From contig CANLUT010000004.1 in the NCBI GenBank assembly GCA_947494335.1, positions 62,001 through 126,000 of the forward strand: DNA of 64,000 bases, read 5' to 3'. This document shows positions 1 to 64,000 of this stretch, piece after piece. A program made the position numbers and the translations under genes. The notes beneath the pieces were generated by a model. It saw only the letters and a list, made by a program, of their open reading frames with translations. It was not told the DNA's origin and did no database searches. Numbering within the stretch: position 1 is the stretch's first letter; each line of letters starts with the position of its first letter. Origin of the DNA: Oligoflexales bacterium. Lineage in GTDB: Bacteria; Bdellovibrionota_B; Oligoflexia; Oligoflexales; RGVZ01.

Positions 1-365
1 AGGCAGGACTTGACCTTGTCATGATCAGTGACAAAGGTGACTTCCCCGTCATGCGAGTTCAGGACTTCAAAAAAGTTCAGTACGAACTGAAAAAGTCCAA
101 GAAAAAGCAGATTGTGCAAGAGTTGAAAGAAATTCAGCTCAAACTGAACATCGCCGATCACGACTTCCAGACGAAAATGAACGCCATCGAAAAATTTCTT
201 AGTCGCGGCGACAAGGTGAAAGTGGTTGTTCGACTTAAAGGACGTGAAAGAGAGAACCCAGAACGCGCGCGTGCGCTCCTGGAAAAAGTCATCACGGGAA
301 CAAAATGCAAAGCAAGCCATGTTCCAGGCCCGATCACCATGGCCATTCTGGAACCAATTAAATAA
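1..365 (+). CDS. infC: translation initiation factor IF-3, 3' part
   Basis: IF-3 binds the 30S subunit, keeps it apart from 50S and checks start codon and initiator tRNA. The gene is cut by the window start: the frame is open from base 3 and reads AGLDLV before the first internal ATG at 21, which is therefore not the real start. What remains is the end of the N-terminal domain (AGLDLV...PVMRVQDFKK), the lysine-rich linker helix and the whole C-terminal domain, including the RGRE-like stretch KGRERENPERA and the ending GPITMAILEPIK. A terminator follows directly. The usual downstream partners rpmI and rplT (L35, L20) are absent. Confidence 0.95.
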   Translation, partial: AGLDLVMISDKGDFPVMRVQDFKKVQYELKKSKKKQIVQELKEIQLKLNIADHDFQTKMNAIEKFLSRGDKVKVVVRLKGRERENPERARALLEKVITGTKCKASHVPGPITMAILEPIK

Positions 366-391
366 TCTGCCCTTCAACCTCATCAAAAATC

Positions 392-421
392 ACCCATGGA
401 TCTAAATTCCATGGGTTTTTT
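392..421 (+). terminator. rho-independent terminator after infC
   Basis: Nine-base-pair stem ACCCATGGA / TCCATGGGT with a short AT loop, followed by a run of T. It lies 27 bases after the infC stop codon and separates infC from the next gene. Confidence 0.85.
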
Positions 422-509
422 ACAGGCCTTGGGCCCCGAGGCTAAATTACCTTGTGCCAAGGATCAATTGCCTTAAAACCCCAAGTTTTTTGAGCATGAT
501 GCCCCTGAG

Positions 510-539
510 TTGACATGACACCCGGAAGTGCTGTCTAAT
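510..539 (+). promoter_or_regulatory. sigma-70-type promoter for the HTH/ImmA-like gene
   Basis: A perfect -35 box TTGACA (510-515) is followed, 18 bases on, by TCTAAT (534-539), five of six matches to the -10 consensus. Transcription would begin near 546. That is downstream of the GTG at 528, which opens the longest reading frame, and so supports the ATG at 654 as the true start with a leader of about 108 bases. Confidence 0.7.
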
Positions 540-653
540 TTCATAGAGAGAGATTTCACCACATTTAAAAAAAGCCAGCGGCAGGATGCTGTGGCCAAAT
601 CAATTGTCGCCAAACGGCTCGCGTCGTTTTTTGATACCAAGGAGGTAGTTGCG

Positions 654-1556
654 ATGAAGAAGATTGCCGAGAACCGGTACCCACATTCGGCCACACTTTT
701 CAAGTTCTGCAAAGAGGCTCTTGAGATTCGATATGAAGGCAATGTGAAGGTCATCGATCAGGACGTTGGCGCGATCCTCGGCTACGATCCAGCTGACTGC
801 AGCCACTGGAAAAAAGGCAAGAAGAATATTCGCGCGCTTTCCACTCTTCGCACGATCGCAGACCACCTATCCATCGACGAGAGACTATTGATTGATATCG
901 CATCAGGGAAGGTCGGATTTGACGAGGCCGTATTCGAATATCGCGGTTATGGAGCCTTCGGACTATCTGGACGTACGAGCGAGAATCTTAAAAAAGAGTT
1001 CTTCAAAAACCCGACTCGCTACCAAGGGGAAAATACTCGAGCCACTTTCGAAGAGCTGTTTGACGTTGATCGTCCCAGCATTTCAAAAGCAGTCGACTCC
1101 ATTTTGGCTGCAGGTCGATTCGAGGAAGCCCCCATCTACATCCCTGAAATTTGCCAGCTATTTCCGAACTTCGCAGTGACTGCAGATGCCACCACGTCCA
1201 AAACCATTGAAGTCAAAACGGAAGGTCAGGGCGCTGACACGAAAGTGTCTGTTCTCTATAGCGGCAGCGAGATGAGACCTTATTTACGCTTCTTAGCAGC
1301 TCGCGAGTTATTTAAATATCTAGTGACAAGCGGAAACGGTCACGTGGCGCACCTCAGAGCTTGCCCAGACGAGGTTCTTGATATTCGAGCCAATCTTTTT
1401 GCTGGCTTACTGCTCATACCAGGCAAGATGCTAAGGAAAGAAGTTGAGAAAGTTGACGCCTCACATGATATTGTCAACCAGCTTTCAGAAACCTTCTGGG
1501 TGTCTAAGGCTATGTTGAATCAAAGACTTCGTGATTATATGGAAAACCTGACCTGA
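654..1556 (+). CDS. HTH protein with degenerate ImmA/IrrE-like domain
   Basis: Start chosen at ATG 654 because AAGGAGG (639-645) sits eight bases upstream and the promoter lies inside the longer frame; this gives 300 residues. The first 90 residues look like an XRE-type helix-turn-helix (DQDVGAILGY...SHWKKGKKNIRALSTLRTIADHL). The C-terminal third resembles the ImmA/IrrE (DUF955) family: RFLAARELFKYL, then ANLFAGLLLIP and the ending FWVSKAMLNQRL. In active family members the first segment carries the zinc motif HExxH; here it reads RELFK, so both histidines are gone. A transcription factor with a ligand-sensing or structural pseudo-protease domain is the simplest reading. Target and signal are unknown. 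Confidence 0.65.
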   Translation: MKKIAENRYPHSATLFKFCKEALEIRYEGNVKVIDQDVGAILGYDPADCSHWKKGKKNIRALSTLRTIADHLSIDERLLIDIASGKVGFDEAVFEYRGYGAFGLSGRTSENLKKEFFKNPTRYQGENTRATFEELFDVDRPSISKAVDSILAAGRFEEAPIYIPEICQLFPNFAVTADATTSKTIEVKTEGQGADTKVSVLYSGSEMRPYLRFLAARELFKYLVTSGNGHVAHLRACPDEVLDIRANLFAGLLLIPGKMLRKEVEKVDASHDIVNQLSETFWVSKAMLNQRLRDYMENLT

Positions 1557-1578
1557 GTTTTTGTGATAATACATGAAT

Positions 1579-1606
1579 GCCAAAGGAGAAATCCTTTGGC
1601 TTTTTT
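1579..1606 (+). terminator. rho-independent terminator
   Basis: Stem GCCAAAGGA / TCCTTTGGC with a four-base loop and a T-run, 22 bases after the stop of the HTH/ImmA-like gene. Confidence 0.9.
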
Positions 1607-1734
1607 GTTTTTATCAATCGACTCCAAAGTACCGAGAACTTGCCCCCATTCAAGTTCACCCTACAAGAGCCGATCAACCCATGGAATTCAGGTGTCAGTC
1701 AGGTGAGCAATCTACTCGCTTCTAGGGATGGGTT

Positions 1735-3465
1735 ATGAGCAACACATTTAAATTGCGAAATGGGCGTATTCTTTTGTCCACCGAGGCTCCTGGAGGCATT
1801 TACAACTCATCACAACTTAAAAAAATCGCCGCCTTGTGCGATGGGGACTCCGTAACCGTAAAAGCCACCGAAGATCAACGCTTGGCACTTATTGTCAATC
1901 CAGATAAGGCAGCGTTCGTCGCCTCGGAACTCAAGTCGATGGGCCTCGGTGTGCGCCATTACCAGGATGGCCTTCATCAACCAGTTTCATGCATTGGGGA
2001 GCTCTGCGAGTTTCACGAGCAAGATGCTTTGGGAAGTGCTCTTGACGTATCAGCTGAATTAGAAGGAATAAAACTAAAAAGCCCCCTGAAGATTGGAATT
2101 AACGGATGTGCGAAGTGCTGTGTGCCATGTCACACGCTGGACGTTAGTGTGGTTGGCGATACAAATGGATACCGCCTCTCACTTGGAGGAAAGAGCTCAC
2201 AGTTCCCTGAAGTGGCTGGATTTGTCGCAGAAGGCATCCCGCCTACCGAAATCGCAGGATTGGTTAAGGCGGTTGTTGATATCTATCGTCAAAATGCCAA
2301 CGAGGGTGAGTCTCTGCAAGAATTAATCGATCGTGATGGTTTAACTTCATTTATACAGGCCTTGGCACCATATAGTCAGGACGCGGCAACCGCTGAAGAT
2401 CCATTTGATCCGAACCTCAAAGCAGAGGTTCCAATGCCGGACGACGTAGCCACGATAGACGGCTCGGCTCAAATGGAAGCTGAGAAAGAGTTTGCCGCAG
2501 GACCTAGCGCGTCCGAAATGACTATGAATTCAGCCGAACAAGGGGATGAGGCGCTGCATGCCCTGACCTATGAAGAATCTGAATCCAACCCGCAGGAACT
2601 AGAGGGACTAGAGGGTCCAGTAGACGCAGATATCACTCCACGTGCGTCTACCGAGTTACACGTTGAATCTGAAATTCAAGTACCACAAAAGGCTCCAACT
2701 TTAGATATGGATCTGATACTCGATCACAATGCCGATTTCATTATGAGTGAGGTCAAAATAAGTGGCGTTAGCGGATCACATTCTCCTGCAGAACCAACCT
2801 TTGTTGAAGCGGAAGTTGTATGGGATAGCGCCGAGTCAAATGCTGAGAAGCAAGTGGTGGTCGTTGAGGCGGATCTTCAGAATATGGCAGATCAAGCGGA
2901 CACAGTTTCAGAGATAGAATCGTCCATCGAAGTTCCTCACGAATCAGCCACGACTGCAGAAATCGCAGAAGAGCCTCATCCAGACGACGAGGAAAAGATT
3001 GAGGCAAACTTAATCGCAAGTATTGCAGCACAGAGAAGTCTTGTTGATTCCGACAACTTGGAATCCGAACGCGCAGAAAGCAATGATATTCTCGAGTCCG
3101 CAACCATATCGATCGCAAGCGGAAGTGAGCAGGCATTAACAGATGAATTGCCGTTGGAGACAAATCAAGGTGATAATGAAATGCCAGCACTTGCCAACAA
3201 AGTATCCGTAGAAACTACGGTAGCGATTCCACAGTTCCGGAAAGAGAAAAATAAAGCAAAGCTTGCAGTTCAATCCTTTGATTTTGATGATGATGGTAAT
3301 CCTGTCATCGCTTGGAGCAATGGAATCTTACTTACACTCACACCTGAAGCAGTGATTGCAGGTCAAATCAAATTCTGCGGTCACGACATCACTATTAAGC
3401 AATCCCGAGACGGCACCCGTATACAAGTCGACGGAATTAGCATGCTACTGCCCTCTGCGGCTTGA
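1735..3465 (+). CDS. sulfite/nitrite reductase-like half protein with long acidic tail
   Basis: 576 residues in three parts. Residues 1-215 resemble one half of a sulfite/nitrite reductase: a ferredoxin-like subdomain (GGIYNSSQLKKIAALCDGDSV, residues 20-40), then a cysteine set able to hold a 4Fe-4S/siroheme centre, C86-x4-C91 and C125-x3-C129 (NGCAKCC), with C128 and C132 as extras. This size matches the small single-module assimilatory-type sulfite reductases. Residues about 225-505 are low complexity, rich in Glu, Asp, Ala and Ser and probably disordered. Residues 510-576 form a small beta-rich end domain (DFDDDGNPVIAWSNG) that I do not recognise. Redox activity is inferred only; no partner reductase gene is adjacent. 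The thiamine importer follows 118 bases downstream. Confidence 0.6.
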   Translation: MSNTFKLRNGRILLSTEAPGGIYNSSQLKKIAALCDGDSVTVKATEDQRLALIVNPDKAAFVASELKSMGLGVRHYQDGLHQPVSCIGELCEFHEQDALGSALDVSAELEGIKLKSPLKIGINGCAKCCVPCHTLDVSVVGDTNGYRLSLGGKSSQFPEVAGFVAEGIPPTEIAGLVKAVVDIYRQNANEGESLQELIDRDGLTSFIQALAPYSQDAATAEDPFDPNLKAEVPMPDDVATIDGSAQMEAEKEFAAGPSASEMTMNSAEQGDEALHALTYEESESNPQELEGLEGPVDADITPRASTELHVESEIQVPQKAPTLDMDLILDHNADFIMSEVKISGVSGSHSPAEPTFVEAEVVWDSAESNAEKQVVVVEADLQNMADQADTVSEIESSIEVPHESATTAEIAEEPHPDDEEKIEANLIASIAAQRSLVDSDNLESERAESNDILESATISIASGSEQALTDELPLETNQGDNEMPALANKVSVETTVAIPQFRKEKNKAKLAVQSFDFDDDGNPVIAWSNGILLTLTPEAVIAGQIKFCGHDITIKQSRDGTRIQVDGISMLLPSAA

Positions 3466-3583
3466 CCTGGTTTTAAAATTTACGCTTAAATTAGCGCATG
3501 AATTTACTTTTCATGCCAATTCATTCATGATTAGACATTGGATCCAGACAAGCGCGAAGCTTTGTCGACACAAAGGTAATGCC

Positions 3584-4603
3584 ATGCGTTCTCTATTATT
3601 TTTATCAATGTTTTTTATCTGTGAGCTAGCCCACTCGAAAGATAAAGATGTCATTCGTGTATATACATATAGTTCGTTTGCCTCCGAGTGGGGACCGGGC
3701 CCCATTCTTAAGCGAGAATTCGAAGCGAATTGCAACTGCGAGATCAAGCTTATTACTGTTGCAGACGGTAACGCGCTGCTGGCGCGGATAAAACTTGAAT
3801 CATCTGCGCCCAAAGCCGATCTGGTTGTTGGAATCGAGGATGCATTAATCGCAAGTGCAATGAAAACTAATCAATTCCTGGATCCACAAATTAGCATGAA
3901 AAGGCTTGAACAACCCAAAAGCATCAACAAGACTGGACCGTTCATTCCGTATAACTTTGGCTATTACGCCTTTATGTTCGATACAAAAGCCAAAGATCCA
4001 TCAGGAAGCCCATTCCCACAACCAGCAAGTATGAATGAATTGCTGAATAGCCCGAAGTTTGTAAAATCAATTATCGTCCAGGATCCACGCACATCTGCAC
4101 CGGGATTGGCCTTATTACTATGGATCAAAGCCCTCTATAAGGACAAAGCTCCTGAAAAGTATAAGTTATTACAAAAACAGATTCTGACTGCCACACGAGG
4201 GTGGTCCGAATCGTACAAGCTATTTACCAAGGGAGAAGCACCACTAGTATTCAGCTACACAACAAGCGAGGCCTATCACCGTGAGGAAGAAAAAACCGAC
4301 CGCTATAAGGCGTTAATTTTTACAGAGGGACATTATATATCTGTCGAATATGCTGCAATTCTTAAAACGTCAAAAAAAGAGAACCTCGCAAAGAGGTTCA
4401 TCGAATATCTTCTTTCGCCATCGGCTCAGTCAATCATCGCACATAAAAATTGGATGTACCCAACGCAGACTGCATTAACGCTACCAAAATCATATGACCA
4501 GATTCTACAGCCGGCTCAAACTCTACAAATTAAATCTGATGAAATCCTCATCAATCGGGAAAATTGGATTCGGGAATGGCAAAAGGAAACTCAAACAAAA
4601 TAG
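3584..4603 (+). CDS. thiB: thiamine ABC transporter, periplasmic binding protein
   Basis: Binds thiamine or thiamine phosphates in the periplasm and delivers them to ThiPQ. The start at 3584 is chosen because it begins with a signal peptide (MRSLLFLSMFFICELAHS, then KDKDVIRVYTYSS); the longer frame runs back into the previous gene. From memory, the family pattern is matched along its length: PYNFGYYAFMFDT, IVQDPRTSAPGLALLLW, TRGWSESYKLFTKGEAPLV, FSYTTSEAYH, EGHYISVEYAA and NWMYPTQ. At 339 residues it has the usual length. It overlaps thiP by 28 bases, and thiQ follows. No TPP riboswitch elements are seen in the 118-base leader. Confidence 0.9.
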   Translation: MRSLLFLSMFFICELAHSKDKDVIRVYTYSSFASEWGPGPILKREFEANCNCEIKLITVADGNALLARIKLESSAPKADLVVGIEDALIASAMKTNQFLDPQISMKRLEQPKSINKTGPFIPYNFGYYAFMFDTKAKDPSGSPFPQPASMNELLNSPKFVKSIIVQDPRTSAPGLALLLWIKALYKDKAPEKYKLLQKQILTATRGWSESYKLFTKGEAPLVFSYTTSEAYHREEEKTDRYKALIFTEGHYISVEYAAILKTSKKENLAKRFIEYLLSPSAQSIIAHKNWMYPTQTALTLPKSYDQILQPAQTLQIKSDEILINRENWIREWQKETQTK

Positions 4604-6243
4604 ACCTCTGGAAACCAAACTCGCCAATTGGCGTTTGGCTTATCCTAACCATGCTGGTTTTGGCAGCTTTTCTTCCACTCATACTTAGCATCGTGGGCTC
4701 GCGAAGCCTCGGAGCATCTTCCGAAGCGAGCCCAGCGCTGGACTCGCTTCTGAACGCCTTTAGATTTACGTTTCTACAAGCAGGGATTTCATCTCTTTTG
4801 GTTTTAATCTTGGCACCATTTTTAGCCATCTGTCTTACGCAGGTTCCAGAACATTATTACCGTTTCTCAAGCACATTACGGACTCTATCGTTCTGCCTAC
4901 CATCGGTCGTTGTGGCCGCAGGAGTTGTCTTGTGCTGGGGTAAATCAGGGATTGGTACGAGGATTTTTGAATCTTTTGGTATCCATGTGTTACCAGAAGG
5001 ATGGCTCTATTCTCAGTACGCTGTGATTGCAGCCAATGCAATTATGAACATACCTTTCGCATCCTTGATCATTGCCCGCTCTCTAAAATCATTTGATAAA
5101 ACAAGCATCGAATCAGCTCGTTTAATCGGCTTATCACCGCTAAAAACAATATCGTCGGTCATGCTTCCACAAATCATACCGCAGATTTTGTATCTTGCAG
5201 GTCTTAGCTTTTTGCTCAGTATGGGTAATTTTGGGGCATTGAGTATACTTGGTAGCTCAAATGGGGCTGTAACTCTTGAAATGGGTATCTATCAATCTCT
5301 TTTTCTCTATGCTGACTGGAAAGCTGGCGCCATATTCTCGATAGTTCACACGCTTTGTGCAGGACTGGTGTCGCTGATCTTCTTGGCCCCAAGAGACTGG
5401 AGCCGCGTACATGATCAAACTGCGGTAAGCGCAAATGTTGATCCTGAACTGCTAAAACAAACCATATCGCCGAAGCTGCAGTATGGAATCTTGGCGATAA
5501 TCGTGTCCTTTCTATTCGATCTGATGCTTGCTGCACCCCTGCTTGCAACTACTTTAGATGCTCTTCGCGACTTTAACAGGATTTTCGAGGGAAGCTCGGC
5601 GTTAATTGGAACCGTGGTCCGATCATTTGTCCAGTCTCTCACGTATTCGGTACCGGCAGGAATACTAGCGACATTGATGTCATGGGTCGTTGTCAGATCA
5701 CATAGTCAATACAACTTCCTTGGTAAGCCTGGTCGATCCAAAAGTATACTTATTGGTGTTTTTCTTACGAACATAGTTCCCAGCATGGCCTGCGCATTCG
5801 GCTACTTCGCAATCATTTCAAAATATCCTGAATTTCGTTACAGTAGCCAGGCGATTGTACTTCTACATGCAATCTTTTCACTTCCATTTATTATTTCTTT
5901 TCTGATGCCTATTTACGCACAGAATACCAAACAGTTTTTTGAGCTAAAATTCCTAACTGGAATGTCTCAGGTCATGTGGCTATGTAAAGTTGAATGGCCA
6001 TCAGTCAAGCGATACTTGTTTATCATGTTTATCATTGCTTTATCTCTCAGTATGAATGAAACGTCGGTCGTAACCCTCATGGGAGATCCTGAATCACCTG
6101 CAATGACAACAACCATGATTTCTTTAATGGGGCATTACCGGTTTTCGGACTCAGCTTTAGTTTCACTATGCTTGATAATTATTACGGCAATAGCTTTGAC
6201 CGTGTTCAGCCAGTCGAGGACGACCAATCATGGGAATCATTGA
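4576..6243 (+). CDS. thiP: thiamine ABC transporter, permease
   Basis: Inner-membrane channel of the thiamine importer. About 555 residues with some 12 hydrophobic segments in two homologous halves, as in ThiP and other fused two-permease proteins of the iron/thiamine class. Each half carries the cytoplasmic EAA-type loop: ESARLIGLSPLKTISSVMLP in the first, FLTGMSQVMWLCKVEWPSVK in the second. Start placed at ATG 4576; an in-frame TTG at 4564 is the alternative, and neither has a convincing ribosome binding site, so translation is probably coupled to thiB. It overlaps thiQ by 14 bases. Confidence 0.85.
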   Translation: MAKGNSNKIDLWKPNSPIGVWLILTMLVLAAFLPLILSIVGSRSLGASSEASPALDSLLNAFRFTFLQAGISSLLVLILAPFLAICLTQVPEHYYRFSSTLRTLSFCLPSVVVAAGVVLCWGKSGIGTRIFESFGIHVLPEGWLYSQYAVIAANAIMNIPFASLIIARSLKSFDKTSIESARLIGLSPLKTISSVMLPQIIPQILYLAGLSFLLSMGNFGALSILGSSNGAVTLEMGIYQSLFLYADWKAGAIFSIVHTLCAGLVSLIFLAPRDWSRVHDQTAVSANVDPELLKQTISPKLQYGILAIIVSFLFDLMLAAPLLATTLDALRDFNRIFEGSSALIGTVVRSFVQSLTYSVPAGILATLMSWVVVRSHSQYNFLGKPGRSKSILIGVFLTNIVPSMACAFGYFAIISKYPEFRYSSQAIVLLHAIFSLPFIISFLMPIYAQNTKQFFELKFLTGMSQVMWLCKVEWPSVKRYLFIMFIIALSLSMNETSVVTLMGDPESPAMTTTMISLMGHYRFSDSALVSLCLIIITAIALTVFSQSRTTNHGNH

Positions 6244-7192
6244 ATGCCAGAACCTTAAAGTTCAACTTTCCACATGGGAAGGCTCTTTCAGTTGTGCATT
6301 TCAGGAGGGAGCTTGGCACGTAATCTGCGGGGGAAGCGGGTCTGGAAAATCGACTCTAATGCGAACAATGCTAGGCCTGACCACCCCAATTTCAGGCGAC
6401 TTACTCATAGATGGTAAAAGCATCGTCATGGAACCACCGCATAAACGTCAAATGAGCTTCATGGCGCAGTACAATCTGCTTGTTCCACACATGACAGTAA
6501 AAGATAACCTTAGTCTTGTTCTGCATGATACGAAACTCACACCACGCGAAAAGTCCGAAAAAATAGATGAGATCTTAGTCCTGTTAAAACTCGACACCGC
6601 ACACCTCGATCGCCTACCAAAAAATTTGTCCGGAGGTCAGCTGTCCAGATGCAATCTCGCTCGCGCCATTTTGAGACCTGCGCGCTGGCTTTTACTCGAT
6701 GAGCCATTTGCGGCAGTCGACCGACCAACCCGACTATTGATTTTAGACTGGTTAAGAGGCTGGCAGGACCACAATGGAACAGGAATTCTACTTGTGAGTC
6801 ATGACCTTGACGATATTTTTAACGTGGCATCCCATGTCACAGTGGTCTCACATGGGCAAGTAATTGAAAGCAACACGCTTCCAGATGCCATCAGTTCGCC
6901 TCAAAACCTGTCAACGGCATCGCTCCTGAGAACAGGTGCCATTATCAGAGATGGTGCAAGAATTACGTTTGTAAACTCAGAGAATCTATACACCTCACCT
7001 CAAGTACCAGACTGCGCCGCTCACGACTTGACTGAAATCAAGATTCCAAGAGCCCGAGTTGTCGCCATCGGAAAATCCATGCGGGTGATCGACCTGTCAA
7101 CCGGACTGGACGTCACCATTACATCCACCAACGGCTTTGCGGGCAGTCTATGGTTTGACAAAAGAAATGCCAGAACGCTGTCTGATCGATAA
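6230..7192 (+). CDS. thiQ: thiamine ABC transporter, ATP-binding protein
   Basis: ATPase that powers ThiBP. Walker A GGSGSGKST (about residues 34-42), Q-loop MAQYN, signature LSGGQ, Walker B LLLDEPF and the switch histidine in LVSHDLDD are all intact. It has 320 residues; the extra 90 at the C terminus after the ATPase core resemble a small beta-rich (TOBE-like) domain and exceed the roughly 230-residue E. coli ThiQ. It is the last gene of the thiBPQ operon. The thiamine assignment rests mainly on thiB; by itself the protein could serve any importer of this class. Confidence 0.85.
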   Translation: MGIIECQNLKVQLSTWEGSFSCAFQEGAWHVICGGSGSGKSTLMRTMLGLTTPISGDLLIDGKSIVMEPPHKRQMSFMAQYNLLVPHMTVKDNLSLVLHDTKLTPREKSEKIDEILVLLKLDTAHLDRLPKNLSGGQLSRCNLARAILRPARWLLLDEPFAAVDRPTRLLILDWLRGWQDHNGTGILLVSHDLDDIFNVASHVTVVSHGQVIESNTLPDAISSPQNLSTASLLRTGAIIRDGARITFVNSENLYTSPQVPDCAAHDLTEIKIPRARVVAIGKSMRVIDLSTGLDVTITSTNGFAGSLWFDKRNARTLSDR

Positions 7193-7228
7193 AATGCGCC
7201 ATATTTTTATCTATGATAAAATTTCCAG

Positions 7229-8914
7229 ATGATGAAATCTCTGGCTTCCCATCTTTATCTGATTACCTTGCACCTTTGGGTGAGTGCTTCATTTGTATTA
7301 CCCGTGCTGGCAAGAGCAGCTGAAGTTTCGAATTTAGATCGCGAGGTCGAAATCGAATTCAACCCGGTGGATGGTGCGATATCGTACGAAATCAAAGCTC
7401 AAAATAAGGCCGAAGCCAGTACCAACCCAATTCTATTTGTATCGCCAACATCATCGATTACGAAGCGACTGCCCTTGGGGACCTGGATTATCGAGGTTAG
7501 ATCGATTGACCGACGTCGAGTTCCTGGTCGGTGGCAATCTATCGGCGAGCTGAATATCGGATTTAGGACCCCCCAAATCTCGCATCCAAAAGATAAAATC
7601 GTTTTGAAGACTAATCCTGGTGAAGTCCTTCCGGTTGAGTTTAAGTGGAGTTCGTTTCATCCAAAAGCCGAGTATCTGCTTACGATAGAAAATGATGATC
7701 ATACAGCTATCGACGTGAAACAAGTCGTCACGGGCGAATCGGTCATAATTCCACTCAAAACCGGACGCTACAGCTGGTCTCTCACATCTAATCCTCCAGT
7801 AGGCATAGAAAAAGACGGGAAAGACCCAGAGCCCAGTACATTTCAGATTAGCGCAGGAAAATTAGAATCCCCCGTAATCGAGACAAACAAAAAGAAAAAT
7901 CCGAGGGTCATCAATTGGACGTTGCCCAATCATGCTAAGGAGTCTCTCATTAAAGTTGAATTGAAAGATAATAAAGCCAACACAGACCAAGACAACACGG
8001 CGTCAAGAACAGTATTTTCTGAGCGATCGCAGTCAACAAGCTGGGGTGTTCCAGAAGACCTTTCCGACGGTAGTTACAAGTTTTCAATTATAGCTACGGC
8101 GGACGGATTTGAACCATCGACTGAGACATCTTTTTCTTTTCAAATAAAGAGGAAAAAAGATCTCAAAAAATCGCAGCAAAAAATCAGACAGCAAAAAATT
8201 TCAGATCCAGAGTCCGTCTATGCTGCGGTTGATTTTATGCAAGCCAGTATCGGCGCAGCACTTTGGAACTATTCTTTTAACTCAACGTCTGGACAAAAAT
8301 TCAGCCTGGTTTCCGGAACATTAACGGCCATCGACGGAGACTTTACGAAATGGATTCTGAAATCAAAAACATCAGCATGGGGTGTTGAGATTAGAGGACG
8401 ACAGACCAATATCTATCTTTTTGAGGATGGCACCACAAAGCCTGCAGGGCAAGAGCCTGTCCTCGTGTCGGATAGGAGAATGGCCATCTTGACAAGAAAG
8501 CGTAGCATCAGATCTAATTTTGGATTTGATGCAATCCTCGGTCTAGGAACCCATAAGTATACATATTTGATCCAAGAACAAATCAGTTCACTCATCGCGC
8601 CCATCTCGGGACAATTGCTGGAGCTATATCTCGGAGGGTCTGTTGATTGGCAGCTTGAAAATCGAAATCACGTGACCTTGGATCTAACGTTCCATCCGGT
8701 TGGAAATTCCATTGGAATATCAGCTGATCAGACATGGCAATACACTGCCACTGCCCGTTACCTAAAGCAGGCAGTTCACGAAAAAAGTTTTTTGACAATT
8801 AACTTGGAAAACTTCCGCAGCCGCGTAACCACACATTCCTCTAAATTCGCCGGCAGCGCAGAAACTGTCTCAACCTGGTACCGCTTGGGCCTCGGTCTGG
8901 CTATCAAATTATAA
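7229..8914 (+). CDS. exported fibronectin-III-like protein with possible beta-barrel end
   Basis: 561 residues, not assigned to a named family. A signal peptide (residues 1-31, ending LARAAEVSN) is followed by three or four fibronectin-III-like beta-sandwich repeats. The recurring pattern is a strand with a VDGAISYEIKAQN-type sequence, then a RLPLGTWIIEVRSID-type or DLSDGSYKFSIIA-type end strand. A lysine-rich linker (KRKKDLKKSQQKIRQQKI) precedes about 230 residues of alternating polar/hydrophobic strands ending in LGLGLAIKL, which would suit an outer-membrane beta-barrel. It starts 36 bases after thiQ. The FecR-like gene at 11359 has similar repeats. Function unknown; an envelope anchor or surface display role is guesswork. 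Confidence 0.5.
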   Translation: MMKSLASHLYLITLHLWVSASFVLPVLARAAEVSNLDREVEIEFNPVDGAISYEIKAQNKAEASTNPILFVSPTSSITKRLPLGTWIIEVRSIDRRRVPGRWQSIGELNIGFRTPQISHPKDKIVLKTNPGEVLPVEFKWSSFHPKAEYLLTIENDDHTAIDVKQVVTGESVIIPLKTGRYSWSLTSNPPVGIEKDGKDPEPSTFQISAGKLESPVIETNKKKNPRVINWTLPNHAKESLIKVELKDNKANTDQDNTASRTVFSERSQSTSWGVPEDLSDGSYKFSIIATADGFEPSTETSFSFQIKRKKDLKKSQQKIRQQKISDPESVYAAVDFMQASIGAALWNYSFNSTSGQKFSLVSGTLTAIDGDFTKWILKSKTSAWGVEIRGRQTNIYLFEDGTTKPAGQEPVLVSDRRMAILTRKRSIRSNFGFDAILGLGTHKYTYLIQEQISSLIAPISGQLLELYLGGSVDWQLENRNHVTLDLTFHPVGNSIGISADQTWQYTATARYLKQAVHEKSFLTINLENFRSRVTTHSSKFAGSAETVSTWYRLGLGLAIKL

Positions 8915-8942
8915 AAAAAACGGCCGCGCTCCTACGCGGCCG
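8913..8942 (-). terminator. rho-independent terminator for a minus-strand transcript
   Basis: Eight-base-pair GC stem CGGCCGCG / CGCGGCCG (8921-8928, 8935-8942). The A-run at 8913-8920 becomes a T-run only when read on the minus strand; the plus side has no clear T-run. It sits 400 bases beyond the end of the adenylate cyclase gene, so something transcribed leftwards ends here. Confidence 0.75.
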
Positions 8943-9255
8943 CCAATGGTCTTTTCCTAAACGTTTGACGCGAGATGACACTACGCCACCCAACTGCGTC
9001 CGGACACTCGCTCCGACGGACCGACTCTAGACTCCGGCCCCGTATCAAACCGATAGCGGAGAAGCGCCTTCAAGCCACAGGACCCGCGGTCTCCGGGTGC
9101 GCTCTAAAATCCAACAATACGGTTGCTACAGCTCCTGCCGCAGCATGCTCTGATGAAACAATCCAAAGCATGGAACCGCCCTCCCTACCTTGTCTAACGG
9201 CCTCCGACCACCAGAGCCACCGTGTTCAAGTAAGAAGATACTCGGAACAATTCAA
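8943..9255 (-). ncRNA. candidate structured RNA (unassigned)
   Basis: There is no credible protein frame in the 431 bases between the plus-strand gene ending at 8914 and the minus-strand cyclase. On the minus strand the stretch is GC-richer than its flanks and holds several self-complementary pairs: CATGCT/AGCATG (in 9143-9172) and CCGGA/TCCGG (in 9000-9036). It ends in a good terminator. A weak promoter match (TTGCAA, 17 bases, TTGAAT) lies near 9250-9280. I compared it by eye with RNase P RNA, tmRNA, SRP RNA and 6S RNA and found none of their conserved core motifs. It could equally be a long 3' leader of the cyclase transcript. Confidence 0.3.
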
Positions 9256-9345
9256 ATCCCCATGAGGTCATCTTGCAAGATCCTGATTTTATTAGTTAAT
9301 TTAGGCTAAAATTCACGATAGCCCTCAGACAGGACAACCTCAGAA

Positions 9346-11235
9346 TCAGTGGTCACCAAGCTTAACTTTTTCCGCTGCTTCGGCGTCGTAGTCCGAAAAC
9401 GGTGTCTTGACCTCCTGGGACGTGCCATCAGGCAGCAAAAATCCCCGGACTTTAAAGAGACGTTGCGTACCGCTTTTCCCCTTCACAGTGACATCACCGG
9501 CCTCTGTCATAAGAACTCTACCCTGCAGAAGCCTCGCCATTTCCTGACTGACAAGCAAATCTGTACCAAAAGCTTTTGTTGCAGCCTCGATTCGCGACGC
9601 ACTGTTGACAGTATCGCCAATCACAGTGAACTCCATACGATTTTCCGAGCCAACTGTACCGGAAATAGTCTCGCCACAATGAAGACCCATTCCGATTTTT
9701 ATGGGTTCTTCACCGCGGGACATACGAATTTGATTGAGATCAAGCAGTGCGCGGCGCATTTCAAGACATGCTTTCGCGGCCATGTAAGCATCATCGCCCG
9801 TTGATGTTGGAGTGCCCCAAACAGCCATGATCGCATCACCGATAAATTTATCTACGACACCACCATTTTGCTCAATGATGCGCACCATTGAGCTAAAATA
9901 TTCATTCAACATACTCACGACATCCTCAGGTGTTCGCGTCTCTGAGAACTGGGTAAAACCCCGAATGTCACTAAAAAACACCACAACCTGTTTACGCATA
10001 CCACCTAATTTCACTTCACCAGAACTCAGTAAATTTTCGGTCACCGAGCTACCGTGAAATTTATTAAATAAGGTCTTTACTCTATCGCGCTCTCGTAGTC
10101 CCTCAAGCATGCCGTCGAAAGCCCATGCCAGCATTCCCACTTCATCTCTCGACGCGACTTGATCTCGAGCCACGATTTTAAAATCTCCCGTGGCGATTTG
10201 TCCCGCAATGTCAACAAGGCGTTGAATTGGCCTTGTCATCGTCAGAGAAAATAGAAATGCCACAAAAAATCCGATACTGATGACGATGCCAGAAACGTAA
10301 TATACCTCCCGACGCATGAGCTGAGCTGGCTCCAGTATCACCGATTCTGACGCTTCTGAAATAACAACCAAATCAAAAAGACACTTTACATACGCTGCAA
10401 TCACGAATTGATGTTGCTTTGCAATTTGATAGCGTAATTGGCCCTGACTGACCTTTGCCGATAATGCTTTCTTGACAACTGGGCGGGTGGCAAAGCTGGT
10501 GCCGGCTACCACCAACTTGTCATCGGGGTGAGCTAGCAAAGTGCCATTTTTATCAACTAAATAGACAGTTCTTTCCGTTGTTTTATTAAATCCGCGCTGT
10601 AGTAATGTCATCGGTAAATCTGCGAGCGCAACGTGAGACACCCTGCCAAGACTATCTTTGACCACGGGAACAGCGAGTGACACCAAGGGCACTCCTGTTG
10701 GCTGTGATCGGTTTTGTAAAATGGGCTGACCGGCAAACGCCTGCTCCAATGGCATAGGTTTGTCACGATTCAGGCCATCAAGATAGTCTGCTTTAACCTT
10801 ATAACCCTTCAAAAATGTCTGGTTTCGATAGGATCCAAGATATTCAAAGCCCGTTGCGCCACGTTTTACCAAAATGAAACCGGCAAGCTCACGGTCACGC
10901 TGCAGAACGATGTTACTGGCTGCGGATTCGCTGTTGACGACACCCTCGGTGACATCTTTCAGTCGAAGTGCGCCTATGATGGATAGCTTATCAATATAGG
11001 ATTCGAGTAATCCGTTAATTTCTGCGGCCCGACTTGCGGCTTGAGACCGATTTGATTCTTCCTCTCGCTTGCCGGAGGTTTCAAGAAATAATGACGTCGT
11101 ATTTACTGAAATAGCAACAGCTGCAGCCATTAACAGAAACAAAATCATAACTGCTAATTTGCCGCCAATGGGGATAAAAAAACCCTTGGATGGCCGGTTA
11201 GGATTGGCGCCGCCTTTGTTGTGTTGAGCGATCAT
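9346..11235 (-). CDS. membrane-bound class III adenylate cyclase
   Basis: Makes a cyclic nucleotide, probably cAMP, in response to a periplasmic signal. 629 residues: membrane segment about 25-46, a 260-residue periplasmic sensor resembling a Cache domain, a second membrane segment about 312-333, a HAMP linker 333-385, and a cyclase catalytic domain 415-590. The two metal-binding aspartates are visible (FFSDIRGF, D423; FIGDAIMAVWG, D467). The base-selecting lysine K463 (VDKFIGD) favours ATP over GTP. IGDTVNSASRIEAATK is the standard transition-state region. It is divergent from the FecR-like gene, with 123 bases between them. Confidence 0.88.
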   Translation of the reverse strand: MIAQHNKGGANPNRPSKGFFIPIGGKLAVMILFLLMAAAVAISVNTTSLFLETSGKREEESNRSQAASRAAEINGLLESYIDKLSIIGALRLKDVTEGVVNSESAASNIVLQRDRELAGFILVKRGATGFEYLGSYRNQTFLKGYKVKADYLDGLNRDKPMPLEQAFAGQPILQNRSQPTGVPLVSLAVPVVKDSLGRVSHVALADLPMTLLQRGFNKTTERTVYLVDKNGTLLAHPDDKLVVAGTSFATRPVVKKALSAKVSQGQLRYQIAKQHQFVIAAYVKCLFDLVVISEASESVILEPAQLMRREVYYVSGIVISIGFFVAFLFSLTMTRPIQRLVDIAGQIATGDFKIVARDQVASRDEVGMLAWAFDGMLEGLRERDRVKTLFNKFHGSSVTENLLSSGEVKLGGMRKQVVVFFSDIRGFTQFSETRTPEDVVSMLNEYFSSMVRIIEQNGGVVDKFIGDAIMAVWGTPTSTGDDAYMAAKACLEMRRALLDLNQIRMSRGEEPIKIGMGLHCGETISGTVGSENRMEFTVIGDTVNSASRIEAATKAFGTDLLVSQEMARLLQGRVLMTEAGDVTVKGKSGTQRLFKVRGFLLPDGTSQEVKTPFSDYDAEAAEKVKLGDH

Positions 11236-11358
11236 ACGCTTATCACACCTAATCTGCTAAAATAGGAAGTTAAGTCCGACCAGCTTATCAAACTTATGAC
11301 TTTTTTTCAGCAAAACTGGTTGGAACATATTGACCTTGAGCCATAGGATATTTGTTTC

Positions 11359-12951
11359 GTGACTGATCGCCTGCTCCTATCAAGACTACTAATACCGGCG
11401 ATTTTATCTGCTGTGGGACTCTTGGTAACTCAAGCATGGTATCAGAATAGCAAACCATCCAAGGTCCAACAAAAAGTTCAAAGTGAGACCATAGCTGTAC
11501 TAGAGTCTCATTCAGATCTCATTGAACGTCGTCCTACGACCCGAATCATTTGGGAGCCAATTCGAACAGGAGAAAGTTTATACAGCGGTGAAGCAGTTCG
11601 TACGGGCCCAAAAGCGTCTGGAAAAATTTCGTTTGTCAAAATGGGCATGTCATTTGGCTTAGAGCCAGATAGTTTGATTGTTATCGAGGAGCAAGCCGGG
11701 AACTTGCAATTGAATCTGGTCAATGGCGGCGTTTTCGTTCGAAATGACGCCTCATCTGGTGTGAGCAAAGCCATCCAACCAATAATCAAAGCTGGCAATA
11801 AGAAAATTGAACTTAACCTAGCAAAAAGTTCAGCCATATCCTTATCTGTAGCCGAAAGCGGAAGCGCAAACATCAGCGTCACCAAGGGAGATGTAAAACT
11901 TGCAGACGAAAATGGTAAAACGACGCAAATCGGCGAAGGCGCCTCTAAAAACTTATCTTTGAACAGTCAAATTGAGACGATTGACGCCTCTGGGCCTTCA
12001 GCTGGCGCGTCGATTCCGCTCACTGGAAATAATGATTCTTTAGTGATTGGATGGTCCCGCGCACCTAGTGGCTCAACTATTTTTCTTGAGACCGGGCGCA
12101 CACGCGAAAAATTGCAGCGCCTAACACCGGGCGTTAGCGCAGACACTGGTAAAACATCGGCACCACTTCCCACCGGGTATTTCTTCTGGCAACTGGTTGC
12201 TGAGCGTGCGGGAAAAGTTGTGGGACTAAGTCCTCCCGTTTTCAATCAAAGTATTGCCATGGAATCGCCCAAATTAATCACTAACTCCCGAGGTGAGCAG
12301 ATTGCCATTCAAAAAGGCTCTCAGAAAACAGATGTTCTACTTTCATGGTCTCAACCGTCTGGCGCAGAGGCTATTACGGTGTCAATAGCAACAGACCCGG
12401 AATTGAAAAACTTGGTTCAAACAAAAACGTTCAAAGTCGAAACTGAATCGTCTATTCCGTTGCAGGAGGCTAGAACATACTACTGGAATGCGACAGCAAC
12501 CTGGCCGGGCATCTCACAAAAAGTAAGCTCTAAGATTGGTAGCTTCTCCCTTGGTGATGAAAATAAGGCTACCGCAACCCCTGAAACGCAGCTAGAGGCC
12601 ACGATGACCGAACCCGAAAAGGAAGCAGAACTGCTGGCACCGCCGAAGCTTATTGTAGATTCTGCCGTCTTACAGGCAGGAGAACGGGGAAATATTGACC
12701 TTCGATGGCGAGCCGTCCCCGGAGCTGCGAAGTACATCGTTCAAATCAATGGCCCAAAAACCAAGTACAAAAAAGAGCTGACTCGGACCAACCTAAAAAT
12801 AACAGGCCTCATGCCTGGAACCCATGACGTTATCGTCACGGCCATCGATGTAAAAGGACGACTGGGGAAAAAGGCGCTACCGACGAAATTGGAGGTTCCC
12901 GATATCAGTGCGATCGAGGCACCAACTGTTAAGGGACTAAAAGTTCGCTAA
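11359..12951 (+). CDS. FecR-like protein with fibronectin-like repeats
   Basis: 530 residues, GTG start. One N-terminal membrane segment (LLIPAILSAVGLLVTQAW) is followed by a FecR-type beta domain. Typical features are LYSGEAVRTGPKASGKISF, LEPDSLIVIEE and LVNGGVFVRND, then SANISVTKGDVKLADENG and IGEGASKNL. The rest holds three fibronectin-like repeats with the pattern VIGWSRAPSGS...LPTGYFFWQLVAERAGK, LLSWSQPSGAE...ARTYYWNATATWPG and LRWRAVPGAAKYIVQI...MPGTHDVIVTAIDVKG. Classical FecR relays iron signals to a sigma factor, but no fecI-like gene is nearby, so that role cannot be assumed. It shares repeat style with the gene at 7229. Confidence 0.6.
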   Translation: MTDRLLLSRLLIPAILSAVGLLVTQAWYQNSKPSKVQQKVQSETIAVLESHSDLIERRPTTRIIWEPIRTGESLYSGEAVRTGPKASGKISFVKMGMSFGLEPDSLIVIEEQAGNLQLNLVNGGVFVRNDASSGVSKAIQPIIKAGNKKIELNLAKSSAISLSVAESGSANISVTKGDVKLADENGKTTQIGEGASKNLSLNSQIETIDASGPSAGASIPLTGNNDSLVIGWSRAPSGSTIFLETGRTREKLQRLTPGVSADTGKTSAPLPTGYFFWQLVAERAGKVVGLSPPVFNQSIAMESPKLITNSRGEQIAIQKGSQKTDVLLSWSQPSGAEAITVSIATDPELKNLVQTKTFKVETESSIPLQEARTYYWNATATWPGISQKVSSKIGSFSLGDENKATATPETQLEATMTEPEKEAELLAPPKLIVDSAVLQAGERGNIDLRWRAVPGAAKYIVQINGPKTKYKKELTRTNLKITGLMPGTHDVIVTAIDVKGRLGKKALPTKLEVPDISAIEAPTVKGLKVR

Positions 12952-13035
12952 GGCCGACGCAAAGCAACCCCTTAAAAAGAATATTATTCAATGATTATAG
13001 CTCATTAAATATCACCCCGGGGTCTCACTCAGTTG

Positions 13036-13064
13036 TTGACAAAGACGCCGCACACTGCGATAAC
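13036..13064 (+). promoter_or_regulatory. promoter of tRNA-Val(UAC)
   Basis: Perfect -35 TTGACA (13036-13041), a 17-base spacer, and -10 GATAAC (13059-13064, four of six). The expected start lies about 7 bases before the tRNA. Confidence 0.65.
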
Positions 13065-13077
13065 AATGCCCTTCCAC

Positions 13078-13154
13078 GGGGATGTAGCTCAGTTGGTTAG
13101 AGCGCCTGCCTTACAAGCAGGAAGTCCACAGTTCGAGTCTGTGCTTCCCCACCA
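13078..13154 (+). tRNA. tRNA-Val (anticodon UAC)
   Basis: 77-base cloverleaf with CCA encoded. Acceptor arm GGGGATG/CTTCCCC (one T-T mismatch), D arm GCTC/GAGC, anticodon stem CCTGC/GCAGG with loop CTTACAA, T arm CACAG/CTGTG with TTCGAGT. Confidence 0.95.
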
Positions 13155-13271
13155 TTTTCCTTCACATAGTCGATTTTAAACAGATCTTTGCGTAAATCCG
13201 CATTGAATCACCCGTCCATGTCCCATTACCATTAATGCTCCTTAATTTTTGGACCTGCGGAGGATGATGCC

Positions 13272-15314
13272 ATGAGCAGCACCAAGCGAAAACCGTCGCG
13301 CGTAAAATCATCACGAAATGGAAAGTCAAAAAAAGGCAGCCGCCCTTCTTCACCAAACAAACCAAGTCAGGATTCCATCGTCAGTGTGCTCGCCGAGTCG
13401 CGAGTATTTAATCCGCCTAAATCGTTTTCCAGAACCGCACTGATTGGATCAGAGCAACAATATAAAAAAATTTGGCGTGACTCCGTAAAAAACCCGACCA
13501 AGTTTTGGGCCAAGCAGGCTAAGGAGCAGCTTGAGTGGATAAAGCCATTTAAAAAAGTACTAACCTGGAAGCCACCGTTCGCTAAATGGTTTGAAGGCGG
13601 AAAACTCAATGTTTCAGTGAATTGCTTGGATCGCCACGTTCGTACCGAGAAACGTAATAAGGCCGCAATTATTTGGGAGGGCGAACCGGGCGATACACGC
13701 GTTTTAACCTATCATGACCTCCTGCGCGAGGTATCAAAATGCGCCAATGCACTTGAGGCTATGGGTGTCAAACCGGGTCATCGGGTTGCCATCTATATGC
13801 CCATGATCCCTGAAATTGCTATCGCTATGCTCGCATGTACCCGTATTGGGGCCATGCACACTGTCGTCTTTGGTGGCTTTTCCAGCGAAGCTCTCGCCGA
13901 TCGCTGTAATGACTCTCAAGCATCAGTCGTGATCACAGCAGACGGCGGTTTCCGCAAGGGCGCCAACGTGCCACTAAAGAAAAATGTCGACGCAGCTCTG
14001 GAAAAAACGACGTCTGTAAAAAATGTTCTGGTTGTCAAGCGCACGGGTGAATCCGTAACTATGAAACCAGGTCGCGATCATTGGTGGCATGATGTAGTAC
14101 CCAATCAAAGCGGCCATTATGAACCTTACGCTGCAGATTCCGAACATCCTCTATTTTTGCTTTACACCTCAGGAAGCACCGGTAAGCCCAAGGGCATTCT
14201 TCACACCACAGCGGGCTATTTGTTGGGAGCAACCATTTCTGCGAAGTATGTCTTCGATTTAAAGGAGACCGACACTTACTGGTGTACAGCGGATGCAGGT
14301 TGGGTTACTGGCCACAGCTACATCGTTTATGGACCCTTGGCCAATGGCGCGACGGCTGTGATGTATGAAGGTGCACCGAATTTTCCAGACTGGGGACGAC
14401 TCTGGAGTATTGTCGAAAAACATCATGTGTCGATTCTCTACACGGCACCAACGGCGATCAGAGCTTGCATCAAGGCCGGTGATGAGTGGCCAAAAAAATA
14501 CAATTTAAAATCGTTGCGTCTTCTCGGAAGCGTCGGAGAACCAATTAACCCAGAAGCCTGGATTTGGTATCACGAGGTCATCGGGGGAAAACGTTGTCCC
14601 ATTGTGGACACATGGTGGCAAACAGAAACTGGATCCATGATGATTACGCCTATACCTGGTGCCATACCGCAAATTCCTGGATCAGCAACGAAACCATTTT
14701 TTGGAATCGATCCCGAGATTGTCGACAAAAATGGAAACCCGGTTCCGAAGGGGCAGGGAGGCTTTCTCGTGATCAAAAAGCCATGGCCCAGCATGCTTAG
14801 AACCATCTGGGGAGACGACGAGCGTTTTAAAGCAGCCTACTGGTCCCAGATTCCCGGCATGTACTTCACAGGAGACGGAGCGCGTCAGGACAAAAAAGGC
14901 AATTTTTGGATCATGGGGCGTATCGATGACGTCTTAAATGTTTCAGGACATCGCCTCAGCACCATGGAAATTGAGAGCGCGCTCGTGAGTCATGACTTGG
15001 TCGCTGAATCTGCCGTTGTGGGACGCCCAGATGACTTGAAGGGTGAAGGCATCATCTGTTTCGTAACCCTTAAAGCAGGCATTAGCCCATCCACAGAGGT
15101 TAAGGATAAACTCAGTAAACATGTCGTCACCCAAATCGGAGCTCTAGCACGACCTGATGAAATTCGGTTTGCCGACGCTTTGCCAAAAACCAGATCCGGA
15201 AAAATTATGCGTCGTCTTTTGCGAGACGTCGCTGCAGGCAAGCAGTCGACCCAAGATACAACCACTCTAGAAGACCTGAGTGTATTGGCCAACTTGCGCC
15301 AGGATGAGGATTAA
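13272..15314 (+). CDS. acs: acetyl-CoA synthetase
   Basis: Converts acetate, ATP and CoA to acetyl-CoA through acetyl-AMP. 680 residues; the start has GGAGG nine bases upstream. After a basic, serine-rich N-terminal extension of about 35 residues ([20 protein letters not shown]), the family pattern runs throughout: [17 protein letters not shown], the P-loop [11 protein letters not shown], the active-site segment [15 protein letters not shown] and [12 protein letters not shown]. The last contains the catalytic lysine, which is also the usual site of regulation by acetylation. Monocistronic, converging on the alcohol dehydrogenase gene. Confidence 0.95.
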
Positions 15315-15329
15315 GACTGAAACGATTTG

Positions 15330-16376
15330 TTATCGCAACGACGCCATATCAATGACAAATCGATAGCGCACGTCACTGCGCAGAATGCGCTCGTAGGCCT
15401 CGTTGACTTTATCAATAGAAATGGTCTCGATGTCGCTAGTGATGTTGTGTTTTCCACAGAAATCAAGCATCTCCTGCGTCTCTTTGATGCCTCCGATTAA
15501 CGATCCCGCCAAACTACGGCGTCCCATAATGAGTGGAAATGGATGTATTGGCATCGACTTTTCCGGAACGCCAACCAAGACCATTTGACTGTCAATTTTC
15601 AGAAGACTTAGATATGCAGTGAGATCCAGATCTGCTGAGACTGTGTTAATAATCAAATCAAATGACTTTTGAAGTTTATTGAACGTTGTCGCATCACTGG
15701 TTGCGTAAAAATGCTTGGCTCCCATCCTAAATCCATCATCTTTTTTCTTAAGCGTCTGACTTAATACCGTGACTTCCGCCCCCATGGCACTTGCGAGTTT
15801 CACGCCCATATGACCCAATCCGCCAAGCCCGACGATGGCAACTTTTTTTCCCGGTCCACAGTTCCAATGCCTCAGTGGCGAATAAAGTGTAATACCTGCG
15901 CAAAGAAGAGGCGAAGACTTGTCCAAGGGTAAATTTGCTGGAATCTTTAATACGAAGTTCTCATCGACTACGATGTGATTGGAGTAGCCACCATATGTTG
16001 GCGTCTTGCCGTCGCGTTCAAGTCCGTTATAAGTCACGGTTGAACCTTGATCGCAGTATTGTTCGAGACCCTCAACACAACAGCTACATTTGCGGCAGGA
16101 GTCTACCATGCAGCCAACGCCAACTTGGTCGCCAACTTTATACTTTTTGACTGCAGAGCCTACAGATTTGACCACGCCTGCAATCTCATGGCCTGGCACC
16201 ATGGGGAATATGGATCCACCCCATTCGTCCCGCGCTTGATGAATATCTGAATGACAAATGCCACAATACTTAATGTCGATAGCCACATCATGAGGACCCG
16301 GCTGACGTCTGCTGAATGAAAACGGGGCAAGGGGTGATTTTGCTGTTTTGGCGGCATAGCCCAGTGTATGACTCAT
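15330..16376 (-). CDS. zinc-dependent NAD(P)-alcohol dehydrogenase (YahK/CAD-like)
   Basis: Medium-chain dehydrogenase that interconverts aldehydes and primary alcohols, probably with NADPH. 348 residues. Catalytic zinc ligands are in YCGICHSD and PGHEIAGVV; the structural zinc site is [15 protein letters not shown]. The nucleotide-binding fold has [21 protein letters not shown]. The pattern, including KTPTYGGYS and [10 protein letters not shown], is that of the cinnamyl-alcohol-dehydrogenase/YahK branch of broad-range aldehyde reductases; the natural substrate cannot be read from sequence. AGGAGGG lies 13 bases before the ATG. Single gene. Confidence 0.88.
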
Positions 16377-16562
16377 GATGTTCAGCCCTCCTAGTGGTAA
16401 CCATGCAAAAGTGTAAGCAGTTTAAAGCTATTGGTCAAATCGAACTGAAGGCGATTTTATAAATTGTTCATCTGGTCATCGTTTCCTACTGGGACCCACG
16501 AAAACTCTTCCAAAATTGATTTTGGAGCCTCTCAACCACATTAGTTTAAGAGCTTTTTGACA

Positions 16563-17288
16563 TCAAGTCAGAGGACGCTCAAACACCATGATGTAAACAT
16601 CACAGATTTGACCTTTGTGAGGAACAGACCATGGCTCAAGACGATCTATCCAGCCAAGTCTATTCATCGCATGGACAAACTCTTGAATGTACGGCCGCCC
16701 TGGGTCAGCAACCACACATTTGGTATTCGGTTTTGCAAGTTCTGTCACCATAGTTGCAAAAACATCTCCAAGAGATTTTTCATAAAGAACATCACTGGCA
16801 ATAATCCAGTCAAACCTCTCGGAGATCTGATGCACATCATGCGAGGCAACAAAGCGAATATCACAGGGTTCATTTTGTTCGATATTTTTCGTTAAGAAGA
16901 CGGGAACACTCGGGTGATTATCTACAGCCGTGCACATACCACCCGACTTAGCGCAGACAATCGATGGGACTGCCAATCCACATCCAAGTTCAACTATGGT
17001 TTTTCCCGATAAATTTTTTCTAATCTGCGGCTGTCCAAGGTACCCACAAAGAGCGGTTGCCGATGGCCAAACGACACCAAAGTAGGGCGCCAGCTTTTCA
17101 ATCTCGCCAGCATCAAGCCCTTTTGACTCTAGCCACTCAAACACCAGATCAATCGATTGCTCCACATGGGCAAGTGTCGTCAGTTTTAACGTGCGATCAC
17201 CCAGGGGCCAAAGCCCGGTAACCAGCTCATACTGAAGCTCTGTAATTGGATGATCTTCGATCGATTTTGAAAATACAGTCAGCGGCAT
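16563..17288 (-). CDS. small-molecule or protein methyltransferase (MT-A/METTL-like)
   Basis: 241-residue SAM-dependent methyltransferase. The SAM site KTIVELGCGLAVPSIVCAK is followed by VDNHPSVPVFLTKNIEQN. The motif DWIIASDVLYEKS resembles the D-x-x-Y region of the methyltransf_16 group (nicotinamide N-methyltransferase-like and protein-lysine methyltransferases). Substrate unknown. It begins 3 bases after the stop of the RlmI-like gene, so the two are cotranscribed. Confidence 0.65.
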   Translation of the reverse strand: MPLTVFSKSIEDHPITELQYELVTGLWPLGDRTLKLTTLAHVEQSIDLVFEWLESKGLDAGEIEKLAPYFGVVWPSATALCGYLGQPQIRKNLSGKTIVELGCGLAVPSIVCAKSGGMCTAVDNHPSVPVFLTKNIEQNEPCDIRFVASHDVHQISERFDWIIASDVLYEKSLGDVFATMVTELAKPNTKCVVADPGRPYIQEFVHAMNRLGWIDRLEPWSVPHKGQICDVYIMVFERPLT

Positions 17289-17291
17289 GTT

Positions 17292-18470
17292 TTACCAAAC
17301 GCGCGCCCACACAGCCTTGAGGTAACGACTCTCCGGCACATTGACCAAGTGCGGATGATCACCAGCAGCACCACTGATTTTAAATATCTGCACCTGTCTT
17401 TGAGCTTGGAAGGCTCCTCGGCGAATAGACTCAAGAAACTCCTCTTCGCTTACGAGTCCCGTACACGAGAACGTGACAAAAAGACCCCCTGGCTTCACCA
17501 CCTGGATTGCCTGACGGTTCATATCACAGTATTTCTTGAGTGCTTGATCCACTGACTCTTTACTTCGCGTCTGCTTTGCAGGATCAAGAATTACAGTATC
17601 CCAATTTTGCTTTTTGGCGTGCGCCTCACGTAACCATGGAAACAAATCCGCATGCACGAACTTGATGGCAGCGTCGTTCAATTTGCCATTTTTTGCTGCC
17701 AGCTCGATCACTTCTTCATCAAGGTCGAGGCCCGTCACTTCACTGCCTCCTCCCAGAGCTTTTGCGTAAACGGCAAAGCCACCACTGTTACAGCAAATAT
17801 CCAGCACACGACCACCTCGGGTCATATCGGCAAGAAGTTTGCGATTATCACGCTGGTCACAGAAAAATCCAGTTTTATGCTTTGAGCCTGGAGCGACTTG
17901 AAACTTAAGACCATGCTCATGGATAACAGTCGGCTCGGGGACTTTCGGACTTCTGATATCGATAGATTCTTGCTTTTGAACATGCTCTTCAGCAAAGAAG
18001 TAGATCAATGCATTAGGAAAAAACTTTCGGAGCGCAGACTCAATCACTTTATGGAGTCGGTACATGCCGCTCGAAAAATATTCGATCACCAATAGGTCGC
18101 CGAAGCGGTCGATCACCAAACCACTTAGGCCGTCAGCCTCAGAGTGCACCAAGCGGTATGCATTGGTAACATCCTCAAGCTTCAGCACATCACGACGCAG
18201 CTGCAACGCGCGGCGAAATCGATCGATAAAAAAATCTTCATTGATATCTTCAAAATCGTTTTCCGTCAGAAGACGAACAGCGATTCGCGAGTGACCATTG
18301 TAAAGACCGCGTCCGACCCATGATCCATCTGGATTAACTAGGTCGACGACACTGCCGTTTTTTGGGCGACTGTCGCCTTGTCCACGTTCAACCATTTTTT
18401 GGAAAACCCAAGGGTGTGAGAACTTTTTAGGGGTTTTCATTTTGACGATGGGAAGAGATATATCGGCCAT
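17292..18470 (-). CDS. rlmI: 23S rRNA m5C methyltransferase, RlmI type
   Basis: Class I SAM methyltransferase of the RlmI family, which makes 5-methylcytosine in 23S rRNA. The start is set at 18470 because AGGAGG lies just upstream and the protein then has 392 residues, close to E. coli RlmI (396). An N-terminal PUA domain (HPWVFQKMVERGQG...VVDLVNPDGSWVGRGLYN) is followed by an EEHV... linker. The catalytic part has GFFCDQRDNR, the SAM site VLDICCNSGGFAVYAKALG, LDLDEEVIELA and the DPAKQTRSK loop (usual DPP replaced by DPA), then FSCTGLVSEEEF. The exact rRNA position is inferred from the family. Confidence 0.82.
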   Translation of the reverse strand: MADISLPIVKMKTPKKFSHPWVFQKMVERGQGDSRPKNGSVVDLVNPDGSWVGRGLYNGHSRIAVRLLTENDFEDINEDFFIDRFRRALQLRRDVLKLEDVTNAYRLVHSEADGLSGLVIDRFGDLLVIEYFSSGMYRLHKVIESALRKFFPNALIYFFAEEHVQKQESIDIRSPKVPEPTVIHEHGLKFQVAPGSKHKTGFFCDQRDNRKLLADMTRGGRVLDICCNSGGFAVYAKALGGGSEVTGLDLDEEVIELAAKNGKLNDAAIKFVHADLFPWLREAHAKKQNWDTVILDPAKQTRSKESVDQALKKYCDMNRQAIQVVKPGGLFVTFSCTGLVSEEEFLESIRRGAFQAQRQVQIFKISGAAGDHPHLVNVPESRYLKAVWARVW

Positions 18471-18670
18471 GGGGCCCTCCTGGAGACGTTTCCGTTGTGA
18501 CTGATAACCGCGAAGCCTCCCTATAGCAGCCACCTTTAATGAATTCAATATGGAAACGCGCATTTCTCATTAAAAACCTTAAAAAACATTGAGAATCCCA
18601 TGCAAAACCTGTATGAAGAGGACCTTCACACACGACGACAAGCCTTGCGGCTAGTTTAAGGACTCCGGTC

Positions 18671-19567
18671 ATGAAACAATTTCCTACAAAATCAAAGCCT
18701 TTTTCAAAAGACCTCAAACCCAGATTTAAGCCTGCAGACCGCGCTACCAAGCCCCAGCGTCCGCCTCAGGCCTCAGGGTCCACAGAGGCTTCACGCGGAC
18801 GTGGCCAAGATGATGAACTGAAACTATGCGGCTACAACGCCTGCCAGAAAGTTTATCTGACAAGAGCCGAGGACATCGTTCGTGTTTACTTAACGGAGAG
18901 TCGGTTAGAGGACTTCTCAGAACTGGTGAAGTCCTGTGTTAGACGCCGAAAGGCCTATCACATCGTATCACCTGAGGACATGGAGAAGATCTCCGGTAGC
19001 TCCCACCACGAAGGCATCTGTATTATCGCCAAGCGCCGTCCACCGCCTAAGTGGGAGCAATTCCTGTCGATCATGGAAGACCAGGCCAGTCAGCCGGAAT
19101 TCATCGTCATCTTGGAGGACGTCGCTAACCCCCATAATGTAGGCGCAATCCTAAGGAGCGCAGCAAACTTTGGCTGCCGATACGTCCTCCTTCCCGGGGA
19201 AAAGAATTTTAAGCCCTCTGCAGCGACTTTACGCACCGCTGAGGGTGGCGGAGAGACCGTAGAATTCATCAGCGCGCCATCGATCAATGTTTTGACCACG
19301 GAGCTGCGTCAACGCGGTCTGGTCGTCTATGGCACTGCCCTGAAGGGGCGGGTGAAACTTTACGGGGCAGGGGACACGGGCAAACTTCCAGCGCGCTTAG
19401 CAGTCATATTTGGAAACGAGGCACGTGGCCTCTCAGAGGATGCAAAAAAAGCATCCACAGGATTGATCACAATCCCGGGAACGGGCGCCGTACAGAGCTT
19501 AAACGTCAGTGTTGCCGCGGCTTTAGTCGCTGGTGAATATTTCAGACAACACGGTAAAAGCCTTTAG
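18671..19567 (+). CDS. TrmH-family (SPOUT) RNA 2'-O-methyltransferase
   Basis: 298 residues: a basic, low-complexity N-terminal stretch (about 55 residues), a small substrate-binding domain, and a C-terminal SPOUT knot. The three SPOUT motifs are intact: NPHNVGAILRSAANFG, IFGNEARGLSEDA and the ending IPGTGAVQSLNVSVAAALVAGEYF. The target (tRNA or rRNA ribose) is not readable from sequence. It lies divergent to rlmI with 200 bases between, and upstream of tRNA-Val. A second member of the family, RlmB, is at 41216. Confidence 0.85.
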   Translation: MKQFPTKSKPFSKDLKPRFKPADRATKPQRPPQASGSTEASRGRGQDDELKLCGYNACQKVYLTRAEDIVRVYLTESRLEDFSELVKSCVRRRKAYHIVSPEDMEKISGSSHHEGICIIAKRRPPPKWEQFLSIMEDQASQPEFIVILEDVANPHNVGAILRSAANFGCRYVLLPGEKNFKPSAATLRTAEGGGETVEFISAPSINVLTTELRQRGLVVYGTALKGRVKLYGAGDTGKLPARLAVIFGNEARGLSEDAKKASTGLITIPGTGAVQSLNVSVAAALVAGEYFRQHGKSL

Positions 19568-19571
19568 ATTC

Positions 19572-19600
19572 TTGACATAAAAAAGGGGGCAGACTATAAC
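19572..19600 (+). promoter_or_regulatory. promoter of tRNA-Val(GAC)
   Basis: Perfect -35 TTGACA (19572-19577), 17-base spacer, -10 TATAAC (five of six, 19595-19600), followed 17 bases later by the tRNA. Confidence 0.8.
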
Positions 19601-19617
19601 CCTTCCCCTAGCCTTTT

Positions 19618-19694
19618 GCGGGTATAGCTCAGTTGGTTAGAGCGCCACGTTGACATCGTGGAGGTCCGCTGTTCGAGTCAGCGTACCCGCACCA
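19618..19694 (+). tRNA. tRNA-Val (anticodon GAC)
   Basis: 77-base cloverleaf with CCA encoded: acceptor GCGGGTA/TACCCGC, anticodon stem CCACG/CGTGG with loop TTGACAT, T arm CGCTG/CAGCG. With the UAC species at 13078, both valine codon classes are served from this window. Confidence 0.95.
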
Positions 19695-19708
19695 TTTTCC
19701 CTTTATCA

Positions 19709-20689
19709 ATGCTAAACCTAGAATCAAGACTAACGCGTTTACACCTAGGCCAACTTGAAGGTCATGGTGATCGCGAGCTTTGGGTTCTCCGTGATGACGA
19801 GCTCGGAGGATTTTGGGGCACAAAGTTTCGCAAATATGCGTCCATCACTCAGCATTGTCTCGATCATAAGATCTCACACATCGTGGCAACCGGTGGACTC
19901 AATAGTAATAACCTGGCCGCAGCTGCCGCTCTCTGTAAAGAGAAAGGACTTCACGTCACAGTCTTTGCGGTTGAGGATCATAGCGATGAATCCAGGCAGC
20001 CCACTGGCAATCATTTTTTATTGAAACTTTTACTTTCTGCAGACGATTTGAAGGTCGTACCACGCTCTGAAAAGTCTAACATCTCGAGACGCATGCAAGA
20101 ACACGCCAGCGTGCTAACCTCCCAAGGTAACCAAGTTCTAATTTTGGAGGAGGGTGGTGGATGCCTAGCCGCTGTCGACGGCTGCCTGACATTGGCGGAC
20201 GATATATTGCGTGAGCGTAAAGAGTGGCCGTACGGAACCTATCCTGATCATATTTTCATTGATAGTGGGACTGCATTGAGTGCAGCATCATTGGCGTCAG
20301 GGCTATTCTCGAAAGGATTTTTTCCTAAGATAAAAATTCACATCGTCCAAATGGCTGGATTTGAAGAACAAGTCATCGAAGCTTTTTCGAAATGGGTCAC
20401 CCCAGTCACCGGAGTCACTTGGGACAACGTCAAAGGTCACGTTCGCGTTTATCGCCCATTAAGCCCTCGATCCTATGGATCAACAAGTACGGAATTATTC
20501 TCGTTCATCAAAATTATGGCTCAAAATCACGGACTCCTTTTGGATCCGATTTATAGTGCAAAGCTATTTATGCGAGCCTTTGATCTAATAGTTGGGCAAA
20601 ACTGCCGCGGAAGAATACTGATCATTCACACGGGCGGGATCTCTGGTCTCATGGGATTTCCGCAAATCACATCTGAGTCGATCAAATAA
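19709..20689 (+). CDS. D-cysteine desulfhydrase / ACC deaminase family enzyme
   Basis: PLP-dependent fold-type II enzyme of 326 residues. The family members release ammonia from D-cysteine (with H2S) or from 1-aminocyclopropane-1-carboxylate. The start is placed at ATG 19709; the longer frame would run into the tRNA. The likely PLP lysine is K39 in GTKFRKYASI, where the usual motif is GNKxRK, so the Asn before the lysine is Thr here. ATGGLNSNNLAAAAAL matches the substrate-binding SN loop and IDSGTALSAASLASGL the phosphate cup. It begins 14 bases after tRNA-Val, so it may be read through from that promoter, and it overlaps the converging lipid gene by 8 bases. Exact substrate uncertain. Confidence 0.65.
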   Translation: MLNLESRLTRLHLGQLEGHGDRELWVLRDDELGGFWGTKFRKYASITQHCLDHKISHIVATGGLNSNNLAAAAALCKEKGLHVTVFAVEDHSDESRQPTGNHFLLKLLLSADDLKVVPRSEKSNISRRMQEHASVLTSQGNQVLILEEGGGCLAAVDGCLTLADDILRERKEWPYGTYPDHIFIDSGTALSAASLASGLFSKGFFPKIKIHIVQMAGFEEQVIEAFSKWVTPVTGVTWDNVKGHVRVYRPLSPRSYGSTSTELFSFIKIMAQNHGLLLDPIYSAKLFMRAFDLIVGQNCRGRILIIHTGGISGLMGFPQITSESIK

Positions 20690-23522
20690 AATCTCTTTCT
20701 TGAGCCAGATCAGCCTCACCGCAATATTTTAAAATCTCAGTCCTCGCAAAATCTCTCAGACTTAAAGCACGACTCCAATTATCTTGAGCTTTGTCGCAAG
20801 TAGGAGCTATTCGCGGTAAGAACTTCACATTGACCACACCGGGTCGAATGATCCACGAGTCAGGATGGAGAATCGACCTTGTTCCGCGCATGACAATCGG
20901 CGAAATATCGACCTGGGCACCAACAGCCATCAAAAATGCTCCCATATGAAATGGCAGAAGTCCTTGCCGGCGGGTAAATGTGCCCTCGGGAAACGTTAAC
21001 AATGTATGTCCTTGCTGAACCAGTGACGCTAAACGTCTGGCATCCTCAATCGTCTGTTTGAGATCATATCGTTCAACAAACACACAACCAAGCCTCGTAA
21101 GAGTCCAACCCAGGAAAGCTACTCTTTTTAGCTCAGCCTTCGCGACGAAAGATACGCGGTGCGGCAAAACAGCAGTTAGAATCACAACATCCAGATAACT
21201 TGAGTGGTTGGAAACATAAACACACTGTTTTGATTCGAGTGTTTCCGCGCGATCCAATACAATCCGAATGCCACTAAAAAACAAAACGAATCTTGCTAGC
21301 CCTTTTGCGATCTTCCATCGGCCACTTAGTGTGGGCCAGCTGATAAATAGCGGCCAAATTACGACAGATGAAAGAATTGCAAGCCCCCACAGAATCAATG
21401 AAAAAGCCATACTGACCCAAGCTCGGAGCTGATTGTTCATGTATTCAAGACACGCTGACAAAACGAACTTCGTGATGTGCCAGCGGATACTCACCTTCTT
21501 AGGTACGAGAGCACCAGAGTCAAAAAGTTGTTTGGTTGCAGATCGCCTGATTTTTCCACTTGAGGTCTTTAATATCGCGTGGGGCGGTGTCAGGATGACC
21601 TCGTCAGGAGCAGACCCCAAAACCGCTCCAATTCTTTCATTGATCGTCTTTTGCAAAAGCGAACGCCTTGCTGGATCAGGCTCTCTTGTTTCTGCCACAA
21701 TAACCAATTTCTCAGATCCGAGTGTAGGATCAATAGATCCAAACACCGCAACGCAACCTCGCCGTATACCATCTATTCCGCCGATTAATGACTCCAGCTC
21801 CTCTGGATGCAGGTTACGACCAGCATGTTTAATCAGGTCCTTCACTCGCCCGGTGATAAATAGATCTCCCTCGGCCATATATCCCAAATCACCCGATTCG
21901 AGCCAAGATTCATGAAATAGTTTGGCATTGAGCTCAGGTTGCTCCATATAACCAGACGTGCAAGACGGCCCCCTAAACTGGACATAACCCTCTTGGCGCT
22001 CAGACAGCTCGTTATCAGCAAGATCTGTGACTCGAACCTCGTGCCCTGGAATCGGCTGACCGCAGGCAACAAAGCGCATCTCAGAAGTTCCATTTACAGT
22101 ACAAGACTGAGCTCGTCCCGACCGAAGAAAAATCTCACGATCAATCACGTCAATGCGCGGCTCACGCCCAAGCGGGGGAAACGTTAAGCCGACTGAACTC
22201 TCGGCGAGACCATATACAGGCATGAAGGCTGAACGACTGAGCCCCGATCCTGAAAAACGCTCTAAGAATCTCTCAACGGTAGAAGGCAACACCGCCTCAG
22301 CGCCATTGAACATCACACGTAATGTACGAAGATTCAGTTTCTGGGTAAACTCCGCGGGAATGTGACGAAGACACAGTTCATATGCAAAGTTAGGAGCAGC
22401 CGTTAGAGTCCCTCCATAGTTTTGTATGAGATCGAGCCAGCGTCTAGGTTGACTCAAAAAAGTAAATGGAGACGTAACAACAAGAAGATTGCCGAAATAG
22501 AGACTTCCGAGCCAGGCACCAATGAGACCCATATCATGATAGAGCGGCAACCAGCTAACAAACACATCTCGGGAAGTCGCCTGAATGGCCGCCCCCATTG
22601 AGCGAATATTTGCGAGTAGGTTATTGTGAGTCAGCATCACGCCCTTAGGACTACCGGTACTTCCCGATGTATACTGTAAAAAAGCAAGATCACCTCCATC
22701 ACACGCCATCTCAAAGCTTGATTTAGATTTTGACAGGTCATCACCGCTAACAACAGTACGTAAATGCATAGACTTAAGTCTAAGAATCTGCCCCACCCCC
22801 CGGGCCATGCTCTCAGTTGTTACGAGAATGCGTGCATCACAGTTTTTAAGAATAGCGCCATGCCGTTGAAGATGATCTTCGATCTGTGACGGGCGGGACG
22901 GCGGGTAAATAGGTACTGGAACAGCGCCAGCAAGGATGGCACCCATGAAACAATAGAAATAGTCACGACCAGTTGGGAGCATGATCGCAACTGCGTCCCC
23001 CTTTTTAGCACCAAGATCACGCAAGCCTCCGGCCACTCGTCGTGACGATGCATACAATTCGCTATAGCTCATCCCGAAGTCTGTCTTGCCGGGCTCGTGA
23101 ATCATCATGTGAGTCCTTGCGCCATGGGATTCAGCATGGAATCTAATGATGTCAGCAAGAGTCTTTGCGTTAATTGCCGCACCTCGATCGTCATCATCGC
23201 TAACTTGGCGAACGCCAGAGATGACACTTGAAGATGTCAGTGACAGCGAAGGTTGCTCACTCTGAGCTTTGATAACAGCTCTAATAATATCATTCAGTGT
23301 CTCAACAGAAGTATAAGTCTGCTCTCCAAGATAAATACCGAAATGCCGCTCAATGCGGCCCATCAACTCTAAGCGACTGAGACTATCGAGTCCCAAGTCG
23401 CGATCCAGGCTCGTTTCCGCATCAATGCTTGCAAAGCGATCCGCTGACCACTTCAGCTCGGATCCCAACGACTGAACGATTCTCCGAATCTCACCCAGCG
23501 GCGATTCCAGCACCGTATTCAT
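20682..23522 (-). CDS. ACP / fatty acyl-AMP ligase / PlsC acyltransferase fusion
   Basis: 946 residues, three enzymes in one chain. Residues 1-90 are an acyl carrier protein with the phosphopantetheine serine S47 (LGLDSLSRLEL). Residues about 118-680 are an acyl-AMP-forming ligase: YTSGSTGSPKG at 284, SWLPLYHDMGLIG, MPVYGLAESSVG, SGDLGY and the ending lysine in KTSSGKIRR. The HDMGLIG and YGLAE forms point to fatty acyl-AMP ligases, which load fatty acid on ACP rather than CoA. Residues about 690-730 are hydrophobic (VIWPLFISWP), anchoring the protein in the membrane. The rest is a PlsC-like acyltransferase with HSSYLD (H773, D778) and FPEGT (844-848). It could activate a free fatty acid and pass it to a lysolipid in one pass. 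Confidence 0.82.
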   Translation of the reverse strand: MNTVLESPLGEIRRIVQSLGSELKWSADRFASIDAETSLDRDLGLDSLSRLELMGRIERHFGIYLGEQTYTSVETLNDIIRAVIKAQSEQPSLSLTSSSVISGVRQVSDDDDRGAAINAKTLADIIRFHAESHGARTHMMIHEPGKTDFGMSYSELYASSRRVAGGLRDLGAKKGDAVAIMLPTGRDYFYCFMGAILAGAVPVPIYPPSRPSQIEDHLQRHGAILKNCDARILVTTESMARGVGQILRLKSMHLRTVVSGDDLSKSKSSFEMACDGGDLAFLQYTSGSTGSPKGVMLTHNNLLANIRSMGAAIQATSRDVFVSWLPLYHDMGLIGAWLGSLYFGNLLVVTSPFTFLSQPRRWLDLIQNYGGTLTAAPNFAYELCLRHIPAEFTQKLNLRTLRVMFNGAEAVLPSTVERFLERFSGSGLSRSAFMPVYGLAESSVGLTFPPLGREPRIDVIDREIFLRSGRAQSCTVNGTSEMRFVACGQPIPGHEVRVTDLADNELSERQEGYVQFRGPSCTSGYMEQPELNAKLFHESWLESGDLGYMAEGDLFITGRVKDLIKHAGRNLHPEELESLIGGIDGIRRGCVAVFGSIDPTLGSEKLVIVAETREPDPARRSLLQKTINERIGAVLGSAPDEVILTPPHAILKTSSGKIRRSATKQLFDSGALVPKKVSIRWHITKFVLSACLEYMNNQLRAWVSMAFSLILWGLAILSSVVIWPLFISWPTLSGRWKIAKGLARFVLFFSGIRIVLDRAETLESKQCVYVSNHSSYLDVVILTAVLPHRVSFVAKAELKRVAFLGWTLTRLGCVFVERYDLKQTIEDARRLASLVQQGHTLLTFPEGTFTRRQGLLPFHMGAFLMAVGAQVDISPIVMRGTRSILHPDSWIIRPGVVNVKFLPRIAPTCDKAQDNWSRALSLRDFARTEILKYCGEADLAQERDFI

Positions 23523-23582
23523 GTTTTAGTTTACGCTCATTGCGTCAAAGCGCGCGAAATACTGTTCATGCCACCGCACAAG

Positions 23583-23601
23583 CTATGAATTTCTCATAGC
23601 A
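23583..23601. other. inverted repeat between fusA and the lipid fusion gene
   Basis: Seven-base arms GCTATGA / TCATAGC around a five-base centre. No T-run follows, so it is not a clear terminator; an operator or a processing site are alternatives. Confidence 0.4.
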
Positions 23602-23669
23602 CGTCACATGTCACGGTGAACTAGCAATTTATGTGCCGAACGTACCTTGAAAATCTTAATGTTCTGAAA

Positions 23670-25748
23670 TTAACGACCTGTGATTCGCTTCAATGTCTGC
23701 GGAGAGACTTGCTCATAACTTGCAAACTTCATGGTAAATGTTGCTCGTCCTTGTGTAACGGAGCGCAGCTGTGTGGAATAGCCAAACATCTCGCTTAAGG
23801 CGGCGTTTGCTTCGACACACTGGAGATGCCCCTTCATCGTGACATTATTAACCTGGGCGCGACGACTGTTTAGGTCTGTCATAACGTTCGAAAGATAATC
23901 ATCCGGCACCATGACTTCAAGAGCCATTACTGGTTCTAACAATAGTGGAGCGGCGTCTCGCACACCGCGACGAAGAGCCATGCTAGCTGCCACTTTGAAG
24001 GCATTAGGATCGGGAATTTGCGGATCAAAGCGACCATCAACCAATCGCGCCTTGACGCCAACCACCGGAAAGCCAGCTAGCGGTCCTGCCAGAAGTGACT
24101 CCTCAAGCCCTTTCTTAACCTGTTCAACGTACTGCTTCGGAAGCTTGTTATCTTTAACCTTATTTTCAAACACCAACCCACCCTCTTTAGGACCAGGTTC
24201 AAATTCTACGGTCACTTGAGCAAACTGATTAATACCCGCCCCCTCGCGACGGTAGTTTTCTTCCACCTTACCGTCTGCAGAAATCGTTTCGCGGTAGCTA
24301 ACTTGAGGATTACCAACGTTGCAATCCACTTTAAACTCACGCTTCATACGATCCACAATGATCTCCAGGTGCAATTCACCCATTCCGGAAAGCAGGGTCT
24401 GACCAGTTTCTGGGTTGAAGCTAACTCTAAAAGACGGATCTTCTGTTTGCAGACGCTCAAGAGATTTTTGAAGTTTGTCCGTGTCTGCCGAGCTCTTTGC
24501 TTCCACAGCAATCGAAATAACCGGCTCAGGAAACAGAACGCTTTCGTATCGGATGGGATGCCGCTGATCGCAAACCGTGTCACCTGTCGCAATCATTTTA
24601 AAACCGGCAATTGCCACAATTTCGCCTGCACCGACGCGCTCAAGCTCCTCGCGGTCATTGGCTTGCATACGAAGGATTTTAGATATCCGCTCGCGCTTAT
24701 CGGTTCTCGTGTTTAGCACCACCTCACCGACAGCGATTGATCCGGAATACACGCGAATATAAGTCAGCTGCCCGACAAACGGATCACTCATAATCTTGAA
24801 CGCCAAAGCTGAAAAGTGCTCGTCTGGTGTACGCTTCCGCTTAATTGCTTTTTCTTCATCCTCCACATCCATGCCTTGAACTTCAGGAAGATCGAGGGGC
24901 GAAGGCAGGTAATCCAGAATGGCATCGAGAAGTGGCTGGACACCCTTATTCTTAAATGCGCTCCCACAAAATACGGGTACAAAGTGAAATCCAATGGTCC
25001 CACGACGTGCAGCAGCTTTGAGCTCCGCCTCTGAGATTGACTCTCCATTAAGGTATTTTTCCGCGAGCGCGTCATCCGCATTCGCGAGCTGTTCAATAAG
25101 AAACTCACGCGCTAACGCAGCATCATCAGCCATATCAGCTGGAATATCCGTTTCATCCCACTTATCGCCTTTGGTATCACCAGCGCCCCAAATGAGGGCT
25201 TTCATTTTGACAAGATCAACCACTCCCGAAAATTGGTCTTCCGAGCCAATGGGCAATTGAAACGGAACGGGATTAGCAGCAAGTCTTTCGCGCATGGATT
25301 CGACTGAGCCATTGAAGTCCGCGCCGATGCGGTCCATCTTATTCACAAAACAAATGCGAGGAACTTTGTATTTGTTTGCTTGACGCCAAACAGTCTCAGA
25401 CTGGGGCTCAACACCACTCACTCCGTCAAATACCGCCACGGCGCCGTCTAATACTCGCAGAGAACGCTCGACCTCAATGGTGAAGTCTACGTGGCCTGGG
25501 GTATCGATAATATTGATCTGGTGGTTTTTCCAGTACGACGTGACTGCAGCTGCGGTAATGGTAATACCGCGTTCTTGTTCCTGAACCATCCAGTCGGTGG
25601 TCGTATTACCCTCGTGAACTTCACCGACACGATGGATTTTACCAGTATAAAACAAAATGCGCTCAGTGGTCGTCGTCTTGCCAGCGTCAATATGCGCCAT
25701 GATACCAATGTTACGCAGCATTTTCAGATCGGTCGGCTTTGCACTCAT
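23670..25748 (-). CDS. fusA: translation elongation factor G
   Basis: GTPase that drives tRNA-mRNA translocation on the ribosome. 692 residues. G1 is [19 protein letters not shown] (residues 17 on), G2 [10 protein letters not shown]3 DTPGHVDF, G4 NKMDR and G5 GSAFKN; domains II-V follow to the usual ending. It is the last gene of the str group here, but is separated from rpsG by 400 bases with terminators and repeats, so it probably has its own promoter. Confidence 0.97.
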
Positions 25749-25806
25749 GGCAAGAAATCCCTCAAGAAGTCACAATTTTTTGAGCCGACAAACTAGCAAA
25801 ATTGCA

Positions 25807-25840
25807 TAAAAAAAGAGACCGAATCTTTCGACTCGATCTC
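25807..25840 (-). terminator. bidirectional terminator between rpsG and fusA
   Basis: Stem GAGACCGA / TCGATCTC (25815-25822, 25833-25840; one wobble on the minus strand). The A-run on the left is a T-run on the minus strand, and a T-rich run lies on the right as well, so it can act on either strand. It lies 59 bases upstream of the fusA start. Confidence 0.7.
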
Positions 25841-25898
25841 CATTTTTTCTTTTTTACAACCCTCGATTCCGATTTGGGGTCAAAGGACCCCAGAAACA

Positions 25899-25983
25899 AG
25901 GAACGAGAAGCGCGTGGTGCGGAGTTTATTTACCCCGTAAATGAGCAACCGCTAGCGACGAGTGACAACGCTAGCGAGGTCAC
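25899..25983. repeat. REP-like palindromic repeat, copy 1
   Basis: An 85-base unit nearly identical to copy 2 at 26049. It begins GGAACGAGAAGCGCGTGGTG and contains two nested palindromes. The first pairs TTTAC with GTAAA and, outside a loop, TGC with GCA. The second is a pair of CGCTAGCG boxes 19 bases apart. High GC and a hairpin design are typical of extragenic REP elements. Confidence 0.75.
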
Positions 25984-26011
25984 ATCACCTCATTGCAATA
26001 AAGCACAAAGA

Positions 26012-26037
26012 CCACCTAACCTTGCGGGGCTAGGTGG
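26012..26037 (-). terminator. probable terminator of the rpsL-rpsG transcript
   Basis: Stem CCACCTA / TAGGTGG extended by G-T pairs on the minus strand, followed there by TCTTTGTGCTTTATT. It lies between the two REP-like copies, 112 bases after the rpsG stop. Confidence 0.55.
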
Positions 26038-26048
26038 CCTTGATAGCT

Positions 26049-26131
26049 AGGAACGAGAAGCGCGTGGTGCGGAGTTTACTTACGGTAAATGAGCAACCGC
26101 GCGCGACGAGTGACAACGCTGGCGAGGCCAC
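26049..26131. repeat. REP-like palindromic repeat, copy 2
   Basis: An 83-base unit starting AGGAACGAGAAGCGCGTGGT and ending GCGAGGCCAC. It differs from copy 1 by a few base changes and a 2-base gap in the hairpin tip. Here the outer stem is better paired (GCGCG with CGCGC). It ends 17 bases from the rpsG stop codon. Confidence 0.75.
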
Positions 26132-26148
26132 AAAGCCCCGCAAGCAAA

Positions 26149-26643
<495 letters not shown>

Positions 26644-26650
26644 TTACTCC

Positions 26651-27046
26651 TTAGTTCTTGCCAGCGGCAGCGCCGGCCTTAGGCTTCTTTGCACCGTACT
26701 TTGAGCGACCCTTACGGCGAGCACTGACACCTTGGCAGTCGAGAGCACCGCGGATTGTGTGGTAACGAACACCTGGAAGGTCCTTAACACGACCACCACG
26801 TACAAGAACAACGGAGTGTTCCTGAAGGTTGTGTCCCATGCCACCGATGTAGCTGGAGACTTCGATGCCGTTAGTTAAGCGAACACGAGCCACTTTACGG
26901 AGCGCGGAGTTCGGCTTCTTAGGGGTCGTTGTGTACACGCGAGTACAAACGCCACGACGGAATGGATTGTTGTTAAGTGCCGGAGACTTCGATTTGTAAG
27001 TCACCTTTTGACGGCCCTGGCTAATCAGCTGATTAATGGTAGGCAT
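26651..27046 (-). CDS. rpsL: 30S ribosomal protein S12
   Basis: Part of the decoding centre. 131 residues with [19 protein letters not shown] and the loop [20 protein letters not shown]. The two lysines at which streptomycin-resistance changes usually arise are both present in the common form. The basic C terminus is slightly extended ([12 protein letters not shown]). It follows rpoC by 167 bases, with hairpins in between. Confidence 0.97.
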
Positions 27047-27123
27047 TAATTTTCCCCAATAATTTTTCTAAAACGGACGCTACTCATAGCAAACACCAGA
27101 ATTCACTGCAACTTATTTCTGGA

Positions 27124-27152
27124 GAAAGACGGGCCTGTCGAGCCCTTCTTTC
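27124..27152 (-). other. hairpin between rpoC and rpsL
   Basis: On the minus strand GAAAGA and GGGC pair with GCCC and TCTTTC around a seven-base loop. A smaller GGCC hairpin lies just upstream. No T-run follows, so it is more likely an RNA processing or stability element than a full terminator. Confidence 0.5.
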
Positions 27153-27213
27153 AACCCATTCATAAGAGGCCGTAATCCCGGCCTATTCGGCCAAAAATAC
27201 CGCCCTGATTTCA

Positions 27214-31344
<4,131 letters not shown>

Positions 31345-31436
31345 GGTCGACTCCCTTTTTCAGGTCTTGGATTCAGATTCGAACCTTTGTTTGGTTCTTG
31401 GACGACCCGACATCGGGCCGCCCATTTCTCGCTTAT

Positions 31437-34400
31437 TTAAACCGGATTAATTTCCGGATTCACTTCCTGACCATCCTTGCGGAGCAGGTTCACATCAAGC
31501 GCAAGAGACTTAAGCTCCTGAACAAGAACGTTGAACGACTCTGGTAGGCCTGGTGTCATCATGTTGTTACCCTTGACGATCGACTCGTACATTCTGGTAC
31601 GACCCATAACGTCATCGGACTTCACAGTGAGGAACTCTTGAAGCGTATAGGCAGCGCCGTATGCTTCCATCGCCCACACTTCCATCTCTCCGAGACGCTG
31701 ACCACCGAACTGGGCTTTACCGCCAAGAGGCTGCTGGGTCACCATCGAGTATGGACCAATTGAGCGCGCGTGAATCTTCTCGTCGACCAAGTGGTGCAGT
31801 TTGAGAACGTACATGACACCGACGGTCACTTTTTTATCAAACTTGTTACCTGTGCGACCGTCATACAGTTCAACCTGACCGCTTGGATCCAGATCAGCAA
31901 GCTCAAGGGCAGATCTGATCTCCGGCTCAGCGACACCGTCAAACACTGGGTTTGCAAAGTGAACACCGTCTTTGAACTTACGGATGAATGCCTTCAGCTC
32001 ATCATCGGATGCCGACTTGATGAACTTGCGGACTTCAGCGTCCTGCGATTCATCCTTCCAAATCTCAAGAGCCATTTTTTCAAGAGCCGGACGATTGAAA
32101 TTCTCTTCAATGTAACGGTTTAGCTTCTCACCGAGGCCTTTTGCAGCCCAACCCAAGTGCGTTTCAAGAATCTGCCCGACGTTCATACGGCTTGGTACAC
32201 CAAGCGGGTTAAGAACAACGTCGACAGGACGCCCACTAGTTAGGAATGGCATATCTTCTTCTGGAAGAATACGTGATACGACACCCTTGTTTCCGTGACG
32301 ACCAGCCATCTTGTCACCAACCTGAAGCTTACGCTTGATGGCAACATAGATTTTAACCATCTTGATCACGCCCGGAGGTAATTCATCCCCCTTCTTGATC
32401 TTTTTGATTTTCTCATCTGTGAAGAATCTCTCGATATTGATCTTGTCGCGCAAGCTATCAAGAGCCTTCTTAAGATCTGTGTTCTTCGCGGCGTCTTTAA
32501 GAGACAACTGTTCCCAAAGGCTATAATCAAGACCATCGATCATGGCGCCATCAATCTTCGCACCTTTAGCAACAGCAACGTTTCCGTCTTTGTCCTTGAT
32601 ATCAACTGCGGTTACATCACCTGCGGCAATACGAATGAACTTTGTCGCAGCGGAATCGCGATAAATCGCGATCGTGTCAGCCTCATCCTTGCGGATGCGC
32701 GCTATTTCCTGCTCCTCAATCTGCTGGCTGCGGGCATCGCGGTCAGCTCCTTGGCGGGAGAATACTTTGGCGCCGATGACGGTACCAACAACTCCGGGAG
32801 GAACGCGCAGAGACGTGTCGCGTACGTCGCCTGCCTTCTCACCGAAGATGGCGCGAAGAAGTTTTTCTTCCGGCGTCAATTGGGTTTCGCCCTTCGGAGT
32901 AATCTTACCAGCAAGGATATCCCCTGGCTTTACTTCAGCACCGATACGGATAATACCGGCATCATCGATATTGCGGAGAGCCTCTTCGCCAACGTTTGGA
33001 ATATCGGCTGTGATCTCTTCCTGGCCAAGCTTAGTATCACGAGAGATACATTCGAACTCCTGGATGTGAACCGAAGTAAAGAGGTCTTCTTTAACGACGC
33101 GCTCAGAGATAAGAATGGAGTCCTCGAAGTTATAGCCGTTCCATGGCATGAACGCCACGACAACGTTTTGACCTAGAGCCAGCTCCCCCATCTCCGTTCC
33201 AAAGCCGTCGGCGATAATGTCACCGGGCTTCACCTGTTCGCCCTTACGAACGATTGGTTTTTGGTTAATACATGTGTCAACGTTGGAGCGCTTGTATTTT
33301 TGAAGCTTATAAATATCGACGTCTGTACCAACTTCAGTTGGGCTGTGATCTTTACCGGAGCTCTTAACAACAATTCGCTCAGCGTCAACGAACACAACTT
33401 CACCTTCACGGCGAGCCACAACAGTCGCACCGGAGTCACGCGCCACGGTTCTTTCAAGTCCGGTTCCAATCAACGGAGCCGATGTCCTGACAAGTGGCAC
33501 AGCTTGGCGCTGCATGTTAGAACCCATCAACGCACGGTTGGCGTCGTCGTTCTGAAGGAACGGAATCAAGGAGGCAGCAACCGACACCAATTGGTTGGTC
33601 GATACGTCCATGAGGTCAGCTTCTTCGAAACGGACCATCTCAGATTCGCCGCCGCGACGAGCACCGACGAGATCGTCTCCTTTGCGGGTGCCCTCTTTCA
33701 ATGCCAACGCAATAACGTGATCCTTCTGCTCTTCACGGGCGCCGTACCAAGTTACTTTACCATCAGACATCCCTTTGTAAGGCGTCTCAATGAATCCGTA
33801 CTCGTTAACTTTTGCGTAGGATGCAAGGCTTGCGATTAGACCGATGTTTGGACCTTCAGGCGTCTCTACTGGACAAATACGTCCGTAGTGCGTCGGGTGA
33901 ACGTCACGAACTTCGAATCCTGCACGATCACGGTTCAAACCCCCAGGACCAAGAGCCGAAAGACGACGCTTGTGTGTGATCTCTGAAAGTGGATTCGTCT
34001 GATCCATGAACTGGCTCAACTGGCTCGAACCAAAGAATTCTTTGACCACAGCAGCAGCTGGCTTGTTGTTGATGAAATCTGTCGGGAGAAGAGTTTCAAC
34101 GTCTTGCAACTGAAGACGCTCACGAATCGCTCTTTCAATTCTAAGAAGACCAATGCGGTACTGATTTTCCAGCAACTCACCAACAGCGCGAACACGACGG
34201 TTGCCAAGATGATCGATGTCATCGATTTCACCTTCGCCGTTCTTGAGTTTGATTAGGTACTTCACCGCTTCAAGAATGTCTTCTTTAGTCAGTGTTCTAT
34301 GCTCACGATCAATGTTAAGACCAAGGCGCTCGTTGAGCTTGATACGACCAACGATGCTTAAATCGTAGCGATCTGCATCAAAGAACAACTTATTGAATAG

Positions 34401-35558
34401 GTCGTTTGCCGACTCTAATGTTGGGGGATCGCCCGGACGCATACGCTTGTAGACTTCAACAACCGCTTCGTCACGAGAGCCAACCTTGTCGTTAACCAGC
34501 GTGTTGCGGAACGATGCGTCGACGTTAACGTTGTCGATGAATAGAACCTGGAACTCAGTGATACCGTGATCGAAAAGCTTTGTGATCTCAGCTTTACCGA
34601 ATTCAGTATTCAGCGGGACGACTACCTCGCCACTTGCATCTTTGATGTCCATGGCTGCAATTTTGCCAAGAATATCTTCTGCAGCGACATGCTGATACTC
34701 GAGCTTCGCTTGCTGCATCTTGCGAATAGCACCCGGGGTAATACGACGACCGCGCTTACAATAAACTTCACCGGTTTTTGGGTCGACAATATCAGAGCTG
34801 GCCTTTTGGCCTTTGAGAAGATCGTAATCAAGACGCTTCTCAAATTTTCCGTCTTTAATACGGATTGATTCACGCTTGTAGAAGTGATCAAGCAATTCTG
34901 ATTCAGAGTAACCCAAAGCCTTCAGCAAGATTGAAGCGTGAAGTTTTCGGCGACGGTCAATACGAACGTGCAGAATGTCTTTTGTATCAAATTCGAAATC
35001 AAGCCAGCTTCCACGATATGGAATGATGCGGGCTGAATAAATTACTTTTCCAGTGGTGCTGTTGCGACCTTTGTCGTGATCAAAGAAAACACCAGATGAA
35101 CGATGCAGCTGAGAGACGATAACGCGCTCAGTACCGTTAATGATGAAGGTTCCATCCGCAGTCATCAAAGGAATTTCACCGAAGTAAACTTCCTGCTCTT
35201 TGACGTCCTTGATGGATTTGACTTCCTTGTCCCAGATGACAAGGCGAATGACAACGCGCAAAGGCGCCGCGTAGCTCATGCCGCGCTGACGACATTCGTC
35301 CACAGTGTATTTAGGTTCTTCGAAGTGATAGCTTTCAAACTCAACTGATGCAGTTTCGTTCGTATCTTTGATCGGAAAAACAGACTTGAACACAGCCTGC
35401 AAACCCATCGTCTTGCGCTTTGATGGCTCGACGTCGGCTTGAAGAAATTGTGCGTAACTGCTTCTCTGAATCTCAATTAGATACGGAATCTCAACTGCAG
35501 GAAGGACTTTTGCAAAGCTTTTACGGGGACGAGTGTAGCTAGCTGCCAAGGAGGTCAT
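31437..35558 (-). CDS. rpoB: RNA polymerase beta subunit
   Basis: 1373 residues from the ATG at 35558, chosen because AGGAG lies seven bases upstream; a longer frame begins eight codons earlier without a binding site. The rifampicin pocket reads [20 protein letters not shown], with Thr where E. coli has the first Asn of QNNP and no familiar resistance change. Other landmarks are [16 protein letters not shown], the catalytic-side [14 protein letters not shown] and the C-terminal [18 protein letters not shown]. Confidence 0.98.
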
Positions 35559-35653
35559 GAAATTCTCCTGAATTATTAGCAAAATAAGAAACCGCAGTAT
35601 AACAGCCGTTCAGACGTCGCGATAGCTAAATCTGACGGTAAATAGCAGACAAC

Positions 35654-35687
35654 AGCAGCCCGAGAGCGATTTCGCCCCCGAGCTGCT
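35654..35687 (-). other. hairpin in the rplL-rpoB gap
   Basis: AGCAGC / GCTGCT outer stem with a GC-rich inner stem (CGAGAGCG / CGCCCCCG, imperfect), no T-run. In enteric bacteria this gap holds an attenuator and an RNase III site that set the ratio of L7/L12 to beta; an equivalent role here is inference from position. Confidence 0.5.
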
Positions 35688-35715
35688 TGTTCAGCCTGCA
35701 GCAAGCAAATAGGAA

Positions 35716-36096
35716 TTACTTGAATTCGACTTTGCCGCCAGCAGTCTCAAGAGCCTTCTTGATTTTATCTGCTTCTTCTTTGCTGACACCTTCTTTAACG
35801 GTCTTAGGAGCGCCTTCAACAAGGTCTTTCGCTTCTTTAAGGCCGAGTCCGGTGATCGTGCGTACTTCTTTGATAACGTTGATCTTGTTTGCACCGCCAT
35901 CCTTAAGGATAACTGTGAACTCAGTTTGCTCTTCAGCAGCTGGTGCAGCTGCAGCACCGCCTGGAGCAGCTGCAAATGCAACTGGAGCGGCAGCGCTTAC
36001 GCCAAACTTAGTTTCGAGTTCCTTAACGAGTTCAGAAGCTTCAAGAAGCGTCATGTTCTCTAGGAATTGTACGACTTGTTCTTTAGTAACTGACAT
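35716..36096 (-). CDS. rplL: 50S ribosomal protein L7/L12
   Basis: Stalk protein that recruits translation GTPases. 126 residues: N-terminal dimer domain, an alanine/proline hinge ([18 protein letters not shown]) and a C-terminal domain with [27 protein letters not shown], ending [20 protein letters not shown]. Confidence 0.98.
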
Positions 36097-36150
36097 GGTG
36101 TCCTCCCATTTGGTTCTCAGGCTGCTTGATCACAACCTGGGAAATTGTTG

Positions 36151-36678
36151 TTATTGTTTCTTTTCTTTAATTGCATTGATAACTTGAACGAGGTTTCTAG
36201 GCACACCGTTGAGAACTCCGAGGAGTCCACGGTGCGGAGAAACCAATAGTCCCACAATCTGACCCAAGAGCACTTCCTTGCTTGGAAGAGAGGCGATTGC
36301 CTTCACGTCCTTTGCAGAAAGCTTCTTGGAATCCATGACACCAGCCGTGATCTTGAAAAGTTCGTTGTCCTTTTCAAAGTCCGACAGGGCCTTGGCGCCG
36401 GCTGCTGCATCACCATAGAGGAATGCAATTCCGACTGGGCCTTTAAGGCTGTCTGCAAGAGCTTTCGCATCTTGAGCCTTACCTTCTACAGCCTTCTTAG
36501 CAACGCGGTTTTTAACGATCCGGAACTCGCCATTGACCTTTTTCAGAGCTTTGCGAAGCTCGGTCAGGCTCGCCACGGTCAATCCGCGGTACTCAGCCAA
36601 TACGGCTGCGTTTGCTTTTTCAAAACGGCCCTCTGCTACGACGCGGAGTGCCTCTTTACCTTTACGATCCATTGCCAT
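36151..36678 (-). CDS. rplJ: 50S ribosomal protein L10
   Basis: Anchors the L7/L12 stalk on the ribosome. 175 residues, with AEYRGLTVASLTELRKALKK and FRIVKNRVAKKA typical of the rRNA-binding part and a C-terminal helix (GLLGVLNGVPRNLVQVINAI) for L7/L12 dimers. It lies 54 bases before rplL. Confidence 0.96.
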   Translation of the reverse strand: MAMDRKGKEALRVVAEGRFEKANAAVLAEYRGLTVASLTELRKALKKVNGEFRIVKNRVAKKAVEGKAQDAKALADSLKGPVGIAFLYGDAAAGAKALSDFEKDNELFKITAGVMDSKKLSAKDVKAIASLPSKEVLLGQIVGLLVSPHRGLLGVLNGVPRNLVQVINAIKEKKQ

Positions 36679-36717
36679 TGCTTTACCCTCTCTGCTTATC
36701 AGCTACTGTGCGATGGC

Positions 36718-37410
36718 TTACGCTCTGAATGGTGCTGGGTCAACTTTGACACCAGGACTCATCGTCGCAGACATGCTGATTTTCTTAAGATAGGTACCCT
36801 TGGCGGACGCGGGCTTCGCTCGAGCGATTGCTTCCAGCACCGCACGAGCATTGTCAGTAAGCTTCTCAGCAGTAAAGCTGGCCTTACCGACTGGAGCGTG
36901 AACAATACCCGCCTTGTCGACGCGGTACTCAACACGACCTGCCTTGAGTTCATTGATTGCTTTAACTACGTCCATCGTCACAGTACCGAGTTTTGGGTTC
37001 GGCATGAGACCACGAGGGCCAAGAACGCGACCAAGTTTACCGACAACACCCATCATATCTGGGGTTGCGATCACTTGATCAAAGTCCAGCCATCCGCCGT
37101 TAATGCGATTGCCAAGGTCATCCCCACCCACCGCTTCAACGCCAGCATTCTGAGCCGCCTGAGCTGCTTCGCCTTTGGCGAATACAACAATGCGGACAGT
37201 CTTGCCGAGACCATGGGGAAGAGCCACCGCACCGCGAACGTTTTGGTCCGCTTGACGAGGGTCTACGCCCAGGTTCACCGCAAGGTCAACCGTCGCGTCG
37301 AATTTGGTGTAGCAAGTTTCCTTGACTAGCTTGGTCGCTTCGTCGAGTGGATAAGTTTTTTCCCTGTCCACTTTGGCGATAGCGGCCTTGTACTTTTTGC
37401 CACGAGCCAT
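36718..37410 (-). CDS. rplA: 50S ribosomal protein L1
   Basis: L1 stalk protein, also the usual translational repressor of its own operon. 230 residues with [20 protein letters not shown] at the start, [20 protein letters not shown], the signature [18 protein letters not shown] and [20 protein letters not shown]. Confidence 0.97.
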
Positions 37411-37497
37411 TTTCTATATCTCCGTAGTACAATCGAACGCCAGAGGCGCTCTCCTACATTGCCCACCCTCAGCCACCATGGCTAAGGTAGAACAAAC

Positions 37498-37920
37498 TCA
37501 TTTAACCTCAAGACCCATGGAGCGGGCGGAACCTGCAATGATCTTCGCCGCTTGGTCGATATCATATGCATTGAGGTCTTCCATTTTCATCTTCGCGACT
37601 TCTTTGACTTGCGCCATAGTTACGCTTCCACAAGTAGCCTTGCCCGGGGTCTGGGAACCGGACTCGATCTTGGCCATCTTCTTCAATAGACTGGTCGCTG
37701 GCGGCGACTTCGTCAGGAAAGAAAACGACTTGTCTGCGTAAACCGTGATGATTGTCGGAAGAATATCACCAGCTTGCTTCTGTGTTTTAGCGTTGAACTC
37801 TTTGCAGAAAGCCATGATGTTAACACCACGCTGACCGAGAGCTGGACCAATCGGCGGCGATGGGTTTGCCTTACCTGCCGGAATTTGCAACTTAATGAAA
37901 CCAACTACTTTTTTTGCCAT
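37498..37920 (-). CDS. rplK: 50S ribosomal protein L11
   Basis: Forms the GTPase-associated centre and is required for the RelA stringent response. 140 residues with [20 protein letters not shown] at the N terminus (the thiostrepton-site proline region) and the ending [15 protein letters not shown]. Confidence 0.97.
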
Positions 37921-38081
37921 TTTCGAATCCCTTTGCTCAAACGTCTGTCACTCAGATTTCTGGGAGCAGCTCAAGCCTTAAAAAACGAGAGTGCCGTCTA
38001 TATTGAAAAACAGTCAATCTGTCAAGAAAGCTTTTGAGAGCCGAATAAGCTTTCAGCACCCGCTGTCTGACGGAGTGTTAT

Positions 38082-38645
38082 TTAGCCAATTTTCTCCACC
38101 TGGCCGTAATCAAGCTCCACCGGAGTCTCACGACCAAAGATACTGACAAGAATACGCAGCTTCATCTTGTCTGGGCGAACCTCATCAATCACACCATCAA
38201 AGTTGGTGAATGGGCCATCCTTCACCTTAACGCTCTCACCCTTGCGGAAGTTTACCTCGGCGCGAACCTGCTGCTTCTGAGCCTCAACAGCCTCAGGAGA
38301 GGTCAACCTAAGAACTTCAGCATCCGTTATTGGGCGAGGCGGGCGACGGGAATCACCACCGACAAAACCCGTGATTTTTGGAGTATTTCGAACTAACGCT
38401 CCGGTTTCATCAGAAAAATCCATCTCGACGAGAATGTAGCCAGGGAAAGACGTCTTTTCGACACGCTTTTTCTTGCCGCTTTTGAGTAGAGTTTCAGTCG
38501 CGGTGCGAGGGACAAAAATCTGGCCGAATTTGCCTTCCATACCCTGAGCTTTAATACGCTCCATTAAGCCTTGACGAGCTTTCTCTTCAGAACCAGTGTG
38601 GGTATGAACCACGTACCATTTTTTACTTGTTGTTGCAGTTTCCAC
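38082..38645 (-). CDS. nusG: transcription elongation/antitermination factor NusG
   Basis: Binds RNA polymerase, suppresses pausing and links to ribosomes or Rho. The start is placed at GTG 38645 (187 residues) because GGAG lies eight bases upstream and E. coli NusG has 181; the longer frame from TTG 38705 would overlap secE by 34 bases. The N-terminal domain begins KKWYVVHTHTGSEEKARQGL, with FPGYILVEMDF and TPKITGFVGG; the KOW domain reads ESVKVKDGPFTNFDGVIDEV. Confidence 0.95.
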   Translation of the reverse strand: METATTSKKWYVVHTHTGSEEKARQGLMERIKAQGMEGKFGQIFVPRTATETLLKSGKKKRVEKTSFPGYILVEMDFSDETGALVRNTPKITGFVGGDSRRPPRPITDAEVLRLTSPEAVEAQKQQVRAEVNFRKGESVKVKDGPFTNFDGVIDEVRPDKMKLRILVSIFGRETPVELDYGQVEKIG

Positions 38646-38671
38646 GGGACTTTCTCCGATAGCTGAAGCGC

Positions 38672-39052
38672 TTACGCCAACAGCAATTTCAAAATCTTGG
38701 CCCAAGCCATATCAAACACAGTCAATATCACCGAAAAGATTGCCACGACAACGCAGACAATCATTGTAAGCTTCTTAGTGTTCTCCCAGTCAGGCCATTG
38801 CACTTTGCGCAACTCCCCAACCGAAGCCAAAAAATATTCATGACGCTCAGGATCGCGAGCAATCAACCAAATTGTCAGCACTCCCAACACGACGGCGAGT
38901 GCAATGCTCCCAGCGTTGAAGCCAGCTTCATAACGCTCAAGCCAACCGGACTTAAGGCCGATGAACATGAACATCTTCCAAAACACGAATCCCGCCAAAC
39001 AAGCCCATGAGGCATAGACGGTTCTGAGCCATGTAGCATCATCTTTTTGCAT
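38672..39052 (-). CDS. secE: preprotein translocase subunit SecE
   Basis: Clamp subunit of the SecYEG channel. 126 residues with three membrane helices, the long E. coli form; many bacteria have only the last. The conserved cytoplasmic stretch is ELRKVQWPDWENTKKLT, followed by the final helix. It lies 26 bases before nusG. Confidence 0.93.
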   Translation of the reverse strand: MQKDDATWLRTVYASWACLAGFVFWKMFMFIGLKSGWLERYEAGFNAGSIALAVVLGVLTIWLIARDPERHEYFLASVGELRKVQWPDWENTKKLTMIVCVVVAIFSVILTVFDMAWAKILKLLLA

Positions 39053-39089
39053 ATTTCACCTACAAAACCAAAGCAAAATTTCAGGTAAG

Positions 39090-39165
39090 TGGCAGGCGAG
39101 GAGGGACTCGAACCCACAACAAACGGATTTGGAATCCGTCGCTCTACCATTGGAGCTACTCGCCT
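39090..39165 (-). tRNA. tRNA-Trp (anticodon CCA)
   Basis: 76 bases with CCA encoded. Acceptor AGGCGAG/CTCGCCT, anticodon loop TTCCAAA, T arm with TTCGAGT. It stands between tuf and secE, a place it occupies in many bacteria. The L33 gene rpmG often found beside it is not present. Confidence 0.95.
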
Positions 39166-39177
39166 TTAGTTGGACAC

Positions 39178-39208
39178 GATAAAAAGTGGCCCCTTTCGGA
39201 GCCACTTT
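39178..39208 (-). terminator. terminator/attenuator after tuf
   Basis: Stem AAAGTGGC / GCCACTTT (39183-39190, 39201-39208) followed on the minus strand by TTTTTATC. It is 17 bases after the tuf stop and 13 bases ahead of tRNA-Trp, so downstream genes need partial read-through or their own promoter. Confidence 0.8.
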
Positions 39209-39225
39209 CAGGAACTTAGAACCGA

Positions 39226-40419
39226 TTAATCAAGAATGTCAGCTACAACGCCGGCGCCAACGGTACGGCCACCTTCGCGGATCGCGAAACGAAGCTGCTT
39301 ATCCATAGCGATCGGAGTGATGAGCTCGACTTCCATAGCGATGTTGTCGCCTGGCATAACCATTTCAACATTGTCTGGCAACTTGATGGAACCAGTAACG
39401 TCTGTTGTACGGAAGTAGAACTGAGGACGGTATCCTTTGAAGAATGGAGTGTGACGTCCGCCTTCTTCTTTTGTAAGGATGTAAACCTCTGCCTTGAACT
39501 TCTTGTGAGGCTTGATGGAACCTGGCTTGGCAAGAACCTGCCCACGCTGAACGTCTTCACGCTTTGTACCGCGCAGAAGAATACCGCAGTTGTCGCCAGC
39601 ACGACCTTCGTCGAGAAGTTTACGGAACATCTCAACACCGGTACATGTTGTTTTTTGGGTGTCACGGATACCGACGATTTCCATTTCATCGCCAGTCCTG
39701 ATGATACCGCGCTCAACACGACCAGTTACAACAGTTCCACGACCAGAGATCGAGAACACGTCTTCGATTGGCATCAAGAATGGCAAATCAACTGGACGCT
39801 CAGGCAGCGGAATATAGCTGTCACAAGCAGCGATCAAGTCACAGATCTTCTTGCCCCAGTCGCTGTTTGGATCTTGGGACTCAAGAGCCTTGAGTGCAGA
39901 TCCGCGCACAACTGGAGTGTCGTCGCCTGGGAACTTGTATGTGTTGAGGAGTTCACGAACTTCCATCTCTACAAGATCGAGAAGCTCAGAATCGTCAACC
40001 ATGTCACACTTGTTCATGAATACAACAATCTTAGGAACGCCTACTTGGCGAGAAAGAAGGATGTGCTCACGAGTCTGTGGCATCGGGCCGTCAGAAGCGG
40101 ATACAACGAGAATCGCGCCGTCCATCTGAGCAGCACCAGTAATCATGTTTTTCACGTAGTCAGCGTGACCTGGGCAGTCAACGTGCGCGTAGTGACGAGT
40201 ATCAGACTCGTACTCAACGTGTGTCGTGGAGATCGTAATACCACGAGCTTTTTCTTCAGGTGACTTGTCGATTTGGTCATACGCCAATCCCTGTCCACCG
40301 AACTTCTTCGCCATGATAAACGTAATCGCCGCAGTAAGTGTTGTCTTACCGTGGTCAACGTGGCCAATCGTACCGATGTTAACGTGTGGTTTCTTCCGCT
40401 CAAACTTCTCTTTTGCCAT
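39226..40419 (-). CDS. tuf: translation elongation factor Tu
   Basis: GTPase that delivers aminoacyl-tRNA to the ribosome. 397 residues. G1 [11 protein letters not shown]2 [13 protein letters not shown]3 DCPGHADY, G4 NKCDMVD and the C-terminal [20 protein letters not shown] are all standard. GGGAGGAAGCC precedes the ATG. It is preceded by four tRNA genes as in the E. coli tufB operon. No second tuf lies in this window. Confidence 0.98.
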
Positions 40420-40595
40420 TGGCTTCCTCCCGCTATTGGCAGTCTAAAAAGCAAAACTAAATATCTACAAACTAATCGTTCACCACGCTAAAGTCTTACG
40501 AACTTCGGAATGGATGGGACGCAAACATTACCACCGATGCAGCACATTGTCGAGCCAAACGCCTATCGCGCGGCACCGACAGAGTCCTGGGAAGG

Positions 40596-40671
40596 TGGAG
40601 CCTCGGACGGGACTTGAACCCGTGACCTCGTCCTTACCAAGGACGTGCTCTACCAACTGAGCTACCGAGGC
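40596..40671 (-). tRNA. tRNA-Thr (anticodon GGU)
   Basis: 76 bases, CCA encoded. Acceptor GCCTCGG/CCGAGGC, anticodon stem CGTCC/GGACG with loop TTGGTAA, T loop TTCAAGT. Fourth tRNA of the cluster, closest to tuf. Confidence 0.95.
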
Positions 40672-40676
40672 AGTGT

Positions 40677-40752
40677 TGGAGCGGAAGACGAGGGTCGAAC
40701 TCGCGACATTTAGCTTGGAAGGCTAATGCTCTACCAACTGAGCTACTTCCGC
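40677..40752 (-). tRNA. tRNA-Gly (anticodon UCC)
   Basis: 76 bases, CCA encoded. Acceptor GCGGAAG/CTTCCGC, anticodon loop CTTCCAA, T loop TTCGACC. Five bases upstream of tRNA-Thr(GGU). Confidence 0.95.
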
Positions 40753-40829
40753 TTACCCTGAGCGCTTACTGCAAAGACACTCCACAAACTGCTGAAACCG
40801 GTATTCGGCACTCCGGCTAGCCGACTCGA

Positions 40830-40915
40830 TGGTGGATGGGGAAGGATTCGAACCTTCGAAGACTATTGCCAACAGGTTTACAGCCTGTCCCCTTTGGCCA
40901 CTTGGGTACCCATCC
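40830..40915 (-). tRNA. tRNA-Tyr (anticodon GUA)
   Basis: 86 bases with a long variable arm typical of tyrosine tRNA and CCA encoded. Acceptor GGATGGG/CCCATCC, anticodon loop CTGTAAA. Confidence 0.95.
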
Positions 40916-40935
40916 GCAAGTCCGTGTTTTTCAGC

Positions 40936-41011
40936 TGGAGCTGGCGATGGGACTTGAACCCGCAACCTGCTGATTACAAATCAGCTGCTCTACCAATTGA
41001 GCTACGCCAGC
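40936..41011 (-). tRNA. tRNA-Thr (anticodon UGU)
   Basis: 76 bases, CCA encoded. Acceptor GCTGGCG/CGCCAGC, anticodon stem GCTGA/TCAGC with loop TTTGTAA. First tRNA of the four-gene cluster. Confidence 0.95.
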
Positions 41012-41115
41012 AGCAAGTGAAAACACTTCTTCAACAATCCCTCTCGAAGATCAGTGCTGAACTACCAACGTGTATCGCTGGAAATAAGCACACGAATCCA
41101 CAAAAGGGAGCAGTT

Positions 41116-41144
41116 GTGATACATGCAGAGCGAATCGCTGTCAA
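41116..41144 (-). promoter_or_regulatory. promoter of the tRNA-tuf operon
   Basis: Perfect -35 TTGACA (41139-41144), a 17-base spacer, and -10 TATCAC (41116-41121). An AT-rich stretch lies upstream of the -35. The start would be about 100 bases ahead of tRNA-Thr(UGU), leaving a 5' leader to be trimmed by tRNA processing. Confidence 0.75.
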
Positions 41145-41215
41145 GCAAACTAAAACTTGAAAAAGCGTATTTTTCTCTAAACAAGCAGGGGGCTTGCCTC
41201 TAAAACAAGCACAGT

Positions 41216-42046
41216 CTATTGTCTTTGAAACAAGCCGTGCATGAGAATGCCGGCAGCAACCGACACATTTAGTGAATCCAAGGATTTCGGAGCCCCAGGA
41301 ACCGAGATTTTAACGTCGCAACGACCAAGAACGTGCTGACTTATTCCCTTGTCCTCGGCACCCAAAACAAGAGCTTGCCTCTCGAATCGACCGCGAACCT
41401 TCGACAAATCATCACCGTCCATTGCTGCGCCCAATACCCAGAAGTTATTGGACTTTAACTCCTCCAAGGCCCGCGAAACATTGACGACTACAACCAGATC
41501 CGTGAGAGCAAAGCCGCCCTGAGCTGTGTTGACGCTAGCCTGAGTCAGTAGAACCTGACGCTTCTCCGGCACGATCACGTAGCGAACACCAAAAAATGCG
41601 GCTGTTCTGACGATAGCTCCTAAATTTCTCGGATCAGAAATATGATCAAGAACTACAACAAGATCATTTTTCGAGTTGGAAGACTTGATATCTTCCAACA
41701 AAGCTGACCAGTGCAAAGACTCATGCTTGACATGAGCCCACGCTGGAGTCGGCGGCAGTTGCTCTGCACCATCCTCTGCAATAACAGAAATTTCGCATCG
41801 AAAGTCGGCAAGCTCATCTCGCACAAGTTTCAGAGATCGATCTTTCGCAAAAACTTTGATTACGGATTTTGGTCGGTGTCTTAAATACTCGCGAATTGCA
41901 GCAACGCCTTCAACAACAAAAACGCCCTCCGGAAGAGAGGCCCGCTCCTGCCGCCTCTGTGATGAGGATCGTTGCGCTAATGGTTTTTTCGATGAAAAAA
42001 CCTCTTCCTTACTTCGTGGTGCACGGCGTGACTGTTTGAATTTCAA
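41216..42046 (-). CDS. rlmB: 23S rRNA 2'-O-methylguanosine methyltransferase, RlmB type
   Basis: SPOUT methyltransferase; RlmB modifies a conserved guanosine in 23S rRNA, though the sequence alone cannot exclude a relative with another target. 276 residues from a TTG start that overlaps the stop of the preceding gene (TTGA) and has AGGGAG eight bases upstream. The three motifs are SDPRNLGAIVRTAAFFG, VLGAEDKGISQHV and ISVPGAPKSLDSLNVSVAAG. The basic first 35 residues (RRAPRSKEEVFSSKK) are outside the usual domain. Last gene of the NtrYX operon. Confidence 0.85.
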   Translation of the reverse strand: MKFKQSRRAPRSKEEVFSSKKPLAQRSSSQRRQERASLPEGVFVVEGVAAIREYLRHRPKSVIKVFAKDRSLKLVRDELADFRCEISVIAEDGAEQLPPTPAWAHVKHESLHWSALLEDIKSSNSKNDLVVVLDHISDPRNLGAIVRTAAFFGVRYVIVPEKRQVLLTQASVNTAQGGFALTDLVVVVNVSRALEELKSNNFWVLGAAMDGDDLSKVRGRFERQALVLGAEDKGISQHVLGRCDVKISVPGAPKSLDSLNVSVAAGILMHGLFQRQ

Positions 42047-43278
42047 GTCGTAATCTCCCTGAACTCAGCGCGAAGATCTCGCGCTTTTTCAAACGGCAGC
42101 AGGTCACCAGCCATTAGTAACAGATATCTTGTCAGCGATTCAATTCGGTTTTGAAAGTAATCCATTCGATTATTATTGATGGAGCACTGATGGAGCATGT
42201 CGCCAATAGATTCTGGAGCCAAATTCCCTGAAGCGTCCAGGTAAATCGACATCGCACCGTCGTGATTCAAAGAAAGTGTAAACGCCTCTAAATCAGATAC
42301 GGGTAACTTGACCGCAGCAGATTGAAACGCAGCCGAGGTCAACCCTCTCAGCATTTGATAGGCATCAATTCCGGATCGCAAGGTTGCAAATTTTCCATCG
42401 AGTCGAACACCACTTACATCTGGCATACCCTCTAATTTAAGATGCCCAACAGCAACAAGTCGATGAATAGCCAGCGCGGTGTTGGCTTTAACAAGCTTGC
42501 TTCGTTGGATAACCTCCTCCATGGTTGGAGATCCAGAGCAAATCTCGAGCATGTCCCCGATAAATGTCCCCTGCTTAGCAACGTCCGGCCTTTCTGTGTC
42601 CAATCGATGAATACGAACCATGGGACCGATTCTGTTCATGAATGATCGAAACTGTGCACCATAGCTGAAGGCAGCATCAAGTAAAACCAATGTCCCTGTC
42701 TCAAAACTTATCTCCACCGGAGACGAACCGGACTGAATTTCGACGAAACTACTCTCATATAAAAAAACACTGCGGAAGATTTCCCGCACTTGGGATCTCA
42801 AGGCATGCCAAAGATCAATTGTGTTAAAGCTACCACTTGCCAAAAGCACCTTACCGAATTTGGTCTTGCGATCAACTTGAACTGCGAATTGAGTCAATTG
42901 ATCGAGGGAAATAATAGCCTCACGATAGATTACCTCTCCAAGGCGATCGTCCATCAGGTCAGAAGAAGCAAAAACCAGTTCGCCCGATTTAAAATAGAGT
43001 TTCTTTACGCCTTGACCGGTATCAACAGATACCATTCCGCTCCACCGCCGCTGATTGATACCGGCGAAAAAGTCATAGAGCATGTCTGCCGAGCATTTGG
43101 CAAATCCTGTTGCTTTATCAATTGATGCATCTGGGGCCGACTCAAATGCAATGACTCTTCGGCTCCCAATCTTTGATGCTTTCCACGGCTTCCCAGACGG
43201 CGGATGATCACTCGACTGCAGGCCGGAAATCACTAAATTCGATTCATTCCAATTAGCTGAAATCTCGTTGGAATCCAT
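42043..43278 (-). CDS. DUF4388-type protein
   Basis: 411 residues. Residues about 60-190 match the DUF4388 (PatA N-terminal-like) pattern: ALYDF-like opening, the glycine-tryptophan strand RWSGMVSVDTGQGVKKLYFKSGELVFASSDLMDDRLGE (broken here for length at VKK), then DLTQ and a FGKVLLASG hinge. Residues about 250-285 look like a winged helix (MEEVIQRSKLVKANTALAIH), often found behind this domain. The family is common in Myxococcota and relatives beside two-component genes; a regulatory role is likely but not known. It starts 6 bases after ntrX and overlaps rlmB by 4. Confidence 0.6.
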   Translation of the reverse strand: MDSNEISANWNESNLVISGLQSSDHPPSGKPWKASKIGSRRVIAFESAPDASIDKATGFAKCSADMLYDFFAGINQRRWSGMVSVDTGQGVKKLYFKSGELVFASSDLMDDRLGEVIYREAIISLDQLTQFAVQVDRKTKFGKVLLASGSFNTIDLWHALRSQVREIFRSVFLYESSFVEIQSGSSPVEISFETGTLVLLDAAFSYGAQFRSFMNRIGPMVRIHRLDTERPDVAKQGTFIGDMLEICSGSPTMEEVIQRSKLVKANTALAIHRLVAVGHLKLEGMPDVSGVRLDGKFATLRSGIDAYQMLRGLTSAAFQSAAVKLPVSDLEAFTLSLNHDGAMSIYLDASGNLAPESIGDMLHQCSINNNRMDYFQNRIESLTRYLLLMAGDLLPFEKARDLRAEFREITT

Positions 43279-43284
43279 ATTAGT

Positions 43285-44652
43285 TCACCCTTTCAACTTC
43301 TTGGGATCGATATCGTAGGACTTCAGTTTGCGATGAAGATTACTGCGTTCAATGTTCAAAGCATCTGCGGTCTTGGAAACATTCCAGTCACACTCTTCAA
43401 GTTTACCAAGAATATAGGATCGCTCAAAGTCACTTTTGGCAGTCTTCAAAGACTGGCCGGTTTTCGATAAATCGAGTTTTTCCGAGTTACCCGAGGTAAT
43501 CTCATCAGGCAAGTCATCCAAGCCAATCTCCGGTCCCGAGGATAAAATAACGAGTCGTTCAAGATTATTTTTCAGCTCGCGAACATTTCCTGGCCAATCA
43601 TATGCAACCAAGACACGCAACGCGTCCTCCGAAAGTCGAATTGGCGTCCCCTCAGCCTCGGAAAATAACTTCATAAAGTGGTCGACCAAAAGAGGTATGT
43701 CTTGACGGCGCTCTCGCAAAGGACGCACCGTCAGGGGAATAACATTCAAACGATAAAAAAGATCCTCCCTAAACGAACCCTGTTTGATCGCCAATGGCAG
43801 ATCTCTATTGGTCGCCGCAATCACCCGCACATCCACATTCAAGGTTTTGTTGTCGCCGACACGCTCAAAACTTTTCTCCTGCAGCACTCGTAATACCTTA
43901 GCCTGCGTTTTGAGCGACATGTCACCCACTTCATCCAAAAATATTGTACCTTGATGCGCGAGTTCAAATCGCCCCTTACGATCTGCTACTGCATTTGTGA
44001 ACGCACCTTTAACATGACCAAATAACTCAGCTTCAATTAACTCTTCAGGTATCGCCGCACAATTTATAGCCACAAAAGGTTTATTTGCACGCGGACTTAA
44101 ATTGTGAATAAGACGCGCAACAACCTCTTTGCCAGCACCGTTTTCGCCGACGATCAAAACCGAAGCATTCTTAGGCCCAACAGCCGTAATCTGCTTTCTT
44201 AGAGACATAGTATTGGGCGATGTGCCAATTAAATCTTGAACATTAGATTCTCCCGGACCCTCACCCGCCTTCTCGGCAATGATCCGCGCTTGCCCAAGCA
44301 AAGCAAGAATTCGCTGTAGCTCAAGAGGCTTTTCGAGAACCTCAAAGGCTCCCAGACGAGTCGCTTTTACGGCGGTCTCAATGGTCGCGTGCCCACTCAT
44401 AATGACCACCGGGATATCTGGATTCATGTCTTTTATCTGCTGAAGTACCGTGATCCCATCCATCTGGGGCATCCAGATATCTAGAAAGACGAGGTCCGGA
44501 GGATTCAATTTACATTCAACAAGTCCCCTGGATCCATTCAGTACAGCCGAAGCCTGCCAACCCTCATCTTCGATGACGCCCACCAGGCTTTCGCCAATGC
44601 TTTTCTCGTCGTCAATGATAAGAGCACGCATTTTTTTCGTCTGCGATGTCAT
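43285..44652 (-). CDS. ntrX: NtrX-type response regulator
   Basis: Partner of the adjacent NtrY-like kinase. 455 residues. Receiver domain 8-122 with phospho-acceptor D58 (FLDIWMPQMDG). AAA+ domain 140-375 with Walker A GENGAGKE (169-176), Walker B IFLDEVGD and the arginine finger in REDLFYRLNV. C-terminal Fis-type helix-turn-helix (WNVSKTADALNIERSNLHRK). The sigma-54 contact loop, normally GAFTGA, reads GAFTNA at 216-221. Factors with an altered loop may not use sigma-54, so it could be a repressor or sigma-70 regulator. Overlaps ntrY by 4 bases (ATGA). Confidence 0.82.
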   Translation of the reverse strand: MTSQTKKMRALIIDDEKSIGESLVGVIEDEGWQASAVLNGSRGLVECKLNPPDLVFLDIWMPQMDGITVLQQIKDMNPDIPVVIMSGHATIETAVKATRLGAFEVLEKPLELQRILALLGQARIIAEKAGEGPGESNVQDLIGTSPNTMSLRKQITAVGPKNASVLIVGENGAGKEVVARLIHNLSPRANKPFVAINCAAIPEELIEAELFGHVKGAFTNAVADRKGRFELAHQGTIFLDEVGDMSLKTQAKVLRVLQEKSFERVGDNKTLNVDVRVIAATNRDLPLAIKQGSFREDLFYRLNVIPLTVRPLRERRQDIPLLVDHFMKLFSEAEGTPIRLSEDALRVLVAYDWPGNVRELKNNLERLVILSSGPEIGLDDLPDEITSGNSEKLDLSKTGQSLKTAKSDFERSYILGKLEECDWNVSKTADALNIERSNLHRKLKSYDIDPKKLKG

Positions 44653-46889
44653 GCTTTTGCTTTCCCCCGCACCGGTAATTCAATCCTAAACAATGTCCCA
44701 TTTGCGTCACTTTTGACAAGCCTAACGTAGCCGCCATGGTCACTAACAATTTGACTGACCATAGCCAAGCCCAGGCCGGTGCCGCCCTCTTTGGTTGAAA
44801 CGTACGGCTCAAAAATCCGGTCTCGGATTTCCTCAGGAACTCCGGAACCATTATCGCCAACCTCCAACACCTGGGCAGCAATACTCTCATCAAATATTGT
44901 TGAAATAGAGATCAACCCCGGGCGCTGATTGACGAGCACGGCATCAACAGCATTCGTCAGCAAATTGACGACCACGCGATTAAACTGATCCGGATCAAGG
45001 TCAACGTCCCGCAAATCGGCATAGGACTCCGAAAAGGAAACTTGGGGATAGCCGTGCCGGAAAACATCCAAAGCTGACTGGACGATGCTATTGAGCGAAG
45101 ACGGGCGAGGCTGGATGGCTGGCAGTCTGGAAAACTTACTAAATTCGTTCACCAAGCCCCTTAATGTATCGACCTGGACCAGAATTGACTCAACACACTT
45201 TTTAAACACATCCTGATCATCACCCTCAAAACGATCGGAGAATCGTCTCAACAGCCTTTCCGCTGACAATCGAATAGGGGTTATAGGATTTTTGATTTCA
45301 TGAGCGATACGCTTCGCAACCTCACGCCAAGCCGTTGCGCGTTGAATACGAATTCTGTCCGTAGCGTCGTCAATGACCATAACAGTCCCTTGAAAGTCGC
45401 CGCCAGGTGTTTCGATATGACTCGCAGCAACAAAAATAGTTGCATCCAATCCAAAGTCGCGAAGGTCAACTTCACGGGCAGACGGCTTTTCGATATCTGA
45501 GATTCCATCCCATAAGCGCTCGTACAGCTGTAAACCTAAGACCTCGACAATTTTGCGACCAACCGGTTGAACTATCTGAAGGCCAAGCATACTAATCGCC
45601 GAGTCATTGAACGCCGTCACAACTCCCTGGGCATCCACTGCAATAACGCCAGATACAATATTTTCAAACACAACTTCCATGTATCTGCGACGCCGATCAA
45701 GCTCGCGGTTTGAATCTTCCAATCGCGCCTGCGCAGTTTCTACGTCACTTTTATGACGAGACAAATCCATGGTCATGGAATTGAAAGCCTCGGTCAGCTG
45801 TCCCGTCTCGTCCTCTGTGAAGTTCTTAAGGTTAATCGTGTAGTTACCCAAGGCAACTTCCCTAGTTGCCTCGGCCAGTACTTGCAAAGGACCCGTAATA
45901 CCTCTCGCCACGTAAAACCCAAACCACACCGCTGCAAACACGATCAGCAAGGTCATAACAGTAACGAGAATTAGATAACTGACCCTAACCAATTGGGCAC
46001 CAGGCTTTAAAGCTGACAATCCGTCCAGAATGGTTTGAATGTTTGCCAATACAGGCACATCAAATCTCTCCTCAATCGTGATCATCGCCCGAAGATGGCC
46101 GCGATCGTTGCGAACAGGAACAGCCGCGCGGATCAAGTCTTTGCCATTTTCAACTGAAACAGTCGATGCACCAACAAGGTAAGGCTTCGAGCCAAATCGA
46201 GAAATCATCTCCGTGAGCGCAGCTCTCGCGTCTGGTGTTTCATCACGCTGACCGGACAGAACAGAGTCTCGATTCAACATCCTTCCAGATGAATCGTAAA
46301 TTCGAAGAGACTGGATACCGTGCTCAAGCTCAAAGCCAGACAATTCATATGCCACCTGATGACTGAGCATCATCTCGTCGTTTATAGAGAGATTTGCTTT
46401 TACTCGTGACGCCGCCAGTTTCGCAACACTCTCAAGTCTTCGCTGATCCTGAAGATAGATTTGTGCCCCAGCATCACGTGTTTGCTGCGTCGTTTCTTTA
46501 ACCCGGCCGCCAAACCACTCATCAAAGCTTTTGGTGATAAACCTCGTGCTCACATAAAAGACCAGAACAGTCGGCACAAGGGAAAAAACGATAAATACAC
46601 CAACAAGTTTAGTCCTCAATCGACTCCCGAAGACTCCGCGTCGCCGATCAACCAAGAGCTTGGCAATGTTACGAATCACCAGAAGACTGAGCAGAATTGC
46701 CAGAAAAATATTTAAATTGATAATTCCGTAGTACAGAATCGAAGCCAGCATTGAAAAATCGCGGGCAATCGTCTCACTCAGGTTATATAAACGCGTTTCA
46801 AGTCTGCTAATTGCAATTAAAGCCGACGTAATAGCCAGGATCCCGAAAATCTCAAGCATCCGCCTTCTATCAACGAATGGGTATTTCAT
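44649..46889 (-). CDS. ntrY: NtrY-type sensor histidine kinase
   Basis: Inner-membrane sensor that phosphorylates NtrX. 746 residues: three membrane segments in the first 115, a periplasmic sensor region, another membrane segment near 300-325, a HAMP domain, a PAS domain (YMEVVFENIVSGVIAVDAQG), the phospho-acceptor region RIAHEIKNPITPIRLSAERL, and the ATPase domain with NLLTNAVDAV, DNGSGVPEEIRDRIFEPY and GGTGLGLAMV. This N-terminal layout (ALIAISRLE... FSLVPTVLVFYVSTRFI) is typical of NtrY. In other bacteria NtrYX senses nitrogen or redox state; the signal here is unknown. Confidence 0.85.
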   Translation of the reverse strand: MKYPFVDRRRMLEIFGILAITSALIAISRLETRLYNLSETIARDFSMLASILYYGIINLNIFLAILLSLLVIRNIAKLLVDRRRGVFGSRLRTKLVGVFIVFSLVPTVLVFYVSTRFITKSFDEWFGGRVKETTQQTRDAGAQIYLQDQRRLESVAKLAASRVKANLSINDEMMLSHQVAYELSGFELEHGIQSLRIYDSSGRMLNRDSVLSGQRDETPDARAALTEMISRFGSKPYLVGASTVSVENGKDLIRAAVPVRNDRGHLRAMITIEERFDVPVLANIQTILDGLSALKPGAQLVRVSYLILVTVMTLLIVFAAVWFGFYVARGITGPLQVLAEATREVALGNYTINLKNFTEDETGQLTEAFNSMTMDLSRHKSDVETAQARLEDSNRELDRRRRYMEVVFENIVSGVIAVDAQGVVTAFNDSAISMLGLQIVQPVGRKIVEVLGLQLYERLWDGISDIEKPSAREVDLRDFGLDATIFVAASHIETPGGDFQGTVMVIDDATDRIRIQRATAWREVAKRIAHEIKNPITPIRLSAERLLRRFSDRFEGDDQDVFKKCVESILVQVDTLRGLVNEFSKFSRLPAIQPRPSSLNSIVQSALDVFRHGYPQVSFSESYADLRDVDLDPDQFNRVVVNLLTNAVDAVLVNQRPGLISISTIFDESIAAQVLEVGDNGSGVPEEIRDRIFEPYVSTKEGGTGLGLAMVSQIVSDHGGYVRLVKSDANGTLFRIELPVRGKAKA

Positions 46890-47590
46890 GACCCCTTCCA
46901 GTCAATGGGAATCCTCGCAAAAATCTTACGTCCCCTGGAAAATCTTATTTCCTTACGAAGGGCGCCGTCTGCTCTGCTTTTTGTGACAAGGTCATGCTTA
47001 ACGTTTTCATTACCCCTAACATTGGTTCCAATATCTAAAACCTTAATTTGGTCAGTTGCAGCGAGACTCAGACGCTGTTTGTCTGTCAAACGCATCCTCT
47101 CACCGTTGATTTCAATATCAAAAAAAAGCAACTGAGGCTCAACAATCACTATGGGTATTTCCACTGTTTGAACATGATTTCCGCGTATTTTTATGCGGTT
47201 GACACGGCTGCCGTCCTTGGATCGCACACCACCGTTGATCACTTCGGCACTATCGATCAGTTTCCCTTGATCATTGTTTGCGCTCGCTTTCAGATCTTCA
47301 TAACCAATGAGATCGATCGTAAAACCTTGGTCTGACGACGATACAACTGCACCAACTAATACAAACAGGTCACCATCGACTATGGTCAATTGGTCTTTGG
47401 CAGCAACTTGGCGACGTTCACCGTTGACATCCACAATTAGCGCTTGAACTGTAGATAAAGACTTTTTCGAAGCGTGGGAATGAGATGCCTGCACCCCCCC
47501 GGCGAAGCATGGATGTGCAAAAGCAGACAGGATGATTAGATTTGATAGAAAGATTGGTACCATATACTGCGCGCCAACACTGAAAAACAT
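46886..47590 (-). CDS. exported protein with two internal repeats
   Basis: About 235 residues from the ATG at 47590, chosen because it opens a signal peptide (VPIFLSNLIILSAFAHPCFA); no strong binding site marks it, and ATG 47563 is possible. The longer frame would run through the divergent gene's start. The mature part holds two related units: VNGERRQVAAKDQLTIVDGD and INGERMRLTDKQRLSLAATD, each followed by a D/I-x-V-L strand. I do not recognise the family. Its stop overlaps the ntrY start by 4 bases, so it is the first gene of the operon and may act as a periplasmic input to NtrY. Confidence 0.55.
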   Translation of the reverse strand: MFFSVGAQYMVPIFLSNLIILSAFAHPCFAGGVQASHSHASKKSLSTVQALIVDVNGERRQVAAKDQLTIVDGDLFVLVGAVVSSSDQGFTIDLIGYEDLKASANNDQGKLIDSAEVINGGVRSKDGSRVNRIKIRGNHVQTVEIPIVIVEPQLLFFDIEINGERMRLTDKQRLSLAATDQIKVLDIGTNVRGNENVKHDLVTKSRADGALRKEIRFSRGRKIFARIPIDWKGS

Positions 47591-47678
47591 ATTCCCACAG
47601 CCCCCTACAGGATGGTAACCTTGAGATAGTCGAAGCTCATAGTACCACAATAATTTCAAAGTTTGCAGAAACCTTAAG

Positions 47679-48599
47679 ATGCTAACCATCGACACTACTA
47701 AAATATCAGGATTCCGAGACGCCATGGCGCAGCGGGGCAAACAGTCGGCGACCATCGACAGCTACACGCGCGACATGGCAAACTTCCTTAAATTTACTGA
47801 AGAATTCAACATCAACAGCGGTGATATCGGTCTGAGGACCTTAGAGGAATTCAAAAATTGGCAACTCGATCGCGGCTCAAAACACAGTAGCATTCGTAGA
47901 TCTGTGATTTCAGTGCGTATGTTCTTTCGATGGTTAGAGGAAAGTGGCGACTTGCATCAAAACCCTCTTGACCAGGCACCAGTCCCGGCGCATGAGTATC
48001 ACTCTGCCCGCACGATTGACCCCGAAAAACTCAGATTAATGATTGATATAGCCCGAACAGGGGAAAGTCAGCTGAAAGCCTCGCGAGATGTCGCCCTCAT
48101 TTTGCTGATAGCCCACGAGGGCTTGAAGGCATCCGAAATTGTCTCTCTCACCTGGCAGAATTTTTTCTCGGCTGGTGAGGCTGCTCGTCTCACTATCTCT
48201 GGTGAGCGCGCCCGAACCATAGGACTCGAGTCCGCAACGACGGAAGCTATTCGCATCTATCGCGACGCGTTGAAAAATGACAACCGGACGAGGACCACCT
48301 TGCAGACGTCCAGTCCTTTATTTATGTCATTCAAGGGTGCAGATGCCAGAACTGTGCAGCATGGAATCACGCGTCACGGACTCAAATTTGCAATTTACGA
48401 GTTAGGACAGGCGGCGGACATTCCTCAATTGAATGCCGAGCAACTAAGGCACTTTGCGATGGCGCACAAATTGGACTTGGGATTTACACCTGATATGGTC
48501 ATGGCCCATTTGGGACTTCGTCGAATTGGAAATATCGGTAAACACGTCCAAAGTACACTGGATCGCCCTTGTCAAAAATTCGCAGAACCTCAGCTATAG
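47679..48599 (+). CDS. tyrosine-recombinase-fold protein lacking catalytic residues
   Basis: 306 residues with the two-domain XerC/XerD layout: an N-terminal SAM-like core-binding domain (TIDSYTRDMANFLKFTEEF, SSIRRSVISVRMFFRWLEE) and a C-terminal catalytic fold. Against the XerD catalytic set, Arg I is Lys (K150, GLKASEI), the beta-hairpin Lys is lost (SGERART), His of H-x-x-R is Glu (E254-QL-R257), the second His is Leu (L280) and the nucleophile Tyr is Gly (G287). Only R257 remains. The frame is intact, so it looks like a maintained DNA-binding protein rather than a wreck. It is divergent from the NtrYX operon with 88 bases between. Confidence 0.65.
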   Translation: MLTIDTTKISGFRDAMAQRGKQSATIDSYTRDMANFLKFTEEFNINSGDIGLRTLEEFKNWQLDRGSKHSSIRRSVISVRMFFRWLEESGDLHQNPLDQAPVPAHEYHSARTIDPEKLRLMIDIARTGESQLKASRDVALILLIAHEGLKASEIVSLTWQNFFSAGEAARLTISGERARTIGLESATTEAIRIYRDALKNDNRTRTTLQTSSPLFMSFKGADARTVQHGITRHGLKFAIYELGQAADIPQLNAEQLRHFAMAHKLDLGFTPDMVMAHLGLRRIGNIGKHVQSTLDRPCQKFAEPQL

Positions 48600-48624
48600 T
48601 TTTACATACGGAGATAGCGAAAGC

Positions 48625-49527
48625 ATGACATACCTGCTTCAACGCCTCTTTATTGGTTACGCTAGCCTCGTCATACTTGAAGCCGTCGTGTCCTGCAAAG
48701 CCATCCACCAAAATGCGACACAATTAAAAGTGATTGGTGGAACAGAAATCCCCGAAGATCAAAGGCCATCCGTAAGAAAATTAAGGATCTTTGAACGAGA
48801 GGCAAACGGCATCTACTCGCAGCGTTCTGACTGCACGATGACTTTCATCAAACCGAACCTCGCATTGACAGCTGGACACTGCCTTTGCAAAGGAGACCGT
48901 TTCGTCTATGCCGAGAAGGAGCGTTGGGAGGATTTCATCGCCAAGAGCCATGTGATTCACCCACTGTATCGCTGTGACAATAAAACCCCGAACTCTTTCG
49001 ACATCGGTCTCATATGGTTTGAGGACAAAGTTAACATGCCAACAAGTGAGATTGGTTCAGGCACTTCAAATGAAAGCACGGAGGAAATGGCCCTCGTTGG
49101 ATACGGGAAAACGATCCTAAAAATAACTGGCAAGTTCTGGCTCGGAAGTAGAACTCCAGTGACCGAATCTGTACGTCCCTCCAATCGGCGCGACGGAAAA
49201 GAATTTGACGGCAAACACGAGGGTCTTGTTACTTGGAGGGGCGATCGTCCTCGAGATCCCGGTTTCATCAAGATATCGGCGATCTACGATGTCAAAACAC
49301 CAATCGCAGAACCAATGACCGAGGTTGCCAGCGCCGAGGGAGACAGTGGAGGTCCTGCTTTTTCACTTTACAGAAATCAGATAATTGGAATTATCTCGAG
49401 AGGTGGCATGTCATTTACCGGAATAGGATCCGATAAAGTCCAGGTCGTGACTGAGCTTGTTGACTTGAGGCGCAACGAAATTCAGGACTTCCTTAGAATT
49501 CACGGCATCGAAACGATGCCCCCCTGA
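48625..49527 (+). CDS. trypsin-like serine protease, lipoprotein
   Basis: 300 residues. Signal peptide with a lipobox VVSC (C24). S1-family catalytic triad: H85 in LALTAGHC, D126 in SFDIGLI, S241 in EGDSGGP. IGGTEI at 37-42 resembles the activation cleavage site of trypsins. The start is set at ATG 48625; a longer frame overlaps the recombinase-like gene. It is 25 bases after that gene and probably cotranscribed. It converges on the zinc-peptidase gene. Substrate unknown; cell-envelope location inferred from the lipobox. Confidence 0.82.
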   Translation: MTYLLQRLFIGYASLVILEAVVSCKAIHQNATQLKVIGGTEIPEDQRPSVRKLRIFEREANGIYSQRSDCTMTFIKPNLALTAGHCLCKGDRFVYAEKERWEDFIAKSHVIHPLYRCDNKTPNSFDIGLIWFEDKVNMPTSEIGSGTSNESTEEMALVGYGKTILKITGKFWLGSRTPVTESVRPSNRRDGKEFDGKHEGLVTWRGDRPRDPGFIKISAIYDVKTPIAEPMTEVASAEGDSGGPAFSLYRNQIIGIISRGGMSFTGIGSDKVQVVTELVDLRRNEIQDFLRIHGIETMPP

Positions 49528-49574
49528 CTAAGGACTATTTTTCGCAAACATTTGAAATAAATTTGGTTCTCTAT

Positions 49575-49607
49575 GAAAAAAGCCCCGGGCATCTCGGCCC
49601 CGGGGCT
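49575..49607 (-). terminator. rho-independent terminator of the zinc-peptidase gene
   Basis: Nine-base-pair stem AGCCCCGGG / CCCGGGGCT (49581-49589, 49599-49607) followed on the minus strand by TTTTTTCAT. It lies 26 bases after the stop at 49633. Confidence 0.9.
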
Positions 49608-49632
49608 TGCGCGTTCTGATGTCTGACCGGTT

Positions 49633-50946
49633 TTAGAATCCCAAAACTCTCTTCGTCCAAACTTGCCCCATCCACTCACGAATAACGTCTCGATTTTTTG
49701 CGGCTTCAGGAGAAGAGACAAAATGATTCAACAATTTTACGGCGTCGCAATCAATTCTACGGTCTCCGGCACCTAGCTTGATGTACTTAACACTTTCCTC
49801 AGCCAAAATAGCGTAGGCTGCTTTAAATTGCATGTTAGTTAGATAAGCAGGTTCCTTGACCTTCAGCGCAGCAACAACTGAGGAACCAAAGTGCAGAAAC
49901 TCAGCCGCTCCGTCTCCGATACAGATCTCGTTACCAATAGCGCTTCCTTTTCCTGCTTTGATCATTTCAATTGCCACGCGAAGATCTGCACGATAACCGC
50001 TCCACTCATCAAAAATATAGAGCGCCTCATTAGACCAGTAGTTATCAATCTGCTTCACCATGTATGTTTCGTAACGGCTGACTTTTTTCAACTCTGCTGG
50101 TACGTAAGCCCGAGCCTCACTTGGCTTCATGGCTGGCTCCAAAATTAAACCAGCTTTGCCATTGCCCACATAAATAACATTGTCTTTTACACCTCTGGTC
50201 GCCTCACGAACTGCATTGTTCAAGAAGTGCTGAGTTTCATGCGCGTTGGTCGTAGCGCCTTGGTTTTCAAGTTTCCGTTGAGAATGGCTCATGATGTCAC
50301 GATAGAAGGGACTACCAAGATCATCTCCGCTCCAACCGACGTTAGCGACATTGACGACTTTTAAAACAGATTGCCATTTAAAATCTCCATCCTGTTCGCC
50401 GAGATCAACACCGATATCAACATCTGAATACCCTGGGGATGAAACCTCGATTTGCTGACCTTCAATCTTGAGGTCCGATCTACCCTCAGCAGTCACATAA
50501 AGCAAAGCACTGATTTTGATTCTGTCAAACTTGGTTTGAGCAGCAGTAATTTCTGTACGCTTATCATCTTGATCATTGGTTAAATAAATTTTCTCTAACT
50601 TGGAGCCTTCTTTATCAGATTTTCCAAGAGACATCGTCAACGTGTAGGCGCATCCTCGAACAAGCTTTTCATCAGATAACTTGCCGGACGAAATATCAAT
50701 TTTTTGTGCGACTTTCATGATCGACTTGCCAACGACACCCTCGTCACAGGCACCTGGAACGATCGCGAGGTTATAAGCATCTAGCCGTCCGTCCGCTACA
50801 TACGGCTTTATTTGATCCGGAATAAGCATGGTAATCGAAGACATATTGGATCGATCAGGGTTTTGCGTGCTTTCATTCGACTGAATCGAACACGATATGA
50901 AGCCCATCCCTAAACACATCAAAACCAGGTTCTTTTTCGATACCAT
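49633..50946 (-). CDS. putative zinc metallopeptidase lipoprotein
   Basis: 437 residues from ATG 50946, chosen for GGAGG seven bases upstream; the longer frame is unlikely. Lipobox FISC gives lipid-modified C19. Residues 40-200 are beta-rich with no recognised domain. A zinc motif HETQH (236-240, in TNAHETQHFLNNAV) fits HExxH peptidases; DEWSGYR (about 313) is a possible third-ligand region of the gluzincin type. The family is not recognised. Single gene, converging on the trypsin-like gene. Confidence 0.55.
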   Translation of the reverse strand: MVSKKNLVLMCLGMGFISCSIQSNESTQNPDRSNMSSITMLIPDQIKPYVADGRLDAYNLAIVPGACDEGVVGKSIMKVAQKIDISSGKLSDEKLVRGCAYTLTMSLGKSDKEGSKLEKIYLTNDQDDKRTEITAAQTKFDRIKISALLYVTAEGRSDLKIEGQQIEVSSPGYSDVDIGVDLGEQDGDFKWQSVLKVVNVANVGWSGDDLGSPFYRDIMSHSQRKLENQGATTNAHETQHFLNNAVREATRGVKDNVIYVGNGKAGLILEPAMKPSEARAYVPAELKKVSRYETYMVKQIDNYWSNEALYIFDEWSGYRADLRVAIEMIKAGKGSAIGNEICIGDGAAEFLHFGSSVVAALKVKEPAYLTNMQFKAAYAILAEESVKYIKLGAGDRRIDCDAVKLLNHFVSSPEAAKNRDVIREWMGQVWTKRVLGF

Positions 50947-51199
50947 CTGCTGCCTCCAGTGAGAAATTCGGGAAATGGCGCTTGCTCCTACCGCAATGAA
51001 CCGAAAGACCCCGGTGCAACTTTCTAGCCAACCCCGCCTAGCTTTATTAGCCATAGATTACAGTTATTTACGCTCGCGAGTAGGACTTCAAGGTGTCGAG
51101 ACCTTGACCAAGCGTAAATCAATTAGACAGCTACAAGAACCGTGACGGGTTTCGATATCGACAATCTTAGGAGATGTTCATTTTAAAGCAGGAGGGAAA

Positions 51200-51286
51200 C
51201 GGAGAGAGAGGGATTCGAACCCTCGATAGCTGTTACACTATACCAGATTTCGAGTCTGGCGCCTTCAACCACTCGGCCATCTCTCC
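51200..51286 (-). tRNA. tRNA-Ser (anticodon CGA)
   Basis: 87 bases with the long variable arm of a serine tRNA. Acceptor GGAGAGA/TCTCTCC, anticodon stem CCAGA/TCTGG with loop CTCGAAA. Unlike the other seven tRNAs in the window, CCA is not encoded (GTTT follows). It lies 22 bases after tadA and may be cotranscribed. Confidence 0.93.
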
Positions 51287-51308
51287 CTAGGGATGAGACT
51301 TACGTCTA

Positions 51309-51812
51309 TCAATCCTCGCCCGGGGATACCGGCAGGTTTTGGCGACGCAAACGAAAGAACGCTTTGAGCAACTCGCCACACTCTTCCGACAGGAGCCCCC
51401 GTTTTACCAAAAACCGGTGATTGAGGCGAGTATCTTCATGGATTTTATAAAGACTTCCACAGGCACCTGCCTTCGGATCATCGGCTCCGTAAATAACTAC
51501 AGGAATTCTGGCTTGATATATTGCGCCGGCACACATCAAACAAGGCTCAAGGGTTACATAAAGCTTCATCTGACTTAGACGCCAAGCATTTGTTTTTACG
51601 GAGGCTTCCTTGATTGCCATGATCTCTGCATGCTCAAGAGCACTGCGATTGGTTTCACGAAGATTCCAACCTTCGCTGACTACGACATCGTTCAAAGTGA
51701 TAACGGCTCCGACAGGCACCTCGCCCAATTCTGCCGCTTTTTTCGCCAGGCCAATGGCGCGACGCATAAACACTGAGTCCACTTCAGAGAAGGTTTGACT
51801 ATCATTTGTCAC
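51309..51812 (-). CDS. tadA: tRNA adenosine(34) deaminase
   Basis: Converts A34 of tRNA-Arg(ACG) to inosine. 167 residues from a GTG that overlaps the stop of the transporter gene (GTGA). Zinc and proton-shuttle motif HAEIMAI, zinc motif PCLMCAGAI and GACGSLYKIHED are the TadA pattern. Confidence 0.93.
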   Translation of the reverse strand: MTNDSQTFSEVDSVFMRRAIGLAKKAAELGEVPVGAVITLNDVVVSEGWNLRETNRSALEHAEIMAIKEASVKTNAWRLSQMKLYVTLEPCLMCAGAIYQARIPVVIYGADDPKAGACGSLYKIHEDTRLNHRFLVKRGLLSEECGELLKAFFRLRRQNLPVSPGED

Positions 51813-52729
51813 TTTTCCACAACCCCCACCATGCCCATTCCGTTTGCCGGCTTTCGGGCGCGTTCACGAAGAAATGGCAAAGCGACCCCCGAAAACAAAA
51901 TAATTGTTGATCCAATCAATGCGTCCTTGTCAGGAATTGTTGCAAAGAAAAGAGCGCCCACAAGCAGATTAAACACTGGTGTTGTATAACTTGCCGCACC
52001 GACCAAAGCCGCAGGTGCCAGCTGGTAGGCTTGGGTCATAAATAATTGCGCAACCGAAGCGAATAATCCAGCTGCTATGAGCATAAACCAAGACCTTGTA
52101 TCTGAGGGCCATACAAAACCATCAAGCGCAAACCATACGCCATGCATGATCGTAGCAACCAGGCAGAAATAAAAGACGACCGTCAACGGAGGATTGGAAC
52201 GACCGGCTCGCGAGATCATCATGTATGCGGAACCCGCAAACGCACCCGACGCAAGAGCAACCGAGCGACCGACAAGCTCATCACCCCCTGAAAAAGAAGG
52301 TTTATACAGCAAATAAAGTCCAACGAGCCCCATAAACACAGCCAACCATCCTAGACGGGTGTTCGGCTGTCGAAGAACTATGGGAGACAAAGCCGCGATC
52401 CAAACAGCGTTGAACGCATGTAAAAACGAGGCTTCTCCAAGACCGATCATGTGAATCGCAGAGAAAAGCCCCATCACTGAGAGGGTTCCGAAAAATCCTC
52501 TCGCCCATAGAGACCATCGCATATCGCCAAAAAGATGACGAGCCCCGTCAGCTGGCCCGTAACGCACAAAGGACACGATAAGAACAAAGGCCAGGTTGAC
52601 TGCGACTCGCATAAAAGAAGCAGTCAGAGCGGATGCCTCGGAGTCCCACATTTTCACCTGGTAAATAAACGCCCCCATGGCGGCGAACAGTAAGCTCGCG
52701 ACAACCATGTAGACGACACCACGATTCAC
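51809..52729 (-). CDS. EamA/DMT-family transporter
   Basis: 306 residues, about ten membrane helices in two EamA repeats (for example SLWARGFFGTLSVMGLFSAI and LIAAGLFASVAQLFMTQAYQ). Exports or imports small metabolites in the inner membrane; the substrate cannot be told from sequence. GTG start overlaps the stop of the cyclophilin gene (GTGA), as tadA does in turn, so the three are translationally coupled. Confidence 0.8.
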   Translation of the reverse strand: MNRGVVYMVVASLLFAAMGAFIYQVKMWDSEASALTASFMRVAVNLAFVLIVSFVRYGPADGARHLFGDMRWSLWARGFFGTLSVMGLFSAIHMIGLGEASFLHAFNAVWIAALSPIVLRQPNTRLGWLAVFMGLVGLYLLYKPSFSGGDELVGRSVALASGAFAGSAYMMISRAGRSNPPLTVVFYFCLVATIMHGVWFALDGFVWPSDTRSWFMLIAAGLFASVAQLFMTQAYQLAPAALVGAASYTTPVFNLLVGALFFATIPDKDALIGSTIILFSGVALPFLRERARKPANGMGMVGVVEK

Positions 52730-53259
52730 AAGGATGACTCAACAACCGTAGCTTTATTGATTATGACGGAATCAACTGGACGATCCATAGATTCAGTCTT
52801 TACTGCACCGATGGACCTGATGACATCAACGCTGCTGGAGTCAGCTGCCTTGCCAAAGACGGTGTACTGATTATCAAGATAGGGAACTTTTTCCAGGCAA
52901 AGGAAAAACTGGCTGCCCGCAGAGTTAGGGTCCTGAGTCCGAGCCATCGAAATAACGCCCGGCTCATGAGGACGCGGATTGAATTCGGCTTTAATTGTGT
53001 AACCAGGACCACCTGTGCCGTTACCCACTGGACATCCACCCTGAATAACAAAACCTTTGATCACGCGATGAAAGCAAAGCCCATCGTAATAACCAATCTT
53101 TGTTAGGCCCAACATGTTTTTAACATGACCAGGAGCAACGTCCGGCCACATATCAATTAGGATGTCGCCTTTCGACGTCTCAAGCTTCACCTGATATTTA
53201 TTTTTGCCGAAATCAACACCAGCAACCGCTGCATCAACTTCCTGCCTGCGATTTTTCAT
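52726..53259 (-). CDS. cyclophilin-type peptidyl-prolyl isomerase
   Basis: Speeds proline isomerisation in folding proteins. 177 residues from ATG 53259; a purine-rich GGGGGAAA lies about eight bases upstream, and the longer frame adds only a poor N terminus. Active-site stretches FHRVIKGFVIQGG and AGSQFFLCL are intact. No signal peptide, so cytoplasmic. First gene of the cyclophilin-EamA-tadA group. Confidence 0.88.
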   Translation of the reverse strand: MKNRRQEVDAAVAGVDFGKNKYQVKLETSKGDILIDMWPDVAPGHVKNMLGLTKIGYYDGLCFHRVIKGFVIQGGCPVGNGTGGPGYTIKAEFNPRPHEPGVISMARTQDPNSAGSQFFLCLEKVPYLDNQYTVFGKAADSSSVDVIRSIGAVKTESMDRPVDSVIINKATVVESSL

Positions 53260-53391
53260 CGAATTTTTCCCCCGGAAACGAGCTATTAGCTTATGTAAGT
53301 AAGACCTATCCATTAGAGCAGGTCTTACCACGTACCGAAGGGCTAAATCTACGGAAAATTAAAAAATGGATTCCAATTTAACTTTTGAAAA

Positions 53392-54537
53392 TCACGCTGA
53401 TTTGACCGTAAAGATAGCGAGACCAAGACCACTAGCAATCGGATTACCGTCTTGTACAGGAATGATCCGTAACCGATTCGCTTCCTCTTTTACGACGCCG
53501 ATATGCCACCGGATAGAATCCACCTCATGACGACCCTCAAGATCTCGCTGGACGCTATCCCAAAACTTTACTCCCGACTCTTTATTCAACCAACTGATGA
53601 TAGCAAGCTGACCATCCTGCGCTAATCGACTCTTTAGAACATTTAGCATATTCGCAAACACATCTTGCCGCATAGTCGGCCACAGGACAATCGCGGTGGA
53701 GAATCTATCTTGGGGAATGATCGATAAGTCGCCAAATGACTTCCGGACAAGTCTCACTTGCTTGCCGAAATGAGCAAGCTTATGCCTTAGATGGCGCAGG
53801 GCCTCGTTATCCTCATCCAAAATGTACACTCGAGCAGAAGGGTTTACATTGAAGATTTCCTCTACAAACGGAACAGCGCCCGTTGCACCAATAAGCAGTA
53901 TGTCCTTTGTCACGCTGACTTTACTTACAGCATGTTCAACAGCTTGATGAAATATTTTCGATTTATGAGCCAACTGGTCAATTGAAACAACATATCTAGC
54001 ATGGAGCGATGCCTGCTGAATTCGATCATTCAAATCAGTGAAAAATTTAACGCGCTCATGAACAGAGTTAACATTGAGTGCAATATTCCAACCGATAATT
54101 CTCCCTGTATGGCGATCGATGACCGGCGACATAATCTTCATGAACACCATACGACCATAGGTGGGACTTACGAATACCACGCGTTCGCGATCAGTAATTG
54201 GCAAAATGGCTTCACCCTGAAGCTTTTCCTCGCGGTTAGGTAATCTGCGAAAATTTTCAATCAACTGATACCACTCTGACACGTGAGATCCACGCTTTAT
54301 CTGGGGCAGATGTCCAAACACAAGATCGAAACCAATGTTCCAATCAACTATGTTCTGATCGGCTCCCAAAACGAAGCCGGGAACAGAGCCTTGAAAGAAG
54401 GATTGATCCACACGAGGATCGCGGTCATTCCAAAGTCTGATATCTAAGCCATAATCTCGACGATCACGGTGAATCGAATCCTTTAGCACCTTGGAAATAA
54501 GATCTGCTGTTGCTTTTTGTAGGGTCTCGATAACCAT
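53392..54537 (-). CDS. PAS-like domain plus Rossmann-like domain protein
   Basis: 381 residues, not recognised as a named family. Residues about 45-165 look like a PAS-type sensor (FVLGADQNIVDWNIGFDLVFG at 57 on, IIGWNIALNVNS at the end), resembling the ligand-binding part of MmoS/MLTR-like regulators. Residues about 205-375 look like a nucleotide- or SAM-binding Rossmann fold: KDILLIGATGAVPFVEEIF, VYILDEDNEALRHLRHKL and FSTAIVLWPTMRQDVFANML. A methyltransferase controlled by a sensor is possible but catalytic residues are not clear. Single gene. Confidence 0.4.
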   Translation of the reverse strand: MVIETLQKATADLISKVLKDSIHRDRRDYGLDIRLWNDRDPRVDQSFFQGSVPGFVLGADQNIVDWNIGFDLVFGHLPQIKRGSHVSEWYQLIENFRRLPNREEKLQGEAILPITDRERVVFVSPTYGRMVFMKIMSPVIDRHTGRIIGWNIALNVNSVHERVKFFTDLNDRIQQASLHARYVVSIDQLAHKSKIFHQAVEHAVSKVSVTKDILLIGATGAVPFVEEIFNVNPSARVYILDEDNEALRHLRHKLAHFGKQVRLVRKSFGDLSIIPQDRFSTAIVLWPTMRQDVFANMLNVLKSRLAQDGQLAIISWLNKESGVKFWDSVQRDLEGRHEVDSIRWHIGVVKEEANRLRIIPVQDGNPIASGLGLAIFTVKSA

Positions 54538-54719
54538 GTAACTCTCCGTCTCTATGCGATCTCAATAGATAAAGGTCTCCCTTGTCCCTTATCGGCCTGC
54601 AAACCTCAGGCCACGTCGACAGTCGAGGCGTATACACCCCTCTAAACCCGAGAAAACACATGAATAACTGCTGAAGTCACGGATTCCCGAAGACTGGCAT
54701 AAATGCTGCAGCCAGAGGG

Positions 54720-54748
54720 CCATAGCTGCTGCCCTTTGGGAGCTGTGG
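54720..54748 (+). other. hairpin in the ompA-type gene leader
   Basis: CCATAGCT pairs with AGCTGTGG (one wobble) around a thirteen-base loop, 48 bases before the ATG at 54796. No T-run; it may stabilise the mRNA or be regulatory. Confidence 0.35.
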
Positions 54749-54795
54749 CTATCGGTGTAACTAAAATTCCCATGTCTAGATGAGAGGACAACATT

Positions 54796-56331
54796 ATGAA
54801 AAGACAGCCTAAAAATCTCCGATCGCCGGTAAAACCGTTCCGGTGCGTGGCTGCCCTACTTGCACCAATCATGGTGTCAGGAGTTTTGACACCCGTCAGC
54901 TTCGCAAACGTTATTGGATCTGACATGCAGAACTTCAACGCAACTACCAGCGGCCTGGACTTCGTAACTGTTGAATCTGCGGCAACACTTGAACCAGGCT
55001 TTGCAAACTTTGGCCTTTTCATGAACTACGCAGTTAACACTCTCCCTTATTTCGAGAAAACCGATACGATCCAAAGCCGCACTAAATTTAACGACACGAT
55101 CCTAGGCGCCGACCTGAATGTTGGTTACGGTGTTACGAAACGTTTCGATCTCGGCTTGAGCTTGCCGCAAGTTGTTTCCTCGACTGTAAAAACGAGTGGC
55201 TGGAATGGGAAATTTAGAGATAACGGAAATACAGAAATTCGCGCCAATGCAAAATATCAGCTTGCTGGCGATGAAAAAGGTGGAACCGCTCTGCAGGGTG
55301 TCGTTAATTTCAATCGCACAAAAGACAACCCTTATGTCGGCGAAAGTAACTCACCAATATATTCGCTGGTATTAATCAGCAGCAAACAAATCACTCATGA
55401 AATGGGTCTTGGTGTTAACCTGGGATATCGCTGGCGAAAGGCGGGTGCACCGCTTAAAGATGCCGATCCTATCAAGCCACTTCCTAATCAGTTTATCTGG
55501 TCTGGCGCGATGAGCTACCATATCGCCTCTATCGATTCCAAAGTTATTGCTGAAGTCTTCGGAAGTAATCCTGTCAAAAAAATTGATACAAACAGCGATC
55601 GCACTGCATCTTCAGCAGAGACACTACTTGGCATCAAACATGATATTGATACAAATCTCTCGATCCATGGGGGAATTGGAACTGAAATTGACGCAGGGCT
55701 TAGCTCCCCCGATTGGCGTGCCTACCTAGGCATCAATTGGTCAACCGGACCTCGATTTGACCAACCCGCTCGCATTTCGGTGGTGGAACCTCCGGTAAAG
55801 GCTGAACCTGTTGCGAAGCCATTTGCTATTGAACCAAAGCCATACGAAAACATAACTGTTCACGACTTTATGTTTGAATTCGCGTCCGATCATGTGCTTG
55901 TTGGTCAATCCAAACAGATGTTGAAAGAGCTGGCTGACCATTTAAATCAGCCACCTAAATTCACTAAACTAATTATTGTTGGGCACACAGATTCAATTGG
56001 ATCTGCAGAGTATAACGAAACGCTCAGCAAGCGTCGCGCTGATACGATTAGAAATTGGCTAATCTCGGAGCATAAACTCGACGCAGCAAAAATTAGTACT
56101 GAAGGTCATGGCGAGCGAGAACCTGTTGCAGGCAACGGCAACTATCAGGGCCGTCAAATGAATCGTCGCGTTGAATTTAGAATCTACCGAGAAGGCATGA
56201 AAGAGGAGATTAGAAGCACAGCCAACCCGAAGGCTGCGGAGGGTGCTAAGGATCCTGGTGAAAAAGTTCCAGCCCCAAAGGGAAAACCAAAGGCAAAAGC
56301 GGGAAAACCCGCTAAACCGAATAAGAAATGA
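54796..56331 (+). CDS. OmpA-family outer-membrane protein
   Basis: 511 residues. Signal peptide to about residue 37 (GVLTPVSFA), a beta-barrel-like region 45-320 (GFANFGLFMNYAVN, FDLGLSLPQ, YRWRKAG), a proline linker and a C-terminal OmpA domain that binds peptidoglycan. The latter has VGHTDSIGSAEYNETLSKRR and STEGHGEREPVAGNGNYQ, with the diaminopimelate-contacting Asp and Arg. The last 45 residues are a charged tail (KGKPKAKAGKPAKPNKK). GAGAGGA precedes the start. First of three consecutive envelope genes. Confidence 0.87.
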   Translation: MKRQPKNLRSPVKPFRCVAALLAPIMVSGVLTPVSFANVIGSDMQNFNATTSGLDFVTVESAATLEPGFANFGLFMNYAVNTLPYFEKTDTIQSRTKFNDTILGADLNVGYGVTKRFDLGLSLPQVVSSTVKTSGWNGKFRDNGNTEIRANAKYQLAGDEKGGTALQGVVNFNRTKDNPYVGESNSPIYSLVLISSKQITHEMGLGVNLGYRWRKAGAPLKDADPIKPLPNQFIWSGAMSYHIASIDSKVIAEVFGSNPVKKIDTNSDRTASSAETLLGIKHDIDTNLSIHGGIGTEIDAGLSSPDWRAYLGINWSTGPRFDQPARISVVEPPVKAEPVAKPFAIEPKPYENITVHDFMFEFASDHVLVGQSKQMLKELADHLNQPPKFTKLIIVGHTDSIGSAEYNETLSKRRADTIRNWLISEHKLDAAKISTEGHGEREPVAGNGNYQGRQMNRRVEFRIYREGMKEEIRSTANPKAAEGAKDPGEKVPAPKGKPKAKAGKPAKPNKK

Positions 56332-56339
56332 GTTTTGAT

Positions 56340-56400
56340 GTGCTGTTTTACCTGTGCTGCTGATGTTGTTGTTGATTCTGTTGTTAAAGCTGCTGTTGAA
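56340..56400. repeat. GTT/GCT-rich simple sequence
   Basis: The 80-base gap between the OmpA-type and PKD genes is dominated by TGTTG and TGCTG units, including TGTTGTTGTTGATTCTG. It may be slippage-prone, unlike any other gap in the window. Confidence 0.6.
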
Positions 56401-56411
56401 AGGACCAGATT

Positions 56412-57350
56412 ATGAAAGAAAGATTATGGAACTCAGTTACGTGGAGATGGATTTTTAGTGCTGCACTGATTCTCACGGCTTGTAAACAAGCTGGATATGA
56501 GGTCTTGAAACCAAGAAATCAAAGCCCAAATAGTTTTGATAGCAGCAAGACACTTGCACCGACTGCCCGTTTAGAAGTGCTTGACCGTGGTACAAGTGTG
56601 ACCTGGACGTATGTTGGCAACCGCATCGAAGTCAAGCCCACAGGTGACACACTCGATCCGGATTATGTTGGTAAAGAATCTTGTCAAAACCCAGGCCTGA
56701 TCAGTGCTGATTATGATCTTGGGAATGGGACTAAGCCCTCAGTCCAAAGAACTGAATGCTCGTCCTTAGCCAGTGCGGGTCACGTATTTACAAAGTCAGG
56801 AACTTATCTTGTCAAAATGACCGTTAAGAGCAAAGACAATGAGATTGCAACCGCAAGTATGACTTTGAGAGTCATTGATAGAAATGTTGCCGCAAGTATG
56901 GCAGAGGGCGGATTCACTATTCACGCCAAACCCATTCTTGCCGAAATCAATCAGCCAGTCGTTTTCAGTGGTATTTGTGAACTTAAGGGAAAACTTTCGA
57001 TAGGTTGGAACTACGGGGATAGCGCAACCGGAGCTGGTGCTGTGACTCAACACACCTATGGTCAAGCAGGACAGTATCTTGTGACTGCGACCTGCGCCAA
57101 CGACACCGGAAAGAAATACGATGCGTCTTTGACAGTTGTTATAATGGGCGCAACTGCTCCCTCAATTCCTGCTGTTGCCGTGCCAATCCCTGGACAGAAC
57201 CCCAATCTTCCGCGAACAAACGGATGCGATCCGTCTCAAGGGCCATGCCAAAACGCGGGCCAGATTCCAAATGGAGCAACGACCGTTCCTAGTTCTTCCG
57301 GTACTGTTTGGTACTATGATCCGTTCTGTCGCTGCTACATAAGCTACTAA
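56412..57350 (+). CDS. PKD-domain lipoprotein
   Basis: 312 residues. Signal peptide and lipobox LTAC (C24). Two PKD-like beta-sandwich units: residues about 100-160 (YDLGNGTKPS... HVFTKSGTYLVKMTVKS) and 175-255 (WNYGDSATGAGAVTQHTYGQ, AGQYLVTATCAND), both with the typical G-D/N-G then Y-x-x-x-G-x-Y layout. The proline-rich tail ends in a short cysteine cluster (CDPSQGPCQ, FCRCY). PKD domains usually bind proteins or glycans outside the cell. AAAGGA precedes the start. Confidence 0.75.
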   Translation: MKERLWNSVTWRWIFSAALILTACKQAGYEVLKPRNQSPNSFDSSKTLAPTARLEVLDRGTSVTWTYVGNRIEVKPTGDTLDPDYVGKESCQNPGLISADYDLGNGTKPSVQRTECSSLASAGHVFTKSGTYLVKMTVKSKDNEIATASMTLRVIDRNVAASMAEGGFTIHAKPILAEINQPVVFSGICELKGKLSIGWNYGDSATGAGAVTQHTYGQAGQYLVTATCANDTGKKYDASLTVVIMGATAPSIPAVAVPIPGQNPNLPRTNGCDPSQGPCQNAGQIPNGATTVPSSSGTVWYYDPFCRCYISY

Positions 57351-57373
57351 TCCGACTGTAGAGCTTCATGGAA

Positions 57374-57400
57374 AGACCCACCAAACGGTGGGTCTTTTTT
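57374..57400 (+). terminator. rho-independent terminator after the PKD gene
   Basis: Stem AGACCCACC / GGTGGGTCT, four-base loop, then a T-run. It lies 23 bases after the stop and separates the two lipoprotein genes. Confidence 0.95.
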
Positions 57401-57520
57401 ATTTAAGCATTTGTTAAATAATCACCTTTTTTTAAATAATTTCGCCTGAGTTAATGCTTGCGATCACCTGGGGACATCCCCCTCAAAACAATACCTGCAA
57501 TATAGACGCGCCGCATTTGG

Positions 57521-57529
57521 TGCTATAAT
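57521..57529 (+). promoter_or_regulatory. extended -10 promoter for the cysteine-repeat lectin gene
   Basis: TGCTATAAT: a TGn motif joined to a perfect -10 box (57524-57529). The -35 region is weak, as is common with extended -10 promoters. Transcription would start about 60 bases before the ATG. Confidence 0.7.
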
Positions 57530-57595
57530 TATCGTTGAGTTTGCGGATCGCACCCCCTAACAACGACGTCCGATTCAAACGAGAGGAATATATTC

Positions 57596-58723
57596 ATGAA
57601 GTCTCTGAAATATCTGACTTTAATATGCCTTATGCTCACGGGACTGACGTCTTGCCGATTTGGCAGCAGCAATGCCGTTGGAAGAGCCCCAGCGATTATT
57701 GATCCAAAGTGTAGCGCTAAATCCTCTTCAGATTGCAGTTCAAACAGCAACTGTCAGATGAACAGTGGCGTCTGTTCCGGTACATTCAACTTCTGTAGTG
57801 GCTTTAGCTCCGAAGGCGTTTGCCCGGGGGGATCGTGTCAATGGAGTTCAGTCGATAATAGTTGCAGCATGATCAGCGGATCTGCGACGACAACAAATAC
57901 TTGCTCAGGTTACACACAATCAACATGTTCAACCGTATCGGGTTGTAAGTGGAATGGCTCCGCATGTGTATCCGAGTCCATTTCACTCAGCTGCTCCAGT
58001 TACTCAACACAGGCAACTTGCCCGACAAGCTCATGCACATGGACAGGATCGATTTGTACGTCATGTAGCACGTTCACCACCCAGGCCGCATGCTCTGTAG
58101 TCGAGGGTTGTTCCTGGAATGGCTCCAGCTGCTCCCTTTCTTCGCCGTCTAGTACAACCGGCTCCTACTGCAGCCCTCTAACTACAAACGCACAGTGTAC
58201 CGTAGCTCCCGGGTGTTATTGGGACGGGGGAGCCTGTAAACTTCTTGGAAGCGGACGCGCTCCACAGCCCGCAAAGTGCTCACCACTTGAAACTGAAATG
58301 CAATGCAAAGCCGGTGTCGGCTGTCAATGGATCGGCGCGCGCTGCCTCCGTCCGAGTGCTGGGCTCGGGACTCCTTTCGCAATAGGAGATGGCCTTAGCA
58401 GCGAGGGGACTAGCGTAAATCAACTCAGCAACTGTAGTTTTAGCGCTATCTTGCAAGCAGACGGCAATCTCACCATCAATCGTGGAAACGGTGTCCAAAT
58501 TTGGAAATCAAACTCAGGCGGAAAAGGCGGAGAGAAGCTTATTTTTCAGGCTGACGGCAACGTGGTCATTTACTCTGCGGCTAATAAGGCTGCCTGGAGC
58601 TCTGGGACCGCAAACAAAGGTGCCCAAGGACTATTGCTCACAACCAACGGAAACCTTCTTGTTGTGAGCTCTGCCAACACAGTTCTTTGGCAAAGCAATT
58701 CTGCTGTGGCAGGCTGCAACTAA
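57596..58723 (+). CDS. cysteine-module and bulb-lectin lipoprotein
   Basis: 375 residues. Lipobox LTSC (C20). Residues 39-250 hold seven modules of four cysteines, spaced C-x(7,8)-C-x(4,5)-C-x(6,8)-C, with a tryptophan after the third cysteine in most (GCKWNGSAC, GCSWNGSSC, GCYWDGGAC, GCQWIGARC). Residues 283-370 are three bulb-type (GNA-like) mannose-lectin repeats: LQADGNLTI, FQADGNVVIY, LTTNGNLLVV. The second matches the full sugar motif Q-x-D-x-N-x-V-x-Y. C280 and C374 may clamp the lectin. A surface glycan-binding protein on a disulfide-rich stalk is the likely picture. GAGAGGA lies ahead of the start. Confidence 0.75.
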   Translation: MKSLKYLTLICLMLTGLTSCRFGSSNAVGRAPAIIDPKCSAKSSSDCSSNSNCQMNSGVCSGTFNFCSGFSSEGVCPGGSCQWSSVDNSCSMISGSATTTNTCSGYTQSTCSTVSGCKWNGSACVSESISLSCSSYSTQATCPTSSCTWTGSICTSCSTFTTQAACSVVEGCSWNGSSCSLSSPSSTTGSYCSPLTTNAQCTVAPGCYWDGGACKLLGSGRAPQPAKCSPLETEMQCKAGVGCQWIGARCLRPSAGLGTPFAIGDGLSSEGTSVNQLSNCSFSAILQADGNLTINRGNGVQIWKSNSGGKGGEKLIFQADGNVVIYSAANKAAWSSGTANKGAQGLLLTTNGNLLVVSSANTVLWQSNSAVAGCN

Positions 58724-58811
58724 GTCAAGCAAAGTTCACAGATGTCACGGCGCAGGACAACCACTGCGCCGTTCTCATTTTATGATTCCTGTGAATGAAA
58801 CCTAGCGCAAT

Positions 58812-59574
58812 CTATTCGGTCTGGGGACCCTTAAGCCAACGAATCAGGCGCTGCCCCTGCTCGATGCCTTTAAAATTAGGATTTCTCAAAGGCATAGATC
58901 CCGCAAGAAGCTCCCTCAATGGACTGGAGTCGCTGTCGCGTAGTGCATAAAAATCTTCAATTGTCTGCAAGCCGAATGCGCGAATACCGATGTGGCAACC
59001 ACTGTAATGCGTACTTAAAATCTCCGCGACATCTGCAAAAGTCAAATCACGACCTGGCGGTGGCGATGGATCAGATGGATCTTGTACAGCATTGGCCTAG
59101 TCATTTTCAGAACCGGTAAGAAATGACAAGAGTGCAGACTTTTCATCATCGCACAAAGCCCCCTAAATGCTCGCGCGCCACTCCAGCAGATAGTGCAACT
59201 GTCTGTTGCCCGACAGAGGCGCTCATACCAATTTGCTTACAGGCGTCTCCAGGTAAAAATCCACCCCATAATCTAAGAATCCCGCGTCCCATCGGATCAC
59301 GTTTCGTCACGTATCCGATCTCTCAGGTTGGAACACTGTGGGCAGGTGGCTGCGGGGACTGTTTCGTCTTGGCTCCGCCCGTGGCATTCATTGTAGGTAA
59401 AACTGTTAAAACGGCTTTACACTCACCGCGAAAGCTATCACCGGGACCTATCGTATTACGAAGCAGAGGCTGTGCATCGAGAAAAGATGCTGAATCCAAT
59501 CGGAGGCGTTCTGCTTGAACTTCCCAGGGCGCAGAAAATGCCTGTTAAGATACAAGAAAATATGCCGCAATCAC
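58812..59574 (-). pseudogene. decayed cytochrome-c-like gene
   Basis: The minus strand shows one damaged reading across two frames. It starts at a GTG (59574) with a signal-like MIAAYFLVS, then TAA (59545-59547), then LRLDSASFLDAQPLLRNT. Another stop TGA (59323-59325) follows, and the frame ends at 59149. A shift into the next frame gives DDEKSALLSFLTGSEND, a stop TAG (59097-59099) and a clean stretch of 94 codons: TFADVAEILSTHYSGCHIG to GSMPL and IRWLKG, the usual shape of a class I cytochrome c domain. The haem motif reads YSGCH; one G-to-A change would turn it from CSGCH. TAG from CAG is likewise a single transition. Family call is moderate. Confidence 0.5.
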
Positions 59575-59599
59575 AGATCCTGTTAAAATTCGTCGAGTC

Positions 59600-60331
59600 C
59601 TACTTCTTGCCGTCACGGATCACTCCTTCATCACGCGCCACCAGTTTACCTGCCAACACGAACTCATTCGAAACAGCAATTGCACCCAGTAATGCCGTAT
59701 ACGGCTTAATGTCAAATTCAGTAAATTTAAATCGACCTAAGAAATCCGCCCGCCATTCACCGTCGTTCGAATTAAGATTGATCTGCAACGACCTCTTGAC
59801 ACTCCGCCCTTTGATCGTAACCGTAAGATCCAAAATGCAAACAAAACTATGAGATTCACGCTCCCGGCACGACGTTATGACCCCCTGACTCTCGATTCTC
59901 GGGCTTTTCGCAGCATCTAACTGCGATTCCGCCAGCATATTCTCCCGGACTTTAGCCGAATTTTCCGGAGATAAATTATGTTTAGACGCATCCCAAATGT
60001 TACCAGCAGAAAGAATGCTTAAAATGCCCTTTGCTGCCTCGGGAGAGTCCACTACCAAGTCTGCTACGGGAATTGAAATTTCAGCAGAGCCAGACTCAAT
60101 TGATCCTTTTCCATTTAATTTTAGATCAAGCTTCGAAGACCATCTTGTCGCAACAATGATATGACGATGCGCTAAAGCCGATGCGACTCCTTCTTTTTCG
60201 GTCACAATGGCTAGGGTTGATTTTGCATCATCAATCTTGGCAGCGATAGCAGTTGGCGGCTTCAAAAAAATCGAAAAGTTAAAAGCAATTGATGCTAGTA
60301 GCACATGATTTCGTATTAATTTAGAAGACAT
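59600..60331 (-). CDS. YceI-family exported protein
   Basis: 243 residues with a signal peptide (LLASIAFNFSIFLKPPTAIAA). The YceI lipocalin-like fold binds isoprenoid-type lipids in the periplasm. Family features are KSTLAIVTEKEGVASALAHRH near the start, MLAESQLDAAKSPRIESQGV and the FDIKPYTALLGAIAVSNEFV ending. The decayed cytochrome-like gene follows 25 bases downstream; YceI genes often sit beside cytochrome genes, so the two may once have been an operon. Confidence 0.78.
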   Translation of the reverse strand: MSSKLIRNHVLLASIAFNFSIFLKPPTAIAAKIDDAKSTLAIVTEKEGVASALAHRHIIVATRWSSKLDLKLNGKGSIESGSAEISIPVADLVVDSPEAAKGILSILSAGNIWDASKHNLSPENSAKVRENMLAESQLDAAKSPRIESQGVITSCRERESHSFVCILDLTVTIKGRSVKRSLQINLNSNDGEWRADFLGRFKFTEFDIKPYTALLGAIAVSNEFVLAGKLVARDEGVIRDGKK

Positions 60332-60400
60332 ACACTGCTTCCTTCCGTTGTTTGCTGGCGTAACCTAGCTGCATAACCTAGAGCCCAAAACCTATTTACA

Positions 60401-60429
60401 GTTATCTTATAGAACATCCGTCCTATCAA
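60401..60429 (-). promoter_or_regulatory. possible promoter of the YceI gene
   Basis: -35 TTGATA (60424-60429), 17-base spacer, -10 GATAAC (60401-60406). Two moderate matches at exact spacing, about 65 bases before the predicted start codon. Confidence 0.4.
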
Positions 60430-60526
60430 CCGATTACAACTGAATTAATTGATGTCATTCGACGGGATACTGCAGGTTACGGAATAAAGTCATAGCCGTA
60501 TCAGCAAACAGCTGGAGGTACCAAAA

Positions 60527-61942
60527 TCACCAGATCCCAAGGCGGTCAAGGGACGCAATTGAGCGAACGCCTATAACTTCAATGCCCTTCGTCTCGGTGA
60601 CTTTTCCAGATCGGTCACTGTTAAACTCACGCTTCAAGCTTGCCTCCGGAATGTAAATACGCTCAAATCCCATTTTTGCCGCCTCAGAGATTCGAGCGCC
60701 AACATGAGCACAACCACGAACCTCTCCTGATAAGCCAATTTCTCCGACAAACGTGTAGCGCCCTGCAATAGGACGATCCAGAAGACTGGAGGCTATTGCA
60801 ACAACAACCGCAAAATCAGCGCTGGGTTCAACGATCTTCAATCCACCAGCAACAGTCGCATAAACATCATTGAGGCTAACGTAAAGACCAGCGCGTTTCT
60901 CCATAACCGCAAGCAAAATAGCCACACGATTATTATCAAGCCCGGTGACCACTCGTCGAGGATTTCCAAAAGCAGTCTTAGTCACGAGCGACTGGATCTC
61001 AACCAGCAATGGCCGAGTTCCCTCCATTGTAACAGTCGTAGATATGCCTGATGGACGAGGTCCCTGAGCATTGAAATGCTCCAAAAACTGAATACCAGGG
61101 TCTGGAACCGCACGAAGGCCATCTCCTGACATTTCAAAAACACCGATTTCCCCTGTCGACCCAAAACGATTTTTGACAGCTCTTAGTATTCGGTAACCAC
61201 TATTAGGTTCGCCCTCAAGATACAGTACACAGTCGACGAGATGCTCAAGGACACGCGGTCCAGCGATATTTCCGTCTTTGGTCACATGACCGACCAACCA
61301 AACAGGTAGATTAGTCGACTTGGCAACATCAAGAAGCTTTGCCGCACACTCACGAACTTGCGTCACACTTCCGGGAGCCGATGGAATGTCAGGCGTAAAG
61401 ACCGTTTGAATCGAATCCACCACAAGCATGTCAGGCGCGTATTCTTTGATGGTTGCATTAATTGCATCTACGTTAGTCTCATTTGCAACGTAAATATTTG
61501 GATGCAGATGTCCCAATCGCTTGGCGCGCAGAAGAATTTGTGACGCGCTTTCCTCACCGGAACAATAAAGAACCTTTTGTCCCTTTTTTGCAGCCTCATA
61601 AACAGCCTGCAGCAAAAGCGTAGACTTTCCAATCCCAGGATCTCCCGATAAAAGAACGAAAGCACCGGGAACCAACCCTCCCCCTAACACCCTATCAAGC
61701 TCACTAATCCCAAGCGAAAATCTCGACACATCGGGGAGCTCACAGTCAGCATCTAAAGAGATGACCTTCGAGGAAGACGCTTTTAATCCTTCACTACCCT
61801 TTCTAAACCCAAGGCTCGGCGCTGGCATCGCCTCCTCATTGACAGAACCCCAAGAGTTACAATCAGGGCACTTACCTTGCCATTTGAGATGAGCTGCACC
61901 ACAGTTACTACATACAAATCTCGTGTTTTGCTTTTTTGCCAT
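60527..61942 (-). CDS. radA: DNA repair protein RadA
   Basis: RecA-like ATPase that helps branch migration in recombination repair. 471 residues: N-terminal zinc finger (CSNCGAAHLKWQGKCPDC), Walker A GDPGIGKST (about 93), the RadA motif KNRFGSTGE and a C-terminal Lon-like domain (SLNDVYATVAGGLKI, GEIGLSGEVRG). It begins 25 bases after recQ, so the two repair genes form an operon. Confidence 0.95.
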   Translation of the reverse strand: MAKKQNTRFVCSNCGAAHLKWQGKCPDCNSWGSVNEEAMPAPSLGFRKGSEGLKASSSKVISLDADCELPDVSRFSLGISELDRVLGGGLVPGAFVLLSGDPGIGKSTLLLQAVYEAAKKGQKVLYCSGEESASQILLRAKRLGHLHPNIYVANETNVDAINATIKEYAPDMLVVDSIQTVFTPDIPSAPGSVTQVRECAAKLLDVAKSTNLPVWLVGHVTKDGNIAGPRVLEHLVDCVLYLEGEPNSGYRILRAVKNRFGSTGEIGVFEMSGDGLRAVPDPGIQFLEHFNAQGPRPSGISTTVTMEGTRPLLVEIQSLVTKTAFGNPRRVVTGLDNNRVAILLAVMEKRAGLYVSLNDVYATVAGGLKIVEPSADFAVVVAIASSLLDRPIAGRYTFVGEIGLSGEVRGCAHVGARISEAAKMGFERIYIPEASLKREFNSDRSGKVTETKGIEVIGVRSIASLDRLGIW

Positions 61943-61967
61943 GGAAGATTACCCTCTGACTTTCTAT

Positions 61968-63788
61968 TTACTTCAAAGATGCAAAATACGAACGCTTCCG
62001 AGCTTTTGACTTACGAGTTGACGAACGCTGACGATCCTCAATTTTCTTTCGCTGTTCAGAAACAGAAGGCGCTCGACCTCGGTCATGCAAATAAGCTCGT
62101 CCATCATCCGTCAAGCCTATTCGTGAATAATCGATCTGCTTACCGTTTTTCGTAAACGACTGTGCTGATTGAAACAAAAGTCCCTTTGCTTCAAGGTCCC
62201 AGACAATTCCTTCAAACCTGCGACGACTCCAACCTTGAGGCTCAAACATCTCCCGAAAAAAATTTCCGCTGGTCTTGGACTGAAACGGGATCAACCCCTC
62301 CAACAAGGTCTCTTGAGCCGTCTGATCCTCCGTGATGAGTTGCTGAACCATTTTTGTCGCTGACGAAGGGCCACGACAAACATCGCAAATCCCACAAGAC
62401 TCCTCACTATCATCTCGATCACCAAAATGATGAATGAGATTCAACATTCGACAAACCTTACTTTGAGCAAACGAAAATGCCTTCGCCAACTGCTCCACAC
62501 GATGACGCCTTTGCCTCAGGTAACTTCGCTCCCATAATCCGTCCATGGTCTCGAGCCGATGCTCAGACCCCACACGAATCCCACCATGAATCAAAAGCTT
62601 CTCAAGAGCCGATTTAACTATATCGGGGCTCAGGCCTAGACGCCCGACCACCTCGTCGCGATCACTGGATCCCTGCTTCACGGCGTCAAGAACCCTTTCA
62701 AGGATTGCAGGATCCGGATAGTTCAACTCTAAAAAGTAATCGTGCGTTTTACGATCTATCGGAGCGTACATAAGAATCGCATGACAAAGTTGGCCATCTC
62801 GTCCAGCGCGTCCAATTTCCTGATAATAGCCTTCCACAGACCCTGGCATTGCTAGATGGATTACAGTTCTAACATTGGCCTTGTCCACCCCCATCCCAAA
62901 AGCGATGGTCGCAACCATAACGTCGATCGAACCGCCCAAAAACGCGTCCTGGACCGTTTGACGATCACCAGTAGGCATGCCTGCATGAAAAACGCCGCAG
63001 GTGAACTTGTCTTTAAGTTCTGCCGCCGTGGACTCCGCGATTTTCCGCGTGGGAGCGTAGACAATTGCTGGAAGTCGACCTTGGTCCTTCAAAACCTCTA
63101 TCAACGACTCAGTTCGAGCTCCCGGAGTGATTTCCATTACATCGATAGCAATATTTTTACGCCTGAATCCGTGAATAAAAATATCTGGTCGTTTTAAGTT
63201 GAGCTGATCCACAATGTCTCTTTGAACTTCAGGAGTGGCTGTGGCCGTCAGCGCCACAATATTTGCAGGCCTCAGTCGAGCCAATCTAGGTCCCAACTGA
63301 CGATAATCGGCCCTGAAATCATGACCCCACATTGAGATACAGTGGGCCTCATCAACTGCAATCAGTGCTGGCTTGTGCTCCTCCAAAAAATCCAGAAAAC
63401 CAGGAACCCCAAGTCGCTCGGGTGCCACAAATAAAAACTGGAGTTGACCCGCGCGCCACTGTCTACAAGCCTCCCATGAATCAGGTCGGGAGCGACCAGA
63501 GTGAATCCGATCGGCGGCAATTCCAAGTGCTCTTAACTTACCAACCTGATCCTCTATCAATGCGATCAAGGGACTCACCACTAGCGCACGACCATCGACC
63601 CTAGCAACGGTGGGAAGTTGATAGCACAGAGACTTTCCAGCACCGGTTGGCATGACAAGTAAAACATCATTGCCGCGCCACGCTGATAAGCAAACATCTC
63701 GCTGACGGGGCCTGAATTCGGAAAATCCAAACACCTCATGCAAAACATGGTCAATCGATGAAAGTAGGCGTCCTGATTGATCAGTCAT
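61968..63788 (-). CDS. recQ: ATP-dependent DNA helicase RecQ
   Basis: 3'-5' helicase for recombination repair. 606 residues. Motif I PTGAGKSLCYQLP, DEAH box AVDEAHCISMWGHDFR, motif III ALTATAT and motif VI QEIGRAGRDG are intact. The zinc-binding domain reads CRMLNLIHHFGD...CGICDVC, followed by a winged helix. No HRDC domain can be seen; instead there is a basic tail (RQRSSTRKSKARKRS). The stop of an upstream gene overlaps its start. Confidence 0.93.
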   Translation of the reverse strand: MTDQSGRLLSSIDHVLHEVFGFSEFRPRQRDVCLSAWRGNDVLLVMPTGAGKSLCYQLPTVARVDGRALVVSPLIALIEDQVGKLRALGIAADRIHSGRSRPDSWEACRQWRAGQLQFLFVAPERLGVPGFLDFLEEHKPALIAVDEAHCISMWGHDFRADYRQLGPRLARLRPANIVALTATATPEVQRDIVDQLNLKRPDIFIHGFRRKNIAIDVMEITPGARTESLIEVLKDQGRLPAIVYAPTRKIAESTAAELKDKFTCGVFHAGMPTGDRQTVQDAFLGGSIDVMVATIAFGMGVDKANVRTVIHLAMPGSVEGYYQEIGRAGRDGQLCHAILMYAPIDRKTHDYFLELNYPDPAILERVLDAVKQGSSDRDEVVGRLGLSPDIVKSALEKLLIHGGIRVGSEHRLETMDGLWERSYLRQRRHRVEQLAKAFSFAQSKVCRMLNLIHHFGDRDDSEESCGICDVCRGPSSATKMVQQLITEDQTAQETLLEGLIPFQSKTSGNFFREMFEPQGWSRRRFEGIVWDLEAKGLLFQSAQSFTKNGKQIDYSRIGLTDDGRAYLHDRGRAPSVSEQRKKIEDRQRSSTRKSKARKRSYFASLK

Positions 63789-64000
63789 GGCGGAGGATAG
63801 CCTTCCTCAAAATATTCGGGGTAGGAAATTGGCTAAACTCAAATCCGTATTTTGCAAACCATGCACTTTTCTCACAAAGCAGCCGCAAATCCGGATCCTT
63901 CAACAGTGACCGGTCAACCCCAATCAGCAAACGATCTGTTTTACATGCGGTGGCTGCTTCAATTCTTTGTTTCGCCTGACCCTTATGCCACGGATGAAAC
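63781..64000 (-). CDS. unidentified gene, 3' end only
   Basis: A minus-strand frame runs in from beyond the window edge and stops at 63781, overlapping the recQ start by 8 bases, so it heads the recQ-radA operon. The visible 72 residues (for example HPWHKGQAKQRIEAATACKT and LLIGVDRSLLKDPDLRLLCE) are coding-like, but I do not recognise the family. Confidence 0.6.
   Translation of the reverse strand, partial: FHPWHKGQAKQRIEAATACKTDRLLIGVDRSLLKDPDLRLLCEKSAWFAKYGFEFSQFPTPNILRKAILRHD

Follow-up and report, generated by a model that had tools for sequence, protein, structure and literature searches.

The genes at 54796–56331 and 56412–57350, both on the plus strand of the window (the whole 64,000-nucleotide stretch of an Oligoflexales contig that was analysed), belong to a real and conserved two-gene module of Bdellovibrio-like bacteria, in which an OmpA barrel is combined with a PKD lipoprotein; no description of such a module was found in the literature searched, including that on Bdellovibrio. 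The barrel domain of the first protein, for which the Pfam scan named no family, is, on the evidence of profile comparisons, homologous to the barrel of TraB, the myxobacterial protein of outer membrane exchange and membrane fusion, and this relationship is new for the family, TraB having so far been reported from Myxococcales only (PMC6372800). A third plus-strand gene (57596–58723) encodes a separate, lineage-specific lipoprotein with a predicted surface placement, and its adjacency to the pair is probably incidental. A sequence-only reading of positions 54796–58723 had assigned domains to all three proteins, and both the open reading frames and these domain calls are borne out.

The 511-residue product of the first gene is, from its open reading frame, the Pfam scan and an AlphaFold2 model, a probable TraB-like, peptidoglycan-anchored outer-membrane barrel, in which a signal peptide is followed in turn by the barrel, a short Pro/Lys-rich linker and an OmpA domain. 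The barrel domain (residues 41–320; 54916–55755, plus strand) aligns with positions 19–313 of the TraB profile, and the model, for which 25 aligned homologues served as input (mean pLDDT 74, pTM 0.55), places 12 β-strands within residues 70–317, ahead of an OmpA fold. The best solved fold matches for the barrel part, according to Foldseek, are the 12-stranded barrels FapF and NanC, although these share only ~11–15% identity with it, have no OmpA domain and occur in another gene context. The C-terminal domain (residues 360–457; 55873–56166, plus strand) scores 66.9 bits against PF00691 (gathering score 27.2), and its Foldseek matches are peptidoglycan-binding OmpA domains, some of them solved with diaminopimelate. 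An Asp/Arg pair serves peptidoglycan binding in OmpA domains; here it is represented by Asp399 and Arg414, which keep the canonical spacing of 15. Together, the PF00691 match, this residue pair and the predicted barrel uphold the earlier description of the protein as a peptidoglycan-anchored OmpA barrel. The domain and its Asp/Arg pair are shared with the OmpA/OprF family of porins (PF00691); however, the 12-stranded barrel shows no sequence relationship to the 8-stranded barrel of OmpA, and these porins lack the dedicated lipoprotein partner seen here. Homologues are present in all 43 genomes of the order, many of them through the OmpA domain only.

The second gene encodes the operon partner of the barrel, a PKD lipoprotein of 312 residues, assigned from Pfam and alignments. 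The spacer between the genes contains a run of GTTGTT/GCTGCT-like repeats (56340–56400) with no stable folding. The lipobox, LTAC, and the ensuing conserved motif, CKQAGYEVLK, are encoded at 56472–56510, followed by two PKD domains (56559–56879 and 56910–57149; all plus strand), with scores of 55.8 bits against PF18911 (gathering 27) and 49.6 bits against PF00801 (gathering 23.5), and with a fold match to the collagenase PKD. Cys24, the lipid site, is invariant in 16 aligned sequences and is followed by Lys (LTAC-K), so the +2 residue is not Asp; these are the sequence features of an outer-membrane lipoprotein, which is the predicted localization. Four further Cys columns are invariant in the family, namely, Cys91 and Cys116 in the first PKD domain, and Cys189 and Cys228 in the second, which suggests that each domain contains one disulfide. 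Beyond the lipobox, the family has a conserved N-terminus, C-x(1-2)-[AS]-x-Y-E-I (for example, CKQAGYEV, CRAAGYEI, CNQASYHV, CQPARYEI and CKSRYGFT), and then a variable linker. A comparable motif is found after the Cys in 3 of 116 other predicted lipoproteins encoded in the loci, but two of these three are themselves family members, leaving about 1 in the remaining 114. The cysteine tail that had been reported alongside the PKD domains is also present (Cys272, Cys279, Cys306 and Cys308; 57213–57347, plus strand), and from the alignment it is conserved in the three closest species only. In relation to known PKD surface proteins (the PKD of the collagenases ColG/ColH and of archaeal S-layers), both domains have the same fold; in contrast to these, the two domains carry Cys pairs (putative disulfides) and sit on a lipoprotein whose N-terminal motif is conserved and which has no enzyme domain. 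The same genome additionally encodes an orphan single-PKD paralogue (L080:7505–8125; G000:C1) with no full-length barrel gene adjoining it: its neighbours fall outside the barrel family, and its relatives elsewhere are paired.

The pairing was surveyed across 43 genomes of the order and 80 named loci, and a wider genome collection was scanned using the barrel alignment as the query; the genome that contains the window measures 3.3 Mb, and the named relatives nearest to it are metagenome assemblies of the Oligoflexales/Pseudobacteriovorax type. In 18/18 Oligoflexales-type genomes that have the two-PKD lipoprotein (of the 43), its gene immediately follows that of the barrel. Barrels of a second clade have a single-PKD lipoprotein as their adjacent partner (G034, G035, G036, G037 and G038); G011 has a divergent pair, also adjacent, and G020 holds a third pair; single-PKD hits with no adjacent barrel (G001, G013 and G024:C16) were left out of the pair count. 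The gap between barrel and PKD genes ranges from −26 to 130 nt, the genes overlapping in some genomes. The identities of barrels and lipoproteins correlate (r = 0.90 for 24 pairs; 0/2000 permutations in a Mantel test), a correlation that in part reflects shared species history, and the paired state is strongly clustered on a quick tree of the barrels, with 4 changes as against 20 in shuffles. Nevertheless, the barrel family needs no PKD partner, since in most Bdellovibrionales it occurs with no recognizable one (54 of the 77 loci in which the region downstream could be read). Co-occurrence in relatives, which the earlier reading had named as a check, is therefore seen for the barrel and PKD genes, but not for the lectin gene, of which no homologue lies near the pair in the relatives' loci examined.

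Other features of these loci may be noted. The divergent neighbour of the barrel gene (53392–54537, minus strand), a weakly methyltransferase-like protein of 381 residues, adjoins it in several relatives too, and the cyclophilin gene at 52726–53331 (minus strand) is likewise kept beside it. Three genomes (L066–L068) have a gene 3′ of the PKD gene that, by eye, is FKBP-type isomerase-like. At L069:7968–11335 (G015:C45), the barrel gene, a short lipoprotein and a 268-residue OmpA-matching ORF stand in tandem ahead of the full lipoprotein, an arrangement suggestive of partial duplication. A contig titled Streptomyces griseus (L176) encodes a Bdellovibrionota-type barrel and is probably a mislabelled assembly. 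A promoter scan gave no more sites than in shuffled sequence.

The two-gene unit ends after the PKD gene, because a strong intrinsic terminator lies between it and the lectin gene (57370–57399, plus strand; a hairpin of 13 pairs at −20.4 kcal/mol and z −6.0, with T-rich sequence following it); the lectin gene has a terminator-like hairpin of its own (58747–58772, plus strand). The 375-residue lectin-gene product has a lipobox at Cys20, behind an N-terminus that reads by eye as signal-peptide-like. Residues 39–250 form seven four-Cys modules, five of which fit the strict motif C..C..C.W..C, a motif that never appeared in more than one copy in 2000 shuffles of the sequence. The probable bulb-type lectin domain at the C-terminus (residues 273–374) is similar to the mannose lectins of monocots and to L-type bacteriocins; it scores 34.4 bits against B_lectin (PF01453; cut-off 32.4) when scanned alone, but 26.8 bits in the whole protein, and one of its three QxDxNxVxY mannose motifs is full. 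The earlier description of a lectin on a disulfide stalk agrees with these modules and, for the lectin part, with the score of the domain scanned alone. Although the probable lectin domain is common to B_lectin mannose lectins and to the putidacin/pyocin L lectin-like bacteriocins, here it is a single domain borne on a Cys-module lipoprotein, and no bacteriocin architecture is apparent (73.6 bits; cut-off 275).

It had further been proposed that the three genes make up a single glycan-binding attachment system. They are indeed adjacent, on the same strand, and all encode envelope proteins, one of which offers a full mannose-type motif; we nevertheless judge this highly improbable, and the proposal is unsupported because of the terminator between the second and third genes and the behaviour of the lectin gene in relatives. 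No homologue of it lies near the barrel–PKD pair in any relative's locus examined, and in the closest relative (G036; gene order barrel–PKD–ATPase–radA–recQ) an unrelated ATPase gene occupies its place. Moreover, none of the 43 genomes contains a full-length orthologue, the Cys part or the lectin part being found only separately. Because the two parts occur in different proteins elsewhere, the protein looks like a lineage-specific combination. In the same genome, the Cys modules and the lectin domain each find their match in a protein of its own (L084:7717–8340 and L085:8356–10329). A three-gene operon was rejected owing to the intervening terminator and the lack of a lectin-gene homologue near the pair in the relatives' loci examined. 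Also rejected was the lectin protein, with its Cys stalk, as an analogue of TraA, the partner of TraB: the Cys part matches no NCBIfam model, Pfam gives just a weak match to Paramecium surface antigen (E = 0.007) and no orthologue lies near the pair.

The TraB barrel was at first without recognized relatives (PMC3325183). Residues 41–334 of the barrel protein match the NCBIfam TraB model (NF033763) collinearly (E = 1.1 × 10−4). At full length, the score is 88.8 bits, most of it from the OmpA domain, against a curated cut-off of 700 bits, which is exceeded by no protein in the 43 genomes; as the score falls so far short, the protein is a distant relative of TraB and not TraB itself. These low scores, of which 88.8 bits is the best seen for a full-length protein, and the matches of some barrel members to Phenol_MetA_deg, DUF3187 or DUF481, would also fit a reading in which the similarity reflects a generic 12-stranded fold, TraB being one of a broad barrel–OmpA family from which no function could be deduced. 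We would put this at slightly under an even chance: the TraB profile is matched by 33/34 barrel-only family members (best E = 1.4 × 10−14), collinearly and across the whole barrel, whereas those Pfam barrel families are matched by only 3–6 of the 34, and TraB is not matched by two control proteins of these loci that are barrel-like but unrelated. A control search of the same genome for Phenol_MetA_deg barrels found none.

In myxobacteria, TraA and TraB form 1:1 complexes and the OmpA domain fixes TraB to peptidoglycan; that TraA is seated on the TraB barrel is an AlphaFold prediction (PMC12045341). The barrel protein shares with TraB (NF033763; PMC3325183, PMC6372800, PMC12045341) a signal peptide, the homologous N-terminal barrel and the C-terminal OmpA domain, and both systems are operons with a lipid-anchored, Cys-containing partner. 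In contrast to TraB, it scores far under the cut-off, and the Pfam scan found no TSP_3 match that would indicate a calcium-binding linker, the linker being the short Pro/Lys-rich stretch. The partners differ as well: TraA has a PA14-like domain, TIGR04201 repeats and MYXO-CTERM, in place of which the lipoprotein carries PKD domains together with a lipobox at its N-terminus. In the Pfam scan, PA14 matched neither the PKD nor the lectin protein; TIGR04201 Cys repeats were not found over the cut-off in the 43 genomes, and a search for MYXO-CTERM gave no match, as did its control.

On balance, we think it probable, if far from assured, that the two genes are a bicistronic module on the TraB-plus-partner plan, in which a peptidoglycan-anchored outer-membrane barrel works with a dedicated outer-membrane lipoprotein. 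The barrel would reside in the outer membrane, with its OmpA domain holding the peptidoglycan, and the PKD lipoprotein would be made alongside it, most likely to form a 1:1 complex. The conserved peptide following the lipidated Cys may dock on the barrel, allowing the PKD domains, presumably stapled by disulfides, to reach out on the flexible linker and bind a protein or a glycan, either in the periplasm or at the surface; adhesion could be one consequence. The closest working model is provided by myxobacterial TraA/TraB, alike in plan but with a different partner.

Alternatively, the pair could serve envelope stability. The barrel would then act as the lineage's principal porin and tether of the OmpA type, and the lipoprotein would help to staple or assemble it in the periplasm, without a role in surface recognition. 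Small lipoproteins do serve barrel folding, OmpA barrels of this family occur throughout the phylum and are often found alone, and PKD domains can be plain spacers. We nonetheless consider this unlikely, as a linker bearing two Ig-like domains would be large for a staple, and the strong differences in linker and PKD number among the second-clade pairs are a better fit to outward reach. Bolder, and more doubtful still, is the suggestion that the pair is a Bdellovibrionota counterpart of TraAB, with the PKD lipoprotein replacing TraA as the receptor for cell–cell or cell–prey contact, and perhaps with outer membrane fusion outside the myxobacteria. By analogy, outer membrane exchange would be only a possibility, given that the PKD partner differs from TraA, that TIGR04201 stays under the cut-off and that the MYXO-CTERM search, with its silent control, was without a match.

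The phylum-wide occurrence in Bdellovibrionota of collinear relatives of the TraB barrel points to a likely ancestry for the machinery of outer membrane exchange. Moreover, part of this barrel family is tied to a dedicated lipoprotein, and would offer a simple two-protein system for studying how a peptidoglycan-anchored barrel cooperates with a lipid-anchored partner.
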